Below are positions 1-64,000 of a stretch of DNA of 64,000 nucleotides, piece by piece. The position numbers and the translations under genes are program-made. The notes under the pieces are model-generated. The model was given only the letters and a program-made list of their open reading frames with translations. It was not told where the DNA came from and made no database searches. This DNA is from Gymnothorax reevesii (taxonomy: Eukaryota > Chordata > Actinopteri > Anguilliformes > Muraenidae). The stretch is from NCBI GenBank assembly GCA_029721435.1, contig CM056592.1, positions 36,591,611-36,655,610 of the forward strand. The letters run 5' to 3'. How positions within the stretch are numbered: position 1 is the first letter of the stretch; the number at the start of each line of letters is the position of its first letter.

Positions 1-797
1 AATAATTTATTCAAAAGAATTACCAAAGTGAATCTAAATTACATTTAACCTGAAAAAATGTTTCATACACTTATTTTTATACTGAATACATTGCTATATT
101 TTTCAAAATTCAAGATCAACACATGAATTTTCAGTTTCAAATTTTATTTTTAATACCCTAATATAACTATATTCGATGAGGCCAATGCATCATGCGGCTC
201 ACTCGAATAATGTTTGAAAGAAATGCCACTTCTCCTTGAGATCTCCCTGCGAGTGAACGTCTCGTGAGTAAAGGGACAGTGTGTGTGTGACCTTTGACAT
301 TACATGTGTGACCAAAGTACAAAGCCTATGCAATGACAGGACATTAATGACCTGTTTTCTTTATCTTTAGACTCATAAAGGTTTAGTTCACACTTCAGTC
401 GAAAGGTAGTCTAGGTCATCTCTATGCAGAACAACAGCATCAACATGACCTAAAGCCCTCAACATGAAGGTCAGCCACCCCATCACTTGACCTAAATATC
501 TTGCAAGATTTTTGCAACTTTGATGTGTATACCCATGTGCAAAGCAGGAAAGAATTTAGATGTAATATCGTGGAAGATGTAATGCTCAGAAACTAATGTG
601 AAAATGCTGTTAGTTGGATTAAATTAACCCCTTTGCTCAGAAGCCAAATACAGCTATTTATGCGTTAGCCTTTTTAATGCTATATAATTCAAGATTTCAG
701 TTTCATAGAGATGGGAAATATGGCTCAATTGAGATAATACACTTGCAGCATTTAGTATTCCATTGTATTTCAGTTTATTTTCATGATTTTTGTTAAA
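1..797. other. no gene seen
   Basis: AT-rich sequence with many stops on both strands. I see no motif, repeat pair or open frame that I can support. It may be the decayed left part of the interspersed DNA to its right, but nothing in the window confirms this. Confidence 0.5.
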
Positions 798-1010
798 CGG
801 TGTTTCCCAAGCCTCTCCTGGCGTACCCCTTGTCTTGCATGCTTTAGATCTCTCCCTGCTCCAGCCCAGGTGATTCAAATGATTCGCTTATCGTCAAGCA
901 GATTCTGGGGTCAATAATGACCTGATCATGTGAATCACCTGTGCTGGATCAGGGAGAGATCTAAAGCAGGCAGGACAGGGGGTATGCCAGGAGAGGTTTG
1001 GGAAACACTG
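798..1010. mobile_element. small foldback element (MITE)
   Basis: About 213 bp with two long imperfect inverted arms, 798-875 and 935-1010. The arms share the terminal motif CRGTGTTTCCCAARCC and then run in parallel through a CTTTAGATCTCTCCCTG core. Ends of the CAGTGTTTCCC type occur in many short non-autonomous hAT elements of fish, so I infer a hAT-derived MITE. The 8-bp flanks do not match, so no target duplication supports the exact ends. The two short frames that cross it are chance products. Confidence 0.7.
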
Positions 1011-2091
1011 TGGGAGAGGAGAGGGGCTGCAAACATTAAAAAATTCTGCACTGAAATGATTAAAAAATGCTGAGGATTTAAAAATGGCTGGGGGTTAAAA
1101 CAATACCTTTTTGGGATCTTTACCTCCGAGACCACAACTGTTCTTCATCTAAGCATTAAATCTTATTTGGCTTCGAAAGTGGAAGCCAAATGAGACGGCT
1201 CTCCAGGTCGTTCCTTAAACACACACAGCCCTTAAAATGGCGCACTGTCAAATCATAAAATAATCATATTTTTAACACAGATCAACTTTTGATGCATGAA
1301 ATTCAATAGGAATTAATGATTTTCTGGTATAATTTAGCAAGAGTTTATCTACATAGGCGCAGCTGGACATCAATGGTCACTAGTACCCACTCCAAACCAA
1401 AAACATGCCATTTCTCGACGATAAAGTTCAGAGTTTCAGCCATTTTTTTACAAAGCAGCAGCAGCAAGCACGCTCACTCATGAAAGGAACTGCTTATTTT
1501 ACGGTCAGAACATTCACTCAGACAGAAAGCTTGCTGTTCACAATTCCAATTTGGAGATGATTAAAATTAACCTGTTAAATATTTATGTTGTTCACTTCTG
1601 TCTACCATGTTTATACTGCCAAACCCAATATTCTTATCACGAACACTGGCTAGTTCAAAGTATGTATGTTAAACACCTCCATGCTTACTTACAAGGACCT
1701 ACAATGGCCACAGATATGATTTTATTTAAATTAAATAGACTTTCACATTGCAGGATTTGCATGCGGTCACACACGTAACGCACGAAAATGAGGTTGTAGA
1801 ATGCAAATGAGCAAGGTATTTTTATTAAAGTTTTAATTAATGCAAACTGGAATAACTATTGCTGAAGTTGATGAAGCCAAAGTTTCATAATCTTCGTTCC
1901 AATCACAGAACTTTTGGAATGTAAATTAAATGTAGCGATTGACCCATTTTGTGTCTCACACACATGACACAACCTTTTTCTGGGCCTGTACTTCCAATGT
2001 TTTTGGAAAATATCAAGTTGATGAACCACATTGATAGTTAAGCTCAAATATCTTGTGATTCTCCTATATTGGTCCCCATCTGCAACCCAAT
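1011..2091. other. no gene seen
   Basis: No coding sequence or recognisable repeat can be supported in this stretch. Short frames at 1551-1778 and 1856-2047 lack family resemblance and splice context. Confidence 0.45.
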
Positions 2092-2093
2092 TA

Positions 2094-3568
2094 CAGCGCT
2101 CTCCATAATTATTAGCACCCCTGGTTAAGATGTGTTAAAAGCCTTAAAATAAATTAAATTTTTATTGCAGAAATATACTTTCACACTGACAATTGTAGAA
2201 AAATTTAACCTTCAACTCAAGTGTATTTTAAAGGGAAAAAAATTTCGGACTAAGAAATGATTATTTTTCATAAAATCACTTGTTCCACAGTTATTGGCAC
2301 TCCTAACAATTCCTAGGAATTAAATGTAATCGAAGTATTTCTGTCATTTCTACAGTAGTTTACAAAGTTGATCAGAGTATTTAGGAACATTTAATTAGTA
2401 AATCATCACTTCCTGTTTCCCTGGGGTATAAATATGATGTGACACAGAGGCCATTTCTCTTATCCACTCTTCAACATGGGAAAGACAAAGGAACACACCA
2501 TTCAAGTAAGGCAGATGTGTGTCGAACTTCACAAGTCAGGCAATGGCTACAAGAAAATAGCCACTCGCCTGCACCTGCCCATATCTACTGTCAGAGGAAT
2601 CATTAAGAAGTTTAAAACAACTGGAACAGTGGTAAACAAGCCCGGACGAGGACGCAAGGTTATTTTGCCACCACGCACAATGAGGAGGATGGTAAGAGAA
2701 ATAAAAAGTTCTCCAAAGCTCACTGTTAAAGAATTGAAACAAACGGTACCATCTTGGGGTCACAAAATCTCCAAAACAACTATCAGGCGCTATCTACATG
2801 GCAACAAGCTGTTTGGGAGGCATGCACGAAAAAAACCTTTTCTCACTCACAATCATAAACGCAAACATCCGGTGGTAAGTGGTAAGTGGTACTGGAACCT
2901 CAACTGGGACCGTGTGCTTTGGTCAGATAAGAGATAGAGCTTTTTGGCAACAAAAAAACTCTATGTGGGTCTGGCGGAACACCAGGACAATTTAAATCAA
3001 AATCAGGTGGCCTCTGCCCGAAAGCTGAAGATGGGTAGTCACTGGGTCTTTCAGCAAGATAATGACCCTATAAACGTGGCCAAATCTACACAGAAATGGT
3101 TTACCAGACAAACAATCAAGCTCCTCCCATGGCCATCTCAGTCCCCAGGCCTCAACCCCATTGAAAACCTGTGGAGTGAGCTGAAGAGGAGAGTGCAGAG
3201 GAGAGGACTCAGGTCGCTGGATGATTTAGAGAGATTGTGCAAAGAGGAATGGTCGAGGATTCCTCTTTCTGTATTCTCCCATCTTGTGAAACATAATAGG
3301 AGAAGATTAGGTGCTGTTTTGTTGGCAAAAGGGGGTTGTACAAAGTGTGAACATCAGGGGTGCTAATAATTGTGGCACGCATGATTTGATGTAAAATAAT
3401 TATTTCTTAATGTGGGATTTTTTTCCTGCTAAATAAATGCACTTGAATTAAAGGTTAGATTTTCCTCTTTTTTCATTGTGGTCCTACATTACTTAGAAAA
3501 AAACTGAATTTATTAGAAGCTAAAGAACACGTCTTAACCAGGGGTGCCAATAATTATGGAGGGCGCTG
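2094..3568 (+). mobile_element. Tc1-like transposon A
   Basis: Complete DNA transposon of about 1.47 kb. Its terminal inverted repeats read CAGCGCYCTCCATAATTATT at both ends and continue inward with CACCCCTGGTTAAGA. It is flanked by TA at 2092-2093 and 3569-3570, the Tc1/mariner target. It encodes a damaged transposase on the + strand. A second member of the family lies at 50585-52110 in the opposite orientation. Confidence 0.93.
2476..3366 (+). pseudogene. Tc1-like transposase, broken
   Basis: The N-terminal part (2476-2937) has the helix-turn-helix pair typical of Tc1 transposases, with KSGNGYKKIATRLHLP and a PGRGRK hook between the two HTH units. It then reaches the first catalytic region (RVLWSD). 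A TAG stop follows at 2935-2937. The same frame reopens at 2944-3366 with the second catalytic Asp region (FQQDNDP) and the third acidic residue in LNPIENLW, a D34E spacing. Compared with the sister copy at 50967-51775, roughly 150 bp are missing around 2960-2985, including the HGGG-like block. The stop and the internal deletion make it inactive. Transposases of this family cut and rejoin DNA at TA sites in the nucleus. Confidence 0.9.
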
Positions 3569-4484
3569 TAAAAATACCTTGCAAATGGCACACACGTAAC
3601 ATGAGAATCACCCTCTTGCACATTTAGGGCACAAACATTAGCAACAGCAACCTGGCTACGTTAGCCGCAGTGCTACAGACACAATCAACTGGCTATCACG
3701 TCAGGTTGGCTTATGCAGTAGAAGCAACTTGCACCTTCTGTGAGTCACGAACAGTCACGATCGATCCAGGATTTATCTTCAGGTATTCTAGAAAGCCTGC
3801 GCTTGAGGCCAACTGTTAGTGCTAACTATCGTAAGCGGTCCTGCTAGCCACCCATAATACGTTAGCTTCACTTACATTATTTGCTGTTATATCGTTACTT
3901 ACAGCTTGTGGCTCTGGGCGCTTGATCGATGCTGCTGCTTCAGGTTTGAGAAGCAGCTGAAACACTTATCCAGTGTCGAATTGACAAAGCTTTATTGACA
4001 AAGCTGTCTTTGGTGAAATGCTGAGCACAAACAGCTAACGGTCCCTATGGCCGTGGCTGTTTGCTGCCAGCAAACAAAAGAAGCTACTGATTTCTGGTGG
4101 CATCGTCTTTTGGAAGAGAAATAGGTGTTTTTCTTCGTGCGCAAAAGTAAACGGATAAGCAGCTTTGGGAGAGATACTGACAAAACTGCACCTCAAATGA
4201 TCTGTGGTTCTTCTTTTGTATTTCCAAAAGTGTAGATGCTACTAAGGCATAGTATGATCTGCCGTTGTTAGTGCCAGCTAGAATAGTTTCCGGTGTGGGC
4301 AGGTCCAGCGCCGTGGTTGGCTCTGGCTAGGTCTGTATTAATTGGACAGCACAACCTGACGTCAGGTTTTGCCCAGATCTTGTGAAGATCTTGGGAGGAG
4401 CTGTTCAGAGAGGAAATGACTTTTCAGAGGTTGAGTATGGACAACCAACATTATATTATATTACTAATATGTATTAAAAGAAGG

Positions 4485-4785
4485 TTCAGTGTGTTATGGG
4501 ACTGTCCTGAGGTCTAATCATTTTGGCAAAAGGTAGCCCAGGAGTTATCAGAAATGGTGGAGAAAGTTATTCCTCTAGATCCAAAAGTTCTCTTACTCAC
4601 TGATGACTCAAAGATGGAATTTAATGGAAAACAAAGAAAGATTTGGCTTGCAGGTACAACGGCCACAAAAAAACTTATTGTTCAAAGATGGATCCCTCCT
4701 CATAAGCTTCATATAAAAAAAATGGTTAAATTACCTTCAAGAGATAATTACAATGGAGTTGTCCACAGCTTGAATCATTAAAGCC
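4485..4785 (+). pseudogene. L1-like ORF2 C-terminal fragment
   Basis: The readable frame (4554-4781) contains IPLDPKVLLL and a tract with TTATKKLIVQRW followed by PPHKLHIKK. This layout is typical of the last ~100 residues of fish L1/Swimmer-type ORF2 proteins, after the reverse transcriptase and before the stop. The preceding 60 bases read in the same style only after frame changes, and the frame ends early after VHSLNH. It is a dead 3' remnant with no EN or RT domain. Confidence 0.65.
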
Positions 4786-4981
4786 AAAGCTATCACATTA
4801 GGTATGTGGGAAGACACTGCCTTAGTCATCAGACATTTACAAGGAACTCAAAATAGTAATTTAGTTTGATGAGAATTTGCTCATGTTGTACTTCAGATGA
4901 GATTTATTTGAGAATGATGTATTTATGGGGTGTGAGTGTGTATTGTACAGATTTTTTATTTATTTATTTTTTAAATATGTA

Positions 4982-6643
4982 CAGTTAGGCCCGGAAATAA
5001 TTGGACAGTGATACAATTTTCATGAGTTGGGCTCTACATGCCACCACATTGGATTTGAAATGAAATATCCACAACAAAATTGAAGTGCAGACTCTAACGT
5101 TTAATTCAAGGAGTTGAACGAAAATATCTGATTGAAAATGAAGGAATTGTACACATTTTTATACAGACACTCCACATTTTAGGGGCTCAAAAGTAATTGG
5201 ACACATAAGCATAACCTACACAAAATGTTTGTTTTTTTTCAATATTTTGTTGCGAATCCTTTGGAGGCCATCACTGCCTGAAGTCTGAGACCCATGGACA
5301 TCACCAAACGCTGGGTTTCCTCCCTCTTGATGTTTTGCCAGGCCTTTACAGCAGCAGCCTTCAGTTCTTGTTTGTTTGTGGGTGTTTCTGCCGTAAGTCT
5401 TGTCTTGAGCAAGTGAAATGCATGCTCAATTGGGTTGAGATCCGGTGACTGACTTGGCCATCGCAGAACATTCCACTTCTTTGCTTTAATAAACGCCTGG
5501 GTTGCTTTTGCTGTGTGTTTTGGATCATTGTTCATCTGTATTGTGAAGCGCCGTCCAATCAACTTTGCTGAATTTGGTTGAATTTGGGCAGAAAGTATAT
5601 CCCTGTACACTTCAGAGTTCATCCGACTACTTTTGTCTGTTGTCACATCATCAATAAACACAAGTGACCCAGTGCCACTGGAAGCCATGCATGCCCATGC
5701 CATAACACTGCCTCCACCATGTTTTACAGAAGATGTGGTGTGCTTTGGATCATGTGCTGTTCCCTTTCTTCTCCAAACCTTCTTCTTCCCATCATTCTGG
5801 TGCAAGTTTATCTTTGTCTCATCTGTTCATAGAACACTGTTCCAGAACTGGGCTGGCTTCTTGAGGTGTGTTTTGGCAAAGTCAATTCTGGCCTTTCTAT
5901 TTTTTGTACTTATAAATGGTTTGCACCTTGTGGTGAATCCTCTGTATTTACACTCATGAAGTCTTCTCTTTATAGTAGAGCTGGAGACAGCTACACCTAC
6001 TTCTTGGAGAGTGTTCTTCACTTCAGTGGATGTTGTGAATGGGTTTTTCTTCACCATGGACAGTATTCTTCGATCATCCACCACTGTTGTCTTCCGTGGA
6101 CGTCCAGGCCTTTTTGAGTTTCCAAGCTCACCAGTGCACTCTTTTTTTTCTTAGAATGTACCAAACTGTCGATTTGGCCACTCCAAGCAGTTCTGCTATT
6201 TCTCTGATTGACTTTTTCTTTTTTTTAGCCTCAGGGTCTTCTGCTTCATCTCCATTGAGAGCTCCTTTGACCGCATGTTGTCTGGTCACAGCAACAGCTT
6301 CCAAATGCAAAACCACACACCGGGAAACAACCCCAGACCTTTTCAAGTCAAGTCAATTAGTTCCACTTCTTAATTGATGACAGGTTAACGAGGGAGAAGC
6401 CCATGCAGCCTTCTGAGTCAATTGTCCAATTACTTTTGGTCCCTTGAAAAGGAGGTGGCTATGTTTCAAAGAGCCATAATTCCTAAACCCTGTGTTCGAT
6501 TTGGATGTGGACACTCTCAAATCGCAGCTGAGTGTGCACTCCAAGCCCATATTAATTTTATAATTGTATTCTGAATATGTTTTTTGTAAACAGCTAAAAT
6601 AACAAAACTTGTGTCACTGTCCAATTATTTCCGGGCCTAACTG
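4982..6643 (-). mobile_element. Tc1-like transposon B
   Basis: About 1.66 kb with terminal inverted repeats beginning CAGTTAGGCCCGGAAATAAT, flanked by TA (4980-4981 and 6644-6645). It sits inside the 3' untranslated part of the L1-like LINE. The TIR sequence and the encoded protein are unrelated to transposon A at the DNA level, so it is a distinct Tc1 family. Confidence 0.93.
5239..6346 (-). pseudogene. Tc1-like transposase, near-complete with three lesions
   Basis: Read on the minus strand. 6346-6128 carries the first HTH (SIREIAELLGVAKSTVWYIL). 6084-5827 carries the second DNA-binding part and KRRLHECKYRG. 5805-5239 carries the rest of the DDE domain, with PSQSPDLNPIEHAF as the third acidic motif. 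Lesions: a frameshift near 6128-6140 in an A-run, before the GRPR hook that reads in another frame; a TGA at 5824-5826 where the family has Trp before TDETK; and Asn instead of the second catalytic Asp in QMNNDPKH. The overall order and length (~340 residues) match Tc1 transposases. The active-site change alone would abolish strand transfer. Confidence 0.9.
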
Positions 6644-6831
6644 TATATTCTTTTGGATTATTTGAATATGCCGAGGGAGGGGGTGGGAGCTGCCAAAGGG
6701 GGAAGGAGGGTGGGAGGGAGTTCTATATTAGTTCTGATTGTAAAAAAGATATTGTGTTTTGATCCTTGAAAAATAAAAAACATTTTGCTCAAAAAAAAAA
6801 AGAAGGATCACCATAATAGGTCCCCTTTTAA

Positions 6832-7747
6832 CAACCAAGATCGGAAAACTATTTGCAAAGGATCTCAATTTATTTGTTGTTTTTAATCTGCAATGATGTC
6901 ATCTTTAGCTTACCAGGCCTAAGGGCCGATAAGCTATTGTTGTGGTCTTGCCTCCATTGTCAGTCGTCCGGAACATTTTTTTTCTTTTTTTTTTGCCCCG
7001 ATGAATTTTCGTGTAAATTTGCCATAATTTACCACAAGACCATATATCCAGATGTTTTTTTTAATTTAATCATTTTTGTCCATTTGAAATTTTGGCCTCA
7101 ATGTTAAAGATCGGACTGAGAAAGTTAAAAAAATTGTTTCTCCAAAACTGTGCTATACATTTTTTTCCAAGATCTGGCAATCAGCTTACCTTGGTACCGT
7201 CCATTTACAGTGCCAGCACCATTTTGGCTGAATCGACAGGAGTGGGTCTAGTGGGGGCACTTTACTCATATTGGGTCTTATGGAGAATACACAAAATTGC
7301 CTGTGGAGGCCAAATTTTTGCAGATAGAGATTAAGTTTGTATTATTGACATATAGGAAGTCATATATGACCTATATTTTGGCTGCGTTAAAGTTGACCTC
7401 AGATGCTCATGAAAGGTCAAACTTGATATGAAGCAAAATGTTACAATTTTCAAAGACCCTCCAGGCTTGAAAATATTTGAGATCAGGAACATATATGCAT
7501 TGAACACATAGCCTATAGGAAGTCATATACGAACTCATTTGGTGGCCCTGAACTTGAGCTTCATATGGTGAATATACTATACTTCATATAGTGAAATTTT
7601 AATGACTTCAATCAGCAAAACTATAACAGATAAAACTTAGGATTGTATTGTGGGCACATAGGAAGTCATGCATGAAGTTTCATTTGGTGACATTGAACTT
7701 GACCGTCAGTGAAATTTCAATGCCTTATATCAGCAGAATTGTTACAG
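6832..7747 (+). other. intron 3 of lipocalin copy A, paralogous to copy B
   Basis: 6836-6890 matches 46658-46703, and 6888-7500 matches 49945-50580. The order is the same and both run in + orientation. This shows that both lipocalin copies share this intron by duplication and makes copy B an empty-site control. The shared piece includes a widespread fish-type repeat starting TTTAGCTTACC and containing GATAAGCTATTGT. No coding sequence is present. Confidence 0.8.
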
Positions 7748-8770
7748 TGTTATGTATGAGTGTTTTATGTAAAGCACTGTATATCAATTGTGAATGAACA
7801 TTTGTGACATACTATTTGTGCTGCTTTACCGGTCAGCTATTTGTTTATTTTGTTAATCATTTAGCACCCTCTGGTGGTGTGTCTGTAGCAAAACATGATC
7901 TGATGCAATACCCCCTGTTTGTGATGAAATAGACTAGTGCTTTCTGGAGGTTGCTGGCATCTTCTTGCCTGGAGGGGACTGGATCACCCAGGAATCCTGT
8001 AGATCTTTACAGAATTTTCCCTGTCTATATAAATGCTGTGATTTTGTTCAGTTAAAGGAGAGTTTTTGTTTTGGCATCAGAGTTACATAATGGCATTAGA
8101 GTGTTATTATAAGATTACACAGTGGATTATTTGTAGAAATTTTAGGACCTAATCGTGAATAAATTATAGTTTTCATTGATTTGTTGTGATTTTCTTGTCA
8201 TAACAACAGACAGAGTGTAGGTTTGTATTGGAGATGTATAGGCAGTCATATATGAACTTTCATTAGGTGACCTTCGTATTAACTTTGAAGGTCAAACTTG
8301 ACCTTGTGAAAATTCAATGGCTTCTGTCACTGAAAAGGTCACAGATAGAGCTTAAGTTTGTATCACTGACTTAAAGGAAGTCACACATGAACTGTCATTT
8401 GATGACATTCAACTTGACTGTTGGTGACCTTTGAATGTCAAACTTGACATAATACAGTAACAATGACTTGTATTGCCAAAACGGTCATAGATGGAGCCTA
8501 GGTTTGTATTATAGACATATAGGAAGTCATATATGAACTTTCGTTTGGTGACTTTCTTATTGACCTTCGATGGTCAAATGTGACCTGGTAAAAATTCAAT
8601 GACTTTTATCACGAAAATGGTCACAGATTGAGCTGAGGTTTGTATAGAGACATTTACAAAGTCACACAAGAAGTCCATTTTGTGACCTCCACTTGACCTT
8701 CAGTGACCTTTAATGTTCACAATTGACATTGAATTATCAATGACTTGTATCATCAAATCTGCTTCAGAGC
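7325..8770 (+). repeat. degenerate ~140-bp tandem repeat in intron 3
   Basis: Units recur with the landmarks AGGTTTGTATTNNNGACAT, then AGGAAGTCATATATGAACTT, then GGTGACCTT, near 7325, 7630, 8220, 8345, 8490 and 8630. The last complete spacings are about 125-145 bp. The array continues at 14860 after the TTAA element and has a shorter counterpart in copy B at 55595-55960. Divergence between units is high, so this is an old minisatellite-like expansion inside the intron. Confidence 0.7.
7748..8205 (+). mobile_element. solo LTR (458 bp)
   Basis: The sequence begins TGTTATG and ends CATAACA, a perfect terminal inverted repeat with the canonical TG...CA ends. It is flanked by ACAG at 7744-7747 and 8206-8209, a 4-bp target duplication. 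Inside lie a TATATAAA box (8026-8033) and an AATAAA signal (8158-8163) in the right order for U3-R-U5. No internal region is present, so it is a solo LTR left by recombination. Gypsy- or ERV-type origin cannot be decided from the LTR alone. Confidence 0.8.
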
Positions 8771-8774
8771 TTAA

Positions 8775-10477
8775 AGGGAATCTATTATGCTTTTCAGTCT
8801 TTTCTTAGATATAATTAATGTTAAAATGCCAAAACATCAATTACTGAGGTTCCTGCATCTTACAGAAATCCATGTGGGCAGTTTCCTTTTTTTCAGGCTC
8901 TCTCACGCGCTGTTTTCCAGGGTTTTTTAGTCGGGGAGGTAATATGACGTCCCAATGCTTCGGACTTTCAAATATGGACAGGCCACTCGTGCACAGTGGG
9001 ATAGGCAGGGTCACGTACACCACTCCGCCCTCCTTCAATATACAACACCTCTCAGAGGAAAAATGCCTTATAGAAGATGTTTGTGTCCTAAATATGCAAG
9101 AGTAACGTCAGCAGACATTCAACAGAAGGTGTGTGGATATAAACCTCATTTGTACTGAACTTTTTCTACTAGTCTGTATTTTGGATGCGTGGTACAACTG
9201 TTCACAGAAATGGAACTTACTGCCTGTAAAAAGTGTATTGCAGGATAAAGTTTGTTGTCATGAATGCTTGGTTACTAGCTACTGCATATTAGTTGGCGTG
9301 CTGTGCCACTTAAAAATGCTTCTGGTTAACTTAGGCAGGACGTCTTATTGGTATGCTTGTGTTGTTTTGGTTAGCATCAAGGTGGTAGTTTATCATTACC
9401 TGACCATAGCCACAACAGTTAAAGCTAACCGCAGTGGCGTTGTATGCGTCTGCAAAGTTGGGCTGATATTAAGGTTGCAGTTAGACCAGACGTAGGCTTT
9501 GCAGAGCTTGGGGTACATGTTTGGGTTTGTTTACAGCAGCTGTGAAACAATCATTTTACTTATCCATGACCCGGGTCAGCTGGATACTTCACCAATATCT
9601 GGGCTAGCTCTCTGATGCTACCGCGGTGAAAGCAATTGCGAAACGCACAATTTATAACATTTCTGGCATAACAAACAATTTCTCCGCATTGTCGTGCGGA
9701 ATTCTATCCACCTTTAAAAAGCCAAAGTTGAAAAAAGTGTAGATTAGACGCGGAATTCTTTCCAGTACAAGTTATTAATTCGCTAGCTCCACATCAGCAA
9801 TGCTTACACTGTTTGTGTGTTTTTGCTACAAGCTCATTCAGTAGCTCAGTGTCCGAATAGTGTTTTGTTTATGTAGAAATGGTCATCAGGAGCTTTTGGC
9901 AAAGTTTCTTCCAGATAAGTGGGTATATAACATGACTATGTAATACAGCTACAACCGCACATGCAACAAGAGACAGTATGAGCAAAACACTAATATTTCA
10001 ACTTTGCACTCATTGACATCCTGCTAAACATTACTGCAACACTCCAATAGCATCCTCCTTCCATTCGTGGTTGGATTCGGGATCAAACATGAACGGGATC
10101 AAACATGACCGTGCGGTCAGGTTAGGCAGTGACATCTCCTTTTTTTATCACTTAATTTCGTCAACCTGTTTCCACATACTATGCCTGATTGCCAATCAAT
10201 CAATTTGACCTTTTTTCTGGTCATTTAAGCCAGAAAGTTATGAAATGATTAAGAGGTGATAGTGACAAAAAGATTAATTTACTTTTATGCTTTGATTGGA
10301 GACTGCAAGGAAGTAAATCTAAATAATTAATAAGTAAAAAATCTCAACTCTCACGGTAATTCCGTATATTGCTTTGACCCTTTGTTTATTGGATTATGAA
10401 AGAAGACTGAAAATAGACTCCCTATTTTTTAAAAATGGCATTAAAACGTGTGTGTTTATGGGGGGAAATATTATCAT
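8775..10477. other. non-coding left interior of the TTAA element
   Basis: About 1.7 kb without a supportable gene. The short frames here (for example 9133-9495) show no domain and no splice context. Confidence 0.45.
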
Positions 10478-10533
10478 AGAGATAAATGGTAACGTCCGCA
10501 CACAAAGACAATGCTCCCCAAAAAATTTATTCT

Positions 10534-10576
10534 GTCATCAACGTTTCGATCACAAAGTGATCTTCGTCAGGATAAA
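10534..10576 (-). ncRNA. hammerhead-ribozyme-like motif, Penelope minus copy
   Basis: On the minus strand the core CTGACGA (10570-10564) is followed by a 6-bp hairpin GATCAC/GTGATC and then GAAAC. This is the hammerhead order: CUGANGA, stem II, GAAA. Stem III is the self-complementary ACGT, and short flanks can pair as stem I. Hammerhead motifs are described in Penelope-like elements as a family; activity of this copy is inference. Confidence 0.65.
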
Positions 10577-11040
10577 AGAAAACAGCACACTCACATCTCT
10601 ATAAGCGCTTACTCAGATTCACAATTGAACACGATCATTGACATCAGGTGTGAACAATTACTCAAATCAATCAACAGGGCACAGGATGTAATCTGCAGAG
10701 TGAGCAAAGGTGTGTGTGCTGAAGAAAGAGCACATAGAAACATACCATCCCAAGACAAGTATATATAAATTTTTGTTTTTGTTTTTAGTTTAAGACAAAC
10801 AGATATCAACCTGGACACAAAAAATATTAAGAATCAATTGTACATCAAAGAACAGAAAAACTACAGAAAAAATAAATCAAACTAACCAAGGAAGATACAT
10901 GAAAAATATGGCAAAGTATGCAACTGCCCCCATCCCCTCAGTAATACACATGCATAAATGAAAAAGAGGGGAAAAAACAAAAAGAAAAAATATTAAATAA
11001 AAATCAGATACAAAAAAATTTTTTTTTTTTATAAAAAATT

Positions 11041-11623
11041 TTACAGAAATGACCTGATGTCGAAGGATTCATTCAGACCCCTAACCACTGTATCAAGGGT
11101 TGAAATCCAAAAAGCCTCCCTTTGAAGTAGTAGATTATTAATGTCACCACCTCTAGGTGGCAACTTAACACGTTCAATACCTATATATTTTAGAGAAGAT
11201 ATACAATGTTTCGCTTGAAAAAAAATGCAACGCAACAGGATTCCTAAAATCCTTGGTCCTGATATCGCTTCTGTGCTCTGAGATTCTGATCTTTAAAGGT
11301 CTGGTAGTCTTACCCACATAGGCCAGCCCGCAAACACACCTAATCAAGTAGATAATATTAGGTGTGGTACAGGTAATAACCCCCTTAATTTGAAAACATT
11401 TCCCTAAAGAGGGATGGTTAAATGTATGACATTTATACGTAAAGTTACACTGTGCACATCTACCGCATTTATAATTACCATCAGGAATATCATTTAAAAA
11501 ACTAGAAGGTGTTGGCCTACGTAGACAAGACCTGACCAAAAGATTCTTCAAATTGGGAGGCCTCTTGTATACAACGCGGGGGGGATCTGAAAATAATTTA
11601 CCAAGCACTGGATCAGAACTCAA
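11041..11623 (-). pseudogene. Penelope-like GIY-YIG endonuclease, frameshifted
   Basis: From 11623 to about 11218 the frame gives a Cys-rich lead (YKCGRCAQCNFTYKC) followed by IYLIRCVCGLAYVGKT, the GIY-YIG core, and RISEHRSDI with the conserved Arg. A frameshift in the A-run at 11218-11226 moves the C-terminal end (to 11041, ending in IRSFL) into another frame. The plus copy at 13226-13801 reads straight through this point, which confirms the lesion. The domain nicks DNA to prime reverse transcription. Confidence 0.9.
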
Positions 11624-11646
11624 AAGATACCAATATTTCCAAATTA

Positions 11647-12843
11647 TTATTTCTCAAATTGTTTACTTAAAGGAGAATATTGAATAAAGCAATTAAGACG
11701 TTGATCTAGAACTTTTTTCTCTTGAGCAGAGAGACAATCAGACTGTGTTATGCCACGAAACTTATCAAAAGCCGGTTTAATCCACTCTTCAGGATAACTT
11801 CGTTGCCGAAAGCGTCCTGCAAGATCTTCAGAATGAGTATTAAAATGTTCATCAGTACCACAAATTCTACGAATGCGTTTAAACTGACCAAAGGGAATCC
11901 CCTTCTTAAGTGAAGTGGGGTGATAACTATCACCATGAAGTAGAGAATTAGTATCTGTAGGTTTCCTATATAAATCCGTAATGAGTCTATTGTTGTTCTT
12001 TATAATCTGAATATCAAGAAAATTCATTCGCGAATCATCATAGGAGATAGTGAAATTTAACGGTTGACAATTATTATTCAAAAAGGTGTGAAATTCACCA
12101 AGTTGAGCAACAGACCCAGTCCAAAGAACGAAGATGTCATCAATATAACGTTTCCAAATTCGGATATATGGTAGAAAAGGGTTACAGATGGAATTAAGTA
12201 TGATATGACTCTCCTGAAAACCAGCATAAAGATTGGCATAATTTGGAGCCATTTTGCTCCCCATAGCTGTTCCAGATTTTTGCAAGTAAAATTGGTTTTC
12301 GAAGAGAAAAAAATTTTTGGTAAGTACAATTTCAGAAAGATCTTTTAAACAAGTGGTGCTCGGACGACCATTATCTCTCTGATCAAGAAAATAAGTTATC
12401 GCCTCTAATCCACCAGAATGTGGAATATTTGTATACAGACTCTCCACATCAAAGGTAACCAGTAATGAATCATTTTCTACTGAATCCAAAGTACGCAAGA
12501 CTTGAATAAAGTCGCTCAAATCTCTCACAAAAGAGGGCAACGTAAAGACCTGTGGTTTAAGGAAATGATCTACGAAAGAGGAAATCCTCTCAGTAAGCGA
12601 ACCAATGCCCGAAACTATAGGTCTACCTGGAGGCACAGTAGTATAACTCTTGTGAATTTTAGGCAAAGTATATATAACAGGTATAACAGGAAAATCAACC
12701 TTCATATACAAGTATTCATTTTGGCTAATATCCCCTATATCCAAATAATGTTTCAAAACAATATCTATATGATCCTTAAATTCTACAGTGGGATTACGAT
12801 CCAGCTTTTGGTAAAAGACATCGTTAGCAAGCTGTCTAAAGAA
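11647..12843 (-). pseudogene. Penelope-like reverse transcriptase (partial)
   Basis: The frame is open from the junction at 12843 to 11647; the first Met is at 12756. Visible RT motifs in order are YTLPKIHK, GRPIVSGIGS, LLVTFDVESLYTNIP, GTAMGSKMAPNYANLYAG and the catalytic YIDD in RYIDDIFVLW. The DV...LYTNIP and MGSKMAP forms are the typical Penelope/telomerase-like variants. The N-terminal part is missing because the copy is truncated at the inverted junction. A stop separates it from the endonuclease frame, so the polyprotein is broken. The enzyme would copy element RNA at a nicked chromosomal target. Confidence 0.9.
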
Positions 12844-12904
12844 TTCAATATTCTCCTTTAAGTAAACAATTTGAGAAAATAATTAGGAAATATTGGTATC
12901 TTTT

Positions 12905-13216
12905 GGGGTGGCACGGTGGCACAGTGGTTAGCATTGCTGCCTCACAGCAAGAAGGTCGTGGGTTCCAATCCGGCCTGGGGCCTTTCTGTGTGGAGTTTGC
13001 ATGTTCTCCCCGTGTTGCGTGGGTTTTCGCCAGGTACTCCGGTTTCCTCCCACAGTCCAAAGACATGCATATCAGGCTAATTGGAGACACCCGAGTGAAT
13101 GGTGTGTGAATGGTGTGTGCGCTCTGCGATGGATTGGCAAGCTGTTCAGGGTCAGCTGGGATAGGCTCCAGCTCCCCCGTGACCCTAGTGAGGAATAAGC
13201 GGGTATAGAAAATGGA
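12905..13216 (+). mobile_element. tRNA-derived SINE (DANA/V-SINE-like)
   Basis: The head has a Pol III A box (TGGCACAGTGGTTAG) and a B box (GGGTTCCAATCC) in tRNA spacing. The body contains TGTGTGGAGTTTGCATGTTC and CCCACAGTCCAAAGACATGC, a block recurring in DANA/Mermaid-type fish SINEs. It is flanked by the 11-bp direct repeat TGGTATCTTTT (12894-12904 and 13217-13227), a target duplication inside the Penelope plus copy. Short frames across it are not genes. Confidence 0.88.
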
Positions 13217-13225
13217 TGGTATCTT

Positions 13226-13801
13226 TTGAGTTCTGATCCAGTGCTTGGTAAATTATTTTCAGATCCCCGCGTTGTATACAAGAGGCCTCCCAATTTGAAG
13301 AATCTTTTGGTCAGGTCTTGTCTACGTAGGCCAACACCTTCTAGTTTTTTAAATGATATTCCTGATGGTAATTATAAATGCGGTAGATGTGCACAGTGTA
13401 ACTTTACGTATAAATGTCATACATTTAACCATCCCTCTTCAGGGAAATGTTTTCGAATTAAGGGGGTTATTACCTGTACCACACCTAATATCTACTTGAT
13501 TAGGTGTGTTTGCGGGCTGGCCTATGTGGGTAAGACTACCAGACCTTTAAAGATCAGAATCTCAGAGCACAGAAGCGATATCAGGACCAAGGATTTTAGG
13601 AATCCTGTTGCGTTGCATTTTTTTCAAGCGAAACATTGTATATCTTCTCTAAAATATATAGGTATTGAACGAGTTAAGTTGCCACCTAGAGGTGGTGACA
13701 TTAATAATCTACTACTTCAAAGGGAGGCTTTTTGGATTTCAACCCTTGATACAGTGGTTAGGGGTCTGAATGAATCCTTCGACATCAGGTCATTTCTGTA
13801 A
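13226..13801 (+). CDS. Penelope-like GIY-YIG endonuclease, intact frame
   Basis: A 191-residue open frame. It begins with SSDPVLGKLF, carries the zinc-finger-like CGRCAQC segment at about residues 50-70, then IYLIRCVCGLAYVGKT, the conserved Arg/His region RISEHRSDI, and a C-terminal Glu in LLLQREAFWI. It is the uninterrupted version of the frameshifted minus copy. It has no RT of its own, because the copy is truncated just upstream, so it cannot be an autonomous element. The start is given by the first Met after the SINE; the ancestral frame continued upstream from the RT. Confidence 0.85.
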   Translation: MSSDPVLGKLFSDPRVVYKRPPNLKNLLVRSCLRRPTPSSFLNDIPDGNYKCGRCAQCNFTYKCHTFNHPSSGKCFRIKGVITCTTPNIYLIRCVCGLAYVGKTTRPLKIRISEHRSDIRTKDFRNPVALHFFQAKHCISSLKYIGIERVKLPPRGGDINNLLLQREAFWISTLDTVVRGLNESFDIRSFL

Positions 13802-14263
13802 AATTTTTTATTAAAAAAAAAAATGTTTGTATCTGATTTTTATTTAATATTTTTTCTTTTTGTTTTTTCCCCTCTTTTTCATTTATGCATGTGTATTACT
13901 GAGGGGATGGGGGCAGTTGCATACTTTGCCATATTTTTCATGTATCTTCGTTGGTTAGTTTGATTTATTTTTTCTGTAGTTTTTCTGTTCTTTGATGTAC
14001 AATTGATTCTTAATATTTTTTGTGTCCAGGTTGATATCTGTTTGTCTTAAACTAAAAACAAAAACAAAAATTTATATATACTTGTCTTGGGATGGTATGT
14101 TTCTATGTGCTCTTTCTTCAGCACACACACCTTTGCTCACTCTGCAGATTACATCCTGTGCCCTGTTGATTGATTTGAGTAATTGTTCACACCTGATGTC
14201 AATGATCGTGTACAATTGTGAATCTGAGTAAGCGCTTATAGAGATGTAAGTGTGCTGTTTTCT

Positions 14264-14306
14264 TTTATCCTGACGAAGATCACTTTGTGATCGAAACGTT
14301 GATGAC
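14264..14306 (+). ncRNA. hammerhead-ribozyme-like motif, Penelope plus copy
   Basis: CTGACGA at 14270-14276, one A, stem II GATCAC (14278-14283) and GTGATC (14287-14292) with a TTT loop, then GAAA at 14293-14296. ACGT (14296-14299) is a self-complementary stem III, followed by T at the expected cleavage position. TATC before the core can pair with GATG after it as stem I. The layout fits a type I minimal hammerhead that would need dimer formation through stem III. One unpaired A before stem II is a deviation to note. Confidence 0.68.
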
Positions 14307-14362
14307 AGAATAAATGTTTTGGGGAGCATTGTATTTGTGTGCGGACGTTACCATTTATCTCT

Positions 14363-14850
14363 TTGCTGATTTTCTTATTGTCCTGCACCTCAGTTGAGTG
14401 GATGTGCACGCTATATTTTCTTAATTTCAAGAAATATCATAAACATATTGACCGCACATTGAACGCCGCATAAGAAAGGTTTTAATATTTGTTAATAGCA
14501 TTGCGTTAGCTTCCTCTGTCTGAGCTAATATAAACAAACTTGCTGTCTGGTGAGCATTTTAAGTTCGATGAACTAAGCAATAATGTTGCAGATGGAACAG
14601 GCAAGCCATTCTGCCATATAGTCTTGGAAATTAGTTAATCAATCCTCAGATTGCTAATCAAGCAAAGTAATAGAGTTATCTTTTGTTGAACAGTGAGGAT
14701 TCTGCCTACCCTAACTGACCTCTGACGGCACGCCACTGCTCAAGGCATGGATGTTTGCGGTTTTTTTTTTTGTTGCTGAATTCATAACAGTATTTTAAAG
14801 ACTCATTTGGACCTGTTTCAAAAAATAAATACAGTATAATAGGTCCCCTT
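14363..14850. other. right interior of the TTAA element
   Basis: Non-coding DNA between the end of the Penelope plus copy and the right terminus of the TTAA element. No gene is seen. Confidence 0.45.
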
Positions 14851-15045
14851 TAAGATTTTTTTTACAGGAGGTCTTATAAATGTATGTGAACTTTAATTTT
14901 GTGATCTTGACAGTCAATAATTCAAAGGACAAAGTTCACATGAAATTTTCATTTCTTGTATCATCACTAAAAAATAGCTTTCCGGTAAGCTACAGGACCC
15001 TTCGTCTTATTTTTGAATGTTTTTAACACTTTTTATTTCCCTTAG

Positions 15046-15496
15046 TGCAAGAAAATATGCCAGCATTTATGAAAGTCACTTTCAAAGCCAGCCTTTTGCG
15101 TACCAGCGCTGACTATATGGTCATGTTTGGCAACTTCTTCTTCAATGGACACTCGGCGAAAACATTCCACTTATACGGTATGCCTACTGTCAAGTTCTCA
15201 GTGAAGGGTAACAAACTATTGGTCCAGACATATATAAAAATATATATATTTTTTAATTTAAACAGGAAGAACTGGGAAACTGAGCAATTTTGATCGGGTT
15301 ACATACGATAGACAAATGGAATGCCTGGCTGCACCAAAGCCAACCTTCATTTATGATGGACATTCAGGTTAGTATATAATGCCCCTCTGGTTCATTAAGA
15401 TGGCACCACAATTATGTGAGTAACATTTCCCCTTGTTTCACGTGACCTTTGACTTTCTCTTTTCCAGAACTTTGTCCTGATAAAAACAGCCACTAA
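15046..15496 (+). CDS. orosomucoid-like lipocalin copy A, exons 4-6
   Basis: Three exons match exons 4-6 of the complete gene at 42359-56540: 15046-15177, 15266-15367 and 15468-15496. The acceptors are CTTAG, AAACAG and TTCCAG, and the donors are GGTATG and GGTTAG. Phases 1-1-1 are kept. The protein part carries TSADYMVMFGN and the third and fourth family cysteines (MECLA, ELCPD). Differences from copy B: a TAA at 15494-15496 removes the last 15 residues, and the three N-glycosylation sequons of exon 4 are absent. Exons 1-3 are not in the window; intron 3 reaches back past the insertions to the left edge. It may be a functional shortened paralog or a pseudogene; the clean splice sites argue against long-standing decay. 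Confidence 0.75.
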
Positions 15497-15578
15497 GAGG
15501 AGTCATCTGAAGGGAAACCACAGCAAGGAAAGAGTGTTTAGCTCCTGCAGTACCACATAATCACTGAGATGTATTCTA

Positions 15579-15584
15579 AATAAA
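15579..15584 (+). promoter_or_regulatory. polyadenylation signal, copy A
   Basis: AATAAA at 83 bases after the copy A stop, matching the signal at 56578-56583 in copy B. The 3' flanks of both copies stay alignable to about 15785 and 56785. That shared flank ends in a stretch resembling a Tc1 terminus (ATTACTGGCACTCCC), inherited by both. Confidence 0.75.
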
Positions 15585-15784
15585 GTTTAAAAAAGAAATA
15601 TTTGAATATCAATAGATTGTCTTCAACTGCATGAAAAGGTGAAACAGCAAATGTTTTATATGGAACAATCTGTGGATAATGTGTTTAAGTAGGACCTGGT
15701 ATATCACAATATACACTGAGTTCAAATATTACTGGCACTCCCAACTGGCAATGCACAAAAATATTCTAAAAATTCTAAAATATA

Positions 15785-16365
15785 TATTTCTCATTGGACC
15801 ACTTTTTCAAAAAGAGAACATTTATTGAAAGCATACAGGCATATCAGCGGACAAGCATACTTTAGGTTTGGCGACATGGCTCTGTTCTGAGAGATCCCTG
15901 TCCGTCCAAGCGTGGGCCTACAGCAACCTACAGCAACAATGACCTCAAAAGGAAGAGACATTGTTTTTTTGAATTGTAATTTACACAAGGGAACACAATC
16001 AATGCATGCTATAAAAGACAGGTGGAGCTGGGGTGGAGGAGGGTTGTTGAGCTAGCGCGCTAAGGAAGAGCTACTCTGGAAGGCAAACTTAAATATGCCC
16101 AACATATTACCGGCTAAGCAATCATATGCCAGCAAGTCAGATTTCAATCAAAGGCACTCAGATGATTCTAGGAGGTACCACCTCCTACATTAAGCAAGCT
16201 TGACTCCGTGGCCTATCCGAATTTCCATCAAGCCCCATTTCTGATCGGACCACTTTGTCAAAAAGAGATCATTTATTGAAAACATACAAGGATATCAGTA
16301 GACAAGCATACATTGGGTTTGGCGACATGGCTCTGTTCTGAGAGATCCCTGCCAATCCGGGCGTG
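15785..16365 (+). repeat. two ~120-bp direct repeats
   Basis: 15787-15905 and 16246-16365 are close copies sharing CAAAAAGAGA, CATTTATTGAAA, GACAAGCATAC and TTTGGCGACATGGCTCTGTT followed by CTGAGAGATCCCTG. They lie about 455 bp apart in the same orientation. They could be ends of an LTR-like or other dispersed element, but no TG...CA ends or primer site are evident. Confidence 0.65.
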
Positions 16366-16454
16366 GAACCAAAGGCAGGGAGCTGCTGCTAACCCCCCAA
16401 ACAGAACCAAACCGGGCATAGGCTAATTTGAATGCAGAATAAATTATGGAGTGT

Positions 16455-17060
16455 TCAATGTGTAGTGGCAACCCGCCGGCCGGCACAATTTCTTTTGATG
16501 GCAACACAAGAGAAATATCCTACGCAAAGTGTACTATATGCAGTGACAGCCCGCCAGCTGGCACGAGCTCTCTTGATGCCGATATAAGAGAAATATGCTA
16601 AGTGTTCTATGTAGTAACAGCCCGATGGCTGGCAGAATTTCTCTTGAAACCAATACAAGAGAAATATACTATATGAAATGAACTATGTGTAGTGCCAACC
16701 TGATGCTGGCACAATCTCTCTTGATGCCGATACAAGAGAAATATAATGTGTCAAGTGTTCCATGTAGTAACAGCTCGATGGCTGGCACAATTTCTCTTGA
16801 AACCAATACAAGAGAAATATACAATATGAACCATTTAGTGAACTAGTATCTGATGTGTTAGATAAACTTATGAGATTGGAAAATGGTGAGCTTTGCTAGG
16901 CTGATTGTCATGCTATGATATGTACTATGCGTAGTGACATCCCAGTGGCTGGCAAAATTTCAGTTGAAGCTGATACAAGAGAAAAAATATGCAATAAAGT
17001 GTACTGAGTAGATACAGCCTGATGGCTGGTACAATTGTATGAAAGAGAAATTGGACTTTT
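16455..17060 (+). repeat. ~77-bp minisatellite with two-unit periodicity
   Basis: Units start at about 16460, 16538, 16612, 16689, 16764, 16929 and 17008 with GTAGTRNCANCCYGATGGCTGG and end in ACAAGAGAAATATNC. Alternate units carry either GATGCCGATACAAGAG or GAAACCAATACAAGAG, which gives a higher-order period of about 154 bp. A non-repeat stretch breaks the array at 16840-16925. No coding potential is supported. Confidence 0.8.
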
Positions 17061-17239
17061 ATCATGAGTTGTGTAGTGGTGTATAAGTTGGCATGAGCTG
17101 TGCAGTATCACTGGATGACCTGCATATGTGAAAAGTAGAGATTCTATGTGATGCGTGAGGTTAGAAATGAGAGCAAAGATGAATGTAGAGTGACTGTGCG
17201 AGACAACTGCCATGTTGTCATATGCTTTAACTTAACACA

Positions 17240-17620
17240 AGAGAAACCTTTTGTTTCATCGTAATTGCACATTTAAAAATAAGATATTGCCACGATGCAC
17301 TTCAGCAAATCCTGGCCTGAATCTCCCCAAAAGCAAGCCAGTGTTAACAGCGGCAAGGAAAAACTCCCTATGTGAATCAATAATAGGAAGAAACCATGGG
17401 AGGAACGAGGTTTAAAGGTTGTATCAGCAATTCGGAGCCAAAGCATAATTTGTCACGTACAGGAGATTTTTCCTCACAAACTGTAAGCAGCTCCTATCAT
17501 AAGTGGGCGTTGAAAAACTCCGGTCTTTGTAGGCTACCTACAGCCAGGTAGACACTGATAAAGATACACAAACTCGTGGGGATCTACCCGCGTCCCCAGA
17601 CATCAACAAATGTCTTCCAA
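17240..17620. repeat. dispersed repeat fragment
   Basis: Contains GGCAAGGAAAAACTCCCT followed by AGGAAGAAACC and GGAGGAACGAGG, a string I recognise from abundant fish interspersed repeats. Family and ends cannot be fixed here. Confidence 0.4.
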
Positions 17621-18452
17621 CGAATCGGAGGGCAGGGGTGGGTCTTCTGCGCCAGTTCCGTGCTCATGCACAACAAGAAGGTGGGACTGAGTGCCAGTGG
17701 CACTACCTATGCGGCAGAGTGAAGCACAGTGGAAGCAAAACCGAAAAAGAGACGCTCGAACGAGTGCGTGTCGAGGAAAAAGGAACGCGATCGCAGCTAT
17801 GCGAAGTCCGGAATAAACATAGGGAAAGCATACTATTTGCTCCTTGGAGCAAGTTAACAACCTTTGCTAACTCTTGGTTGGCAACCTAGTGAGTTTGCCA
17901 ATTCTGTCTGATCAAACCAGAGTTTGTACTAAAAAATGTGCTAATCATTTTTTATCTGGTTAGTACTCAGAGATTAAATTCGTTGATAAAGGTATAACCG
18001 CGTGATAAGTATAGCTAAAAGTGGTGATCTATGTGACGCTGTTAATGTTGCACACTTCAAATAAGATGACTCGGAAGTGTGCGAGCGTCGTTTGCTGTAT
18101 TTATTCTTCACAACTGCAAAATACAAAAATACATGCATGACCAGGAGAAGCAACCTGGTGTTCATGCCTCTCGCTACTGCAACACTGGCTAAGCCATGTC
18201 TTTACATTATACTTGACTGGCCTTGACTGGGACCCAGTTACATCATAGCTGGCCACGCTATGCCCGAACAATTACGGTCTCAAGCCATAAACCACTACCA
18301 TCCGCAGTGAAAATATTACCAAACAGCCAAGTGTAAACATTTGTTACAAGTGACCTTAAGGAATGATATTAATTTCAAACACTTATATCACTGACAACAG
18401 TAATCCAGGCAGAATATTCTCATAACAAAAGTGAAGTTGCAGCCCACAACTA

Positions 18453-18827
18453 ATGTTGATGCTGTCATTTTGTGTTGTGGCCTGTTGCGCCGCCCTCCAC
18501 CTCCCAATCACGAAGTCAGTTACATTTCGGCATCCAGGTTGCCAGTTACCACTGAGCTGCAGCTACCAGCGTTTCAGAGCACAAATGTCTGATGTTACTA
18601 AACCTAAAAGGCCTCATTATGATTCCGAAATACGTCGTGACAAAGTCAGAAATAAAACAAGGAATTGTACACCACATGCCTTTGAAAGATGGAGAAGACT
18701 GAAAGCGGAGAAGAATTTGAAGACCGTCGCCAAACATTGTCCATACATTATCGACAGGGAATTTTCTGTGCTAGTCCGTACATTCATACTAAACGCATTC
18801 GTTAAAAGCTTTATATCGCATCACTAG
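18453..18827 (+). other. unrecognised open frame, possibly transposon-derived
   Basis: The 124-residue frame has a basic middle part, then TPHAFERWRRLKAEKNLKTVAK. The F-x-RW-x-x-LK pattern resembles a short helical segment seen in transposon-associated fish proteins, but I cannot name a family. The N-terminal part, with paired cysteines, looks like chance translation. No splice context or neighbour supports a host gene. Confidence 0.25.
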
Positions 18828-19321
18828 CCTAAGAAAGACATTTTAGCATGGTAGGCTAATGAAAACAATCCATCTTTCGATAGGAATGAGCTATTACAGT
18901 ACTTATCTTTACAATTATGTTTGGTAATAACAATTTTTGCTACACATAATTACTTCGCAAACCATCACACATGAAGCATAAACATAATTAACAGACGATA
19001 CATACAGTGTAGGACTCGTTACTTGCCATGGTAGCTCCTTGTAGTAGACGTTCTTGCTGGATCTGGCAACCTAGCTGGCAACCTCTCGTCTGGGGGGTGA
19101 GAGGATACTGCACCCTGCAGTATTTTGAATGTGATTGCAGTACCAGTTTTGGCCACAAAGTAACAAATGGCTCCTTTAAAGTTATGGCATTGTTATGTTT
19201 GTTTGGTCTCTTTAGTGTTTATGATAAATGCAAAATTATAAAATATTTTGCAAGTGATAACTGTGCACATTTCTGCACAATTAGGTGCTGCGCTTTGGAA
19301 CAAAAAGAAAAGCAAACTTGG

Positions 19322-19780
19322 GATATGGGTCATTCCATGTCAAACGTCCGAATTACAGAGAAACTTCCCACTTAACCGTCTCAGATTTGAAAAAATTCCA
19401 GTGGGTGCGTACACCTCCTACTAGGAGAAATCAAATATTTTAGCTCTCAACTCATAATAGTTTTGTCATAAAAAATACTTTTGCATCCAGGTTCTCGGCC
19501 TTTTTGACCAGCGATTTCTGAGGAGCCACTTTCACATGGCTATACTTATCTAGAAAAGTATTTGAACTAAGTCCTTCAAATTTTCAGGGGTGAAAATCTG
19601 CTACTAGAAGTTGAGGAATATGGATTCAAAGGTGTCCCTTTAGTGTATCATACCTTTCTGGGTGCTTAAAGTTGCTTGAAAATTTAACTCTGTGCTCTGC
19701 GGTAAAATATTTGAAGGACTGTTAAAAGTCTAATTTCAAAGACGGGGATTTGGTATTGCACATACAGCCTCACATATATG
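19322..19780 (+). repeat. left arm of a long inverted repeat
   Basis: Starts ATATGGGTCATTCCATGTC and matches the complement of 22235-22815 over most of its length. Shared landmarks are TCAGATTTG, AAAAATTCCAGTG, GATTTCTGAGGAGCC, AAATTTTCAGG and GACGGGGATTTGGTATTG. A third copy in + orientation is at 62769-63560. This is a dispersed repeat family of unknown type. Confidence 0.75.
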
Positions 19781-20235
19781 GTACTAAGGGCAGCTATATT
19801 GGGATATGCATCCCCTCTATCAGATAGCAGGAACCCTCTCCAAAACTGGCTACAAGTTTGATTCTTCAAGTGGAACAACTGCTGTTTGAACATTCCTTCC
19901 TCTGTGCATTCCATGGGTAATGTCACATCACTCCCAGCAAGGTCTTTCTTTGGCTTGCCAAAATGATGAGCTAGTGTCAGAATTGTACCTTCCCCATAAT
20001 TTTCAAGTTCATTAGTATGGACACTGGAGAAGTTTGGTAGGGTTCAAAATATAAGAAGTAAAGAGAGTTTGCGCTCTTAGATACTCAGCTGTCTCAGGAT
20101 TAATACAGGTGCGCGAAGCTGGATGAGAATTATACAAAGATGGAAAAGGTAGCCCGCACACTGCTACAAAAATGCAAAAAATGGCTATAATAAGCCCATG
20201 TGAAAAAAGTGAATAAAATAAAAAGTGCTCAAAAC

Positions 20236-20276
20236 AAAAAGAACGTTTCGGCTTAAACAGCCATCCTCAGCCTTGC
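20236..20276 (-). ncRNA. hammerhead-ribozyme-like motif, Penelope element 2
   Basis: On the minus strand CTGAGGA (20270-20264) is followed by one base, GGCT and AGCC arms around a short loop, then GAAACGTT. The same core order and self-complementary ACGT stem III occur as in the other Penelope copies although the stem sequence differs, which suggests a conserved structure. Confidence 0.6.
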
Positions 20277-20592
20277 CAACTGATGTTACCACAATGCTTT
20301 AAACAAGCAACACACAGTGGCAGCAAACCATAGCAGCAGGTGTCAATCGTTTTGTCAATTAATCAATCAGGATCAATTAGATCACTTAGCCAAATAATAA
20401 TATGCAGTGACATGTAAAGAAACATTACCTGCAAAAAGTAACCATATGCACTGACCAGAAGATTATACTTTGCACATCAAAAATAACATCAACAAAGTAA
20501 TATACATAGAGTCAAGTACCACAATTAAAGTTCCACACAAATAGACTGTAGGGTAAAACCCTAGAGAGAGAGGGACAGAGGGAGGAAGTATA

Positions 20593-20955
20593 TTACAAGA
20601 AGCATGAGAGATACAATTCTTCATTAAGACCCTCTGGATGTAAAGTTTTCAGATAATAGATCCATTTACATTCAGATTTAAGTAATCTCTGATTAATATC
20701 ACCACCTCTACGTGTTTTAGAAAATTGCTGTATAACACAAAATGAGAGCTTAGATACAGGATGCTTGGCTTCATGAAAATGTTTAGCAACAGATGACTTC
20801 ATGTCTTTCCTGCGAATTGCGCTCTTGTGTTCAATAACCCGAGTCCTAGCAGACCTGATGGTCTTGCCTATATACTGCAGCCCACAAGGGCATGATAAAA
20901 GGTAAATGACCCCATTAGATGTACATGTAAGACATTTACAACCAAACCAAAGCAC
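20593..20955 (-). pseudogene. Penelope-like GIY-YIG endonuclease fragment
   Basis: About 120 residues with IYLLSCPCGLQYIGKT (the GIY-YIG core), ARTRVIEHKSAIRRKD with the conserved basic residue, AKHFHEAKH, and a C-terminal Glu in LLKSECKWIYYLKTL. Order and spacing match the nuclease at 13226-13801. The upstream Cys cluster is only partly present, and no RT precedes it. Host function is unlikely. Confidence 0.88.
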
Positions 20956-20960
20956 TTAGA

Positions 20961-21518
20961 GACAGGAAATGACTCTCCTCCTTACCATTCCTGACAAATC
21001 TTACATACACAACGATATTCTGACATACACTACACATACAGTAGGCTACACGCGGTTCTTTTCAGGCTTCTTCATGACGTTCCTGGAGCTTGCATCCCGG
21101 ACGGGAGACGGAGTGCGGTAAGCGGAGTCGGAGAGCCAGAGTTGACTTGTGAGTTGTGTTTTCTTGGCCGACCCTATATTACATATTAACCCCCCCCCCC
21201 CCCCCCAACAAATATTATTGCAGATTTGCGCAAATCTCCTGACCCCACTTTTGAAAGGTCTTCATCAAATTTATCGTCAAATGTGACTTACAGATCTTCA
21301 AACTGCAGGAGAGATCGTCAATTGCGAATTGACGAACTGGTAGCGCGAGCCCTGAGTAAGGATAGAATAGCAAGGCGAAGGAAGCAAACGAGACTGGAAG
21401 GAATAATTGAAAACCTAGAAATCACCTGAAAACGTGGCACGCATAACTGGGGAATAAAACTGCCTCATCAGATATGACCAGACAGGGGAGATAATGTGCT
21501 ATGCAGGGCATGGAGAAA
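20961..21518. other. no clear gene; C-run
   Basis: Contains a run of Cs at about 21190-21206. A short frame (21226-21429) rich in Arg and Ser ends in SKDRIARRRKQTRLEGI. I do not recognise it and see no splice support. Confidence 0.35.
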
Positions 21519-21520
21519 TA

Positions 21521-22060
21521 CACTGCCCAGCCAAAAAAAAGTCGCACACTCAAATATTTAGTTGGAACCTCTGTAGCTTTGATTACAGTGCATATTCGTC
21601 TTGTCATTGTTTTGACAACTATATGCAATGCCAGTACATTTATTTTCGATCAGAAATGCTATAATTTTTGGCCAAGATCTTTTCTCAACATAATGGTTGA
21701 ACCACTCGGTGGTCTTTCTTGATCACATCCCAATAACTTTTAATGTGTTTAAGATCAGGACTTTGTGGTGGCAAATTTGTTTGTGAAAATGATTCCTCAT
21801 ACTTGTTTTTGTCATCCATGGTTTTCTTTGCTAGATACAGGCCAATAACTTGCCCATTCTGAAATACTGTAACATCTTTTTCACCATCAAGGGATGTGTC
21901 TTCCGACGTAATTTTTCAAGAAAAGAGTAGCAACGTGCTTCATCAGTCAGGGTAAAAATAATTATTGCCAGCTGAAACATATTAATAACAGCAACAATGA
22001 TCCAATTATAGAATTTGTTCATTAATTTCCGAACGGTGACTTTTTTTTGGCCAGGCAGTG
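21521..22060 (-). mobile_element. Tc1-like deletion derivative
   Basis: 540 bp with ends CACTGCCCAGCCAAAAAAAA and the complement of TTTTTTTTGGCCAGGCAGTG, flanked by TA at 21519-21520 and 22061-22062. The interior keeps scraps resembling the antisense of a Tc1 transposase (around 21730-21770), but no readable frame. It is a non-autonomous internal-deletion copy. Confidence 0.87.
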
Positions 22061-22234
22061 TACAAAAACCAGAAAGATAATCTAAACTGTGAATCTGAGA
22101 AATAGCAGGTTACAGACATGGCAAAGAAAGACGGGCAAAATACACAACATGGCATGGACTAAATAAAAAAACATGGCATGGAAGCAGAGTAATAACAAAA
22201 ATATGGTCAGGCACAACAGAATCATGACATATCA

Positions 22235-22815
22235 GGCACCTAATCTTTCAAAAACAGTCAATTTGATGTCGGTAAATGGTGTCATTCTTTTGGTATAAAA
22301 TGTTAAAAATAGCACAATCTTTTTTCCATGTGCAAGCCTCAATATTTTCTTGAGTATTCATGAGAGAGGGGCAGAATTAGAATACAAAATAAACGAGAAG
22401 CTCTATGTGCAACACCAAATCCCCGTTTTTGAAATTAGGCTTTTTACAGTCCTTCAAATATGCTACCGCAAAGCGCAGTGTAAACTTTGAAAAAAAAAAA
22501 ATATATGACAAACTGAAGGACACCTTAATAAGTCCATATTGCTCAAGTTATAGTAGCAGATTTTCACTCCTGAAAATTTAAAGGACTTAGCCGAAACACT
22601 TTTCTAGATATAGTCACATGAATGAGGCTCCTCAGAAATTGCTCTTCAAAACGGGCTGAACTTAGTTGAAAAAATATTTTAATGACAAAACTATTTGGAG
22701 TTGAGAGCTAAAATCTTGGATTTATCCTACAGGCTAATGCACTCACTGGAATTTTTTCAGCCAAATCTGAGATGGTGGAGTGGGAGGCATTTGGACAGTT
22801 GGAATGGAATGACCC
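22235..22815 (-). repeat. right arm of a long inverted repeat
   Basis: Reverse-complement partner of 19322-19780. It ends ATGGAATGACCCATAT, mirroring the left arm start. An extra ~100 bp (22240-22380) matches the third copy near 63540-63790 but not the left arm. Confidence 0.72.
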
Positions 22816-23039
22816 ATATGTCTTGTTGAAGGTAGCCTGATCTGGGGGGGAATGTTAGTTTTAGAGCTTGGTGGTTTGTTGGCGCCTTTGTGAGAATTAG
22901 CCCGAGGATGGGCCACCAGGCATGATTGCATTTTAATACTGTCAAATATTGTGCTAAGTTGGGGAACTGTATATCGTTTCCACTTTTTAGCGCTTTGTAT
23001 TCTAACTATATAAGCCATTTTATGATGAGAATACGACAT

Positions 23040-23375
23040 CGAAAGTATTTAAAATTGCGTTTGTACAACCCTCAGCAGTACTTCACAGTCCAATGGGTTC
23101 AATCACATAGGATTGTTCAGATTCAGCGAAATATGTTGAAATCAACGCTCTTACCTCACATAAAAAACCTGCTATACCGTGTATAAGCTTGAACGTTACC
23201 TTTTACGTTTTATGCGCTCGTTGATGACTCAAAACAAGTCCAAAATAACATTGCGTGTTGTTGCGCTCACACAGTGCGAGTAAACATCATTAGTAGCGTT
23301 TATTAATGATCATGTGAAATTTCAGCAGCGGCGCTCGTAATCCAGCCGCTGCTGAATGAATGTAGGGGAAACACT
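23040..23375. mobile_element. hAT terminus fragment
   Basis: The right edge reads GTAGGGGAAACACTG, the complement of the CAGTGTTTCCCCTAC terminus common to fish hAT elements. It is preceded by a GC-rich imperfect hairpin (CAGCAGCGGC with GCCGCTGCTG, 23321-23354). The other end is not seen. Confidence 0.45.
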
Positions 23376-23774
23376 GTAGTGGATGCACTCGGGGCTGTCA
23401 GTCGTCCGTCCCGGGTCAGAACCCCGGTTGTAGTCAGTGATTTCCATGCAGGGAACTTTTTACATTATCTAAGTGATATATTGATACATATTGCCATGGA
23501 AGCCCAGCCGTAGGAGAGCAGTAGGTACTAGAGATATATACTGCAGACCAGTAGGCACTATGGAGTGGAGCACAGCTAAGTTTGGCTATGGCTGAAAGAA
23601 CTCCGGTCTCCCCACAGGAGTTTCAAAGTGCTTGAGGGCAATGATTATGCGTCACAATACGGCAAAGTGTGCTGGGGATAGAGAGGAAGTGTGCGCTATT
23701 CTGACAGTGAAGGTGGTTTGGGGGAAGGTGTTTGTGCAACAGTATGAAGGGGCTCAGGGCAAGGTGTTTATTGT
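23376..23774. other. no gene seen
   Basis: A tRNA-like arm at about 23390-23440 was considered and rejected. Nothing else can be supported here. Confidence 0.4.
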
Positions 23775-24975
23775 GGGACAGTGTATTATTTTTCAAGATT
23801 TTTATTCAAAAATAAAATCTGTTCCACTGTGCTAGGCTTCAGGCGATTTCACTTGGCACTGACCACTACCCCTGCCTTGGAGAAATTTTTCTCACAAGGC
23901 ACAGAGGATGCCGGTGCGCACAAATATCGAATGGCGACTTCATTAATATGTGGATATATGAGTCTGTGCATTGACCAGTACTTCAGAGGATCCTCTGACC
24001 TTAAAATTGGACTGTCCTTTAAATACCTTTAAACAGAGGAAAAGTACAATTAATTAATGAAATCCGAAAGGATACACATGTCACATTCTTGAAGTTAAAC
24101 TATGTACCTCCGGACCTCTGTGATGACAGTGGCTGTTGAATTATTGGCACGCTGTGTGCCCACTTGGCTGTCCCCCAGGCCCCAAAGGTCATCCTCCTGT
24201 GGTGGAGACTGCTGTGATGGAGGTAATGTTGGTGTTGGTGGTGCCGGTGATGGTATTAGACACGCACTCTCCCTAGTCAGTCGATCGACTGCATTCTGAC
24301 AACTTGTTTGGTTGATGAATCCCATCTCCTTATACCGCGGGTCCACCAGTGTTGCCATAGCAAGTGTACCCATAGTCTCAATCACGGAGAATTTATCCTT
24401 CATGACACTCAAGGTGATACTGGCAAGTTTCAGTGCCATTCCATTGGAGATGGTGGCTTAATGTCTGGCAATGACATGCCTTAGCATTTTAACCAATGGT
24501 ATAACCTTTGAGCTGGACACCTTCTTCTCTTGTGATACCTCAACAGTGGCTTGGAAGATGGGTCGGAGGACCAGGAGACACTGGCTAATGGCATCATACT
24601 CTTCTGATAACAATGGAGTGATCTCAGTGTTGAGATTTACCAAAGCTGCTCCCAAAGGTTCCTGCTGCTCATACAGCCTCAGGAGCATGCTGAAGATGCT
24701 GTTCCAGCGAGTGTCAACCTCTCGAATGAGTTTGACCTCAGACCTTCCCATCTGTGACTGGACTGTGCACAGTTTTTCTTTTGCAGTCGTGCTGCTTTTG
24801 AAAAGCTGCACAATCCTGCGGGCGCGCACACAAATCTCTTCCAGCCCAGATGTTGCTGAGATGGATTTTTTCACAAGATTCAGCATGAGGGCAAAGCAGC
24901 AAATGTGTTGCACTTTAAAAATGGTCCCACAAGCAATCATGTTTGCTGCAGCATCTGTCACCAGGCTGACAACCT
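23775..24975 (-). pseudogene. hAT (ZBED-like) transposase, C-terminal half
   Basis: Minus strand. 24961-24458 gives VTDAAANMIACGTIFK, CFALMLNLVKK, then VDTRWNSIFSMLLRLYE and LLSEEYDAISQCLLVL, the order of the hAT catalytic core after the first Asp. 24439-24095 continues with GTLAMATLVDPRYKEMGF and a Pro-rich linker. After a ~70-base gap that may be an intron, 24020-23800 gives DPLKYWSMHRLIYP and YLCAPASSVPCEKNFSKAG, the C-terminal hAT dimerisation block, with a TGA where SAKRNRL is expected. The BED finger and the first catalytic block are missing at 24975, next to the Tc1 copy at 25050. Breaks: a stop at the 24458/24439 junction and a stop in the dimer domain. Extant ZBED1-type host genes are relatives, but these lesions point to a transposon relic. 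Confidence 0.85.
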
Positions 24976-25049
24976 AGAATAGAGGCCTTTGGCCATTTAA
25001 CACAGGCGCAATGGTGCACTGGCTATAATTAAGAAGGCCCCGCCCAGTC

Positions 25050-26640
25050 CCACCTGTTGGGACAAAGTGTAAATTGTGAATAAAATCCAAAACGCCACGA
25101 CATTTAAATCACACCAGCCAGTATTTTATTCACAATAGAACAGAGATAATGTTGAGAATGTTGAAACTGAGAAAATTTACCATTTTATCTACAAAATTAG
25201 CTCAATTCAAATTTGATGGCTGCTACAGGTCTCAAAAAAGTTGGGAGAGGGGCCTGTTTACCATGGTATAGCATCCCCTCTTCTTTTTAACACAGAGTGG
25301 AGGAGCCTGAGCATTGAGGAGACAAGTTTCTTCATTTTAGCCATTGGAATTTTATCCCACTCTTGTTTAATACAGGCTTCCAGCAGCTGGAGAGTTTTGG
25401 GTCTCCTTTGACAGACTTTTCATTTAATTATGCGCCAAATGTTCTCAATCGGTGAAAGATCAGGACTGCAGGCAGGGTAGTTCAGCACATGGACTCTTCT
25501 ACTATGAAGCCATGCTGTTGTAATAGATGCAGTATGTGGTTTTGCATTGTCCTGCTGAAATACTCAAGGCCTTCCTTGGAATAGATGTCATTTGGAGGGG
25601 AGCATGTGTTCCTCTAAAACTTTTATATACGATTCAGCATTCATGGTGCTTTTTAAAACATGCAAGTGTCCCACACAATATGCACTAATGCATCCCCATT
25701 CCATCAGAGATGCTGCGTTTTGAACTGAACGCTGATAACAGGAGGGGTGTTTCTCCTCTTTAGTCTGAAAGACATGACGCCCATGATTTCCCACAAGAAT
25801 GTCAAATTTGGACTCGTCTGACCATAGGACACGTTACCACTTTACTACAGTCCATTTTAAATGAGCCTTGGCCCGCAAAACACGACAGCACTTCTGGACC
25901 ATGCTCAGCAATGGCTTCCTTTTTTCATGATAGAGTTTTAGGTGGCATCTGTGCATGGCACGGAGGACTGTGTCTACAGACAGTGGTTTTTTGAAGTATT
26001 ACTGGGACCATTTAGTGATGTCAATGACAGAATCATGCCGGTATGTGATGCAGTGGCATCTGAGGGCCCAATGATCACAGGCATCCAGTAAAGGTCTTCG
26101 GCCTCGTCCCTTACGCACAGAGATGTTTCCAGTTTCTCTGAATCTTTTGATGATGTTAAGCACTGTCGATGATGAGACCTTCAAAGCCTTTGCAATTTGA
26201 CGTTGAGGAACATTGTTTTTAAAGTATTCCACAATTCTTTTTACACAAGCCATCACGGGTTGGAGAGCCTCTGGCCATCTTTACTTCTGAGACGACTTCG
26301 CCTCTCTAAGACATCCCTTTTATAGCCAATCATATTACATAACTGGTGCCAATTGATGTGATTACTTGCTAAATGTTCTTTCAGCTGATTCTCATATATT
26401 AATTGCTTTTTCAGCCCTTTTTTGCCTGTGTTCCAACTTTTTTCGAGACTTGTTGCAGTCAGAAAATTTGAAAAGAGCTCATTTTGTGGATAAAAATGTA
26501 AAATGTCTCAGGTTCAACATTTGAAATGTTATCTATGTTCTATTATCAATAACATATTGGCTAATGTGATCTGAAAGTCATTGCATTTTGATTTTATTCA
26601 CAATTTGTACTTTGTCCCAACTGTTTTGGAATTGGGGTTG
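25050..26640 (-). mobile_element. Tc1-like transposon C, degenerate
   Basis: The ends share GTTGGGACAAAGT and AAATTGTGAATAAAATC in inverted orientation. The right end is well kept (ACTTTGTCCCAACTGTTTTG, ending GGGGTTG before TA at 26641-26642); the left terminal ~25 bp have decayed. The interior encodes a broken transposase on the minus strand. Confidence 0.85.
25250..26256 (-). pseudogene. Tc1/IS630-like transposase, degenerate
   Basis: 26256-25999 has the HTH lead: a Met-rich start, EYFKNNVPQRQIAKALK, SSTVLNIIKRFRETG and the GRGRRP hook. The middle is scrambled by frameshifts. 25794-25588 gives the central DDE part ([17 protein letters not shown]), and 25520-25260 in another frame gives YPACSPDLSPIENIWR, the third acidic motif, and a tail ending RRGDAIPW. 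Gene order and total length match Tc1-type proteins; at least three frame breaks make it dead. Confidence 0.82.
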
Positions 26641-26642
26641 TA

Positions 26643-27428
26643 GTAGTATACTCAAATATACTTTTTAGTAACGGTTTGCATGCAATGAGTGGCTATGTTG
26701 AATGTTGCGAATAATTTAGTCCTCTGCTAACCATAGCAAAAGGTTCACAGCTGTGGCTAATAAAAATTCATGTTTATGTAACATTAGTTAGCTGGGCTCG
26801 CTCACTGGCAGTTGCCTCTGCTCAATTCTATGGATCAAGCTAGTTCATGCCCAGGAGCTAGGGTTCTGTATTTTACAGAATCGTTCCGTGATGGAAAATA
26901 ATTTGTTGCTTTCCTTGACAAATCAATACGGAACGCCATTTGTACCGTATTTTAAATCTGAGCATCAAATTAAATTATGAAAAAGATCGAAAATCAGATT
27001 TTCTCAGTGCACTACTTAACAAGAGTGGCCGTCAGTTAAACGAATCACATTTCAGGCAGAAAGGTCACTTTTTGATTGAGCATTGAGCTTTTATTATTTT
27101 CTGAAGGACTCCAAGCATAGAAGAAAGTGGCTGAATAATGTAGGACAGGCTGGAAAGAAAGGCAAATACAGCAAGTTAGCTGTATTGTTTTGCCATAAAA
27201 CCAGTTTTTCCCCACTTAAAAAGATGCAATATTTAGTGGTTTGTCAATTGTTACATTGATGTACAAGGGAGCAACTGAAAAATACGGTCTGCATAGCATA
27301 ACCATAACGATAACTTAATTGTTTCATAATTATTCATGAAATATAACTTGCTAACCTATCAGAAGCGTCATTATAACCTAGCTGGCTTCCCGTTACGTTA
27401 GCTAGCAATAATGAACGATAGTCACAAC
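26643..27428. other. no gene seen
   Basis: AT-rich sequence with no supportable feature. Confidence 0.45.
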
Positions 27429-29053
27429 CAGTGGCGGCCCGTGACAAAAATTACAGAGGAACCCAGAATGAACAACGAATTTAATTCAGTGTTTACGTGT
27501 TATTTTCATGCAAACACAGTAGCCTACTGTTACAGTACCTTTATTCTACTGACTTCTCATTCATTTTAGTAAAAAAAGAGGATAGCGTGTGTGAGAGACA
27601 GTGAAAGCGCGAGGGAGAGCTGCGGATGCGCGCTTCGGGCTGTGCGCGTGCTCATGGCTCTGGCACACAGTAGCACGTGATCAGTTAGAGGAAGCCCATG
27701 CGAAGCTGGTAAACGTCTCGTGGCTTTATTACAGCAGAAAGCTAAACACATAGCGATCAGACGGCAATTATGACAAGATCTAGATATAGCAAAAACATTT
27801 TAGCCATTGCTTTCACAGACAGTTTTAATGAAGTTCCGTTTTGTGGACAATGCTTCTCTCTGACCATATTTAATTAATTGGCAACAAATGCATTTGCAAG
27901 ATAGCCGTGGACTATTGTACAGAAACACGGGCGAACCCCTTCCACTAACATTAGAAGAAACAATGTCATATGGGGCATCCTCGCAACTGAAATTAACAAA
28001 TCACAAGGATGCCCAACATTCATACATCCAAAAACACACTCAACATGAATGCACAACCCGTGCGCAACAACTGAATTACATGAACTAAATATAAAACAAA
28101 TATTAAAAATGGATAACAACCGTGCTGCAGCGCTATCAACTGTAAACTTAACAGCTGTCAGCTGATAGCGCAGCTGACGTCAGCGGACCTAAATGCAGTC
28201 TCGGTAAGGACTGAGAGTATAAAAAAAACAGTATAGCTTAGCCATCATGCACTGCAATCCACTTGACACTACAAGATTAATAAAGAATAAAACAGCACAT
28301 TTTATTCATCACATAAGAAAAATGTGACAACCACCAAGTCATCAAAAAGGCCACGGCGGGCCATAGGAAACATGGCCAGCAGAAAAGCCGGTTAAGCTCG
28401 GCACTTCCTGTTAGCCACTCGTTTCTAGCATAGTTGGCTTCACAAAAAGAGCGAACTTTTCCATCAGCTCTCCCCTTAGTTAAATTGAGCTTTGGAGTCG
28501 GCCTACCGTTCCGCTTGACTTTTAGTTGAACCTCAAAAGGAAGTTTTGTGAAGTCATTTTTTACAAGAAACTCAAGGTCCCTGTCACCATCCATTCTCTG
28601 ACTTAATGGCTATACTTTCTGTGTGGGCTGGCTGGCACCTGGCGGGACAGTTGAATCAGTGCGTGTGATTGGTTGGAAGCCAGATTTGATCTGGCCTCCC
28701 TCATATTTTTTTAACAATGCATCAACCATTAAGCGATGAACGTTGCTTCAATCTGATTGGCTAATACGGGCTGTTTTTTTTCCTAAGGGAGGCCAAGTGA
28801 AGCTGGCCTCCGCACTGACAGACAGGGCGGAGGGCATGAGACACGGAGTGTAAGACACAATGAGAGCTTGACAGGAGGGGGCGCTGTTTTGCTCCTCACG
28901 CTCAGCCAAAGCAGAAGTGCGCTGATGTAGTGTTTTGACAAGGAAATGACAAAAACATAAAATACATTGTGGTGAAGCTTATTTATATTTTTTTCTTTCT
29001 TGCAATAATTTTTGGGGAAGCCAGGCTTCCCTTGGCCTATCGGGGGTGCCGCC
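27429..29053 (-). mobile_element. hAT-type element with TTF-finger remnant (non-autonomous)
   Basis: The left end CAGTGGCGGCCCGTGAC is a typical hAT terminus. The right side ends near GGCCTATCGGGGGTGCCGCC, whose complement GGCGGCAC echoes the left end. The exact right edge is ambiguous because the last bases also read as the start of the next element's coding sequence (VPPF). The only coding trace is a TTF-type zinc-finger remnant on the minus strand. Confidence 0.6.
28277..28594 (-). pseudogene. TTF-type zinc-finger fragment of a hAT/ZMYM-like transposase
   Basis: About 105 residues. The part RSFCEANYARNEWLTGSAEL followed by NRLFCWPCFLW carries the W-LTG-x5-N-LFC-x-PC signature of the TTF finger at the N-terminus of hAT transposases related to ZMYM1. 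The expected downstream catalytic region is absent: the frame turns into non-homologous sequence after FCWPC and stops. It is therefore an N-terminal leftover of a deletion derivative. Confidence 0.7.
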
Positions 29054-29546
29054 TTTCATCCCTAATGAAGCGCTGGAGCGAGAGCTACGGCGTTTCGGGA
29101 AATTCGCAAGTGGTTTTAAAACTGTCAGTTTGGGCTGCAAGGATCCCAAACTTAAACATGTTCAGTTTCTTCAAAGACAAGTTTTTATGTTTCTTTATTC
29201 TCCCACTCAGAGCTTAGAAGTGTCATTTCGTATGAAATTTGAAGATGGCTTTTACATGGTATACGCTAGTTCTGGGAGTATGAAATGCTTTGAGTGTGGT
29301 GACGTGGGACATAAACGATTGTTTTGGCCTCATTATCAGGAAAGGGTGCAAAGTGCAGATATTAATATTGATATAGACAATGCTTTGCGTTCACATGCTG
29401 ATCCTAGTGAGGATCGCAGACACAGGTTTGTCAAGTGGAGCAGAGTGCTTCCCAAAGGGCAGAGCCTGAGAATGAAAATGAAATTGTGGCAAACATTCCC
29501 ACTGGCGAGGGAGAGTCTGCGGAATCGCTTCCCGTTGAGAATGTAG
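29046..29546 (+). pseudogene. Tx1-like LINE ORF1 fragment
   Basis: PPFIPNEALERELRRFGKFA opens a segment typical of fish Tx1 ORF1. It is followed by GCKDPKLKHVQFLQRQVFMF and a CCHC knuckle, CFECGDVGHKRLFWPH, whose last Cys has become Trp. ORF1 proteins bind element RNA as a nucleoprotein. The N-terminus is cut at 29040 and the C-terminus runs out soon after the knuckle, where the deletion junction begins. Confidence 0.82.
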
Positions 29547-29559
29547 TTGTATAAGAAAA

Positions 29560-32359
29560 ATAATTCACAGTTTAGAAGAGGAAATTATGAGGATAGAGTC
29601 TGAGTCAAATGCTGTCCCTGCTGATGCTGCACAGCTGCAGAGTAAGAGGCTGGAGCTCAGCTCCTTTCTGCAGGAGCGTGTTAAGGGGGCTCTGATCAGA
29701 GCTCGTTTCTTGTCCATCAAGGACATGGATGCGCCAACTTCTTTCTTCTTTAACTTGGAGAAGAGAACGATACAGAGGAAGCAGATGTCCTGTCTGAACT
29801 TACCTGACGGCAGGGTTACCACAGATCCTGCTGAGATGAGGAAACATGCAGTGGACTTTTATACAGAACTCTACAGTGCAGAACACTGCAGTGAACTGTG
29901 TGCAGCTGAGCTCCTGGAGGGGCTTCCTCAGCTGTGTCCTGAGGAGAAAGCTGCCTTGGATGGAGACTTGAGTACGGAGGTGCTGACTGCAGCTGTGGAG
30001 CAGTTGGCCTCTGGTAAAGCACCAGGGATTGATGGGCTGCCCATAGAGTTTTACAAGAGATTCTGGGGCTGCCTTCAAACAGACTTTTATGAAGTTACAA
30101 TGGACTGCATTCACAGGGGCTCACTACTGGCATTATGTAGGAGGGCAGTGCTCTCACTCCTACCCAAGAAAGGAGACTTGGCCCTTCTGAAGAACTGGAG
30201 ACCAGTGGCACTTTTGTGCACCGATTACAAAGTGATTTCCAGGGCACTTTCAAACAGACTGAAAGAGTACTTGGGTTCTGTGATACAAGCTGACCAAACA
30301 TATTGTATATCATATAGAACAATAATTGACAACTTGTTTTTAATCAGAGACATTTTAGATATTTGCCAGCTGTATACTAAGGACATTGGAATCTTGTCAA
30401 TCGATCAAGAAAAGGCTTTTGATAGAGTGGACCATAGTTTTTTATTTTCTGTTCTCAGAGCCTTTGGCTTTGGTGAAAATTTTATAGCATGGGTTGGTTT
30501 ATTGTATTATCAAGCAACTTGTCTGGTTAAGGTGGGTGGTGGGTTAAGTCGGGCTATTCGCATTGGAAGGGTTATTAGACAAGGCTACCCCATCTGGGCA
30601 GTTGTACAGTATCGCCATTGAGCCCCTTCTTAGTAAATTAAGGAACAGCCTCAATGGGTTCTCTCTCATAGGGTTGTCTCATGGTCCGGTTATTGTATCA
30701 GCTTATGCTGATGATGTGACTGTTTTTATTAAAGATCAGAGGGATGTACAGGCCATGGTCAACTGCCTTAGTTTGTATGAGAGGGCCTCATCAGCTAAGG
30801 TTAACTGGGGGAAATGCGAGGCCCTTCAGATAGGGCAGTGGTCAAGGGAGATGCTACCCTAGCTAGGGGAAGAGTTCTAGTATCTAATAACTTGGTCGCC
30901 TTGATGCTCTGGCACCGGCTAATTGTTTTAACCCCACCAGGGGGCTTGGTTGAGGAGGTACAAAGACTGTTGGTGGACTTCTTCTGGTCGGGACAGCATT
31001 GGATACGGGCTTCGGCTCTGTGTCTTCCAGTAGAAGAAGGAGGACAAGGGTTAATAGACATTCTTTCCCGGATAAAGGCCTTCAGGCTAAAAACGGCACA
31101 GAGGCTCCTCTATGACTGCGGAGCAAGGTGGCTGGACACAGCTAATATGCTACTTCAGAAAGCTGGTGGGTTCGGTTATAGCAAACAGCTGTTTTTGCTA
31201 AACTTGGACGAGGTGGACATCACGGGGCTCACGCCCTTCTACACATCAGTACTTTGGGCTTGGCAAGCTCTTCAAGCCTCCAGGGATCCTGATGAGACAC
31301 CAGGAATGTGGATCTTCGAGGAGCCACTGTTTTTCAACAATTTTCTTAAGACCGAAGTCTTGTCCTCAGTGAGCCTAATATCGGCCCTACGTGAAGCTGG
31401 CTGTGTCAAACAGGGACATCTTATGAAGGCTACGCAATCCTCTGTCGAAGTCCTGGGGCAAATGGCTCACATTAGGTCTTCCAGACTGCTGTCCAAGATA
31501 GTCAGAGAGATCTGTGCCTCTTTGTCTGGGCCTCACCGAGCGATTGCTGAAAACTGTACTTTAACTGTACTGTACTGCAATGATGAATGTGAGTACAGCT
31601 TCCCATCTCTGACAGTCTCTCCTGCTGTTGGGGAATGGCAGGAGGGAGAGAACCAGCTTCTGTCATTTAGAACCCTGCAGCTGCTGGGTTTCAATGAGAT
31701 GGGAAAGAAGGCAGCATATGTCACCTGTGTAAAGGTGTCATACTTGCGCTCTTTGGCTGGGCTGGGAGCGTCGAGGTGGGCTGGTGTTTTTGGCTCAGAT
31801 ACTTTCCCCGAAAGGCTGCTGGCAGTCTCTGTACAAGACCCCAGTTGACAAACGGACGGGTGACCTCCAGTGGAGGATTGTAAATGGGGCTATAGCTACA
31901 AACAGACACGTAGCACGCTTGGATCCTAGTACTGGGGAGGGATGTCCATTCTGCTCTCAAACTGAAACACTCACTCATTTATTTCTTGATTGCTCTAGAT
32001 TACAGGGTTTACAGCATTTGTTGGAATTTTGGTTTACTGGCCTGGGGGAGAGTTTTTCACTAGATTTATTTATCTATGGTCCAAGGTATTCCGCTACAAA
32101 AAAGCAAGTACATGTACTGCTCAAGTAAATGTCTGGAACAGCAAAATTCGCAATCTGGTTAACGCGTAAAAGTAAGATGAAGGGATCGGGATGCATTGAT
32201 CCTGTGCAAAGAGTAAAAGGTATTATAGCTGCCCGCTTTAAAGTGGAGCATGCTTATGATAACACTGTTAATAATCTGGATGCTTTTAATCATCTTTGGG
32301 CTGTGGCTGGAGTTTTGTGTGATGTTTTGGAAGATGGAAGCCTGTCTTTGTCATTTTAA
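29560..32359 (+). pseudogene. Tx1-like LINE ORF2: reverse transcriptase and C-terminal domain, broken
   Basis: 29587-30592 reads FLQERVKGALIRARFLSIKD, SFFFNLEKR, LASGKAPGIDGLPIEFYKRF, LSLLPKKGD with LKNWRPVALLCTDYKVIS, and DQEKAFDRVDH. A frameshift follows near 30590 (IRQGYP to SGQLYSIAIEPLL). 30600-30860 carries the catalytic AYADD. A second shift near 30850 leads to 30814-31848, the connecting region, and a third near 31830 leads to 31784-32128 with CPFCSQTETLTHLFLDC, the C-terminal CCHC element. 32129-32359 is the tail. Order and spacing are normal for the RT half. At least three frameshifts plus the missing nuclease make it inactive. Confidence 0.88.
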
Positions 32360-32434
32360 GATTGGTTTTTTGTGTTTTTGTTGACTGCTGACTGAGAACC
32401 ACTGGAAAGTGGTTTAATAAAGGTTTTTTCAATC

Positions 32435-32485
32435 TCTCTCTCTCTCCCTCTCTCTCTCTCTCACTCTCTTTCTCTCTCTCTCTCA
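32435..32485 (+). repeat. (TC)n tail
   Basis: An interrupted CT microsatellite directly after the LINE 3' UTR, most simply the expanded tail of that element. Confidence 0.85.
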
Positions 32486-32671
32486 CAGACACACAGAGAG
32501 GGGGGGGCGCATGCACACATGCATACACAACCAACCACAAGGCCTACATAACCATACAGTATGCTGAGGCCACACGCATAATCGCACATGCTCATCTTAT
32601 GCATAACAATCAGTTCTGTCATCACAATTCAGTCACTTCAAGGTATGAAAAAGTAACTTTAGGTGCTTACC

Positions 32672-34908
32672 TTAAGTTAGAATAGACCAAAGATGTCTTG
32701 GCTCGACTTCTTGTGGTTGCCGTCCTGGCTTCCATGAAGAAGAGAGGCGATGACCTGCTTTAATCCAGCTTTTGACGAATGGAACTGGACTGAATTTGTC
32801 CAGAGGAGGTCCGTTGAGGTCCACAAACAGGAGTGAAGACAGGCTGTCTTCGCGCAACCTGTTGCGCATCTGGTTGTCCGTGTTATTTACTGCGGAAAAG
32901 CCTCATTCGCATTCAGCCGACGTGGGGAGATACGTGCGACTTGCTATGCACAGTCTTTCCAGTGTTTTCCCCGGTGCAGTGCCATGTAGTTTCCAATCTC
33001 GAAACTGCTCCATGGCCTCTCTGGTTGGTTCTCCTAGCGCTTTCGCAAGGCTGTGTACCTCTGCTTCGCCATGTAAAATCAGGTTCTCCTCCTCTCTCGG
33101 CCAAAAATGCTTGTCAAGAGCTTTGAGCATCCGTACCAAATTTGACTCCGGTAATCGCTTAGTAAGAGACGCAGTCACTGATTCATAAAAGCAAGAGCTG
33201 TTCATTTTTTCCCTGCCTTCACTCAGCTCTACGCCCTTATAAAGGCCCGATGAGACTATCTGTCCAGCCTTCTTAGTTGCTTTCCCCCCACCAGTCTTCA
33301 TGGCCGTCAAAACATTGATTGTTTGCTGGATAGCGAGACTTGAATCCACGAGAGACATGTCTCTTTTCTGCAGCTGGAGAGACAGGCTCTGGAGCTCACG
33401 CAGGATGTCTTTCATGACAGCCAAATCTTCCACGAATCCTGAGTTTGTGAGGCGCTTCAGAAGTCCCTTGTATTTTTGTCTCTCAAGAACACTTCGTGAT
33501 GCGTCCTCACTGGCTGTTCTGAAATGGAGCATTAATGCAGGGAAATCTGAAATGGAGCGCTAGTGCAGGGAAATCTTTCCACACTGCCTTCACCGTTTTA
33601 AAGCTGCTGGCTACCCATCTGATGGTGAAGATTTGACCTATTTTTAGTATTTCTATGTCGAGCTGGGCCGCTGCTTCTCTAAGCAATTTTGCGTTTCTCG
33701 TTGACTGATTGTAGAGCGAGTATAACTTCGAAATAAAAAACTCAAACTGATTAGTGCCAGCCACTTCTTAAAGGGCATCTTTGACAGCCAGTTCTAATTT
33801 ATGCGCCAGACAGCGAACAGACTGCACGTTTGGAAACTTTTCTTTGAGTCTAACAACAAGAACACTGTTTTTTCCTGTGAGCACCGCAGCTCCATCGGTG
33901 GCAATGCATATCAGGTGCGTCTTCAAAAAGTCATCATCCATTCCAGCTTTATGTAGACTCGCCATCATAGAGTGATAAATTGATTCAGCATCGACCCCAT
34001 CAGTAAGTTCCACTAGATCGAGGAAAACATTGTCTACATCCCCCTTACCGCTTACATCACATCTTACGTAGATTATTAGATAAGGACTGCCATGAATGGT
34101 GCTTTCATCAATTGTGATTGACACCTGCGAACCAATTTTTTTCACACTGCAGACAAATTTGTGGCGCATTTCCTTAGCAATGTGCCTAATTATTTCTGCG
34201 CATGCATAGTCAGATTTGTGGATATTACCTACTTCTGCTCCATTAAGTTCCTGCATTGTCATGAGTGGATTAATCTTTTTGTACGATAGTCTTTCCTTCG
34301 CCACGGTGTAGGCTGTTCTGAATGAGACTGTGGTTTTCTTCAGTAACTCGGACTGTATATCAATGAAAGTGTTGGGGAGAATATCTTTCTTTTTTATCTG
34401 CCCTATTTCAACTGACCTTGCATGGGCCCCGGCTGCCCCTGTGTTTATATATTTTTTTTCGTAGCTTCTTTGCCTCAGAACTGGTAACATCACCGTTGAT
34501 CCATTCCTCGGCAAGATGCAAACCTGGTCCCTTTTCTGAAAGCAGTACGGTCTTTGCCTTTCTGCACGTTAAACAACCCACTTTCCCTGCCTTAAATTCA
34601 AGCCACGGGTTGCGGTCTTTCCATTCTTCCACCTGTTGTAGTGTCCAACCAGCCGGCAAGTCCGTTTTAGCTAACGTTGCAGGCTCAGCCCCTGCTGCCT
34701 CTTCGGATCTATCAACCTCAACTTCACGTTGTTCAGTGGAGTCGGGCAAGTCGGGTGGAACAATGGCAGGGGGAGGATCTGTTCTGGTGACTGGGCCCAC
34801 TGTGCTTGCTGCAGCACCAGTATCTTCTTCCTGGAGCGCCACCTTTTTGGATGTGAATCCAAAGTGTGCCTGTAATAAATTCTGCTTTAGCTTTCGCTTG
34901 GTAGCCAT
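32672..34908 (-). pseudogene. hAT transposase, nearly complete, four lesions
   Basis: Starts MATKRKLKQNLLQAHFGF at 34908. Blocks in order: a Cys-containing N-terminal finger region (NPWLEFKAGKVGCLTCRKAK), SQVSITIDESTIHGSPYLII with the first catalytic Asp, ICIATDGAAVLTGKN, CLAHKLELAVKD, IFTIRWVASSFKTVKAVW, then the C-terminal FSAVNN and LLFVDLNGPPLDKF with HLWSILT at the stop. Lesions: a frameshift in the T-run near 34450, TAA at 33768-33770, a frameshift from a 28-bp tandem duplication (33521-33548 and 33549-33576), and TGA at 32903-32905 from a likely CGA. It resembles vertebrate KIAA1586-type proteins. The low number of lesions suggests fairly recent loss. Confidence 0.88.
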
Positions 34909-35232
34909 TTTTAGTAGTCTATCTACGTTAAGCTTACGCTTTCTGCTGTTTGGCTCGCATGGCTAATTTGCATACATACGCAGGACTGGCTGGCTCCGCT
35001 TGGCAAAAAATGCTTTGAAATTTTTTTTAAAACTCTGAACACTGGACATGGTGAGCTAAAAATGTTTTAGCAAACATTAGTGACAATAAAATATTTTACT
35101 TATTATTGTAATAATTATTTTTCCCCCCAAATTTGAGACCCCCCTCAAATTTTGCTTCTGAGGCTTTCAGGGGGTCTCATTGGCTGATCAGGGGGGTCGG
35201 ACCCCCCGGACCCTTCCATATTTCGCACACTG
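32672..35232 (-). mobile_element. hAT element (KIAA1586-like transposase)
   Basis: The right end reads TTTCGCACACTG (to 35232), which on the coding strand is CAGTGTGCGAAATATGGAAG, a hAT-like terminus. It is followed by a G/C-rich imperfect palindrome (35165-35215). The transposase gene begins 324 bp inside. I find no matching terminus beyond the stop at 32672, so the 3' end is truncated or unrecognised. Confidence 0.75.
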
Positions 35233-35600
35233 CATATAAGATCCCAATAAGATACTATGAATAGTCAAAGTGTTAAACTAGATGATAGTAAAGCACAGGT
35301 AAGAATGCAGCTGATGCAGGAAGCATGCAAGTTAAATCCCTGTCTAAATTACTAATGGTTACTACGTGCCTATCTAATGGAAACACCCCCCGTGACTCAT
35401 TAGTACATTGTTAGAAGTAAATTAAAATAATGAACAAGCATGAAGCCTAGGAAGTCCGGACGGAAGATCTGTAAGAAAGAAGTTTGAAACCGTAAGCCGC
35501 TCCCGAATGCAGTGTGAGAAGTAAAACATGGACGTGACCACGCAGACACTGGAGAGGCGAATTGGCTGAGGATTTATTTTAAAGTTTTACTTTTAACTTA
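35233..35600. other. no gene seen
   Basis: No supportable feature. Confidence 0.45.
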
Positions 35601-36108
35601 TTGGCCCCAACATGGCCAGGCACCACATACATTGTTGAGTTGCTTAAGCCTCATGTCCCAACCTGGGCATTGAGATCAGCAGACCTCAGCCTTTTAATTG
35701 TTCCCCGCACTAAAAAAGTCCACCAAAGGGGACAGGGTTTTCCAGGCGGTCGCTCCCAGGCTGTGGAATGCCCTCCCGCTGACTTTGAGGACTGCCACAT
35801 CCATTGCTTCAAAACTAATTTGAAGACCCATTATTTTACGTTAGCCTTTGGCCAAGTCTGTAACGAGGCAGGCTTTTTAGCATATTTCTCAATTAAGCAA
35901 TCTTTGCTCTGTTTTTTTTTTTTTGTACTGTTGTTTTTGTGTTGTGATTTTACTGTGTATCTTTTGTATTTGTATATTTATTATATATATTCATTATTGC
36001 TTGTATTTTACTATTTGTGTTTTTTGCATGTTTTTATACTGTGAAGGACCTTGTGAGTTTTATGTCCTCTGTGAAAGGTGCTATAGTAAATCAATTTTAC
36101 TTACAATA
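35601..36108 (+). mobile_element. CR1/L2/Rex-group LINE 3' end
   Basis: The frame has LRSADLSLLIVPRTKK, then HCFKTNLKTHYFTLAF, the usual C-terminal tail of RTs of this group (LRS...L-VPR-K ... FK-LKTHLF). After the stop the 3' UTR shows AAAGGTGCTATAGTAAATC and ends in short TTAC repeats, as many fish L2/CR1 copies do. It abuts the dispersed repeat at 36113. There is no upstream RT, so it is a 5'-truncated copy. Confidence 0.75.
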
Positions 36109-36824
36109 CAGGCTTTATCTTCAGATATTTTACAAAGGCCAGTTGTTAGTCCTAACTATCGCTACCGGTCCTCCTAGCCACCCGTGACACGTTAGCTTCA
36201 CTCACATTATTTGCTGTTATATCGTTACTTACAGCTTGTGGCTCCGAGCACTTGATCGATGCAGCTGCTTCAGGTTTAAGAAGCAGCTGAAACACTGCTG
36301 TGTCGAATTATCCTTTATTGACATAGCTTTCTTTGGTGAAATGCTGAGCACAAACAGCTAACATTCCCTTTGGCTGTGGCTGTTTGCTGCCAGCAAACAA
36401 AAAAGTGTTACCCACTGATTTCTAGTGGAATCCTCTTCTGGAAGAGAATTAGGTATTTTTCTTTGCATCCAAAAGTTAACGGACAAGCAGCTTTGAGAGA
36501 GCTACTTACAAAACTGCACCTCAAATGATCTGTGGTTCTTCTTTTGTATTTCCAAAAGTGTAGACGCTACTAAGGCATAGTATGATCTGTCGTTGTTAGT
36601 GCCTGCTAGAATAGTTTCCGGTGTGGGCAGGTCCAGCGCAGTGGTTGGCTCTGGCTTGGTCTGTACAAATTGGACGGCACAACCTGAAGTCAAGTTTTGC
36701 CCAGATCTCGAAAAGATCTCGGGAGGAGCTGTTCATAGAGGAAATCACGTTCACGAAATCACGTTCTTGGATTACGGCAAAACCTCTGTATCTTATGTTT
36801 AGAAACTTTTCTGAGGTTGAGTAT

Positions 36825-37453
36825 TTGGTGACTGCACAATGCTCACCTTTTTGCTGTTGGCTTTGTGCAGTCACCAAATTGCTCCTGTGGTGTCGTTGAA
36901 ACAACTCGCCACTTTGTATTGGAATGTCCCCACTTCGCTGCTCAACGAGATGACTTGCTGGTGTCAATCAGAAACATTGTAACCCCTGGGCTGCTCCATC
37001 TTATGATGCCCAGGCTGAATCCAAACATGTTTATTGAACTATTTCTTAAGAACTATTTGGTTCTTAAGAAATGACGGTTAATTTAAACATACATATTTTT
37101 AAAATCTTTCAACATTTCATTCTAAGCACTAAGTGCTTTTCATAACATGTATTACCTCTCAGAGTCATTTTGTATTTTAGCACCTTTATTTTACATCCTC
37201 TTCTACTTCTATGCCTAGTGTTTCCGTCATTGATTTCTATCAAAGTGTATTTATTTGTTTCTGGATTATATAAGATTTGTTGTTCTCCTTGCTTACATCT
37301 CGCGACTGCATTGTATCATATTGTATCACTGTTTTATTTGTTTGTCTTGTGTGTCTTGTAAATATATGTATTGTCTGTTTTGTACTGGAAAGCCCCTCGA
37401 CTAGCGCTTGGCGCTACTTGGGCAATCCATGTTAAATAAATATGTTTATATAT
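36825..37453 (+). mobile_element. LINE 3' end insertion
   Basis: Inserted in the repeat at GTAT. It encodes a C-terminal zinc-knuckle remnant (36865-37074) and a 3' UTR with CCTCGACTAGCGCTTGGCGC and AATAAA near 37435. The 5' end is a 17-bp perfect hairpin (36823-36839 with 36863-36879). Confidence 0.7.
36865..37074 (+). pseudogene. LINE RT C-terminal zinc-knuckle fragment
   Basis: NCSCGVVETTRHFVLECPHF shows the C-x-C...ET-x2-H-x4-C pattern that closes many non-LTR reverse transcriptases, followed by AAQRDDLL. The rest of the RT is missing through 5' truncation, so the clade is uncertain. Confidence 0.75.
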
Positions 37454-37548
37454 ATGGATAACCAACATTATAACATTACTAATATGTATTAAAAGAAGGA
37501 TCAGCATAATAGGTCCCCTTTCACTATTAGCCCAAGATCTCTTTCTAT

Positions 37549-37905
37549 TCATTGATTGATTGATATTTATTTCGAGTCTACAGCGTATAAGTATATACAG
37601 TACAAATACAATACAATACAAATACAAATACCCTGTGCCTCCACACAGGTCCAAAAAAATACAGGAACATGTACATGCAAAAGCTGCAGCAGCCTTGTTC
37701 ATTCATACATTGTGTCCCTATAATTGGAAAACAAAAAAAATATATATATATAATAGTTATAAGAATAATAGAAAATAATAATAGAAAATAAACAAAAATT
37801 AGCTTGAAAAGGAGTGGGAAGAAGACAAGCTTATTTACTCGCACCCCCAATTCATTCTTTTAAATTATGTGGTTGCAACATGCTTATATAGCAGTCAGAA
37901 TGGTC
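37549..37905 (-). mobile_element. LINE-type 3' end with ATTG tail
   Basis: Read on the minus strand, this stretch ends GAAATAAATATC followed by repeats of AATC (37549-37565), a usual LINE 3' terminus. It may be the 3' UTR end of the minus-strand LINE at 38565-40560 or a separate truncated insertion; the sequence does not decide. Confidence 0.5.
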
Positions 37906-37931
37906 ATCATCATCATCATCATCATCATCAC
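37905..37931 (+). repeat. (TCA)n microsatellite
   Basis: About eight TCA units. On the minus strand it could be a (TGA)n tail of the LINE upstream. Confidence 0.85.
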
Positions 37932-38029
37932 TATACAGTAATTATAGATAATTATAAATGTTTGACTTCAACAATATCATTTATGTTAGTATATAACATA
38001 ATCCATGTTATTCATGAGAAGTATATACA

Positions 38030-38345
38030 GTAATCACAGATTGGTGTCCATGGTAACAAGTTTTAGTTTTGATGGTGTACGTTGTCCATCAGGATCCAAT
38101 GTGTTTTTTGTGAACCTGCTGCCAGAGGGGGGCGCCCCCGAGCCACAGGACCACTCTCTGCTAAGTGTCCTTTGCTGTGCATTAAAAGAGACAATGTTGG
38201 GAGCCAGCAGCCAGAGGGGGTTATCCTCAGCAGCACATCTCCTCTTGCCTACCCTGTACTACAAGTTGTGTTGAGTGTGGGATACTCGTTTATTTTGTGT
38301 ACATATTAAAGTTCTCTAAATGTTGGCTCCCCTTTTATTTATATA
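38030..38345 (+). other. possible LTR-like insertion
   Basis: A GC-richer block with a CAGAGGGGGCGCC-type segment, GCATTAAAAGAG and ATATTAAAGTT. It differs in base composition from its AT-rich flanks. Terminal repeats and target duplication were not found, so the type is open. Confidence 0.25.
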
Positions 38346-38564
38346 TTACCATCAGCACCAATATCTTTATCTGGATTCATGTAGTTTGTTTCTAAAAAAA
38401 AACGACAGCAGCAGCAATAACGTCAATAGGAATAACATCAATCACTAATATCACAATCAATTATCATTAACCAGCAATATTACATATATTAGTACAATAT
38501 AGTAACTTGGTTCCATTATTCACTGTGTTGTAGCTTATGCCCTCAAACATATAATAATAATCAG

Positions 38565-40560
38565 TTAGGTTAATTCACTTGATCCATTAAATGTATACCA
38601 CGCTATATCACTTATCACAATCAAATACCATTTTCCTCTTCTCTGTACTTTGACAGTAAAGTTTTTTGTTTTGTATCTTGATTTGAACTGATAAATATTT
38701 GGACATTGTTTGAGCCCCGCCTCCAGTCTGTTCCAAAGCTTCACCCCACATACAGACACACACAAACTCTTCCTTGTGGTTGTCACCAGTTGAATCTTAA
38801 AGTTATCACACCCCCTCAGGTTATAACTCCCTTCTTTATGTGTAAAGAGCTTTTGAATATTCTCAGGCAGCATACCTTTGCTCGCTTTAAACAGAAGTTG
38901 ACAAGTAGAGAACTCAACTAAGTACAGCATTTTTAACAGACTGCAGAAATAAAATATTAGTATGATCACAGTATCCTACCTTATGTATTATTCTTACAGC
39001 ACGTTTTTGGAGTATAACAAAGGGATGCAGTAAACTTTTGTAATTATTGCCCCAGACTTCTACACAATAAGTTAAATATGGAACAACTAATTAACAATAT
39101 AATAATAACAATGCGTTGTAGTTTAAGAACTTGGCTTTATTAATGATTGATATACTTTCAGATACTTTGACTTGTATGTGTCTGATGTGTGAATAGAAAT
39201 TTTATTTCTGACACTTTATCTATGACCACACCAATTTACAATTTACATTGTAATTACTGAAGAACATCACTTTTGTTTTATTTAAATTTAGAGATAATTT
39301 GTTAATATCCATCCATGTTTTAAATTTAATTAATTCACTGTTTATATTGGATACTAATACTATGATTGTTGTTAGAATCGAAAATGTTGGTGTCATCTGC
39401 AAATATGACTAATTTTATTAATTTTGATACATTTCAAATATCATTAATATATAAATTGAATACCTTTGGACCCAAAACCGATCCCTGTGGCACACCACAA
39501 ACAATGTCCAAATACCCAGATGCAAACTCCCCCATCTTCACATACTGTTGTCTCCCAGTCAAATAACTTTGGATCCAATCCAAAGCCACTCCCCTAATGC
39601 CATATCTATCTAATTTTTTGATTAATATTTTATGATCAAGAGTATCAAATGCTTTTTTTCAAATCGATGAATATCCCAGCTGCATATCTCTTTGTATCTA
39701 TACGATTAGTAATCTCTTCTACTGCCTCGATGACGGCCATAGAAGTTGACCTTCCTGTCCTAAAACCGTATTGACTTTCATGAATTAATTTATGCTTATC
39801 TATAAATTTATCTAATCTATTGTTATAAAGTTTCTCTAATATTGTTGAAAACTGAGGGAGCAGAGAGACAGGTCTGTAGTTAGTGAAGATGTGTTTGTTT
39901 CCATTTTTATGTATTGGTATGACTTTAGCAATTTTCACTCTATTTGGAAATGTTCCTGTTTGAAATGATAAATTAGATATGTAAGTTAATGGTCTAACAA
40001 TGCCATGTATAATTTGTTTAACTAGTGCCATGTCTATGTCAAAACAATCAGTAGATTATTTATTTTTTTACAATCGTTAACCACATCTAATATTTCTGTT
40101 TCTGTCACTCCTCACAAAAACATAGTATTTGAATTTATTTCTATCAGTGACTCAATTTCATTACCATTACACTCAGGAATTTCTGCTGCCAAATCTGGCC
40201 CAATATTTACAAAAAAAGCTAGTAAAACTCTCCACAATTTCATTCATATTATAATTGTCACTATTCCCATCAATGAAGTAGTCAGCATATGAATTATTCT
40301 TTGTATTGCCTTTAAGTATAGTATTTAGTATTCCCCACACCCCTTTAGTATTGTTCTTGTTTTTATATAATACAAATGTAGATTGGTGTAATATAATTTC
40401 TTACTAGTTCTTAATATATCTGTGAGTTTGTTTTTATATGTTTTATAGCGATGTTCAGATTCCTTGGTTCTTAGTTTAATGAACTGTCTATATAAAGTGT
40501 TTTACTTCTTACAAGCATTGTGTAAGCTCTTGGTTAACCATGGGCATTTTATAGATTTAT
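38565..40560 (-). pseudogene. non-LTR LINE reverse transcriptase (I/Jockey-like group)
   Basis: Minus strand. From 40560 a decayed region reads WGILNTILKG and NSYADYFIDG. 40031-39645 gives FPNRVKIAKVIPIHKNG, NYRPVSLLPQFSTILEKL, SQYGFRTGRSTSMAVIE and FIDLKK. After a frameshift in the T-run near 39655 the frame continues with AFDTLDHKILI, GVPQGSVLGP, and FADD at about 39404-39393, the catalytic motif, then NINSELIKFKTWMDINKLSL. 38969-38565 is the C-terminal thumb/tail (FKASKGMLPENIQKLF, CVSVCGVKLWNRL). Several stops break it. RT motif order is complete; no nuclease domain is visible upstream. Confidence 0.87.
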
Positions 40561-41440
40561 GGTTGTAACTAAATTGCTGAAGCGGGTTTGTAAATATATT
40601 TTTGAGGTGATTTCTGACAGATACCCTTATCATTGTACACTGTAAATACAGGCAAGTAATCGGTTATATCACAAACCATTAGTCTGCTGACATTTGTCTA
40701 TATAATTTGTTATTTTGCCAGCAGTTATCCAGATTGCCCCGGCTTTTGAAGTTTATGCAGATTGTCAATGCTGAAGGCTAAAACTAATCAGGCTAAAATA
40801 ATTTTTGGAAGCTCTTGTTGATTAGCTGGTCGGCTTGACTTTTTTTTATTATGGATTTATTTTGTTGAATGCAACAAGAATGGAATGTAAATTTTATTTC
40901 TCTACACAATTGAATTTTCTCTAAACAATGAATATTTCCCCTCTTTACCCAATTTTAAAAGTGAAAATACATTTTTTCCATTCTATAAAATATTTTTTCA
41001 TTGATTTTGTGACTCTTTGCCCTGATGGCAACAGGCCTTTTTTTTTTTGCGGATGCATGATACCAAAGGCCAACTAGCAAGTGAAGAGGCTGAAGTGAAG
41101 TGGCCTAATGAAGGGGCTGGTGAGGCTATGCCTGCGTGTATGTTTATATGAGAGGAAATATGGTCAGGTTTATTCTGATTGGTTAGCTTATTATGTCGGT
41201 GTAATATCCACCCGTACTCTCAGCCCCTTCTTCCTCATCAGATTCGACTCAACTTCCTCATCAACTGACTCAACTGCTTCCGCTGATATTCATCTCGTTT
41301 TCTTTCAGGGCATTGGAATTATGAAATAAAAAAAGAAAATCCCTCAAATGTTAATATCTAAAACATATATTTCAAACATCGGACTTTTGGTGGCATGATG
41401 CAGATCTATCCGCAGCAGAAAACGTAGGCAAATAGTTGAG
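40561..41440. other. no gene seen
   Basis: AT-rich sequence with no domain, repeat pair or terminal motif that I can support. Confidence 0.4.
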
Positions 41441-41443
41441 TGC

Positions 41444-42083
41444 CTAAAAATATAGTTGACTTTCGATCTTCTTTGGTAACTGTTTCTTTACAAAGTAGTA
41501 TTTCAGATCTAAAGGACTGTAGGCTATGGAATCGCTTACTTCCAGTGACATGCGGGACTCTACAATGGTATCCATAGTTACTGGCGCCTCATTTCTCACA
41601 CCATGCAGTTTCTTATGAAACGTAATGTTACATCTCAAACGTCTCAAAACCTGATATCTTCATCTCAATAGGTTGTGGGCATGAAATTCTCTGGTGATAC
41701 AGGTATTCACATAAGTTATCAGTCTGGTTGTGAGAATACTTGTGATCTCCAATCGATAAAGCTAACGATGATTTGTATTTGATGGGTCCATTTATGGGTC
41801 TGAGGGTTTCATGGCATTAAGCTGTTTGCCAATTTAGAATTTGAAACCACAAAAAAAAAAAAAAAACCCCACTGATCTCGGCTATGGAATTCGATGTCAT
41901 TCCTTCCATTTCATCAATGCAATCAGTTTCTTTGGGGAACTGGAATGTAATTGCTGAAAACCCAGCCACTGAAAGCCCAGATTTTAGGTATACACCTTCG
42001 TCATTACGCAAATTCTGTACTTTGATCTTTAAACTCAAACATGTCAGTGTTGTGCACCAGGTCATCAGCCAAAATACACCCAC
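41444..42083 (-). other. unrecognised minus-strand open segments
   Basis: Two minus-strand frames, 42083-41817 (with KIKVQNLRNDEGVYLKSG and GFSAITFQFPKETDCIDEME) and 41647-41444 (with RNEAPVTMDTIVESRMSLEV and SPLDLKYYFVKKQLPKK), look compositionally like protein and are separated by stops and a T-run. They may be decayed exons or a processed pseudogene. I cannot name a family, and splice sites are not convincing. Confidence 0.3.
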
Positions 42084-42263
42084 AAAAAGAGAATAATGTC
42101 AAGAAGAAATATCAGGCTGTATTGATCAAATAGTTGTTTTGAAACTAGTATTCTTTGAATTTTGGATTTAGAATTACAGTATTATTTACTTTAAAACCCT
42201 GTCGATGAGAGTAAAACAAGGGTGCAATGTTCAGTTACATAACTCTGTTTGCATCTTGGTCAA

Positions 42264-42297
42264 TTCTGGGAAAAATGCCAGTCGAACTCCGGTATAA
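42264..42297 (+). promoter_or_regulatory. promoter of the lipocalin gene
   Basis: TATAA at 42293-42297 (GGTATAAGAAC) lies 62 bases before the chosen ATG at 42359. Just upstream, TTCTGGGAAA (42264-42273) matches the CTGGGAA core of type II acute-phase (STAT3) elements known from orosomucoid and other liver acute-phase genes. With transcription starting about 30 bases after the TATA box, the ATG at 42326 would be at the cap, which favours 42359. The regulatory role is inference. Confidence 0.5.
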
Positions 42298-42358
42298 GAA
42301 CAGTCTGCCCCCTTGGACTGCGGCAATGATCCTCATACACATCCAGCTCTCATTCACC

Positions 42359-42469
42359 ATGTATGTCCTGTATATTACTGCGGTCCTCAGCCTACTCTCT
42401 GTAAGCAATGCAGAGCCCTTACCGTGTGAGGAGATTGTGCAGCCCCTGGTCCTGGAAGATTTCAGTAAG
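42359..42469 (+). CDS. lipocalin copy B exon 1
   Basis: Codes the signal peptide and the mature N-terminus EPLPCEEIVQPLVLEDFSK, with the first conserved Cys. The donor is AAG/GTAAAC, phase 0. Bases 42385-42463 recur identically in the hAT element at 43682-43760. Confidence 0.88.
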
Positions 42470-43540
42470 GTAAACAGTTTTTGACTTTTTCACTATTTGT
42501 GTATTTTCATATTTTTGCTGATATCATGACCAATGGTAACTTTGAAGCTAGGCAATATGAAAAGGTGTATGCTGCATTAAAGGTGGAGCATTAATTCTGT
42601 ATTTACATATCCACTGATGAGCCAATTCATTATGACCACATGCTTAATACGCCGTCGATCTTCCACATGCCACCAAAACAGCTTGATGAAATTGACGTCC
42701 ACATTTATGCCCGGATTCAGGCTTCCCAACAAAACATTTACTCGAATACCACACTCTTAACGCCTTCTTCTCACAACACATCCAGATACCTCCTGTTTCC
42801 CAGGTAAACGGCACACATGTCCCCGCCAGATGTACATGATGTATAAGAAAATGGGACTAATCAGACCAGGCAACTTTCTTCCATCGCACCAAAGTCCGTT
42901 CCGATGCTCACATGCCCGGGTGAAAGGGTTCTTTGACAGATCTGCGGTTACAAAACCCCATTCACAGCAGGCTGTGATGCACTGTGTCATGACACATTCC
43001 TCCCTCTGGTAACACAAAAATTTTTGGTGACTTGTGCCACAGTAGCCCTTCTGTCAGTTTGGACCAGACGGGATAGCCTTGATCGCCCTCGTGAGTCGAT
43101 GGGCGGTGGGCACCCCAGGCCCTGTCGCCGGTTCATGGTTTATCTTTCCTTGGGCCTTGGGCAGCTGGTGCTCACTAGTGATGTTACGTCTGACACTGAG
43201 GCCCCGAGGTCTGTATTGATCAAAGGGGGCGTGTCCAAATGAAGCCCGTTTCGAGTACTGTATTGTTTTTCAGAATATCACGTGACCAAAAACAAACGAG
43301 GCCCTGGTTCTCTGAAGTGACGTGATTTCCTCGTTGCGTGATTCGATTCACTGAAAAAGCCGCGAGATATTCAAGACGTGTTCTGAGTTATCTGGTGTGG
43401 TACATGCAAAAAACTGGAGATAATGGAGCCAACAAAAAGGAGGACATCATCCGTTTGGGAACATTTCGATATGATATCTCCCAAGAGGGCACAACATAAT
43501 ATACATCTGCAAAAATCAATCACGTCGAGAGAGATTGAGA

Positions 43541-43614
<74 letters not shown>

Positions 43615-44551
43615 TGATTGCAGATCAGTGGCGTAGCGTGGAGGCGCTGGGCCCCGATGCGAGAATGGCGCTAGCCCCCCCCCTCAGCCTACTCTCTGTA
43701 AGCAATGCAGAGCCCTTACCGTGTGAGGAGATTGTGCAGCCCCTGGTCCTGGAAGATTTCCGTGGAGGGAAATAAGAATAAGCTGACGCGATCTCGGTTA
43801 ACGTATTTTAACTTAAAAGTGCGAGGCCAGTGAAGAGAGGAAAATGTAACTGTCTCGAGACACTCCTTCAGCGGTCCGCACAAGGTTGCTGATCGGCTGT
43901 ATGCAAGTAAGTTTCTGTTGGTGTCCGGAAAATGCATAAATAGCAATGTTGTTGTATATTTAAAAAAATAAACCTGTTACACTGAACATAATTACACAGT
44001 TAAGGTGCTTGAAAACAGTTACACTTAAAATAATTACACCGTGGTTGTTTGTTATTTTGCTATTTCCAATTCTAAAAGTAGCCTAGTTTTAGTTTATGAC
44101 AATCTACAGTTTATGACCGTTTACTTACATTTTTTCCAAAAAGGTTGAGGTTTGTATAAATTACAATGAGTGAAATAAACTGCAATGGTCTCTGAAAACA
44201 AAATGTGCGCATGTATTGCCTATTTGTTTGGGGGGGGGGGGGGGGGGGTGCAAAAATTCTTTTATGTACCAAAGGGGGGCCCAGCAGAAAAAGTTTGGGA
44301 ACCACTGGGTTAGCTGATCTCTCAAAAAAAAACAATTCACGAGCAAGCGCGTAGCCTACGAAGCTACGATCAGAAAGGAATAAGTGAATGTCAACTAATT
44401 GGACAAACACATTTCCCAGCAGGCCATGTTCATTTGAACATGTTGTGAATAAAACAATCAAATATATGATTAGTAATTGTGATTATAACTGAAAAAGTAT
44501 CATTACTGAAATACAAAAGACATATATCAAAGAAAAGAGGAAAAATGGCCA

Positions 44552-44612
<61 letters not shown>

Positions 44613-47600
44613 GTTGGGTGTTACCATGACTGTGTTGTATGAAACAGTAGAGCAATATATATACTCATCAACTCCGTAATTTATAAAAGGTAATGCGGCG
44701 TTAAACAGGAGACTTGAAATAGCTATGCGAAAAATTGTGTTTTCGTTATGTGTTATGATAAGAGGAAGAATGGCATAGTTAATCACCGTGGGCCCTCGGA
44801 GGTCATCGGGGCCCTGGTTCAGCGCACCGGCTGCACCGGCAATGCCTACGCCGCTGTTGCAGATGTAGCCCACACGTGAACGTGACAGTAGCCTGCTGTA
44901 CATCAAATGACCAGCAGATGTCAGCACTCTCAAATGAGCAATAATAAGGGGACTTCATGATCAGCCTTTTAATGAAGCAATTGCCTGAAAAGATTCGATA
45001 CATTCATGGGCCCTCATCACACCATCACTAGTGCTCACCACTGCTGACAGGAAGCACCCCAGAAGGCTTGTTGCTTCAAAAATGTTCCAACTCAGGACTT
45101 GGTCCTTGTCAAACTCATTCAAATCCCATTTGTCCTGAATCTAACACAATAACTTCAACAAACAACTGTTCACTTACCATCACAGATCTGTTCACAGACC
45201 TTGGCATGCATCAGTTTTGCGAGATAATACACACACATGGTGTTGGTCCATCATGTTGGCAAAAACAGCCCTCTCAAGTTGACTTCCACATGAATGTCCT
45301 GACCCAGGATATCCAAGCAGAAGGTTTCTCAGAATATCCAACACTCTACACCAACTTATCGCTGTCCCATAGTGCATCCCGGTGCCAGCTGTTCTCCAGG
45401 TAAACAGTGCACAAATACCCCGCTGATAGATATGATGTAACATAAGTCAGGACTCAACGGACAAGGGGACCCTTCTCGCTCCAAAGTCCAGTTCCAACGA
45501 CAAAGTGGATCCAGTCAATGTTTCGGCTCATCATTCTTTGTACCCCACAGCTCAGTTAATAATGTTATGCAACAGTGTTTAGGTAAAAATAATTTAGATA
45601 GTCATTAATGTACTATCAATAATTCAAAATTTATGAAGACTGGTTTCCATATTGATGGAAGTTTATTTTGGTGTTTACGAAAAATAAATCATACCGTTTC
45701 ATAGAAGGATCATCGCTATAATGTCAGTGAAGTAAGTTTGTGGAGAATCATACTGAGATCTTTTTTCACAAAATATGGCTCATATCTAACTTTTTTGACA
45801 TTTTCAGGTATTAGGAAAATGGATCCTCATTGAATCCGGCATGGATAACCCTGTTCTTGCCACAATACTTAAATCTGTGAACAGCTCTTGGTCGGAATTT
45901 GTGGCTACTGATGACAAAGACACTGTCCTCTTCCGTGAGAAGAACATGATGTAAATAGCATAAGCTCACATTTTTATTGTGAATATGAATCTCTGTGCCT
46001 GTATATGCCTATGTTAATTTCTGTTCCTGCATTGATTCCCCTCATTCTCTTCAAATTTGTGAAACTGAACAAGTGTAGTGTTTTCGGAGACGAAAGCCCG
46101 AGTTTGTTATTTGGTGAAGCATCCTTTGATCTGGTTATGCACAGATCGGTGGTACAGAAAAGTGAAGCATGAGAATGATGGAAATCAGAGCCTAGTACTT
46201 AGGAATCATAGTCTCAGATTTAGTGCACTAGAGTTAAAATAGCCCCTAAATGAACAGCTTTTGCAGTGCATTGTTATGCATCTGCTATTGAACACTGTTT
46301 CTATCTTATTTCAGAGGTGGAAAATGTGAATATCTATTGGCAAACCTTACCCTGTCTCACAACACCATCTATTTTACCAGTAAGTAATAATACAGCACTT
46401 GACTCCATGCAATCTGTCTGTAATTTCCACAAAGTGTTTGCAGCAGCAATAACCAGTGCACCAATCCACAGCATTTCTTCAATGCCTGCAGAAAAACCTT
46501 TTTTTTGTAATTGCAGAGTAGAAACAGTCAGGCAAATAATTTTGAATAGATTTACCTTCTTTGATGAATTTTCAATTTTAAACAAAGCTGAAGTATATAG
46601 TGTTACCCCCGGTCTGTACTCCAGGAAAACAACAACTTTCACACTTTTAAACAAATAAGATCGGAAAACTACTTGCAAAGCATCTCAATTTATTTGTTGT
46701 TTTACAGTTTTTTACAATCCCGATGACCCGTTTTAACACTTTAAACACTTTTTCAAAACTGTCACACCTAAAACACACAATTCCCAAAATAGTTAATTCC
46801 GTGCTCAGAATCGCACAGTGCAAACTAATTACAGACACATTTCCAAACTACAATAATACTCTAACATAATTCACCAAATCTATCAAACACAAACACATGC
46901 TGTCTTCTAACAGACACATTTAGTCAGTCACAACACAATGTCATAAAAAACACTAACAACTGATGGAATAACAAACTGAATCACTTTACATGCGTCAGCT
47001 CTACGGTTTTACAATCAACAGATTATTGTATGATCATAAATTGATGTTCTTGCTGTAGTTTTTTGAACCTCTCTTCATTTTTCTTTTGTTGGGCCTGAAT
47101 TTTGTTTGTTTTTTGCAAAAACTCAGTACAGAAAGTGAAGGACCTATTTCAGAGCAGCTTTGCAGAATATAAAGTTTATGAAAGAAGAATACAGTAAATG
47201 AAAAGATTTTTGCAGTAAACACTTTATTTGCAAATGAAAATTACTGACAGTAAAGGGGAAAAAATCAGCATTTAGCTGTCAGTCACTATTGTCAAATATA
47301 CAAAAAGAAAAAGGAGCAGAAGACATTACTGTAAAAAAATAAATAAATAAAAAAGCTCATCTGCTCAGGCTTCAGCATTGGGCCACATATTTTCGTCAAC
47401 ATCACATCTGATATCTTCTCTGGCCAGGCCTCTTGGGAAAAATCTTTTCGCAGGCCTTATCCATCCCTGGCAGTGTTCAGCTGTGATGTCCTGGCATGCA
47501 GCACCCATTGCATCCAGGAGGGACATTTGGTCATGTGGATGATGATCCAATACCTTCCACCTCCAGGCTGAAAAACACTCCTCAATAGGGTTGAAGAAAG

Positions 47601-50600
47601 GGGATAAGGGGAAAGGAAAAGGGACATCATCCTGGGATGGGCGTTAAACCCAGCTGTGACTGCACGTGCATGCTGGGATGCCACGTTGTCCCAGCTGACC
47701 ACATATGTTGGCAAGTTACCCCCAAACTCACCCTGTCCCCCTATTCCCTCAGGCACCAGTCTATCACACAGCTCATCTAAAAACAGGAGAAGGCGGTCGC
47801 TGTTGTAGGGGCCAGTTTGACATTTATGCAGGAGCACACCATTGTTGGAGATGCTGCACACATGGTGATGTTGGCTCCTCTCTGGCCTGGCACAGCACCT
47901 GTGGCTCTTTTACCAATTATGTTTCTGCCTCTCCAACAGTTTTTGGCCAAGTTGAAGCCAGTCTCATCAATGTAGATCAGTCATGTGGGACTTGATTGGC
48001 GTCCAACTCCATGACTCGCTGTAAGCAATCAAATAAAATGCGTCTAAATGATTAACTTTCGATACATACATATATAGATATATAGTAGAACCTTACTGTA
48101 CCTGGACATATTGGTGACGGAGTTCCTTGATGCGCTCACTGTTCCTTTCAAAAGGACTTTATAAAGTTGTTTCATTTGGACTCTGTGTTTAGCCAGAGTC
48201 CGAGAAATAGATGTAAGGCTGATTGCTTTAATGTTTGCAAAGACAAGGTTCTCTTCTGAAATATTGGCCTGAATTTCTTTCAGTTTTATTTCATTGTCAG
48301 CAATCACCGTGTTGACAATGGCCAGCTCCTGTTCTTCATTTAGGAGCTCTCCCTGCCCCCTGAAGGACAGTGATGTTGAACCCTTAGAGGAACAAAGTCA
48401 CATATTAGGGGCCATAAGAATGCAGTTAAGCCCTAATACAATATTCTACCTGATGGTTGCTCGAAAAATCCGGAAAATGGATGCCACTGTGTTCCAGCTG
48501 AGATTTGGCTGCACACGTTCTCCAGCCCCTCTATATGATAACCCATGGTAGATGATATGGTCGATGATGGTGCTCTTATTTCATCTGTCACCCTAACTCT
48601 GGCCCTTCTTTGAGCCCCAGAAGGCATCCTAACTCCTCCCCTACCTCTAAGCATTTCTGTCTCTTGTCTTTTGCAAGTCCTCCGCCTTGTCCCTGGTCTT
48701 GTCTTTGTTGTTTTTTCTCACAAGATCTGCCCACATAGCAGGGATGTGATTTTGGTGAAGTGACATTATCAGAAAATTTAGCTGGGGGTCTGGAGGCCAC
48801 TGGCCCCCAGCTGGGTCCAGGGCAGTGCCCTGGTGGGGGGAATACGGGGGGGCAAAGCCCCCTGAAGCTCCTGGGTTTTAGTGATTTTTAGTGCCCTAAG
48901 TGTACTAAGAATACAATAAAATAATAATAATAACAAAAGCCATCTGGCAATGGCGGATCCCCCCGACTGTAGGTTGTGTAACCTACAGGTTGTGTGGACA
49001 GATGGATGGACCGAAACCCCCAAAAGGCACAACTAGACCATAAGGAGAAGCTCCATACCAAATTTGGTGTTTGTAAGTGGTATAGTTTTCGAGTTCTGGT
49101 CCGGAACCGATTTTATTACAGACGGACGGACAGACGGATGGACAGACACACTGATCGCTATATACCCCCGCATTATATGCCAGGGAGATAAAAAACAGAA
49201 TTATTATTATCCAATGTATATTCAAGCCAACAAACACATGCGAATCTTTGATTTCTAAGTCAAGTCAAAATTAGTCACAAGCTCCAATTTGAAAATAGAA
49301 GTTCTGCAGAATGCAGAAGATCAAGTCAGTTACGGAAATACTAAAAATCGGAATGCGGTAGATATGAAATCGGATTTTCTGACTGAAAAATCATTGTTTC
49401 ATTTATTTTTTTAATTTTGAAGATAAAAAAGCGGAATTCCGCGAATTAGCGGAAAAATCACATCCCTGACATAGGTGATGTGATTGAAAGACGCTCAACA
49501 CCTGTGCTGATGAGATGGGAATCAGCTGTGATTGATGTAACTTCACTCTGGTGTTTCTCAATAACGATGATAAAAAATAAAAAAAAACAGGAAATTTGTT
49601 TCAACCTACAATGTACAATCTACAGTGAACTCCTATTCACTTCAGTTTTAGTCTATATGTAGGATTCGAACATTAAGTTTCTGTTTTGACCTTCAGTATG
49701 AAAGCATTTGAAAATCGAGCAGGTAAATTTTATTGTTTTGGTCTTGATTGAGCTGGTACGTAAAAGAAGTGAAAAGATTTTTTTTTTAATTCTGTTAAAT
49801 GTAGGTATTTTGTGTCAAAAGAACATGAAATGTGTTCAATGTTTCGCCCACAAAGGCCGATGTTGTGCTAACTGTGTGAAGAGTTTTGAAAAGGTGTTAA
49901 AAGTCTTGAAAAATCGTAAAAAACTGGAAATCTGCAAGGATTTTGTTTTTAGCTTACCAGCCCAATGGGCGGATAAGCTATTGTCGTGTTGCCGCATCCG
50001 TCGTCTGTCATCCGGAACATTTTTTTAATCTTTTTTTTTTTTTGGCCTGATGAATTTTGGTATAAATTTGCCATAATATACAACTAGACCAAATCTTCAG
50101 ATGTTTTTTTTTTCATTTTGGATTTTTGATTGAATAATTTTTGTCCGTTTTATGGGCCCTTGAAATTTTGGCCCCAATGTTAAAGATAGGACTGAGAAAT
50201 TTTTTAAAAATTTCTCAAAAACTGTGCAATACATTTTTTTCTTTGATCTGGCAATCAACTTACCTTAGTACCGTCAATGTACACCAGTGAATGAAACACC
50301 ATTTTGGTTGAATCAACAGAAGTATGTCTAGTGGGGGCACTTTACTAATATTGGGTCTAATTTACTAATATTGGGAGAATACGCAAGATGGCCGGTGGAG
50401 GCCAAATGGTTGCAGGTAGAAATTAAATTTGGATTGCTGACGTATAGGAAGTCACATATGACCGATATTTTGGGTGCATTAAAGTTGACCTCAGATCACC
50501 TAGAAAGGTCAAACTTGATATGAAGCAAAATGTTACAATTTTCAAAGGCTTCTAGATTTGAAAATATCGAAGATGAGGAACATATGGCGCCCTCAATAAT

Positions 50601-53600
50601 TATTGGCACCCCTGGTTAGGATGTGTTCTTTAGCTTCTAATATTCAGTTTTTTTCCAAATAATATAGGACCACAATGAAAAAAAGAGGAAAATCCAAACT
50701 ACAATTCAAGTGCATTTATTCAGTAGGAAAAAAATCCCACATTAAGAAACAATTCTTTTACATCAAATCATGTGTGCCACAATTATTAGCACCCCTGTTG
50801 TTAATACTTTGTACAACACCCTTTTGCAAACAAAACAGCACCTAAACCTCTCCTATAATGTTTCACAAGATGGGAGAATACAGATAGAGGGATCTTGACC
50901 ATTCCTCTTCGCACAATCTCTCCAAATCATCCAGCGACTGGGGTCCTCTCCTCTGCACTCTCCTCTTCAGCTCACTCTACAGGTTTTCAATGGGGTTGAG
51001 GTCTGGGGACTGAGTTGGCCATGGGAGGAGCTTGATTCTGTGTCTGGTGAACCATTTCTGTGTAGTCTGGCCACATGTTTAGGGTCATTATCTTGCTGAA
51101 AGACCCAGTGACGACCCATTTTCAGTTTTTGGGCAGAGGCCACCAGATTTTGATTTAAAATGTCCTGGTATTTCAAAGCGTTCATGATGCCATGCACCCT
51201 AACAAGGTTCCCAGGGCCTCTGGAGGAGAAACAGGCCCAGTGCATCACCAATCCTCCCCCATACTTCACAGTGGGCATGAGGTGCTTTTCTGCATACTCA
51301 TCTTTTGTGTTCCACCAGACCCACTTAGAGTGTTTGTTGCCAAAAAGCTCTATCTTGGTCTCATCTGACTAAAGCACACGGTCCCAGTTGAAGTCCCAGT
51401 AAGCAAACCCGCTTAGCAAACTCATTTGCGTTTATGATTGTGAGTGAGGAAAGATTTTGTCCAAGCATGCCTCCCAAACAGCTTTTTGGCATGTAGATAG
51501 TGCCTGATGGTTGTTTCGGAGACTTTGTGGCCCCAAGATGCTACCATTTGTTGCAATTCTTTAACAGTGAGCTTTGGAGAACTTTTTATTTCTCTTACCA
51601 CCCTCCTCACTTTGCGTGGTGGCAAAATAACCTTGCGTCCTCTTCCAGGCTTGTTTACCACTGTTCCAGTTGTTTTAAACTTCTTAATGATTCCTCTGAC
51701 AGTAAATATGGGCAGGTGCAGGCGAGCGGCTATTTTCTTGTAGCCATTGCCTGACTTGTGAAGGTCGACGCACATCTGCCTGACTTGAATGTTGTGTTCC
51801 TTTGTCTTTCCGATGTTGAAGAGTGGATATGAGAAATAGCCTCTGTGTCACGTCATATTTACACCCCACGGAAACAGGAAGTGATGTTTTACTAATTAAT
51901 TATGTTCCGAGATACTCTGATCAACTTTGTAAACTACTGTAGAAATGACAGAAATACTTCAATTACATTTAATTCCGAGGAATTGTTAGGGGTGCCAATA
52001 ATTGTGGAACAAGTGATTTTATGAAAAATAATTATTTTTTAGTCAAGGATTTTTTTTCCCCCTTAAAATTTATTTGAGTTTCAGGTTACATTTTTCAACA
52101 TTTTCAATCTTGGCCAGTGGTATAAATTGTAGGTTAGTGTTGGTCTTCGTTTAATTAAATCTGTTTGAGTTTTAAAATTTTGTCTGTCATCCCTTGCTGT
52201 CATAAATGTCATAACAAATTGGGGCCATAATGCTATTTATGCAAACACTACCTCGATGTTGTTTCCAGTCGCCTCCATCTTGAAAATGACGATTTCTTTT
52301 CTGCCACTTTGCGGTCTCTTCCGTTTAACATGCGCAATTGGCACAGTTTAAATATTCATGGAAACTAGGTAGCTGTATACTTTAGAGATACTGATATTGC
52401 AAATTGATCATTTCGCTGAGGTCAAATTAGCAACAAGTAATTGGACTAAGATATCTTCAGGAGAAGCATCATTGGCCTTTCACAGTGATTGCGGCAGAGT
52501 TGCGCTCTGAAAACCATTATTGTCAATGGCTTGTGCACGGCAAGAATGGTTTTCTCCCTGCACCGAAGTTGGTAGTTTGACGTATGTCAAACTATGATGT
52601 AGTTTGAGAATTCTCGCCTAGTTTGTGCTGAACCCTGCGGAAAGAGGCAAGCATAATTTCTGGCCATTCGCTCAACCTAGCGCAACCTCGTGGTTTTCCG
52701 CGATCAGTGTGAAAGGCCCTTCAGAGGTTATTGCACGCCACTTCCTATCCAATATAAGATATTGCATTGACATTGGTTACTGGAATTCACATTCATATTG
52801 TGACTTAACAGACCGGCAGCTTGATTACCAGCTGCAGGCTACATTGTAAATTCATGCCAATTGATTTGCTTATTTTGACTAGCTACTAGTACGTCGCACG
52901 CAGATGAAAAAATAGCATAATGTTGTTGTTATCACATCATTTTAGCCATGGATATTTTTCCATTATCAATTAACATTTCCCAGTTAAACTTGCAGCCGAA
53001 TCAGATGTGTAGACCTTTGCAATGTGTGTTTAGCGACCTTGCCAAGACATAGCTAGCGAACTGTATACGGTTCGCTAATAGTTCTTGCTCGTCTTAATAC
53101 ATGGTCGAAGTAAGTCCTGTCTCTCACGCCTAAATACTTTGAATTGTCTCCTTCTGCAGCAGCTGGGAAGGAAATGCTGCAGGTCCACTGTGAATTTACA
53201 GAGGGCTCGGCTCCGTGCAATACTAATTTCAAATAAGAGTAAAACTGTCCAATCGTATTTCCCCTATAGGCTTTGTTATCGCTAATTTTATGACAGGTTC
53301 CACCCGCTGTTCCCCAGGCAAATCACAAGTTAGCAAAATAAATACAAAATTTATAATAGCAAGCCTGAGTTGTTTGTTCTTGAAAGCTGTGAATATTGTG
53401 TCGAGTTTATGATTAACATTTTCTAGATTAATATTCAATGAGAAGTTTGAGTTGATTAGCATGGGAAAACCTACACCAGACCTTAATTTGATGAAAAAAC
53501 CAAGGCTTTTGAGAGGCATTTCAACACCAGCAATTACACGCGACGGGAGGAAAATCTGTTTTGCTGGGATTGGGTCCTGGGCCAAAAATGGACTCTCTGA

Positions 53601-56540
53601 GCGGGTGAAAAAGGCAATTAAATGATCATGAAATGGTCAGCTATTTATAGGGCTTTGTACTAAGTAATTTTTGTATTTTTGCCATCGCTGCCAGTGTTTT
53701 GTGTATGTTAAATTGGGAAAAAATTTATATGGCATTGCTGAGATGGTGAAATAGATTAACCGGTAATATAGCACGATGCTTTTACCGAAATTAACTTTAC
53801 GGGGAAACGGAATGAAACTTTTAGCCTCTGTAATAGGCCTAATTTGTGACTTCACGGATGTGTAAGAACCCAGCGTTGATTATTCATTAATTAGATCCTC
53901 CTGACGGCATGAAATACTTCTTGTTTACAAACATTGACGTCATATTCAACCATACGTATTAGCATGGTTGGCAAGAACAAGTGTAAATCAAGACAACAAA
54001 ACAGGGAAAGTATGGCATCCTGCAGTTATGGAACCTATTCGGCTGTCTCTGAATATGTTTTAAACCTTGACAGTACTGCAAAGGGAGGATATTCCTCTTA
54101 AGTACAACAAAGATCTGTATCGGCCTCCGGATCCTTACGAGCTGAAAGGTTGGAGGAACGACCCCACTCTGGGTCAGGGTCGGCTGGATCATCACTTGAT
54201 TTTCCTACATCGTACAGAAATTGAACATTTGTTGATCATCATTGATCAGTGAAAGTAATTCACAGTCGTACATTTACCAGAACGATTTTCAAAAGGAGCA
54301 CAAATATATTTTGGGGGGTTTTATTCATGATAAGGGGGTTTGGAATTTATGATTATTATTTAATATCGCAAATGCTTATACTGCGTCACCAGGAGTGTCA
54401 TCAGTAACAAGGCTGCCGCCGTTACAGCTGCAGTAGACATTTAACTCTAAATTTTCTTGACTGGATGTACGATGTGTTATTGCCCCCAATTTGTTATTAC
54501 AATTTACAAAACAACAGCTACAGCAACAGCAAGGGATGACAGAAACAGTTTTAAAAACTTGAACACATTTAATTAACAATGACAATAAAAACTAACTAAT
54601 CTACTAACCAAGATTGATTTACAACAAAAACAAAAATATTTACAGTCCCTTGTTTTGGTGGGGTGGCTTGGTGATGTCCTTGGTGAGGAAAATGCTCAAA
54701 CACAGGCAAAAATCCACACAAGAAACTTCACAGGTCTTGAACAGAAATGACAGGTCTGGTCACACGTATCCTTCGTCTTGCAATTTCTCCTACTACTTTA
54801 CTGTCTCAATTCTACTCTTTATATACTCTTTTGCAGACCCCGCCCACATTTAGACCTCTTTTTTTATTTTCTGGGACTTTCCCCAGACATGTCCAGGATA
54901 TGTCTAAACCTAGCTCCAGTCTGGGCTGAATAAAAAAAAAGGTAATACTGGCATCTAGTGGCCCATATTCACATTACAGATGGATGTTTTTACACACTCA
55001 AATGTTTCTCTGGGTACCCAAAAGTCAAGCCAAAAAAGTACTGATCTTAATCGATACTGATGAAGGTTGAAAACGGAATTCTTTCCAATACTAATATCCA
55101 AACTGTCACTTAAATACTTGCTATTGGAAAGTAAGGAACCTATCGAATTACCCATCACAAAAAAGATCATTCCCTAGCCATGACCGAATAATAAAATGCA
55201 AAAACTTTGCAAAATGTCATGGTAGAAATGATGGAAAATGAAAAACTTGCAACTGATCTGACAGAAAGTGAGCAGTTCAAACACGCAAGTGGGTCGACGG
55301 CATTCAGTTCTTGCATTAAATTGCATTAATTCAAGTATATTTTTTAGGTTCTCGATCAAGAATACAAAGGAAAAATATTCCTGAGCCCTTCACAAAATGG
55401 TTTGTGCAGTTAATTGCGCTGCAACTGACTGGCGTTATGACGTGAAAGACAACTTTACTTCACCTATAAAATCAATTGTCATGTTGTGGCTTTTTGTCAA
55501 CCATGATAGTCAACAAACCCATGTGACCAGGTTTGTGACATCACGAGAAGTATCGCTCCGGTACATTCAATAAAAATTCTGGCTTGAACCCTGCATATAG
55601 GAAGTCATATATCAGCTTTCATTTAGTGACCTTCGTATTGACCTTTGAAGGTCAAACGTGACCTGGTGAAAAATCAATGACTTGTATCACTAAAATGGCC
55701 ACAGATGGAGCTAAGGTTTGTATAGAGACATTTAGAAAGTTATTCATGAAGTCCATTTGGCGACCTCAACCTGACCATCTGTGACTTTAAAGTTCACAAC
55801 TGACATATTGAATTTTCAATTACTTGTATCATCAAAACTGCTTCACAAATTAAAGTTGTATTCCAGGAGGTCCTATAAATGTATGCAAATTTTTATTTAG
55901 TGACCTTGCCATTGACCTTCAAATGATTCGATGTCAAAGTTCACATGAAATTTTCATTACTTCTATCATCACTAAAAGATTACTTGCTGGTCAGCTACAG
56001 GATTCTTGGTCTTATTTTTCAATTTTAACACTTCATTTCCCTTAGTGCAAAGAGATATGAACTTCACTTTCAACGCCACCCTTCTGCATACCAGTGCTGA
56101 CTATATGGTCATGTTTGGCAACTACTCCATCAATGGTCTCTTGGGGAAATCATTCAACTTATTCGGTATGTCTACTGTCAAGTTCTGAGTGAAGTGTTAC
56201 AAACTATTGGTCCTGAGATATGAAGAATATAGTATTTCGATTTTTATTTTTTTTTATTTAAACAGGAAGAACTGGGAAAATGAGCAATTTTGATCGGGAA
56301 ACATACGATAGACAAATGGAATGCCTGGCTATACCAAAACCAACCTTCATTTATGATGGACATACAGGTGAGTAAATACTGCCCCTCTGGTTCATTGAGA
56401 TGGCACCACAGCTATGTGAGTAATATTTCCCCTTGTTTAAAGTAACTTTGACATTCTCTTTTCCAGAACTTTGTCCTGCTAAAAACAGCCACAAGGAGGA
56501 GTCATCTGAAGGGAAACCACAGCATGAAAAGAGTGTTTAG
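42359..56540 (+). CDS. orosomucoid-like secreted lipocalin (copy B), six exons
   Basis: Exons: 42359-42469, 45808-45950, 46315-46379, 46046 is not used; then 56046-56165, 56266-56367, 56467-56540. Together they are 615 bp, 204 residues plus TAG, with GT-AG introns in phases 0, 2, 1, 1, 1. The first 18 residues form a signal peptide (MYVLYITAVLSLLSVSNA). The lipocalin motif GKW is at 40-42. Cysteines at 23, 89, 166 and 183 match the two-disulfide layout of alpha-1-acid glycoprotein. Sequons lie at Asn62, 95, 112, 116 and 132. Length fits the ~200-residue family. The protein should be a secreted plasma carrier of small hydrophobic ligands. Fish saxitoxin/tetrodotoxin-binding proteins belong to the same lipocalin group, so the ligand is unknown. 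Start choice: Kozak-like ACCATG and signal peptide. Confidence 0.87.
42600..43215 (-). mobile_element. Tc1-like relic in intron 1 (first)
   Basis: The antisense of a Tc1/IS630-type transposase is recognisable from TTTCCCAGGTAAACGGCACA, ATCAGACCAGGCAACTTTCT, GATGCACTGTGT, CACAGTAGCCCTTCTGT and CCCTGTCGCCGGTTCA, in the right order. The left side has GATGAGCCAATTCATTATGA like the terminus of that family. It is heavily diverged with no usable frame. Confidence 0.7.
43527..43612 (+). repeat. (GA)n microsatellite
   Basis: About 40 GA units with a few interruptions at the left edge, directly next to the hAT insertion. Confidence 0.95.
43682..43760 (+). repeat. 79-bp identical copy of lipocalin exon 1
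   Basis: Bases 43682-43760 are identical to 42385-42463 (signal-peptide end and mature N-terminus), in the same orientation and 1.3 kb downstream. The original donor site is not included. A C-rich tract ending in CAG just before it resembles a 3' splice site. The related hAT end at 63794 has other sequence at this point, so the segment was added to this copy. Confidence 0.93.
44551..44613 (+). repeat. (TG)n followed by G-run
   Basis: About 22 TG units and about 18 Gs inside the hAT element. The frames across it are not genes. Confidence 0.95.
45000..45545 (-). mobile_element. Tc1-like relic in intron 1 (second)
   Basis: A diverged antisense copy of the same family as 42600-43215. It contains TCCCATAGTGCATCCCGGTG, CTCCAGGTAAACAGTGCAC, ATATGATGTAACATAAGTCA and CCAAAGTCCAGTTCC in order. 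There is no readable frame. Confidence 0.65.
45808..45950 (+). CDS. lipocalin copy B exon 2
   Basis: Acceptor TTTTCAG, donor GTAAAT, ending in phase 2. It encodes VLGKWILIESG, the GxW lipocalin signature, and VNSSWSEF with a sequon, then DTVLFREKNM, which aligns with the DTI-F-RE strand of mammalian orosomucoid. Confidence 0.88.
46315..46379 (+). CDS. lipocalin copy B exon 3
   Basis: Acceptor TTATTTCAG, donor GTAAGT, from phase 2 to phase 1. It encodes GGKCEYLLANLTLSHNTIYF with the second Cys and an NLT sequon. Confidence 0.87.
47365..48654 (-). pseudogene. IS630-like DDE transposase, degenerate
   Basis: Minus strand. 48654-48433 gives RARVRVTDEIRA, the lead of the N-terminal DNA-binding domain. 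48307-48044 continues with IADNEIKLKEIQANI and TLAKHRVQMKQLYKV. 48000-47862 gives, in a third frame, the region around the first catalytic Asp (DETGFNL-like, decayed). 47861-47457 carries CSISNNGVLLHKCQTGPYN, YVVSWDNVASQHARAV with the second Asp, and FNAHPRMMSLFLSPYPL. 47550-47365 gives DHHPHDQMSLLDAM and ARGLAREDIRCDVDEN. Frame changes and stops separate the blocks, so it is dead. The family is common in fish genomes. Confidence 0.82.
48739..49468. mobile_element. 730-bp element with CAGGGATGTGATTTT ends
   Basis: The terminal inverted repeat CAGGGATGTGATTTT is flanked by the direct repeat ACATAG (48733-48738 and 49469-49474), a 6-bp duplication. The interior has GC-rich sequence with GGCAAAGCCCCCTGAAGCTC and a CAGACGGACGGACAGACGGA tract, and ends with GCGGAATTCCGCGAATTAGC. 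It has no gene. A 6-bp duplication fits neither Tc1 (2 bp) nor standard hAT (8 bp). It is nested in the IS630-type element. A short relative is at 62789-62923. Confidence 0.75.
49927..50584 (+). other. intron 3 of copy B, paralogous to copy A
   Basis: Aligns with 6888-7500. Landmarks include TTAGCTTACCAG, GATAAGCTATTGT, GTATAAATTTGCCATAAT and TAGTGGGGGCACTTTACT. No gene. Confidence 0.75.
50585..52110 (-). mobile_element. Tc1-like transposon A family, second copy, one end lost
   Basis: The left end GGCGCCCTCAATAATTATTGG matches the right end of 2094-3568. The right side stays alignable to about 52110 but lacks the outer ~90 bp of the terminus. Inserted in intron 3 of copy B after AACATA. Confidence 0.85.
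50850..51812 (-). pseudogene. Tc1-like transposase, second copy
   Basis: 51775-51422 carries the HTH pair (KSGNGYKKIAARLHLP, the GRGRK hook, SWGHKVSETTIRHYLH). 51420-51280 holds a broken stretch with the first Asp region. 51278-50967 carries MPTVKYGGGLVMHWACFSSR, the family block missing from copy 1, and QQDNDPKHVA with the second Asp. A frameshift then moves the third acidic motif region (PQTQLNPIEN-like, 51010-50980) out of frame. It is inactive, and useful as the reference for the deletion in the copy at 2476-3366. Confidence 0.87.
52130..52218 (+). mobile_element. LTR 3' fragment (+)
   Basis: TTTGTCTGTCATCCCTTGCTG and ATAACAAATTGGGG match, in inverted orientation, the end of the LTR at 54491-54940. 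Only about 90 bp remain, and the sequence after it does not continue as a retroelement. Confidence 0.55.
52219..54470. other. 2.2-kb block between inverted LTR fragments, unrecognised
   Basis: No domain is recognisable. A minus-strand frame at 53585-53229 and a plus-strand frame at 54067-54252 (with PLKYNKDLYRPPDPYELKGW) look protein-like but match no family I know. A 9-bp-arm hairpin lies at 52573-52594 (TAGTTTGAC/GTCAAACTA). Copy A lacks this block, so it came in after the lipocalin duplication or was lost there. Confidence 0.35.
54482..54945 (-). mobile_element. solo or truncated LTR (-)
   Basis: Read on the minus strand, a TATATAAAG box (54825-54817) follows a GGGCGGGG segment. Downstream are a U5-like end TTGTAATAACAAAT and then TGGGGGC, the start of a proline-tRNA-type primer site (about 54488-54482). 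No gag or pol region follows. Exact edges and target duplication were not found. Confidence 0.55.
54946..55590. other. intron 3 of copy B, no gene seen
   Basis: Nothing supportable; the copy A-like intron sequence resumes at about 55595. Confidence 0.4.
55595..56045 (+). repeat. ~140-bp tandem repeat units, copy B intron 3
   Basis: Two to three units alignable to 8500-8770 and 14855-15045, including CATATAGGAAGTCATATAT and AAGGTCAAACGTGACCTGG. The uninterrupted TTAA at about 55852-55855 is the empty site for the element at 8771-14854. Confidence 0.75.
56046..56165 (+). CDS. lipocalin copy B exon 4
   Basis: Acceptor CCCTTAG, donor GTATGT. It encodes NFTFNATLLHTSADYMVMFG and NYSING; three sequons lie within 21 residues. 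It is paralogous to 15046-15177, which is 12 bp longer and lacks the sequons. It sits 9.7 kb from exon 3 because of insertions in intron 3. Confidence 0.88.
56266..56367 (+). CDS. lipocalin copy B exon 5
   Basis: Acceptor AAACAG, donor GTGAGT. It encodes RTGKMSNFDRETYDRQMECL and then PKPTFIYDG. The Cys is the third of the family set. It is almost identical to 15266-15367. Confidence 0.88.
56467..56540 (+). CDS. lipocalin copy B exon 6
   Basis: Acceptor TTTTCCAG. It encodes ELCPAKNSHKEESSEGKPQ and ends in TAG at 56538-56540. The charged tail after the last Cys matches the orosomucoid C-terminus in character. Copy A has TAA in place of the Lys190 codon. Confidence 0.87.
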
Positions 56541-56577
56541 CTCCTGCAGCACCACATAATCACTGAGATGCATTCTA

Positions 56578-56583
56578 AATAAA
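56578..56583 (+). promoter_or_regulatory. polyadenylation signal, copy B
   Basis: AATAAA 38 bases after the stop codon, in the conserved string TCTAAATAAAGTTT that is also present in copy A. Confidence 0.8.
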
Positions 56584-56715
56584 GTTTTAAAAAGAAATAT
56601 TTGAATATCCAGAGATTGCATGTCTTCAACTGCATGAAAAGATCAAACAGCAAATGTTTTATATGGAACAATATTTGGATAATGTGTTTGAGTAGGAGCT
56701 GGCATCTCACAATGC

Positions 56716-58300
56716 ACACTGAGCTCCAAAATTACTGCCACCCGAACTGGCAATGCACAAAAATATTTAAAAAATTCAAAAATATATATTTATAGCAAAA
56801 CTCTACATAACAACTGTTGTGGTTTTTCTTCAACATATTGAGGTTCCCCCATCCTCAAGCAACTGGAGAGAGACAGATTCTGAAAAAGAAAAATTAGGCT
56901 TTATTGTGTCATGTTGATAAATGTAAAGCCGAGTTCCTCTTGCGCAAGAGGAACTGTCCCCGAAGTAGAACTGCAGAACTCCCCCCTGAAGAACTGCCAG
57001 AAGAACTCTCTGAAGAACTCTCGCCCTGCCCGACTTGTGCACACCGTTTTTACCCATCTCCAGGCAAATATGGTCTTTCCGCTTTTCATTCTCGCACTAC
57101 AATTGGCCAGATAACCTGAGATCTCAGTTAGGTAACCCTTCAGGAATGCAAGGACGCATGCGCATTACAGTGGACAGCCACACCCAGCAAGAGAATACAG
57201 CCTGATGAAAAAGAAAAAGATACCAGTGGATGAACTCGATGCATATCAAATTATTACAAATAATTCAATTGATTGTGTTTTTTAGTGACAAATATTGATT
57301 TTGCTGAACAAATATTGATCAAAGCTACAGAAATCAAATACACCCTCTGATTATGTTTTTTTGAATCAACTAAACAGCAAATCAAAGCTACAGAAGTGCT
57401 CTGCTTATGGGTGTGTGAGCTGCTCATGCATGTGTGAACTGAATTGCTTGTATATGTGTGTGTGTCTGTGTGTGAACTGTTGGTATGTGTATTTTTCTGT
57501 GTGTTTGCACTGCAGTATGTGAACAACTTGTATGTATGCGTGTGTGTGTGTGTTATGTGTGTGTGTCTTTCTGCTGCCTACGTAATATGCTTATTGATTA
57601 TTAGTATAAGCAATGAAATGATAAAATATATATCATCATATTAGTGAATAAAATGAATAATGCTGAAATAAAATCTTCAACACAACATGTGAGAAACACC
57701 CTTTGATTTAATTGTGCCAATGGCACCAACCAAAATAATTTACTGATTTAATTAAAAATCACTTTCCTCCAAATCAAGGTGTCACAATTAATGGCACCCT
57801 TAAATATTATTGTAAATAACCACGACCAAAATTAAACTAGATATTAATTCCACATATTTAAGTTTTATGTAATTGTTGAGGAACTATATTGAGCCATTAC
57901 ATCACTTTCCGGTGTCACGACGGTATAAAAATGAGGGAAGATGATTTTGCTATTATAATTGTTCGTAATGAAGCAACCTGAAGAAAAGGAGACTTGGTCT
58001 CAGTCAGGACCCCAGCTTGAATAAATCTTACCAAAAAAAAAAAAAAAAAAAAATCACACATGCAATATCCCTTTGTCATCCAGCATCATGAAATAAACAA
58101 AGCAACTGTCAGTTCAAAAGTGGCAAATGGCTATACACCTTCATAAATCTGGTAACGGCTGCAAGAAGATTCACAAATGATTGAATATGCCACAGAGCAC
58201 TGTCGGAGCAATTTTTCAAAAATTCCAAAGATTACGAACTGTTGAAAACCTGAAGGGTTGGAGGAGGCAAATCATTTTCCCTCCCAGGAGAAACAGTAAA
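56716..58300 (+). mobile_element. Tc1-like relic downstream of copy B
   Basis: The left terminus-like CACACTGAGCTCCAAAATTA is shared with the copy A flank (15715-15745). It is interrupted by other DNA at about 56800-57640. It then continues with leader sequence and an N-terminal transposase trace (58181-58280: NMPQSTVGAIFQKFQRLRTV, the first HTH). The DDE part is missing after 58290. Confidence 0.6.
57440..57570 (+). repeat. TG-rich microsatellite region
   Basis: Interrupted (TG)n tracts. The frames on both strands here are low-complexity artefacts. Confidence 0.85.
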
Positions 58301-58304
58301 CGCT

Positions 58305-58420
58305 TTGCAAAAGAAAAAACCACGAATGCAAATAGCCACAACACGAACGCAAATAATGATAATAATCGCTTTGCAAAAGAAAAAAAAACAAAAACGAATG
58401 CAAGTCACGATAACGGAAGT
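58305..58420 (+). repeat. two short direct repeats
   Basis: CGCTTTGCAAAAGAAAAAA occurs at about 58302 and again at about 58369, each followed by CGAATGCAA within 25 bases. A local duplication; not coding. Confidence 0.65.
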
Positions 58421-58734
58421 CAATTTGCAATGGAAACGCATATGGACCAATGTGGACCAACTACCCCGCCAGTGGGGCATGTGTGGTGGAAAGAAGTAAG
58501 TGAACTAAATTTCGCTCGCAAATTTCCACTATGATAAATATCGTTTTGCGATCATCTCAGTAAGCAATGGTTCAGATTTTTGTTTTATTTAATGGTAATC
58601 TGCGTCCTTATTCTTTTCAGTAGCAGTCATTCAGTACAGATAGCTTTATGGCGTTTGGCTGACGTTAGCCAGTCAGACGAGTATGAGTTGTGCCATTGGT
58701 GACAGCGATGTCTGGCTGACGTTTCAGCAAAAGA

Positions 58735-59425
58735 AGTTTAACTGCTTTTTCGTTGTCAAAAAGTTATTGGAAATATTTACGAGGTGTATAATTTGCCGTG
58801 CCTAGTTTCACGGTTCTACGGCTATTTGGCCTTACGCATGCGCATTCGTATCATTTTCGGACTTCATTATATCGGTAAAGTTATGGCTCGTCACTCCCCT
58901 TTCTATTTGTGAATGTCGATATTTAGCTAGCAAGCGCCTTTGGTTATGGAGAGTTACTGTGTGCGCACCGCTAGCTAGCGAGTTCGCACTCGCTGCCTCT
59001 CCGTAAACAATTTGTGAATATAGTTCGTTTGCAAACAAGCTAGCAAACGAGTTAACTACTCGTTTTTCTGCGGATTTAAAATCCGCAAACGTTCGTTCAG
59101 AGGGGAGTGAGTGGCGGAGTCACTGCTTTGTTCTCAAACAAATTTTATTTTCGTTTGTGCCTTAGTGGTAGCAGATTCACATTTGGTATAATTTGACATT
59201 GCACTAATTCCTCGACTCTGCCGCTCATTCACGTTCAAACGAATGTTCGCAAACTGTACCAATACAACGAGGTCCGAAAATGATACAATTGCACATGCAT
59301 ACGGCCAGGTTAGCCGCCGTAGAACTGTGAAACCGGGCACGGCAAAATATAGGCTACACTGCCAAATATTCAAGCTCGTTCAAGGAATGCATTGCAGAAC
59401 TGTTAAGTCATCAATAGCTGTTGAG
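58735..59425. mobile_element. foldback element
   Basis: Arms at about 58785-58895 and 59255-59360 are inverted copies. Both carry TTTGCCGTGCC, TTTCAC-GTTCTACGG, ATGCGCA or its variant, and GTATCATTTTCGGAC. A looser inner pair includes CGTCACTCCCC (58890) and GGGGAGTGAGTGG (59102). The outer flanks remain weakly similar to about 58735 and 59425. No gene inside; short frames read through the arms. Confidence 0.7.
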
Positions 59426-60001
59426 CAAACCAGCATTACCTTTAGTTTGTCGCCAATAGAACTACAGATTTCATATTAAATATTTTATTAATGTCCTTAA
59501 TGGTACAATTCCCTTCACTGTTCACTGTAGATTGGACTAGTATGAAAATATAAAACCAATTTTCCTCCTGCAAAAATAACAGATTGGGTTTTGGTATACG
59601 CTTTAGATTGTATCTTACAACTTTGTTTTTTCTTTGTTTTAATCAGGTTATGTTTTATCCATTTTGTGGAGTCCACCTTCAATCCGTCCTGTCATACTGT
59701 GGTTCATGTGGCAGAGAAGTAGGGTTCCTTAGGAGTCTACAGTATATTGGTAAATGTCGTTTGTACTGGAGTATGAATTATTTTTTATGCTTGAACAATG
59801 TAAAAGGCAGATGTTGGTTGCAGTTGAAATTGTGTGTCGTAGGACTCTTATAGATGCGACCATTGATAGTTTTTTACAATAGAAAAATACAAGTTATGCA
59901 TGTCGATCACTTTCCTTTTGACAAGGACTATGTAATGTGAAGAATGACGTCGTTTTTCTACAATGTACATTTATTTACATATTGTAATTATAAACAGTTT
60001 C

Positions 60002-61507
60002 TACAAAACCAGTGAAGTTGGCACGTTGTGTAAATAGTAAATAAAAACAGAATACAATGATTTGCAAATCCTTTTCAACCTATATTCAATTGAATACACT
60101 GCAAAGACAAGTTACTTAATGTTCGAACAGGTAAACTTTGTAATTTTTTGCAAATATTAGTCATTTGAAATTTGATGCCTGCAACATGTTTCAAAAAAGC
60201 TGGCACAAGTGGCAAAAAAGACTGAGAGAGTTGAGGAATGCTCATCAAAGACTTATTTGGAACATCCCACAGGTGAACGGGCTAATTGGGAACAGGTGGG
60301 TGCCATGATTGGGTATAAAAGCAGCTTCCATGAAATGCTCCGTCATTCACAAACAAGGATGGGGCGAGGGTCACCACTTGGTGAACAAATGCTTGAGCTG
60401 ATTGTCGAACAGTTTAAAAACAACATTCCTCAATGAGCTACTGCAAGATTCCTCAATGAGCTACTGTGGCCTTCGATCCCTCAGGCGGTACTGGATCAAA
60501 AACCGACATCAGTGTGTAAAGGACATCACCACATGGGCTCAGGAACACTTCAGAAAACCACTGTCAGTAACTACAGTTCGTCGCTACATCTGCAAGTGCA
60601 AGTTAAAACTTTAAAATGCAAAGCGAAGGCCATTTATCAATAGCACCTAGAAACGCCGCTGGCTTCGCTGGGCCCAAGCTCATCTAAGATGGACTGATGC
60701 AAAGTGGAAATGTGTTCTGTGGTCTGACGAGTCCACATTTCAAATTGTTTTTGGAAACTGTGGATGTCATGTCCTGCGGACCAAAGAGGAAAAGAACCAT
60801 CCGGACTGTTATAGGCGCAAAGTTCAAAACCCAGCATCTGTTATGGCATAGGGGTGTATTAGTGCCCAAGGCATGGGCAACTTGCACATATGTGAAGGCA
60901 CCATTAATGCTGAAAGGTACAAACAGGTTTTGGAGCAACATATGTTGCCATCCAAGCAACGTCTTTTTCATGGACGCCCCTGCTTATTTCAGCAAGACAA
61001 TGCCAAGCCACATTCTGCACGTGTTACAACAGCATGACTCCGTAGTAAAACAGTGTGGGTACTAGACTGGCCTGCCTGTAGTCCAGACCTGTCTCCCATT
61101 AAAAATGTGTGGCGCATTAGCGTAAAATACGACAACGGAGACCCCGGACTGTTGAACAAATTTTTGTACATCAAGCAAGAATGGGAAAGAGTTCCACCTG
61201 GAAAGCTTCAAAAATTGGTCTCCTCAGTTCCCAAACGTTTACTGAGTGTCGTTAAAAGGAAAGGCGATGTAACACAGTGGTAAAAAAGCCCCGGTGCCAA
61301 CTTTTTTGCAATGTGTTGCTGCCTTTAAATTTTAAGTTAATGATTATTTGCAAAAAAAAAAAAAAAGTCTCTCAGTTTGAACATTAAACATCTTGTCTTT
61401 GCAGTGTATTCAACTGAATATAAGTTGAAAAGGATTTGCAAATCATTGTATTCAGTTTTTATCTACAATTTACATAACGTGCCAACTTCACTGGTTTTGG
61501 GTTTGTA
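60002..61507 (+). mobile_element. Tc1/IS630-like transposon with ~120-bp or longer inverted repeats
   Basis: Long inverted termini: ACCAGTGAAGTTGGCACGTT, ATACAATGATTTGCAAATCC and CAACTTATATTCAATTGAAT-type strings appear at both ends. TA is at 61506-61507. It is inserted between the zinc-ribbon exon and the integrase part of the gene at 59640-62510. Confidence 0.85.
60360..61283 (+). pseudogene. Tc1/IS630-like transposase, degenerate
   Basis: 60360-60436 gives the lead MLELIVEQFKNNIPQ, then a TGA at 60434-60436. 60450-60614 gives pieces such as HFRKPLSVTTVRRYI from the second HTH. The central DDE region (60640-61050) is broken over several frames, with traces of WSDES around 60722 and FQQDNA around 60985. 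61053-61283 gives WPACSPDLSPIKNVWRISV, where Lys replaces the third catalytic Glu, and a normal C-terminus ending in VKRKGDVTQW. Dead copy. Confidence 0.82.
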
Positions 61508-61705
61508 TAAATATGGTTTTTGGTCCAATGTTATAAAAAATGAAGCGCAGGAATATTTTGAGATTTCCAATTTGGGCATTTAGACGTTACTGAAATCAAA
61601 AGCGCGACTTAAAAGTACAATTCTGCAACATGAGACAAGGGTTGGTTTTGACACTTATCAAGAAGGTGTGGTCTTACTCGCTTTATCTTCTAATTTCAAA
61701 AACTA
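61508..61705. other. intron remnant of the integrase-like gene
   Basis: Between the Tc1 element and the TTTCAG acceptor; no coding sequence. Confidence 0.4.
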
Positions 61706-62768
61706 TTGTCATTTCTACTTTCAGTTCCTGAAGCTAATGTGTTGGATGAAAATCTCAAAAAATATTTCACAGAGGGTCACAGTTATGAAATGATAAGGGA
61801 CTTACTGGAAACCAAGCTCAATATTTCACTGAGCCTCAGGACCCTGAAAAGAAAACTTCAGTTATTAGGCTTGGCCAGGAGAGATAATTACACTCCAGTT
61901 GCTAGAGTGTGGGCAATTACACTCCAGTTGCTAGAGTGTGGGCAGCTATCTCTGAGGAATTGAGGGGATCAGGACAACTCCTAGGCTACCGAGCTATTTG
62001 TCAGACACTTCAACAGAAGTACTCCTTTGTTGTCAGTAGAGATCATGTGATGCAGCTAACGAGAGAACTGAATCCATCTGGAATAGAGAATTGCTTGAGA
62101 CGCAGATTTGTTCGAAGAGCATACCACTCAATTGGACCAAATGAAGTTTGGCACGTTGACGGTTGTGATAAATTAAAGGCTTTTGGAGTTGCAATAAGCG
62201 GATGTATTGATGGTTTCTCTCGAAAAATTATGTGGCTCATATGTGGAAAGTCCAACAATGACCCTGAGATTATTGCTCGCAATTACATCCAGTGTGTAAC
62301 AAAGTTTGGAGTTGTTACGATGCGCCTCCGAACAGACTGCGGGACAAAAAATTGACTAATGGCAGCACTTCACTGTTCCTTGAGGTCTGAACATGCAGAC
62401 GAGTTTGCTGGAGCGAAAAGCCACATGTATGGCATTTGAACATCAAACCAATGTATTGAAAGCTGGTGGCCTTGCTTCCGGAAGCAGAGGTTTTTGTCTG
62501 TTATAGTTCTCCATTGATATATGCTCCACCAACATGACTACACATTTTTGTATTCTGTCATAATTAATACTGAGGGTATTGCCTTTCTGATCAAGGCAGT
62601 TCTTGCTTTTTGAGATTTAAGGATTAATTCCATTTTTTTTTTTGTTGTAGAAAAACTGGATTACACTCTTTGCTGTTCAAACTGAGCATTGCTGCTTATT
62701 TTTCAGATTTAAAGTCACAAATTTGTATTGATACTTACCTGTCTGGTAATGCTTCAGTAAAGCTCTTC

Positions 62769-63560
62769 GGGCCATTCCATGTCAACCCCAGGGATGTGCA
62801 CCGCAGCACCTCTTCAATTTTTTTCGGATTTGCATGACTGAAAAATCTGAGTTTTATTTATTTTTTTAATTTTGAAGATAAAAAAGTGGAATCCCGCAAA
62901 TTAGCGGAAAAATCACATCCCAGTAATCCCCAGAAATCGACTGCCGTACCAATAAAAACTGCCATGTCTCTCGACACTGCATAAGAGGTTAGGCTAAGTA
63001 TTTTTGCCTTATCGAAAGTGAAGGGGACGGATTGCCGTCTCCTCAAAACTGTGTGAGACATATCCCCCGCATCCCCTATGCCTCCTGAGCCCCTGTCCAA
63101 CGTCATTGGGACAAAGGCATGAGTTAATGAATGATGGTCTCTGATGGAAGATTGATAGTGCATTCACCTCCTAATAGGATAAATCTAAAATTTTTGCTCT
63201 CAACTCTGAATGGTTTTGTCATAAAAAAAAATCTTTGCAACTAAGTTTCGGCCCTTTTGGAACAGCGATTTCTGAGGAGCTACATTCACATGGCTAAATC
63301 TTGAATAGCATTTCAGCTAAGTCCTTCAAATTTTCAGGGGTGAAAATATGCAACTATAACTTCAGCAATATGGACTTATAAATGTGTCCCCTAAGTTTAT
63401 CATATATATTTGGGTGCTTAAAGTTGCTTGAAAAGTTTACTCTGCACTCTGTGGTAGAATGTTTGAAGAACTGTTAAAAGCCTAATTTTGAAGACGGGGA
63501 TTTGGTATTCCACAAACAGCTTCCGCTATATGTTCTGTATTTTGTATTCTAATTCTGCCC
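62769..63560 (+). repeat. third copy of the GGTCATTCCATGTC repeat
   Basis: GGCCATTCCATGTCAACC (62770) and 63130-63560 align with the arms at 19322-19780 and 22235-22815: CGATTTCTGAGGAGC, TCCTTCAAATTTTCAGGGG, GACGGGGATTTGGTATT. It is split by the mini-element at 62789-62923. Confidence 0.7.
62789..62923. mobile_element. 135-bp mini-element with CAGGGATG ends
   Basis: CAGGGATGTG at the left; at the right TTAGCGGAAAAATCACATCC preceded by TTTTGAAGATAAAAAAG, which matches the last ~80 bp of the 730-bp element at 48739-49468. It is an internally deleted relative. Confidence 0.65.
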
Positions 63561-63793
63561 CTCTCTTATGAATAATCAAGAAAATAATAAGGTTTGAAAA
63601 TGAAAAAAAAAATGTTGATTTGAAAATGAATGAAATGAAAATGTCTTTGATGCCATTAAATGCTTTTTGTCCACAAAACTACCATATTTTCAAAAACTGA
63701 TTTTGAGAAAATAAAGCAGGACGCCATCACAAATTTTGGATATGTTAATAACAGGCATCTAGTCTTTCTAAAACAGTAAATATGATGTTGGTG

Positions 63794-63867
63794 CAGTGGC
63801 GTAGCGTGGAGGCGCTGGGCCCCGGTGCGAGAATGGCGCTAGCCCCCCCCAAGGCCTATCCGCGAAG
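63794..63867 (+). mobile_element. hAT terminus, same family as 43626-44856
   Basis: CAGTGGCGTAGCGTGGAGGC and GAATGGCGCTAGCCCCCCCC match the left end of the exon-carrying hAT with one mismatch over about 57 bp, then continue with AAGGCCTATCCGCG, the uncaptured family sequence. Confidence 0.8.
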
Positions 63868-64000
63868 CAGAGGTGTAATTGTAACAGAGCTTTAGTTTTT
63901 TGAGGATTTGTACTTTACCTGAGTTCTTTTTTAAACCTGGACTTTTACTCTACAACATTTAAAACTTAATAATTATCATTTTACTTCGTTACTTTGACAC
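63868..64000 (+). mobile_element. Tol2-like hAT end fragment, runs off the window
   Basis: CAGAGGTGTAATTGTAAC followed by GTACTTTACCTGAGT and ACTTTTACTCTACAACATTT resembles the termini of Tol2-type MITEs, with their repeated ACTTTTACT motifs. Only one end is visible. Confidence 0.45.

Follow-up and report, generated by a model that had tools for sequence, protein, structure and literature searches.

P-element-induced gap repair has been demonstrated experimentally in Drosophila. Tan et al. (2021, PMC8277862) surveyed 100 animal genomes and identified 370 Pack-TIRs. According to those parts of the survey that deal with their origin, 160 of 281 single-copy Pack-TIRs (56.9%) lie at most 15 kb from the parental copy, most of these less than 5 kb away. 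Most single-copy cases are there attributed to transposition-independent breaks, with a median gap of 4.6% of the element, and the excision-triggered route, for which larger gaps and terminal breakpoints are expected, accounts for a small proportion (PMC8277862). In maize B73, a filler-bearing class makes up 486 of 903 Ds-related elements, and the account of this class mentions few fillers that could be matched to genes (PMC3260210).

The window, i.e., the whole stretch of 64,000 nucleotides analyzed here, corresponds to C20:36591611-36655610 of a 2.17-Gb genome and contains a hAT element with a piece of a host exon inside it. We read this, with a probability of about 0.8, as a single-copy Pack-TIR-like element that was patched where it lies, the nearby exon having served as temporary template. 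Like the Pack-TIRs, as far as the survey describes them, the element flanks a non-transposon segment on both sides and its parent can be identified. Like their single-copy class, it is present once, its parent is 1.2 kb and hence less than 5 kb away, microhomology appears scant and one breakpoint carries short de novo bases (PMC8277862). It differs from the single-copy class in its gap, which amounts to 61% of the nested element, against the median of 4.6% reported there, and it departs from the detection criterion of the survey, since 79 bp stay below a BLAT score of 100 and the parent is a three-way tie. The Tan et al. pipeline, as its description goes, would thus miss this copy, with the score of at least 100 and the unique parent being limits of detection rather than of biology (PMC8277862). 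Like the filler-DNA Ds-like elements of the maize Ac/Ds system, it has hAT ends around a filler, occasionally a gene fragment in maize, and like the Ds family its relatives include internal-deletion derivatives of one family. Unlike what is described for the Ds fillers, there is one copy, and it adjoins an identical exon (PMC3260210). With P-element gap repair or abortive SDSA, which the animal survey mentions (PMC8277862), it shares retained ends, a lost interior and a nearby ectopic filler, although the hAT case, unlike P-element repair, is read from sequence. The event is of a kind already known in animals and a well-ordered example of it, i.e., a clean record of a broken hAT that gained a host-exon piece within a host intron.

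The copy and its source lie as follows.

42359..42469, forward strand: predicted exon 1, coding part, 37 codons in phase 0 with donor GTAAAC at 42470 (from translation and the exon/intron border)
42385..42463, forward strand: donor of the copy, or a segment with the donor's exact sequence (from the match to the 79-bp copy)
43682..43760, forward strand: 79-bp perfect copy of exon 1, from the last base of codon 9 to the end of codon 35, without start codon and splice donor

Predicted exon 1 encodes MYVLYITAVLSLLSVSNAEPLPCEEIVQPLVLEDFSK, and predicted exon 2 begins at 45808. The earlier note had called the gene a lipocalin. Scanned singly, the exons gave no Pfam match; exon 1 joined with exon 2 and the likely exon 3 gave Pfam Lipocalin at E=0.14, below the cut-off, and in the PDB alpha-1-acid glycoprotein at E=0.017. 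We therefore retain the label in a softened form and consider the gene weakly lipocalin-like by sequence. Eight such genes form an array at C20:36.56-36.77 Mb, and across it the 79 bp of exon 1 are 96–100% identical. In alignable sequence around exon 1 (42000-43186, exon included), eight paralogues diverge by about 7–18% from the window gene, and some 3′ blocks diverge beyond this range.

Comparison within the window reproduced what the earlier note had reported, namely the base-for-base identity (79/79 bp) of 43682-43760 with 42385-42463 in the same orientation and their spacing of about 1.3 kb (1,297 bp from start to start). An exact match of 79 bp is far beyond chance. Searched against the genome, the 79 bp were found in 10 places (10/10 candidates scored), i.e., nine gene exons and one transposon copy. 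Eight of the exons lie in the C20 array, the window's included, and one on C3; in all nine the exon border reads AGTAAG followed by GTAAAC, while the entry for locus L010 repeats the window's exon, which this locus contains. The copy perfectly matches three of the nine, the window's exon 1 and those of two more paralogues on the same contig, and differs from the remaining six at 1–3 sites. The same search, with all 10 candidates scored, gave no second exon-bearing transposon. The question of whether other family copies carry the 79 bp is thereby answered in the negative, with the window element as the sole transposon match, and we rejected derivation of the copy from an exon-bearing transposon family.

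The copy sits in a stack of transposable elements.

43168..43175, forward strand: left target-site duplication of MITE-O, GTGCTCAC (from sequence, with the empty site in paralogues)
43176..45030, forward strand: MITE-O, interrupted by hAT-A, with ends TAGTGATG...CATCACTA
43618..43625, forward strand: left target-site duplication of hAT-A, TTGCAGAT (from sequence)
43626..43681, forward strand: 5′ end of hAT-A, still present as far as the C-tract at 43675-43683, with 1–2 bp of C common to the copy
43761..43774, forward strand: 14-bp filler CGTGGAGGGAAATA (from sequence reading)
43775..44307, forward strand: 3′ half of hAT-B, ending at the exact terminus GGGAACCACTG
44308..44856, forward strand: retained 3′ part of hAT-A, starting with GGTTAGCT, the likely right target-site duplication of hAT-B
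44857..44864, forward strand: right target-site duplication of hAT-A, TTGCAGAT (from sequence)
45031..45038, forward strand: right target-site duplication of MITE-O, GTGCTCAC (from sequence)

The outermost element, MITE-O, belongs to a dispersed family (176 first-look candidates, best 40 scored). Paralogue alignments break off at about 43186 and pick up again at about 45030, and the outer site is contiguous in six of the eight paralogues, with L064 and L065 being uninformative. Four MITE-O copies were fetched out of 39 listed besides the window, and all four are without hAT-A and have instead a single unfilled site, TTGCAGAT or TTGCAAAT, of the pattern TTGCA[GA]AT. These empty sites show that MITE-O inserted into intron 1 and hAT-A into MITE-O. 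Since the sites are empty in the paralogues, the patch must be younger than the paralogue split.

The element at 43626-44856 has the ends CAGTGGCGTAG and CAGCGGCGTAG. CAGNG-type terminal inverted repeats are typical of the hAT superfamily, to which we assign hAT-A from its short repeats of this type and its 8-bp target-site duplication. The hAT-type ends and the perfect duplication around them (43618-43625 and 44857-44864) stood as first described; the view of a simple hAT did not, since half of hAT-B lies inside and MITE-O outside. A family search with the 3′ part scored the best 40 of 491 candidates, which makes it a best-match sample, and 30 loci were cut out, the window and 29 other copies. 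In this sample from the best 40 of 491, 26 of the 29 others span about 1.58 kb, with interior and both ends present, 22 of these 26 are flanked by perfect 8-bp duplications, and all 29 run uninterrupted through GGTTAGCT. The terminus at 63794 belongs to another hAT-A copy, which agrees with the window element at 56 of its first 57 bp and beyond these has the usual sequence of the family; as the earlier note had said, it is without the exon segment. Aligned to L025 as reference copy, the window element retains the first 57–58 bp, as far as a C-tract that varies in length, and its 3′ part resumes at GGTTAGCT, position 1069 of L025. In another copy, L024, an internal deletion starts at the same C-tract, which may be a recurrent site of breakage or slippage. 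The interiors of L021 and L024 were considered as further exon patches and rejected: L024 is without family positions 59-286, L021 without the first 569. In paralogue L061, a hAT-A 3′ part (2033-2547 of the reverse complement) precedes exon 1 by about 0.6 kb. Elsewhere, the 8 bp TTTCTAGG on the 3′ flank of L027 (C3:82355061) equal the 5′-flank 8 bp of L031 (C3:82516087), a copy some 160 kb away, and the other ends of the two do not match, as if the two copies had undergone recombination or had moved together.

The third element, hAT-B, swamped the whole-element search, with 39 long matches listed besides the window, and pieces were therefore searched separately. Its 533-bp piece matches 39 other listed copies at 96–98%. 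Intact hAT-B is about 1.27 kb long with ends CAGTGGTTCCCAAA...GGGAACCACTG; among seven copies read, the 8-bp duplications were perfect in six and had one mismatch in the seventh. With ends of the type CAGTG...CACTG and this duplication, we place hAT-B in the hAT superfamily as well.

From the nested arrangement of hAT-A and hAT-B, the precursor is estimated at 2,855 bp, of which 1,752 bp (61%) are gone and replaced by the 79-bp exon copy and the 14-bp filler; this precursor was not encountered in its unpatched form. The first 8 nt of the filler CGTGGAGGGAAATA equal nt 12-19 of hAT-A (shuffle P ~0.009 for the plus strand only, and for a match looked for post hoc). Its last bases form a slipped AATAAG repeat with the following ones, as would be expected from error-prone joining. 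Against all loci fetched by then, the filler had no match of at least 11 nt outside the window element. At the left switch, true microhomology is 1–2 C only, and the right junction has the filler. Guidance of the switching by microsimilarity was rejected, as 10% and 15% of random pairs do as well at the two switch points.

We propose that transposase excised hAT-A (or hAT-B), or that a break arose in the element. Repair on the left side would first have resynthesized 57 bp of hAT-A as far as the C-tract and would there have switched template to exon 1, which lies 1.2 kb upstream and has the same orientation. After 79 nt of exon 1, the new strand would have left this template, and its end would have been joined via the 14-bp filler to a right end repaired as far as the middle of hAT-B. 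Three exon-1 copies match equally well, and from the distance we infer the nearest one as donor. The trigger may have been excision of hAT-A, excision of hAT-B or a break in the C-tract. The earlier note had offered exon capture and patch repair side by side; patch repair is the one we favor, given a single patched form whose exon lies 1.2 kb off. In-place patching is favored further because six of eight paralogues are uninterrupted at the outer site, and because 61% of the nested element as reconstructed is missing with a filler to mark one junction.

Repair in place could also have been set off without transposase, by a replication fork that stalled at a C/G tract (FoSTeS/MMBIR); this differs from the excision scheme in the trigger only. 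The left switch sits in the length-variable C-tract, L024 broke at the same tract, and the animal survey, in its treatment of single-copy cases, favors transposition-independent gap filling (PMC8277862). However, the gap of 61% and the position of the left breakpoint, some 57 nt inside the terminus, are unlike the small internal gaps of that class and seem to fit the excision-type class better, for which repair predicts a large gap; the 14-bp filler suggests that two ends were joined. The right breakpoint is internal to the element, unlike the terminal breakpoints of the excision-type class. On balance, we regard a stalled fork as possible but doubtful.

A further question is whether the 3′ half of hAT-B is an older nested insertion or a second templated patch from the same repair. 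hAT-B would have been an abundant template (2,732 first-look candidates in the whole-element search), and TGGGTTA is common to hAT-A and some hAT-B flanks. In the window, the right end of hAT-B alone remains, but it runs precisely to the hAT-B terminus, with GGTTAGCT directly behind it, 8 bp that fit the target pattern of the seven copies, with the central TA seen in 7/7. A second patch thus appears improbable, and a nested insertion is the more likely origin of the piece. The exact terminus and the fitting target site suggest that hAT-B had entered hAT-A, and the patch would be later than hAT-B, since it removes hAT-B's left half.

Capture of the exon elsewhere, from the window gene or a paralogue, followed by a jump of hAT-A into intron 1 beside the source would agree with the perfect TTGCAGAT duplication, with intact termini and with three identical possible donors. 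Local hopping is moreover frequent among hAT elements, which counts for such a jump. Yet the exon-bearing form was found once in the genome, the exact hAT-B/hAT-A junction likewise gave one match (nine matches with two mismatches continue into DNA other than hAT-A), and the element would have had to land by chance 1.2 kb from an identical exon. Transduplication in the Pack-MULE-like sense implies several dispersed copies with the captured segment, and one was found. We therefore hold capture and jump to be very improbable. An assembly artefact as the source of the duplicated exon is scarcely credible, given base-precise junctions, coherently nested elements and correct target duplications.

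In the earlier note, the zero mismatches had been taken as a sign of a very recent event. Measured against a consensus of seven selected copies, the hAT-B part shows differences at 9 of 533 sites, of which some lie near its G-tract, and the hAT-A 3′ part differs from its family at 8 of 426 sites, islands (see below) and G-tract excluded. At this divergence of 1.7–1.9%, simple arithmetic gives 1.3–1.5 expected changes in 79 bp and a probability of about 0.22–0.26 for none. With a divergence like that of the element itself, a perfect copy would hence be met in some 22–26% of cases, so that the conclusion of recency falls away, and the patch can, on these counts, be as old as the element at this site.

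The patch might also have consequences for splicing.

43688..43906, forward strand: putative pseudo-exon, preceded by an acceptor-like C-tract/TCAG and followed by GTAAGT at 43907 (from sequence and translation only)

The best donor-like site downstream of the copy, GTAAGT at 43907, lies within hAT-B. Splicing of the copy as an extra exon is possible; the putative pseudo-exon would have 219 nt, and its translation in phase 0 meets a stop after 12 codons. If spliced, it would more likely disable the transcript than extend it. Such patches are nevertheless one route to new exons.

Finally, the 3′ end of hAT-A contains two short segments that vary strongly between copies.

44673..44692, forward strand: hypervariable island 1 of hAT-A (from the family alignment)
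44721..44743, forward strand: hypervariable island 2 of hAT-A (from the family alignment)

In 41 hAT-A 3′ ends (the window, the 63794 copy and 39 others), the islands are almost randomized and their neighbors conserved. The islands were seen across copies L020-L048, L067 and L072-L081, a sample of the best-scoring copies for one query rather than a random one. Comparison of 26 full copies (325 pairs) gave a mean divergence of 2.3% outside the islands and of 43% and 41% within them; for the 18 closest pairs it was 1.1% outside vs 32% inside, i.e., about 28-fold. Inside and outside distances correlate weakly (Spearman 0.24 and 0.35). Changes in the islands are rich in transversions, which outnumber transitions there by 294 to 229, while elsewhere in the 3′ end transitions prevail by 193 to 125; the island columns of this count were chosen by their variability. 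The islands do not appear to act as pairing arms (best antiparallel z ~2.0, best direct z ~2.9, fewer than 100 registers, not significant), and in consensus folding they did not pair with each other. Nor do they appear to be copies of flanking target DNA, as there was no excess over shuffled flanks. A literature search for hypervariable MITEs gave nothing relevant among the entries listed, by which absence from print is not shown. We may speculate, with considerable reservation, that an element-linked localized hypermutation, perhaps an undescribed process, makes the islands change about 28 times faster than the remainder of hAT-A and leaves near-unique tags on the copies.

A new tag at every jump is counted against by copies that share their islands. 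Those of L031 and L032 are identical (0/40 differences), and homology of their flanks was not found at the thresholds used; the islands of L045 and L073 appear identical, and those of L080 have one deviating site. The latter three copies lie at C12:78347738, 78356216 and 78364696, spaced 8.5 kb apart, and may be tandem duplicates.
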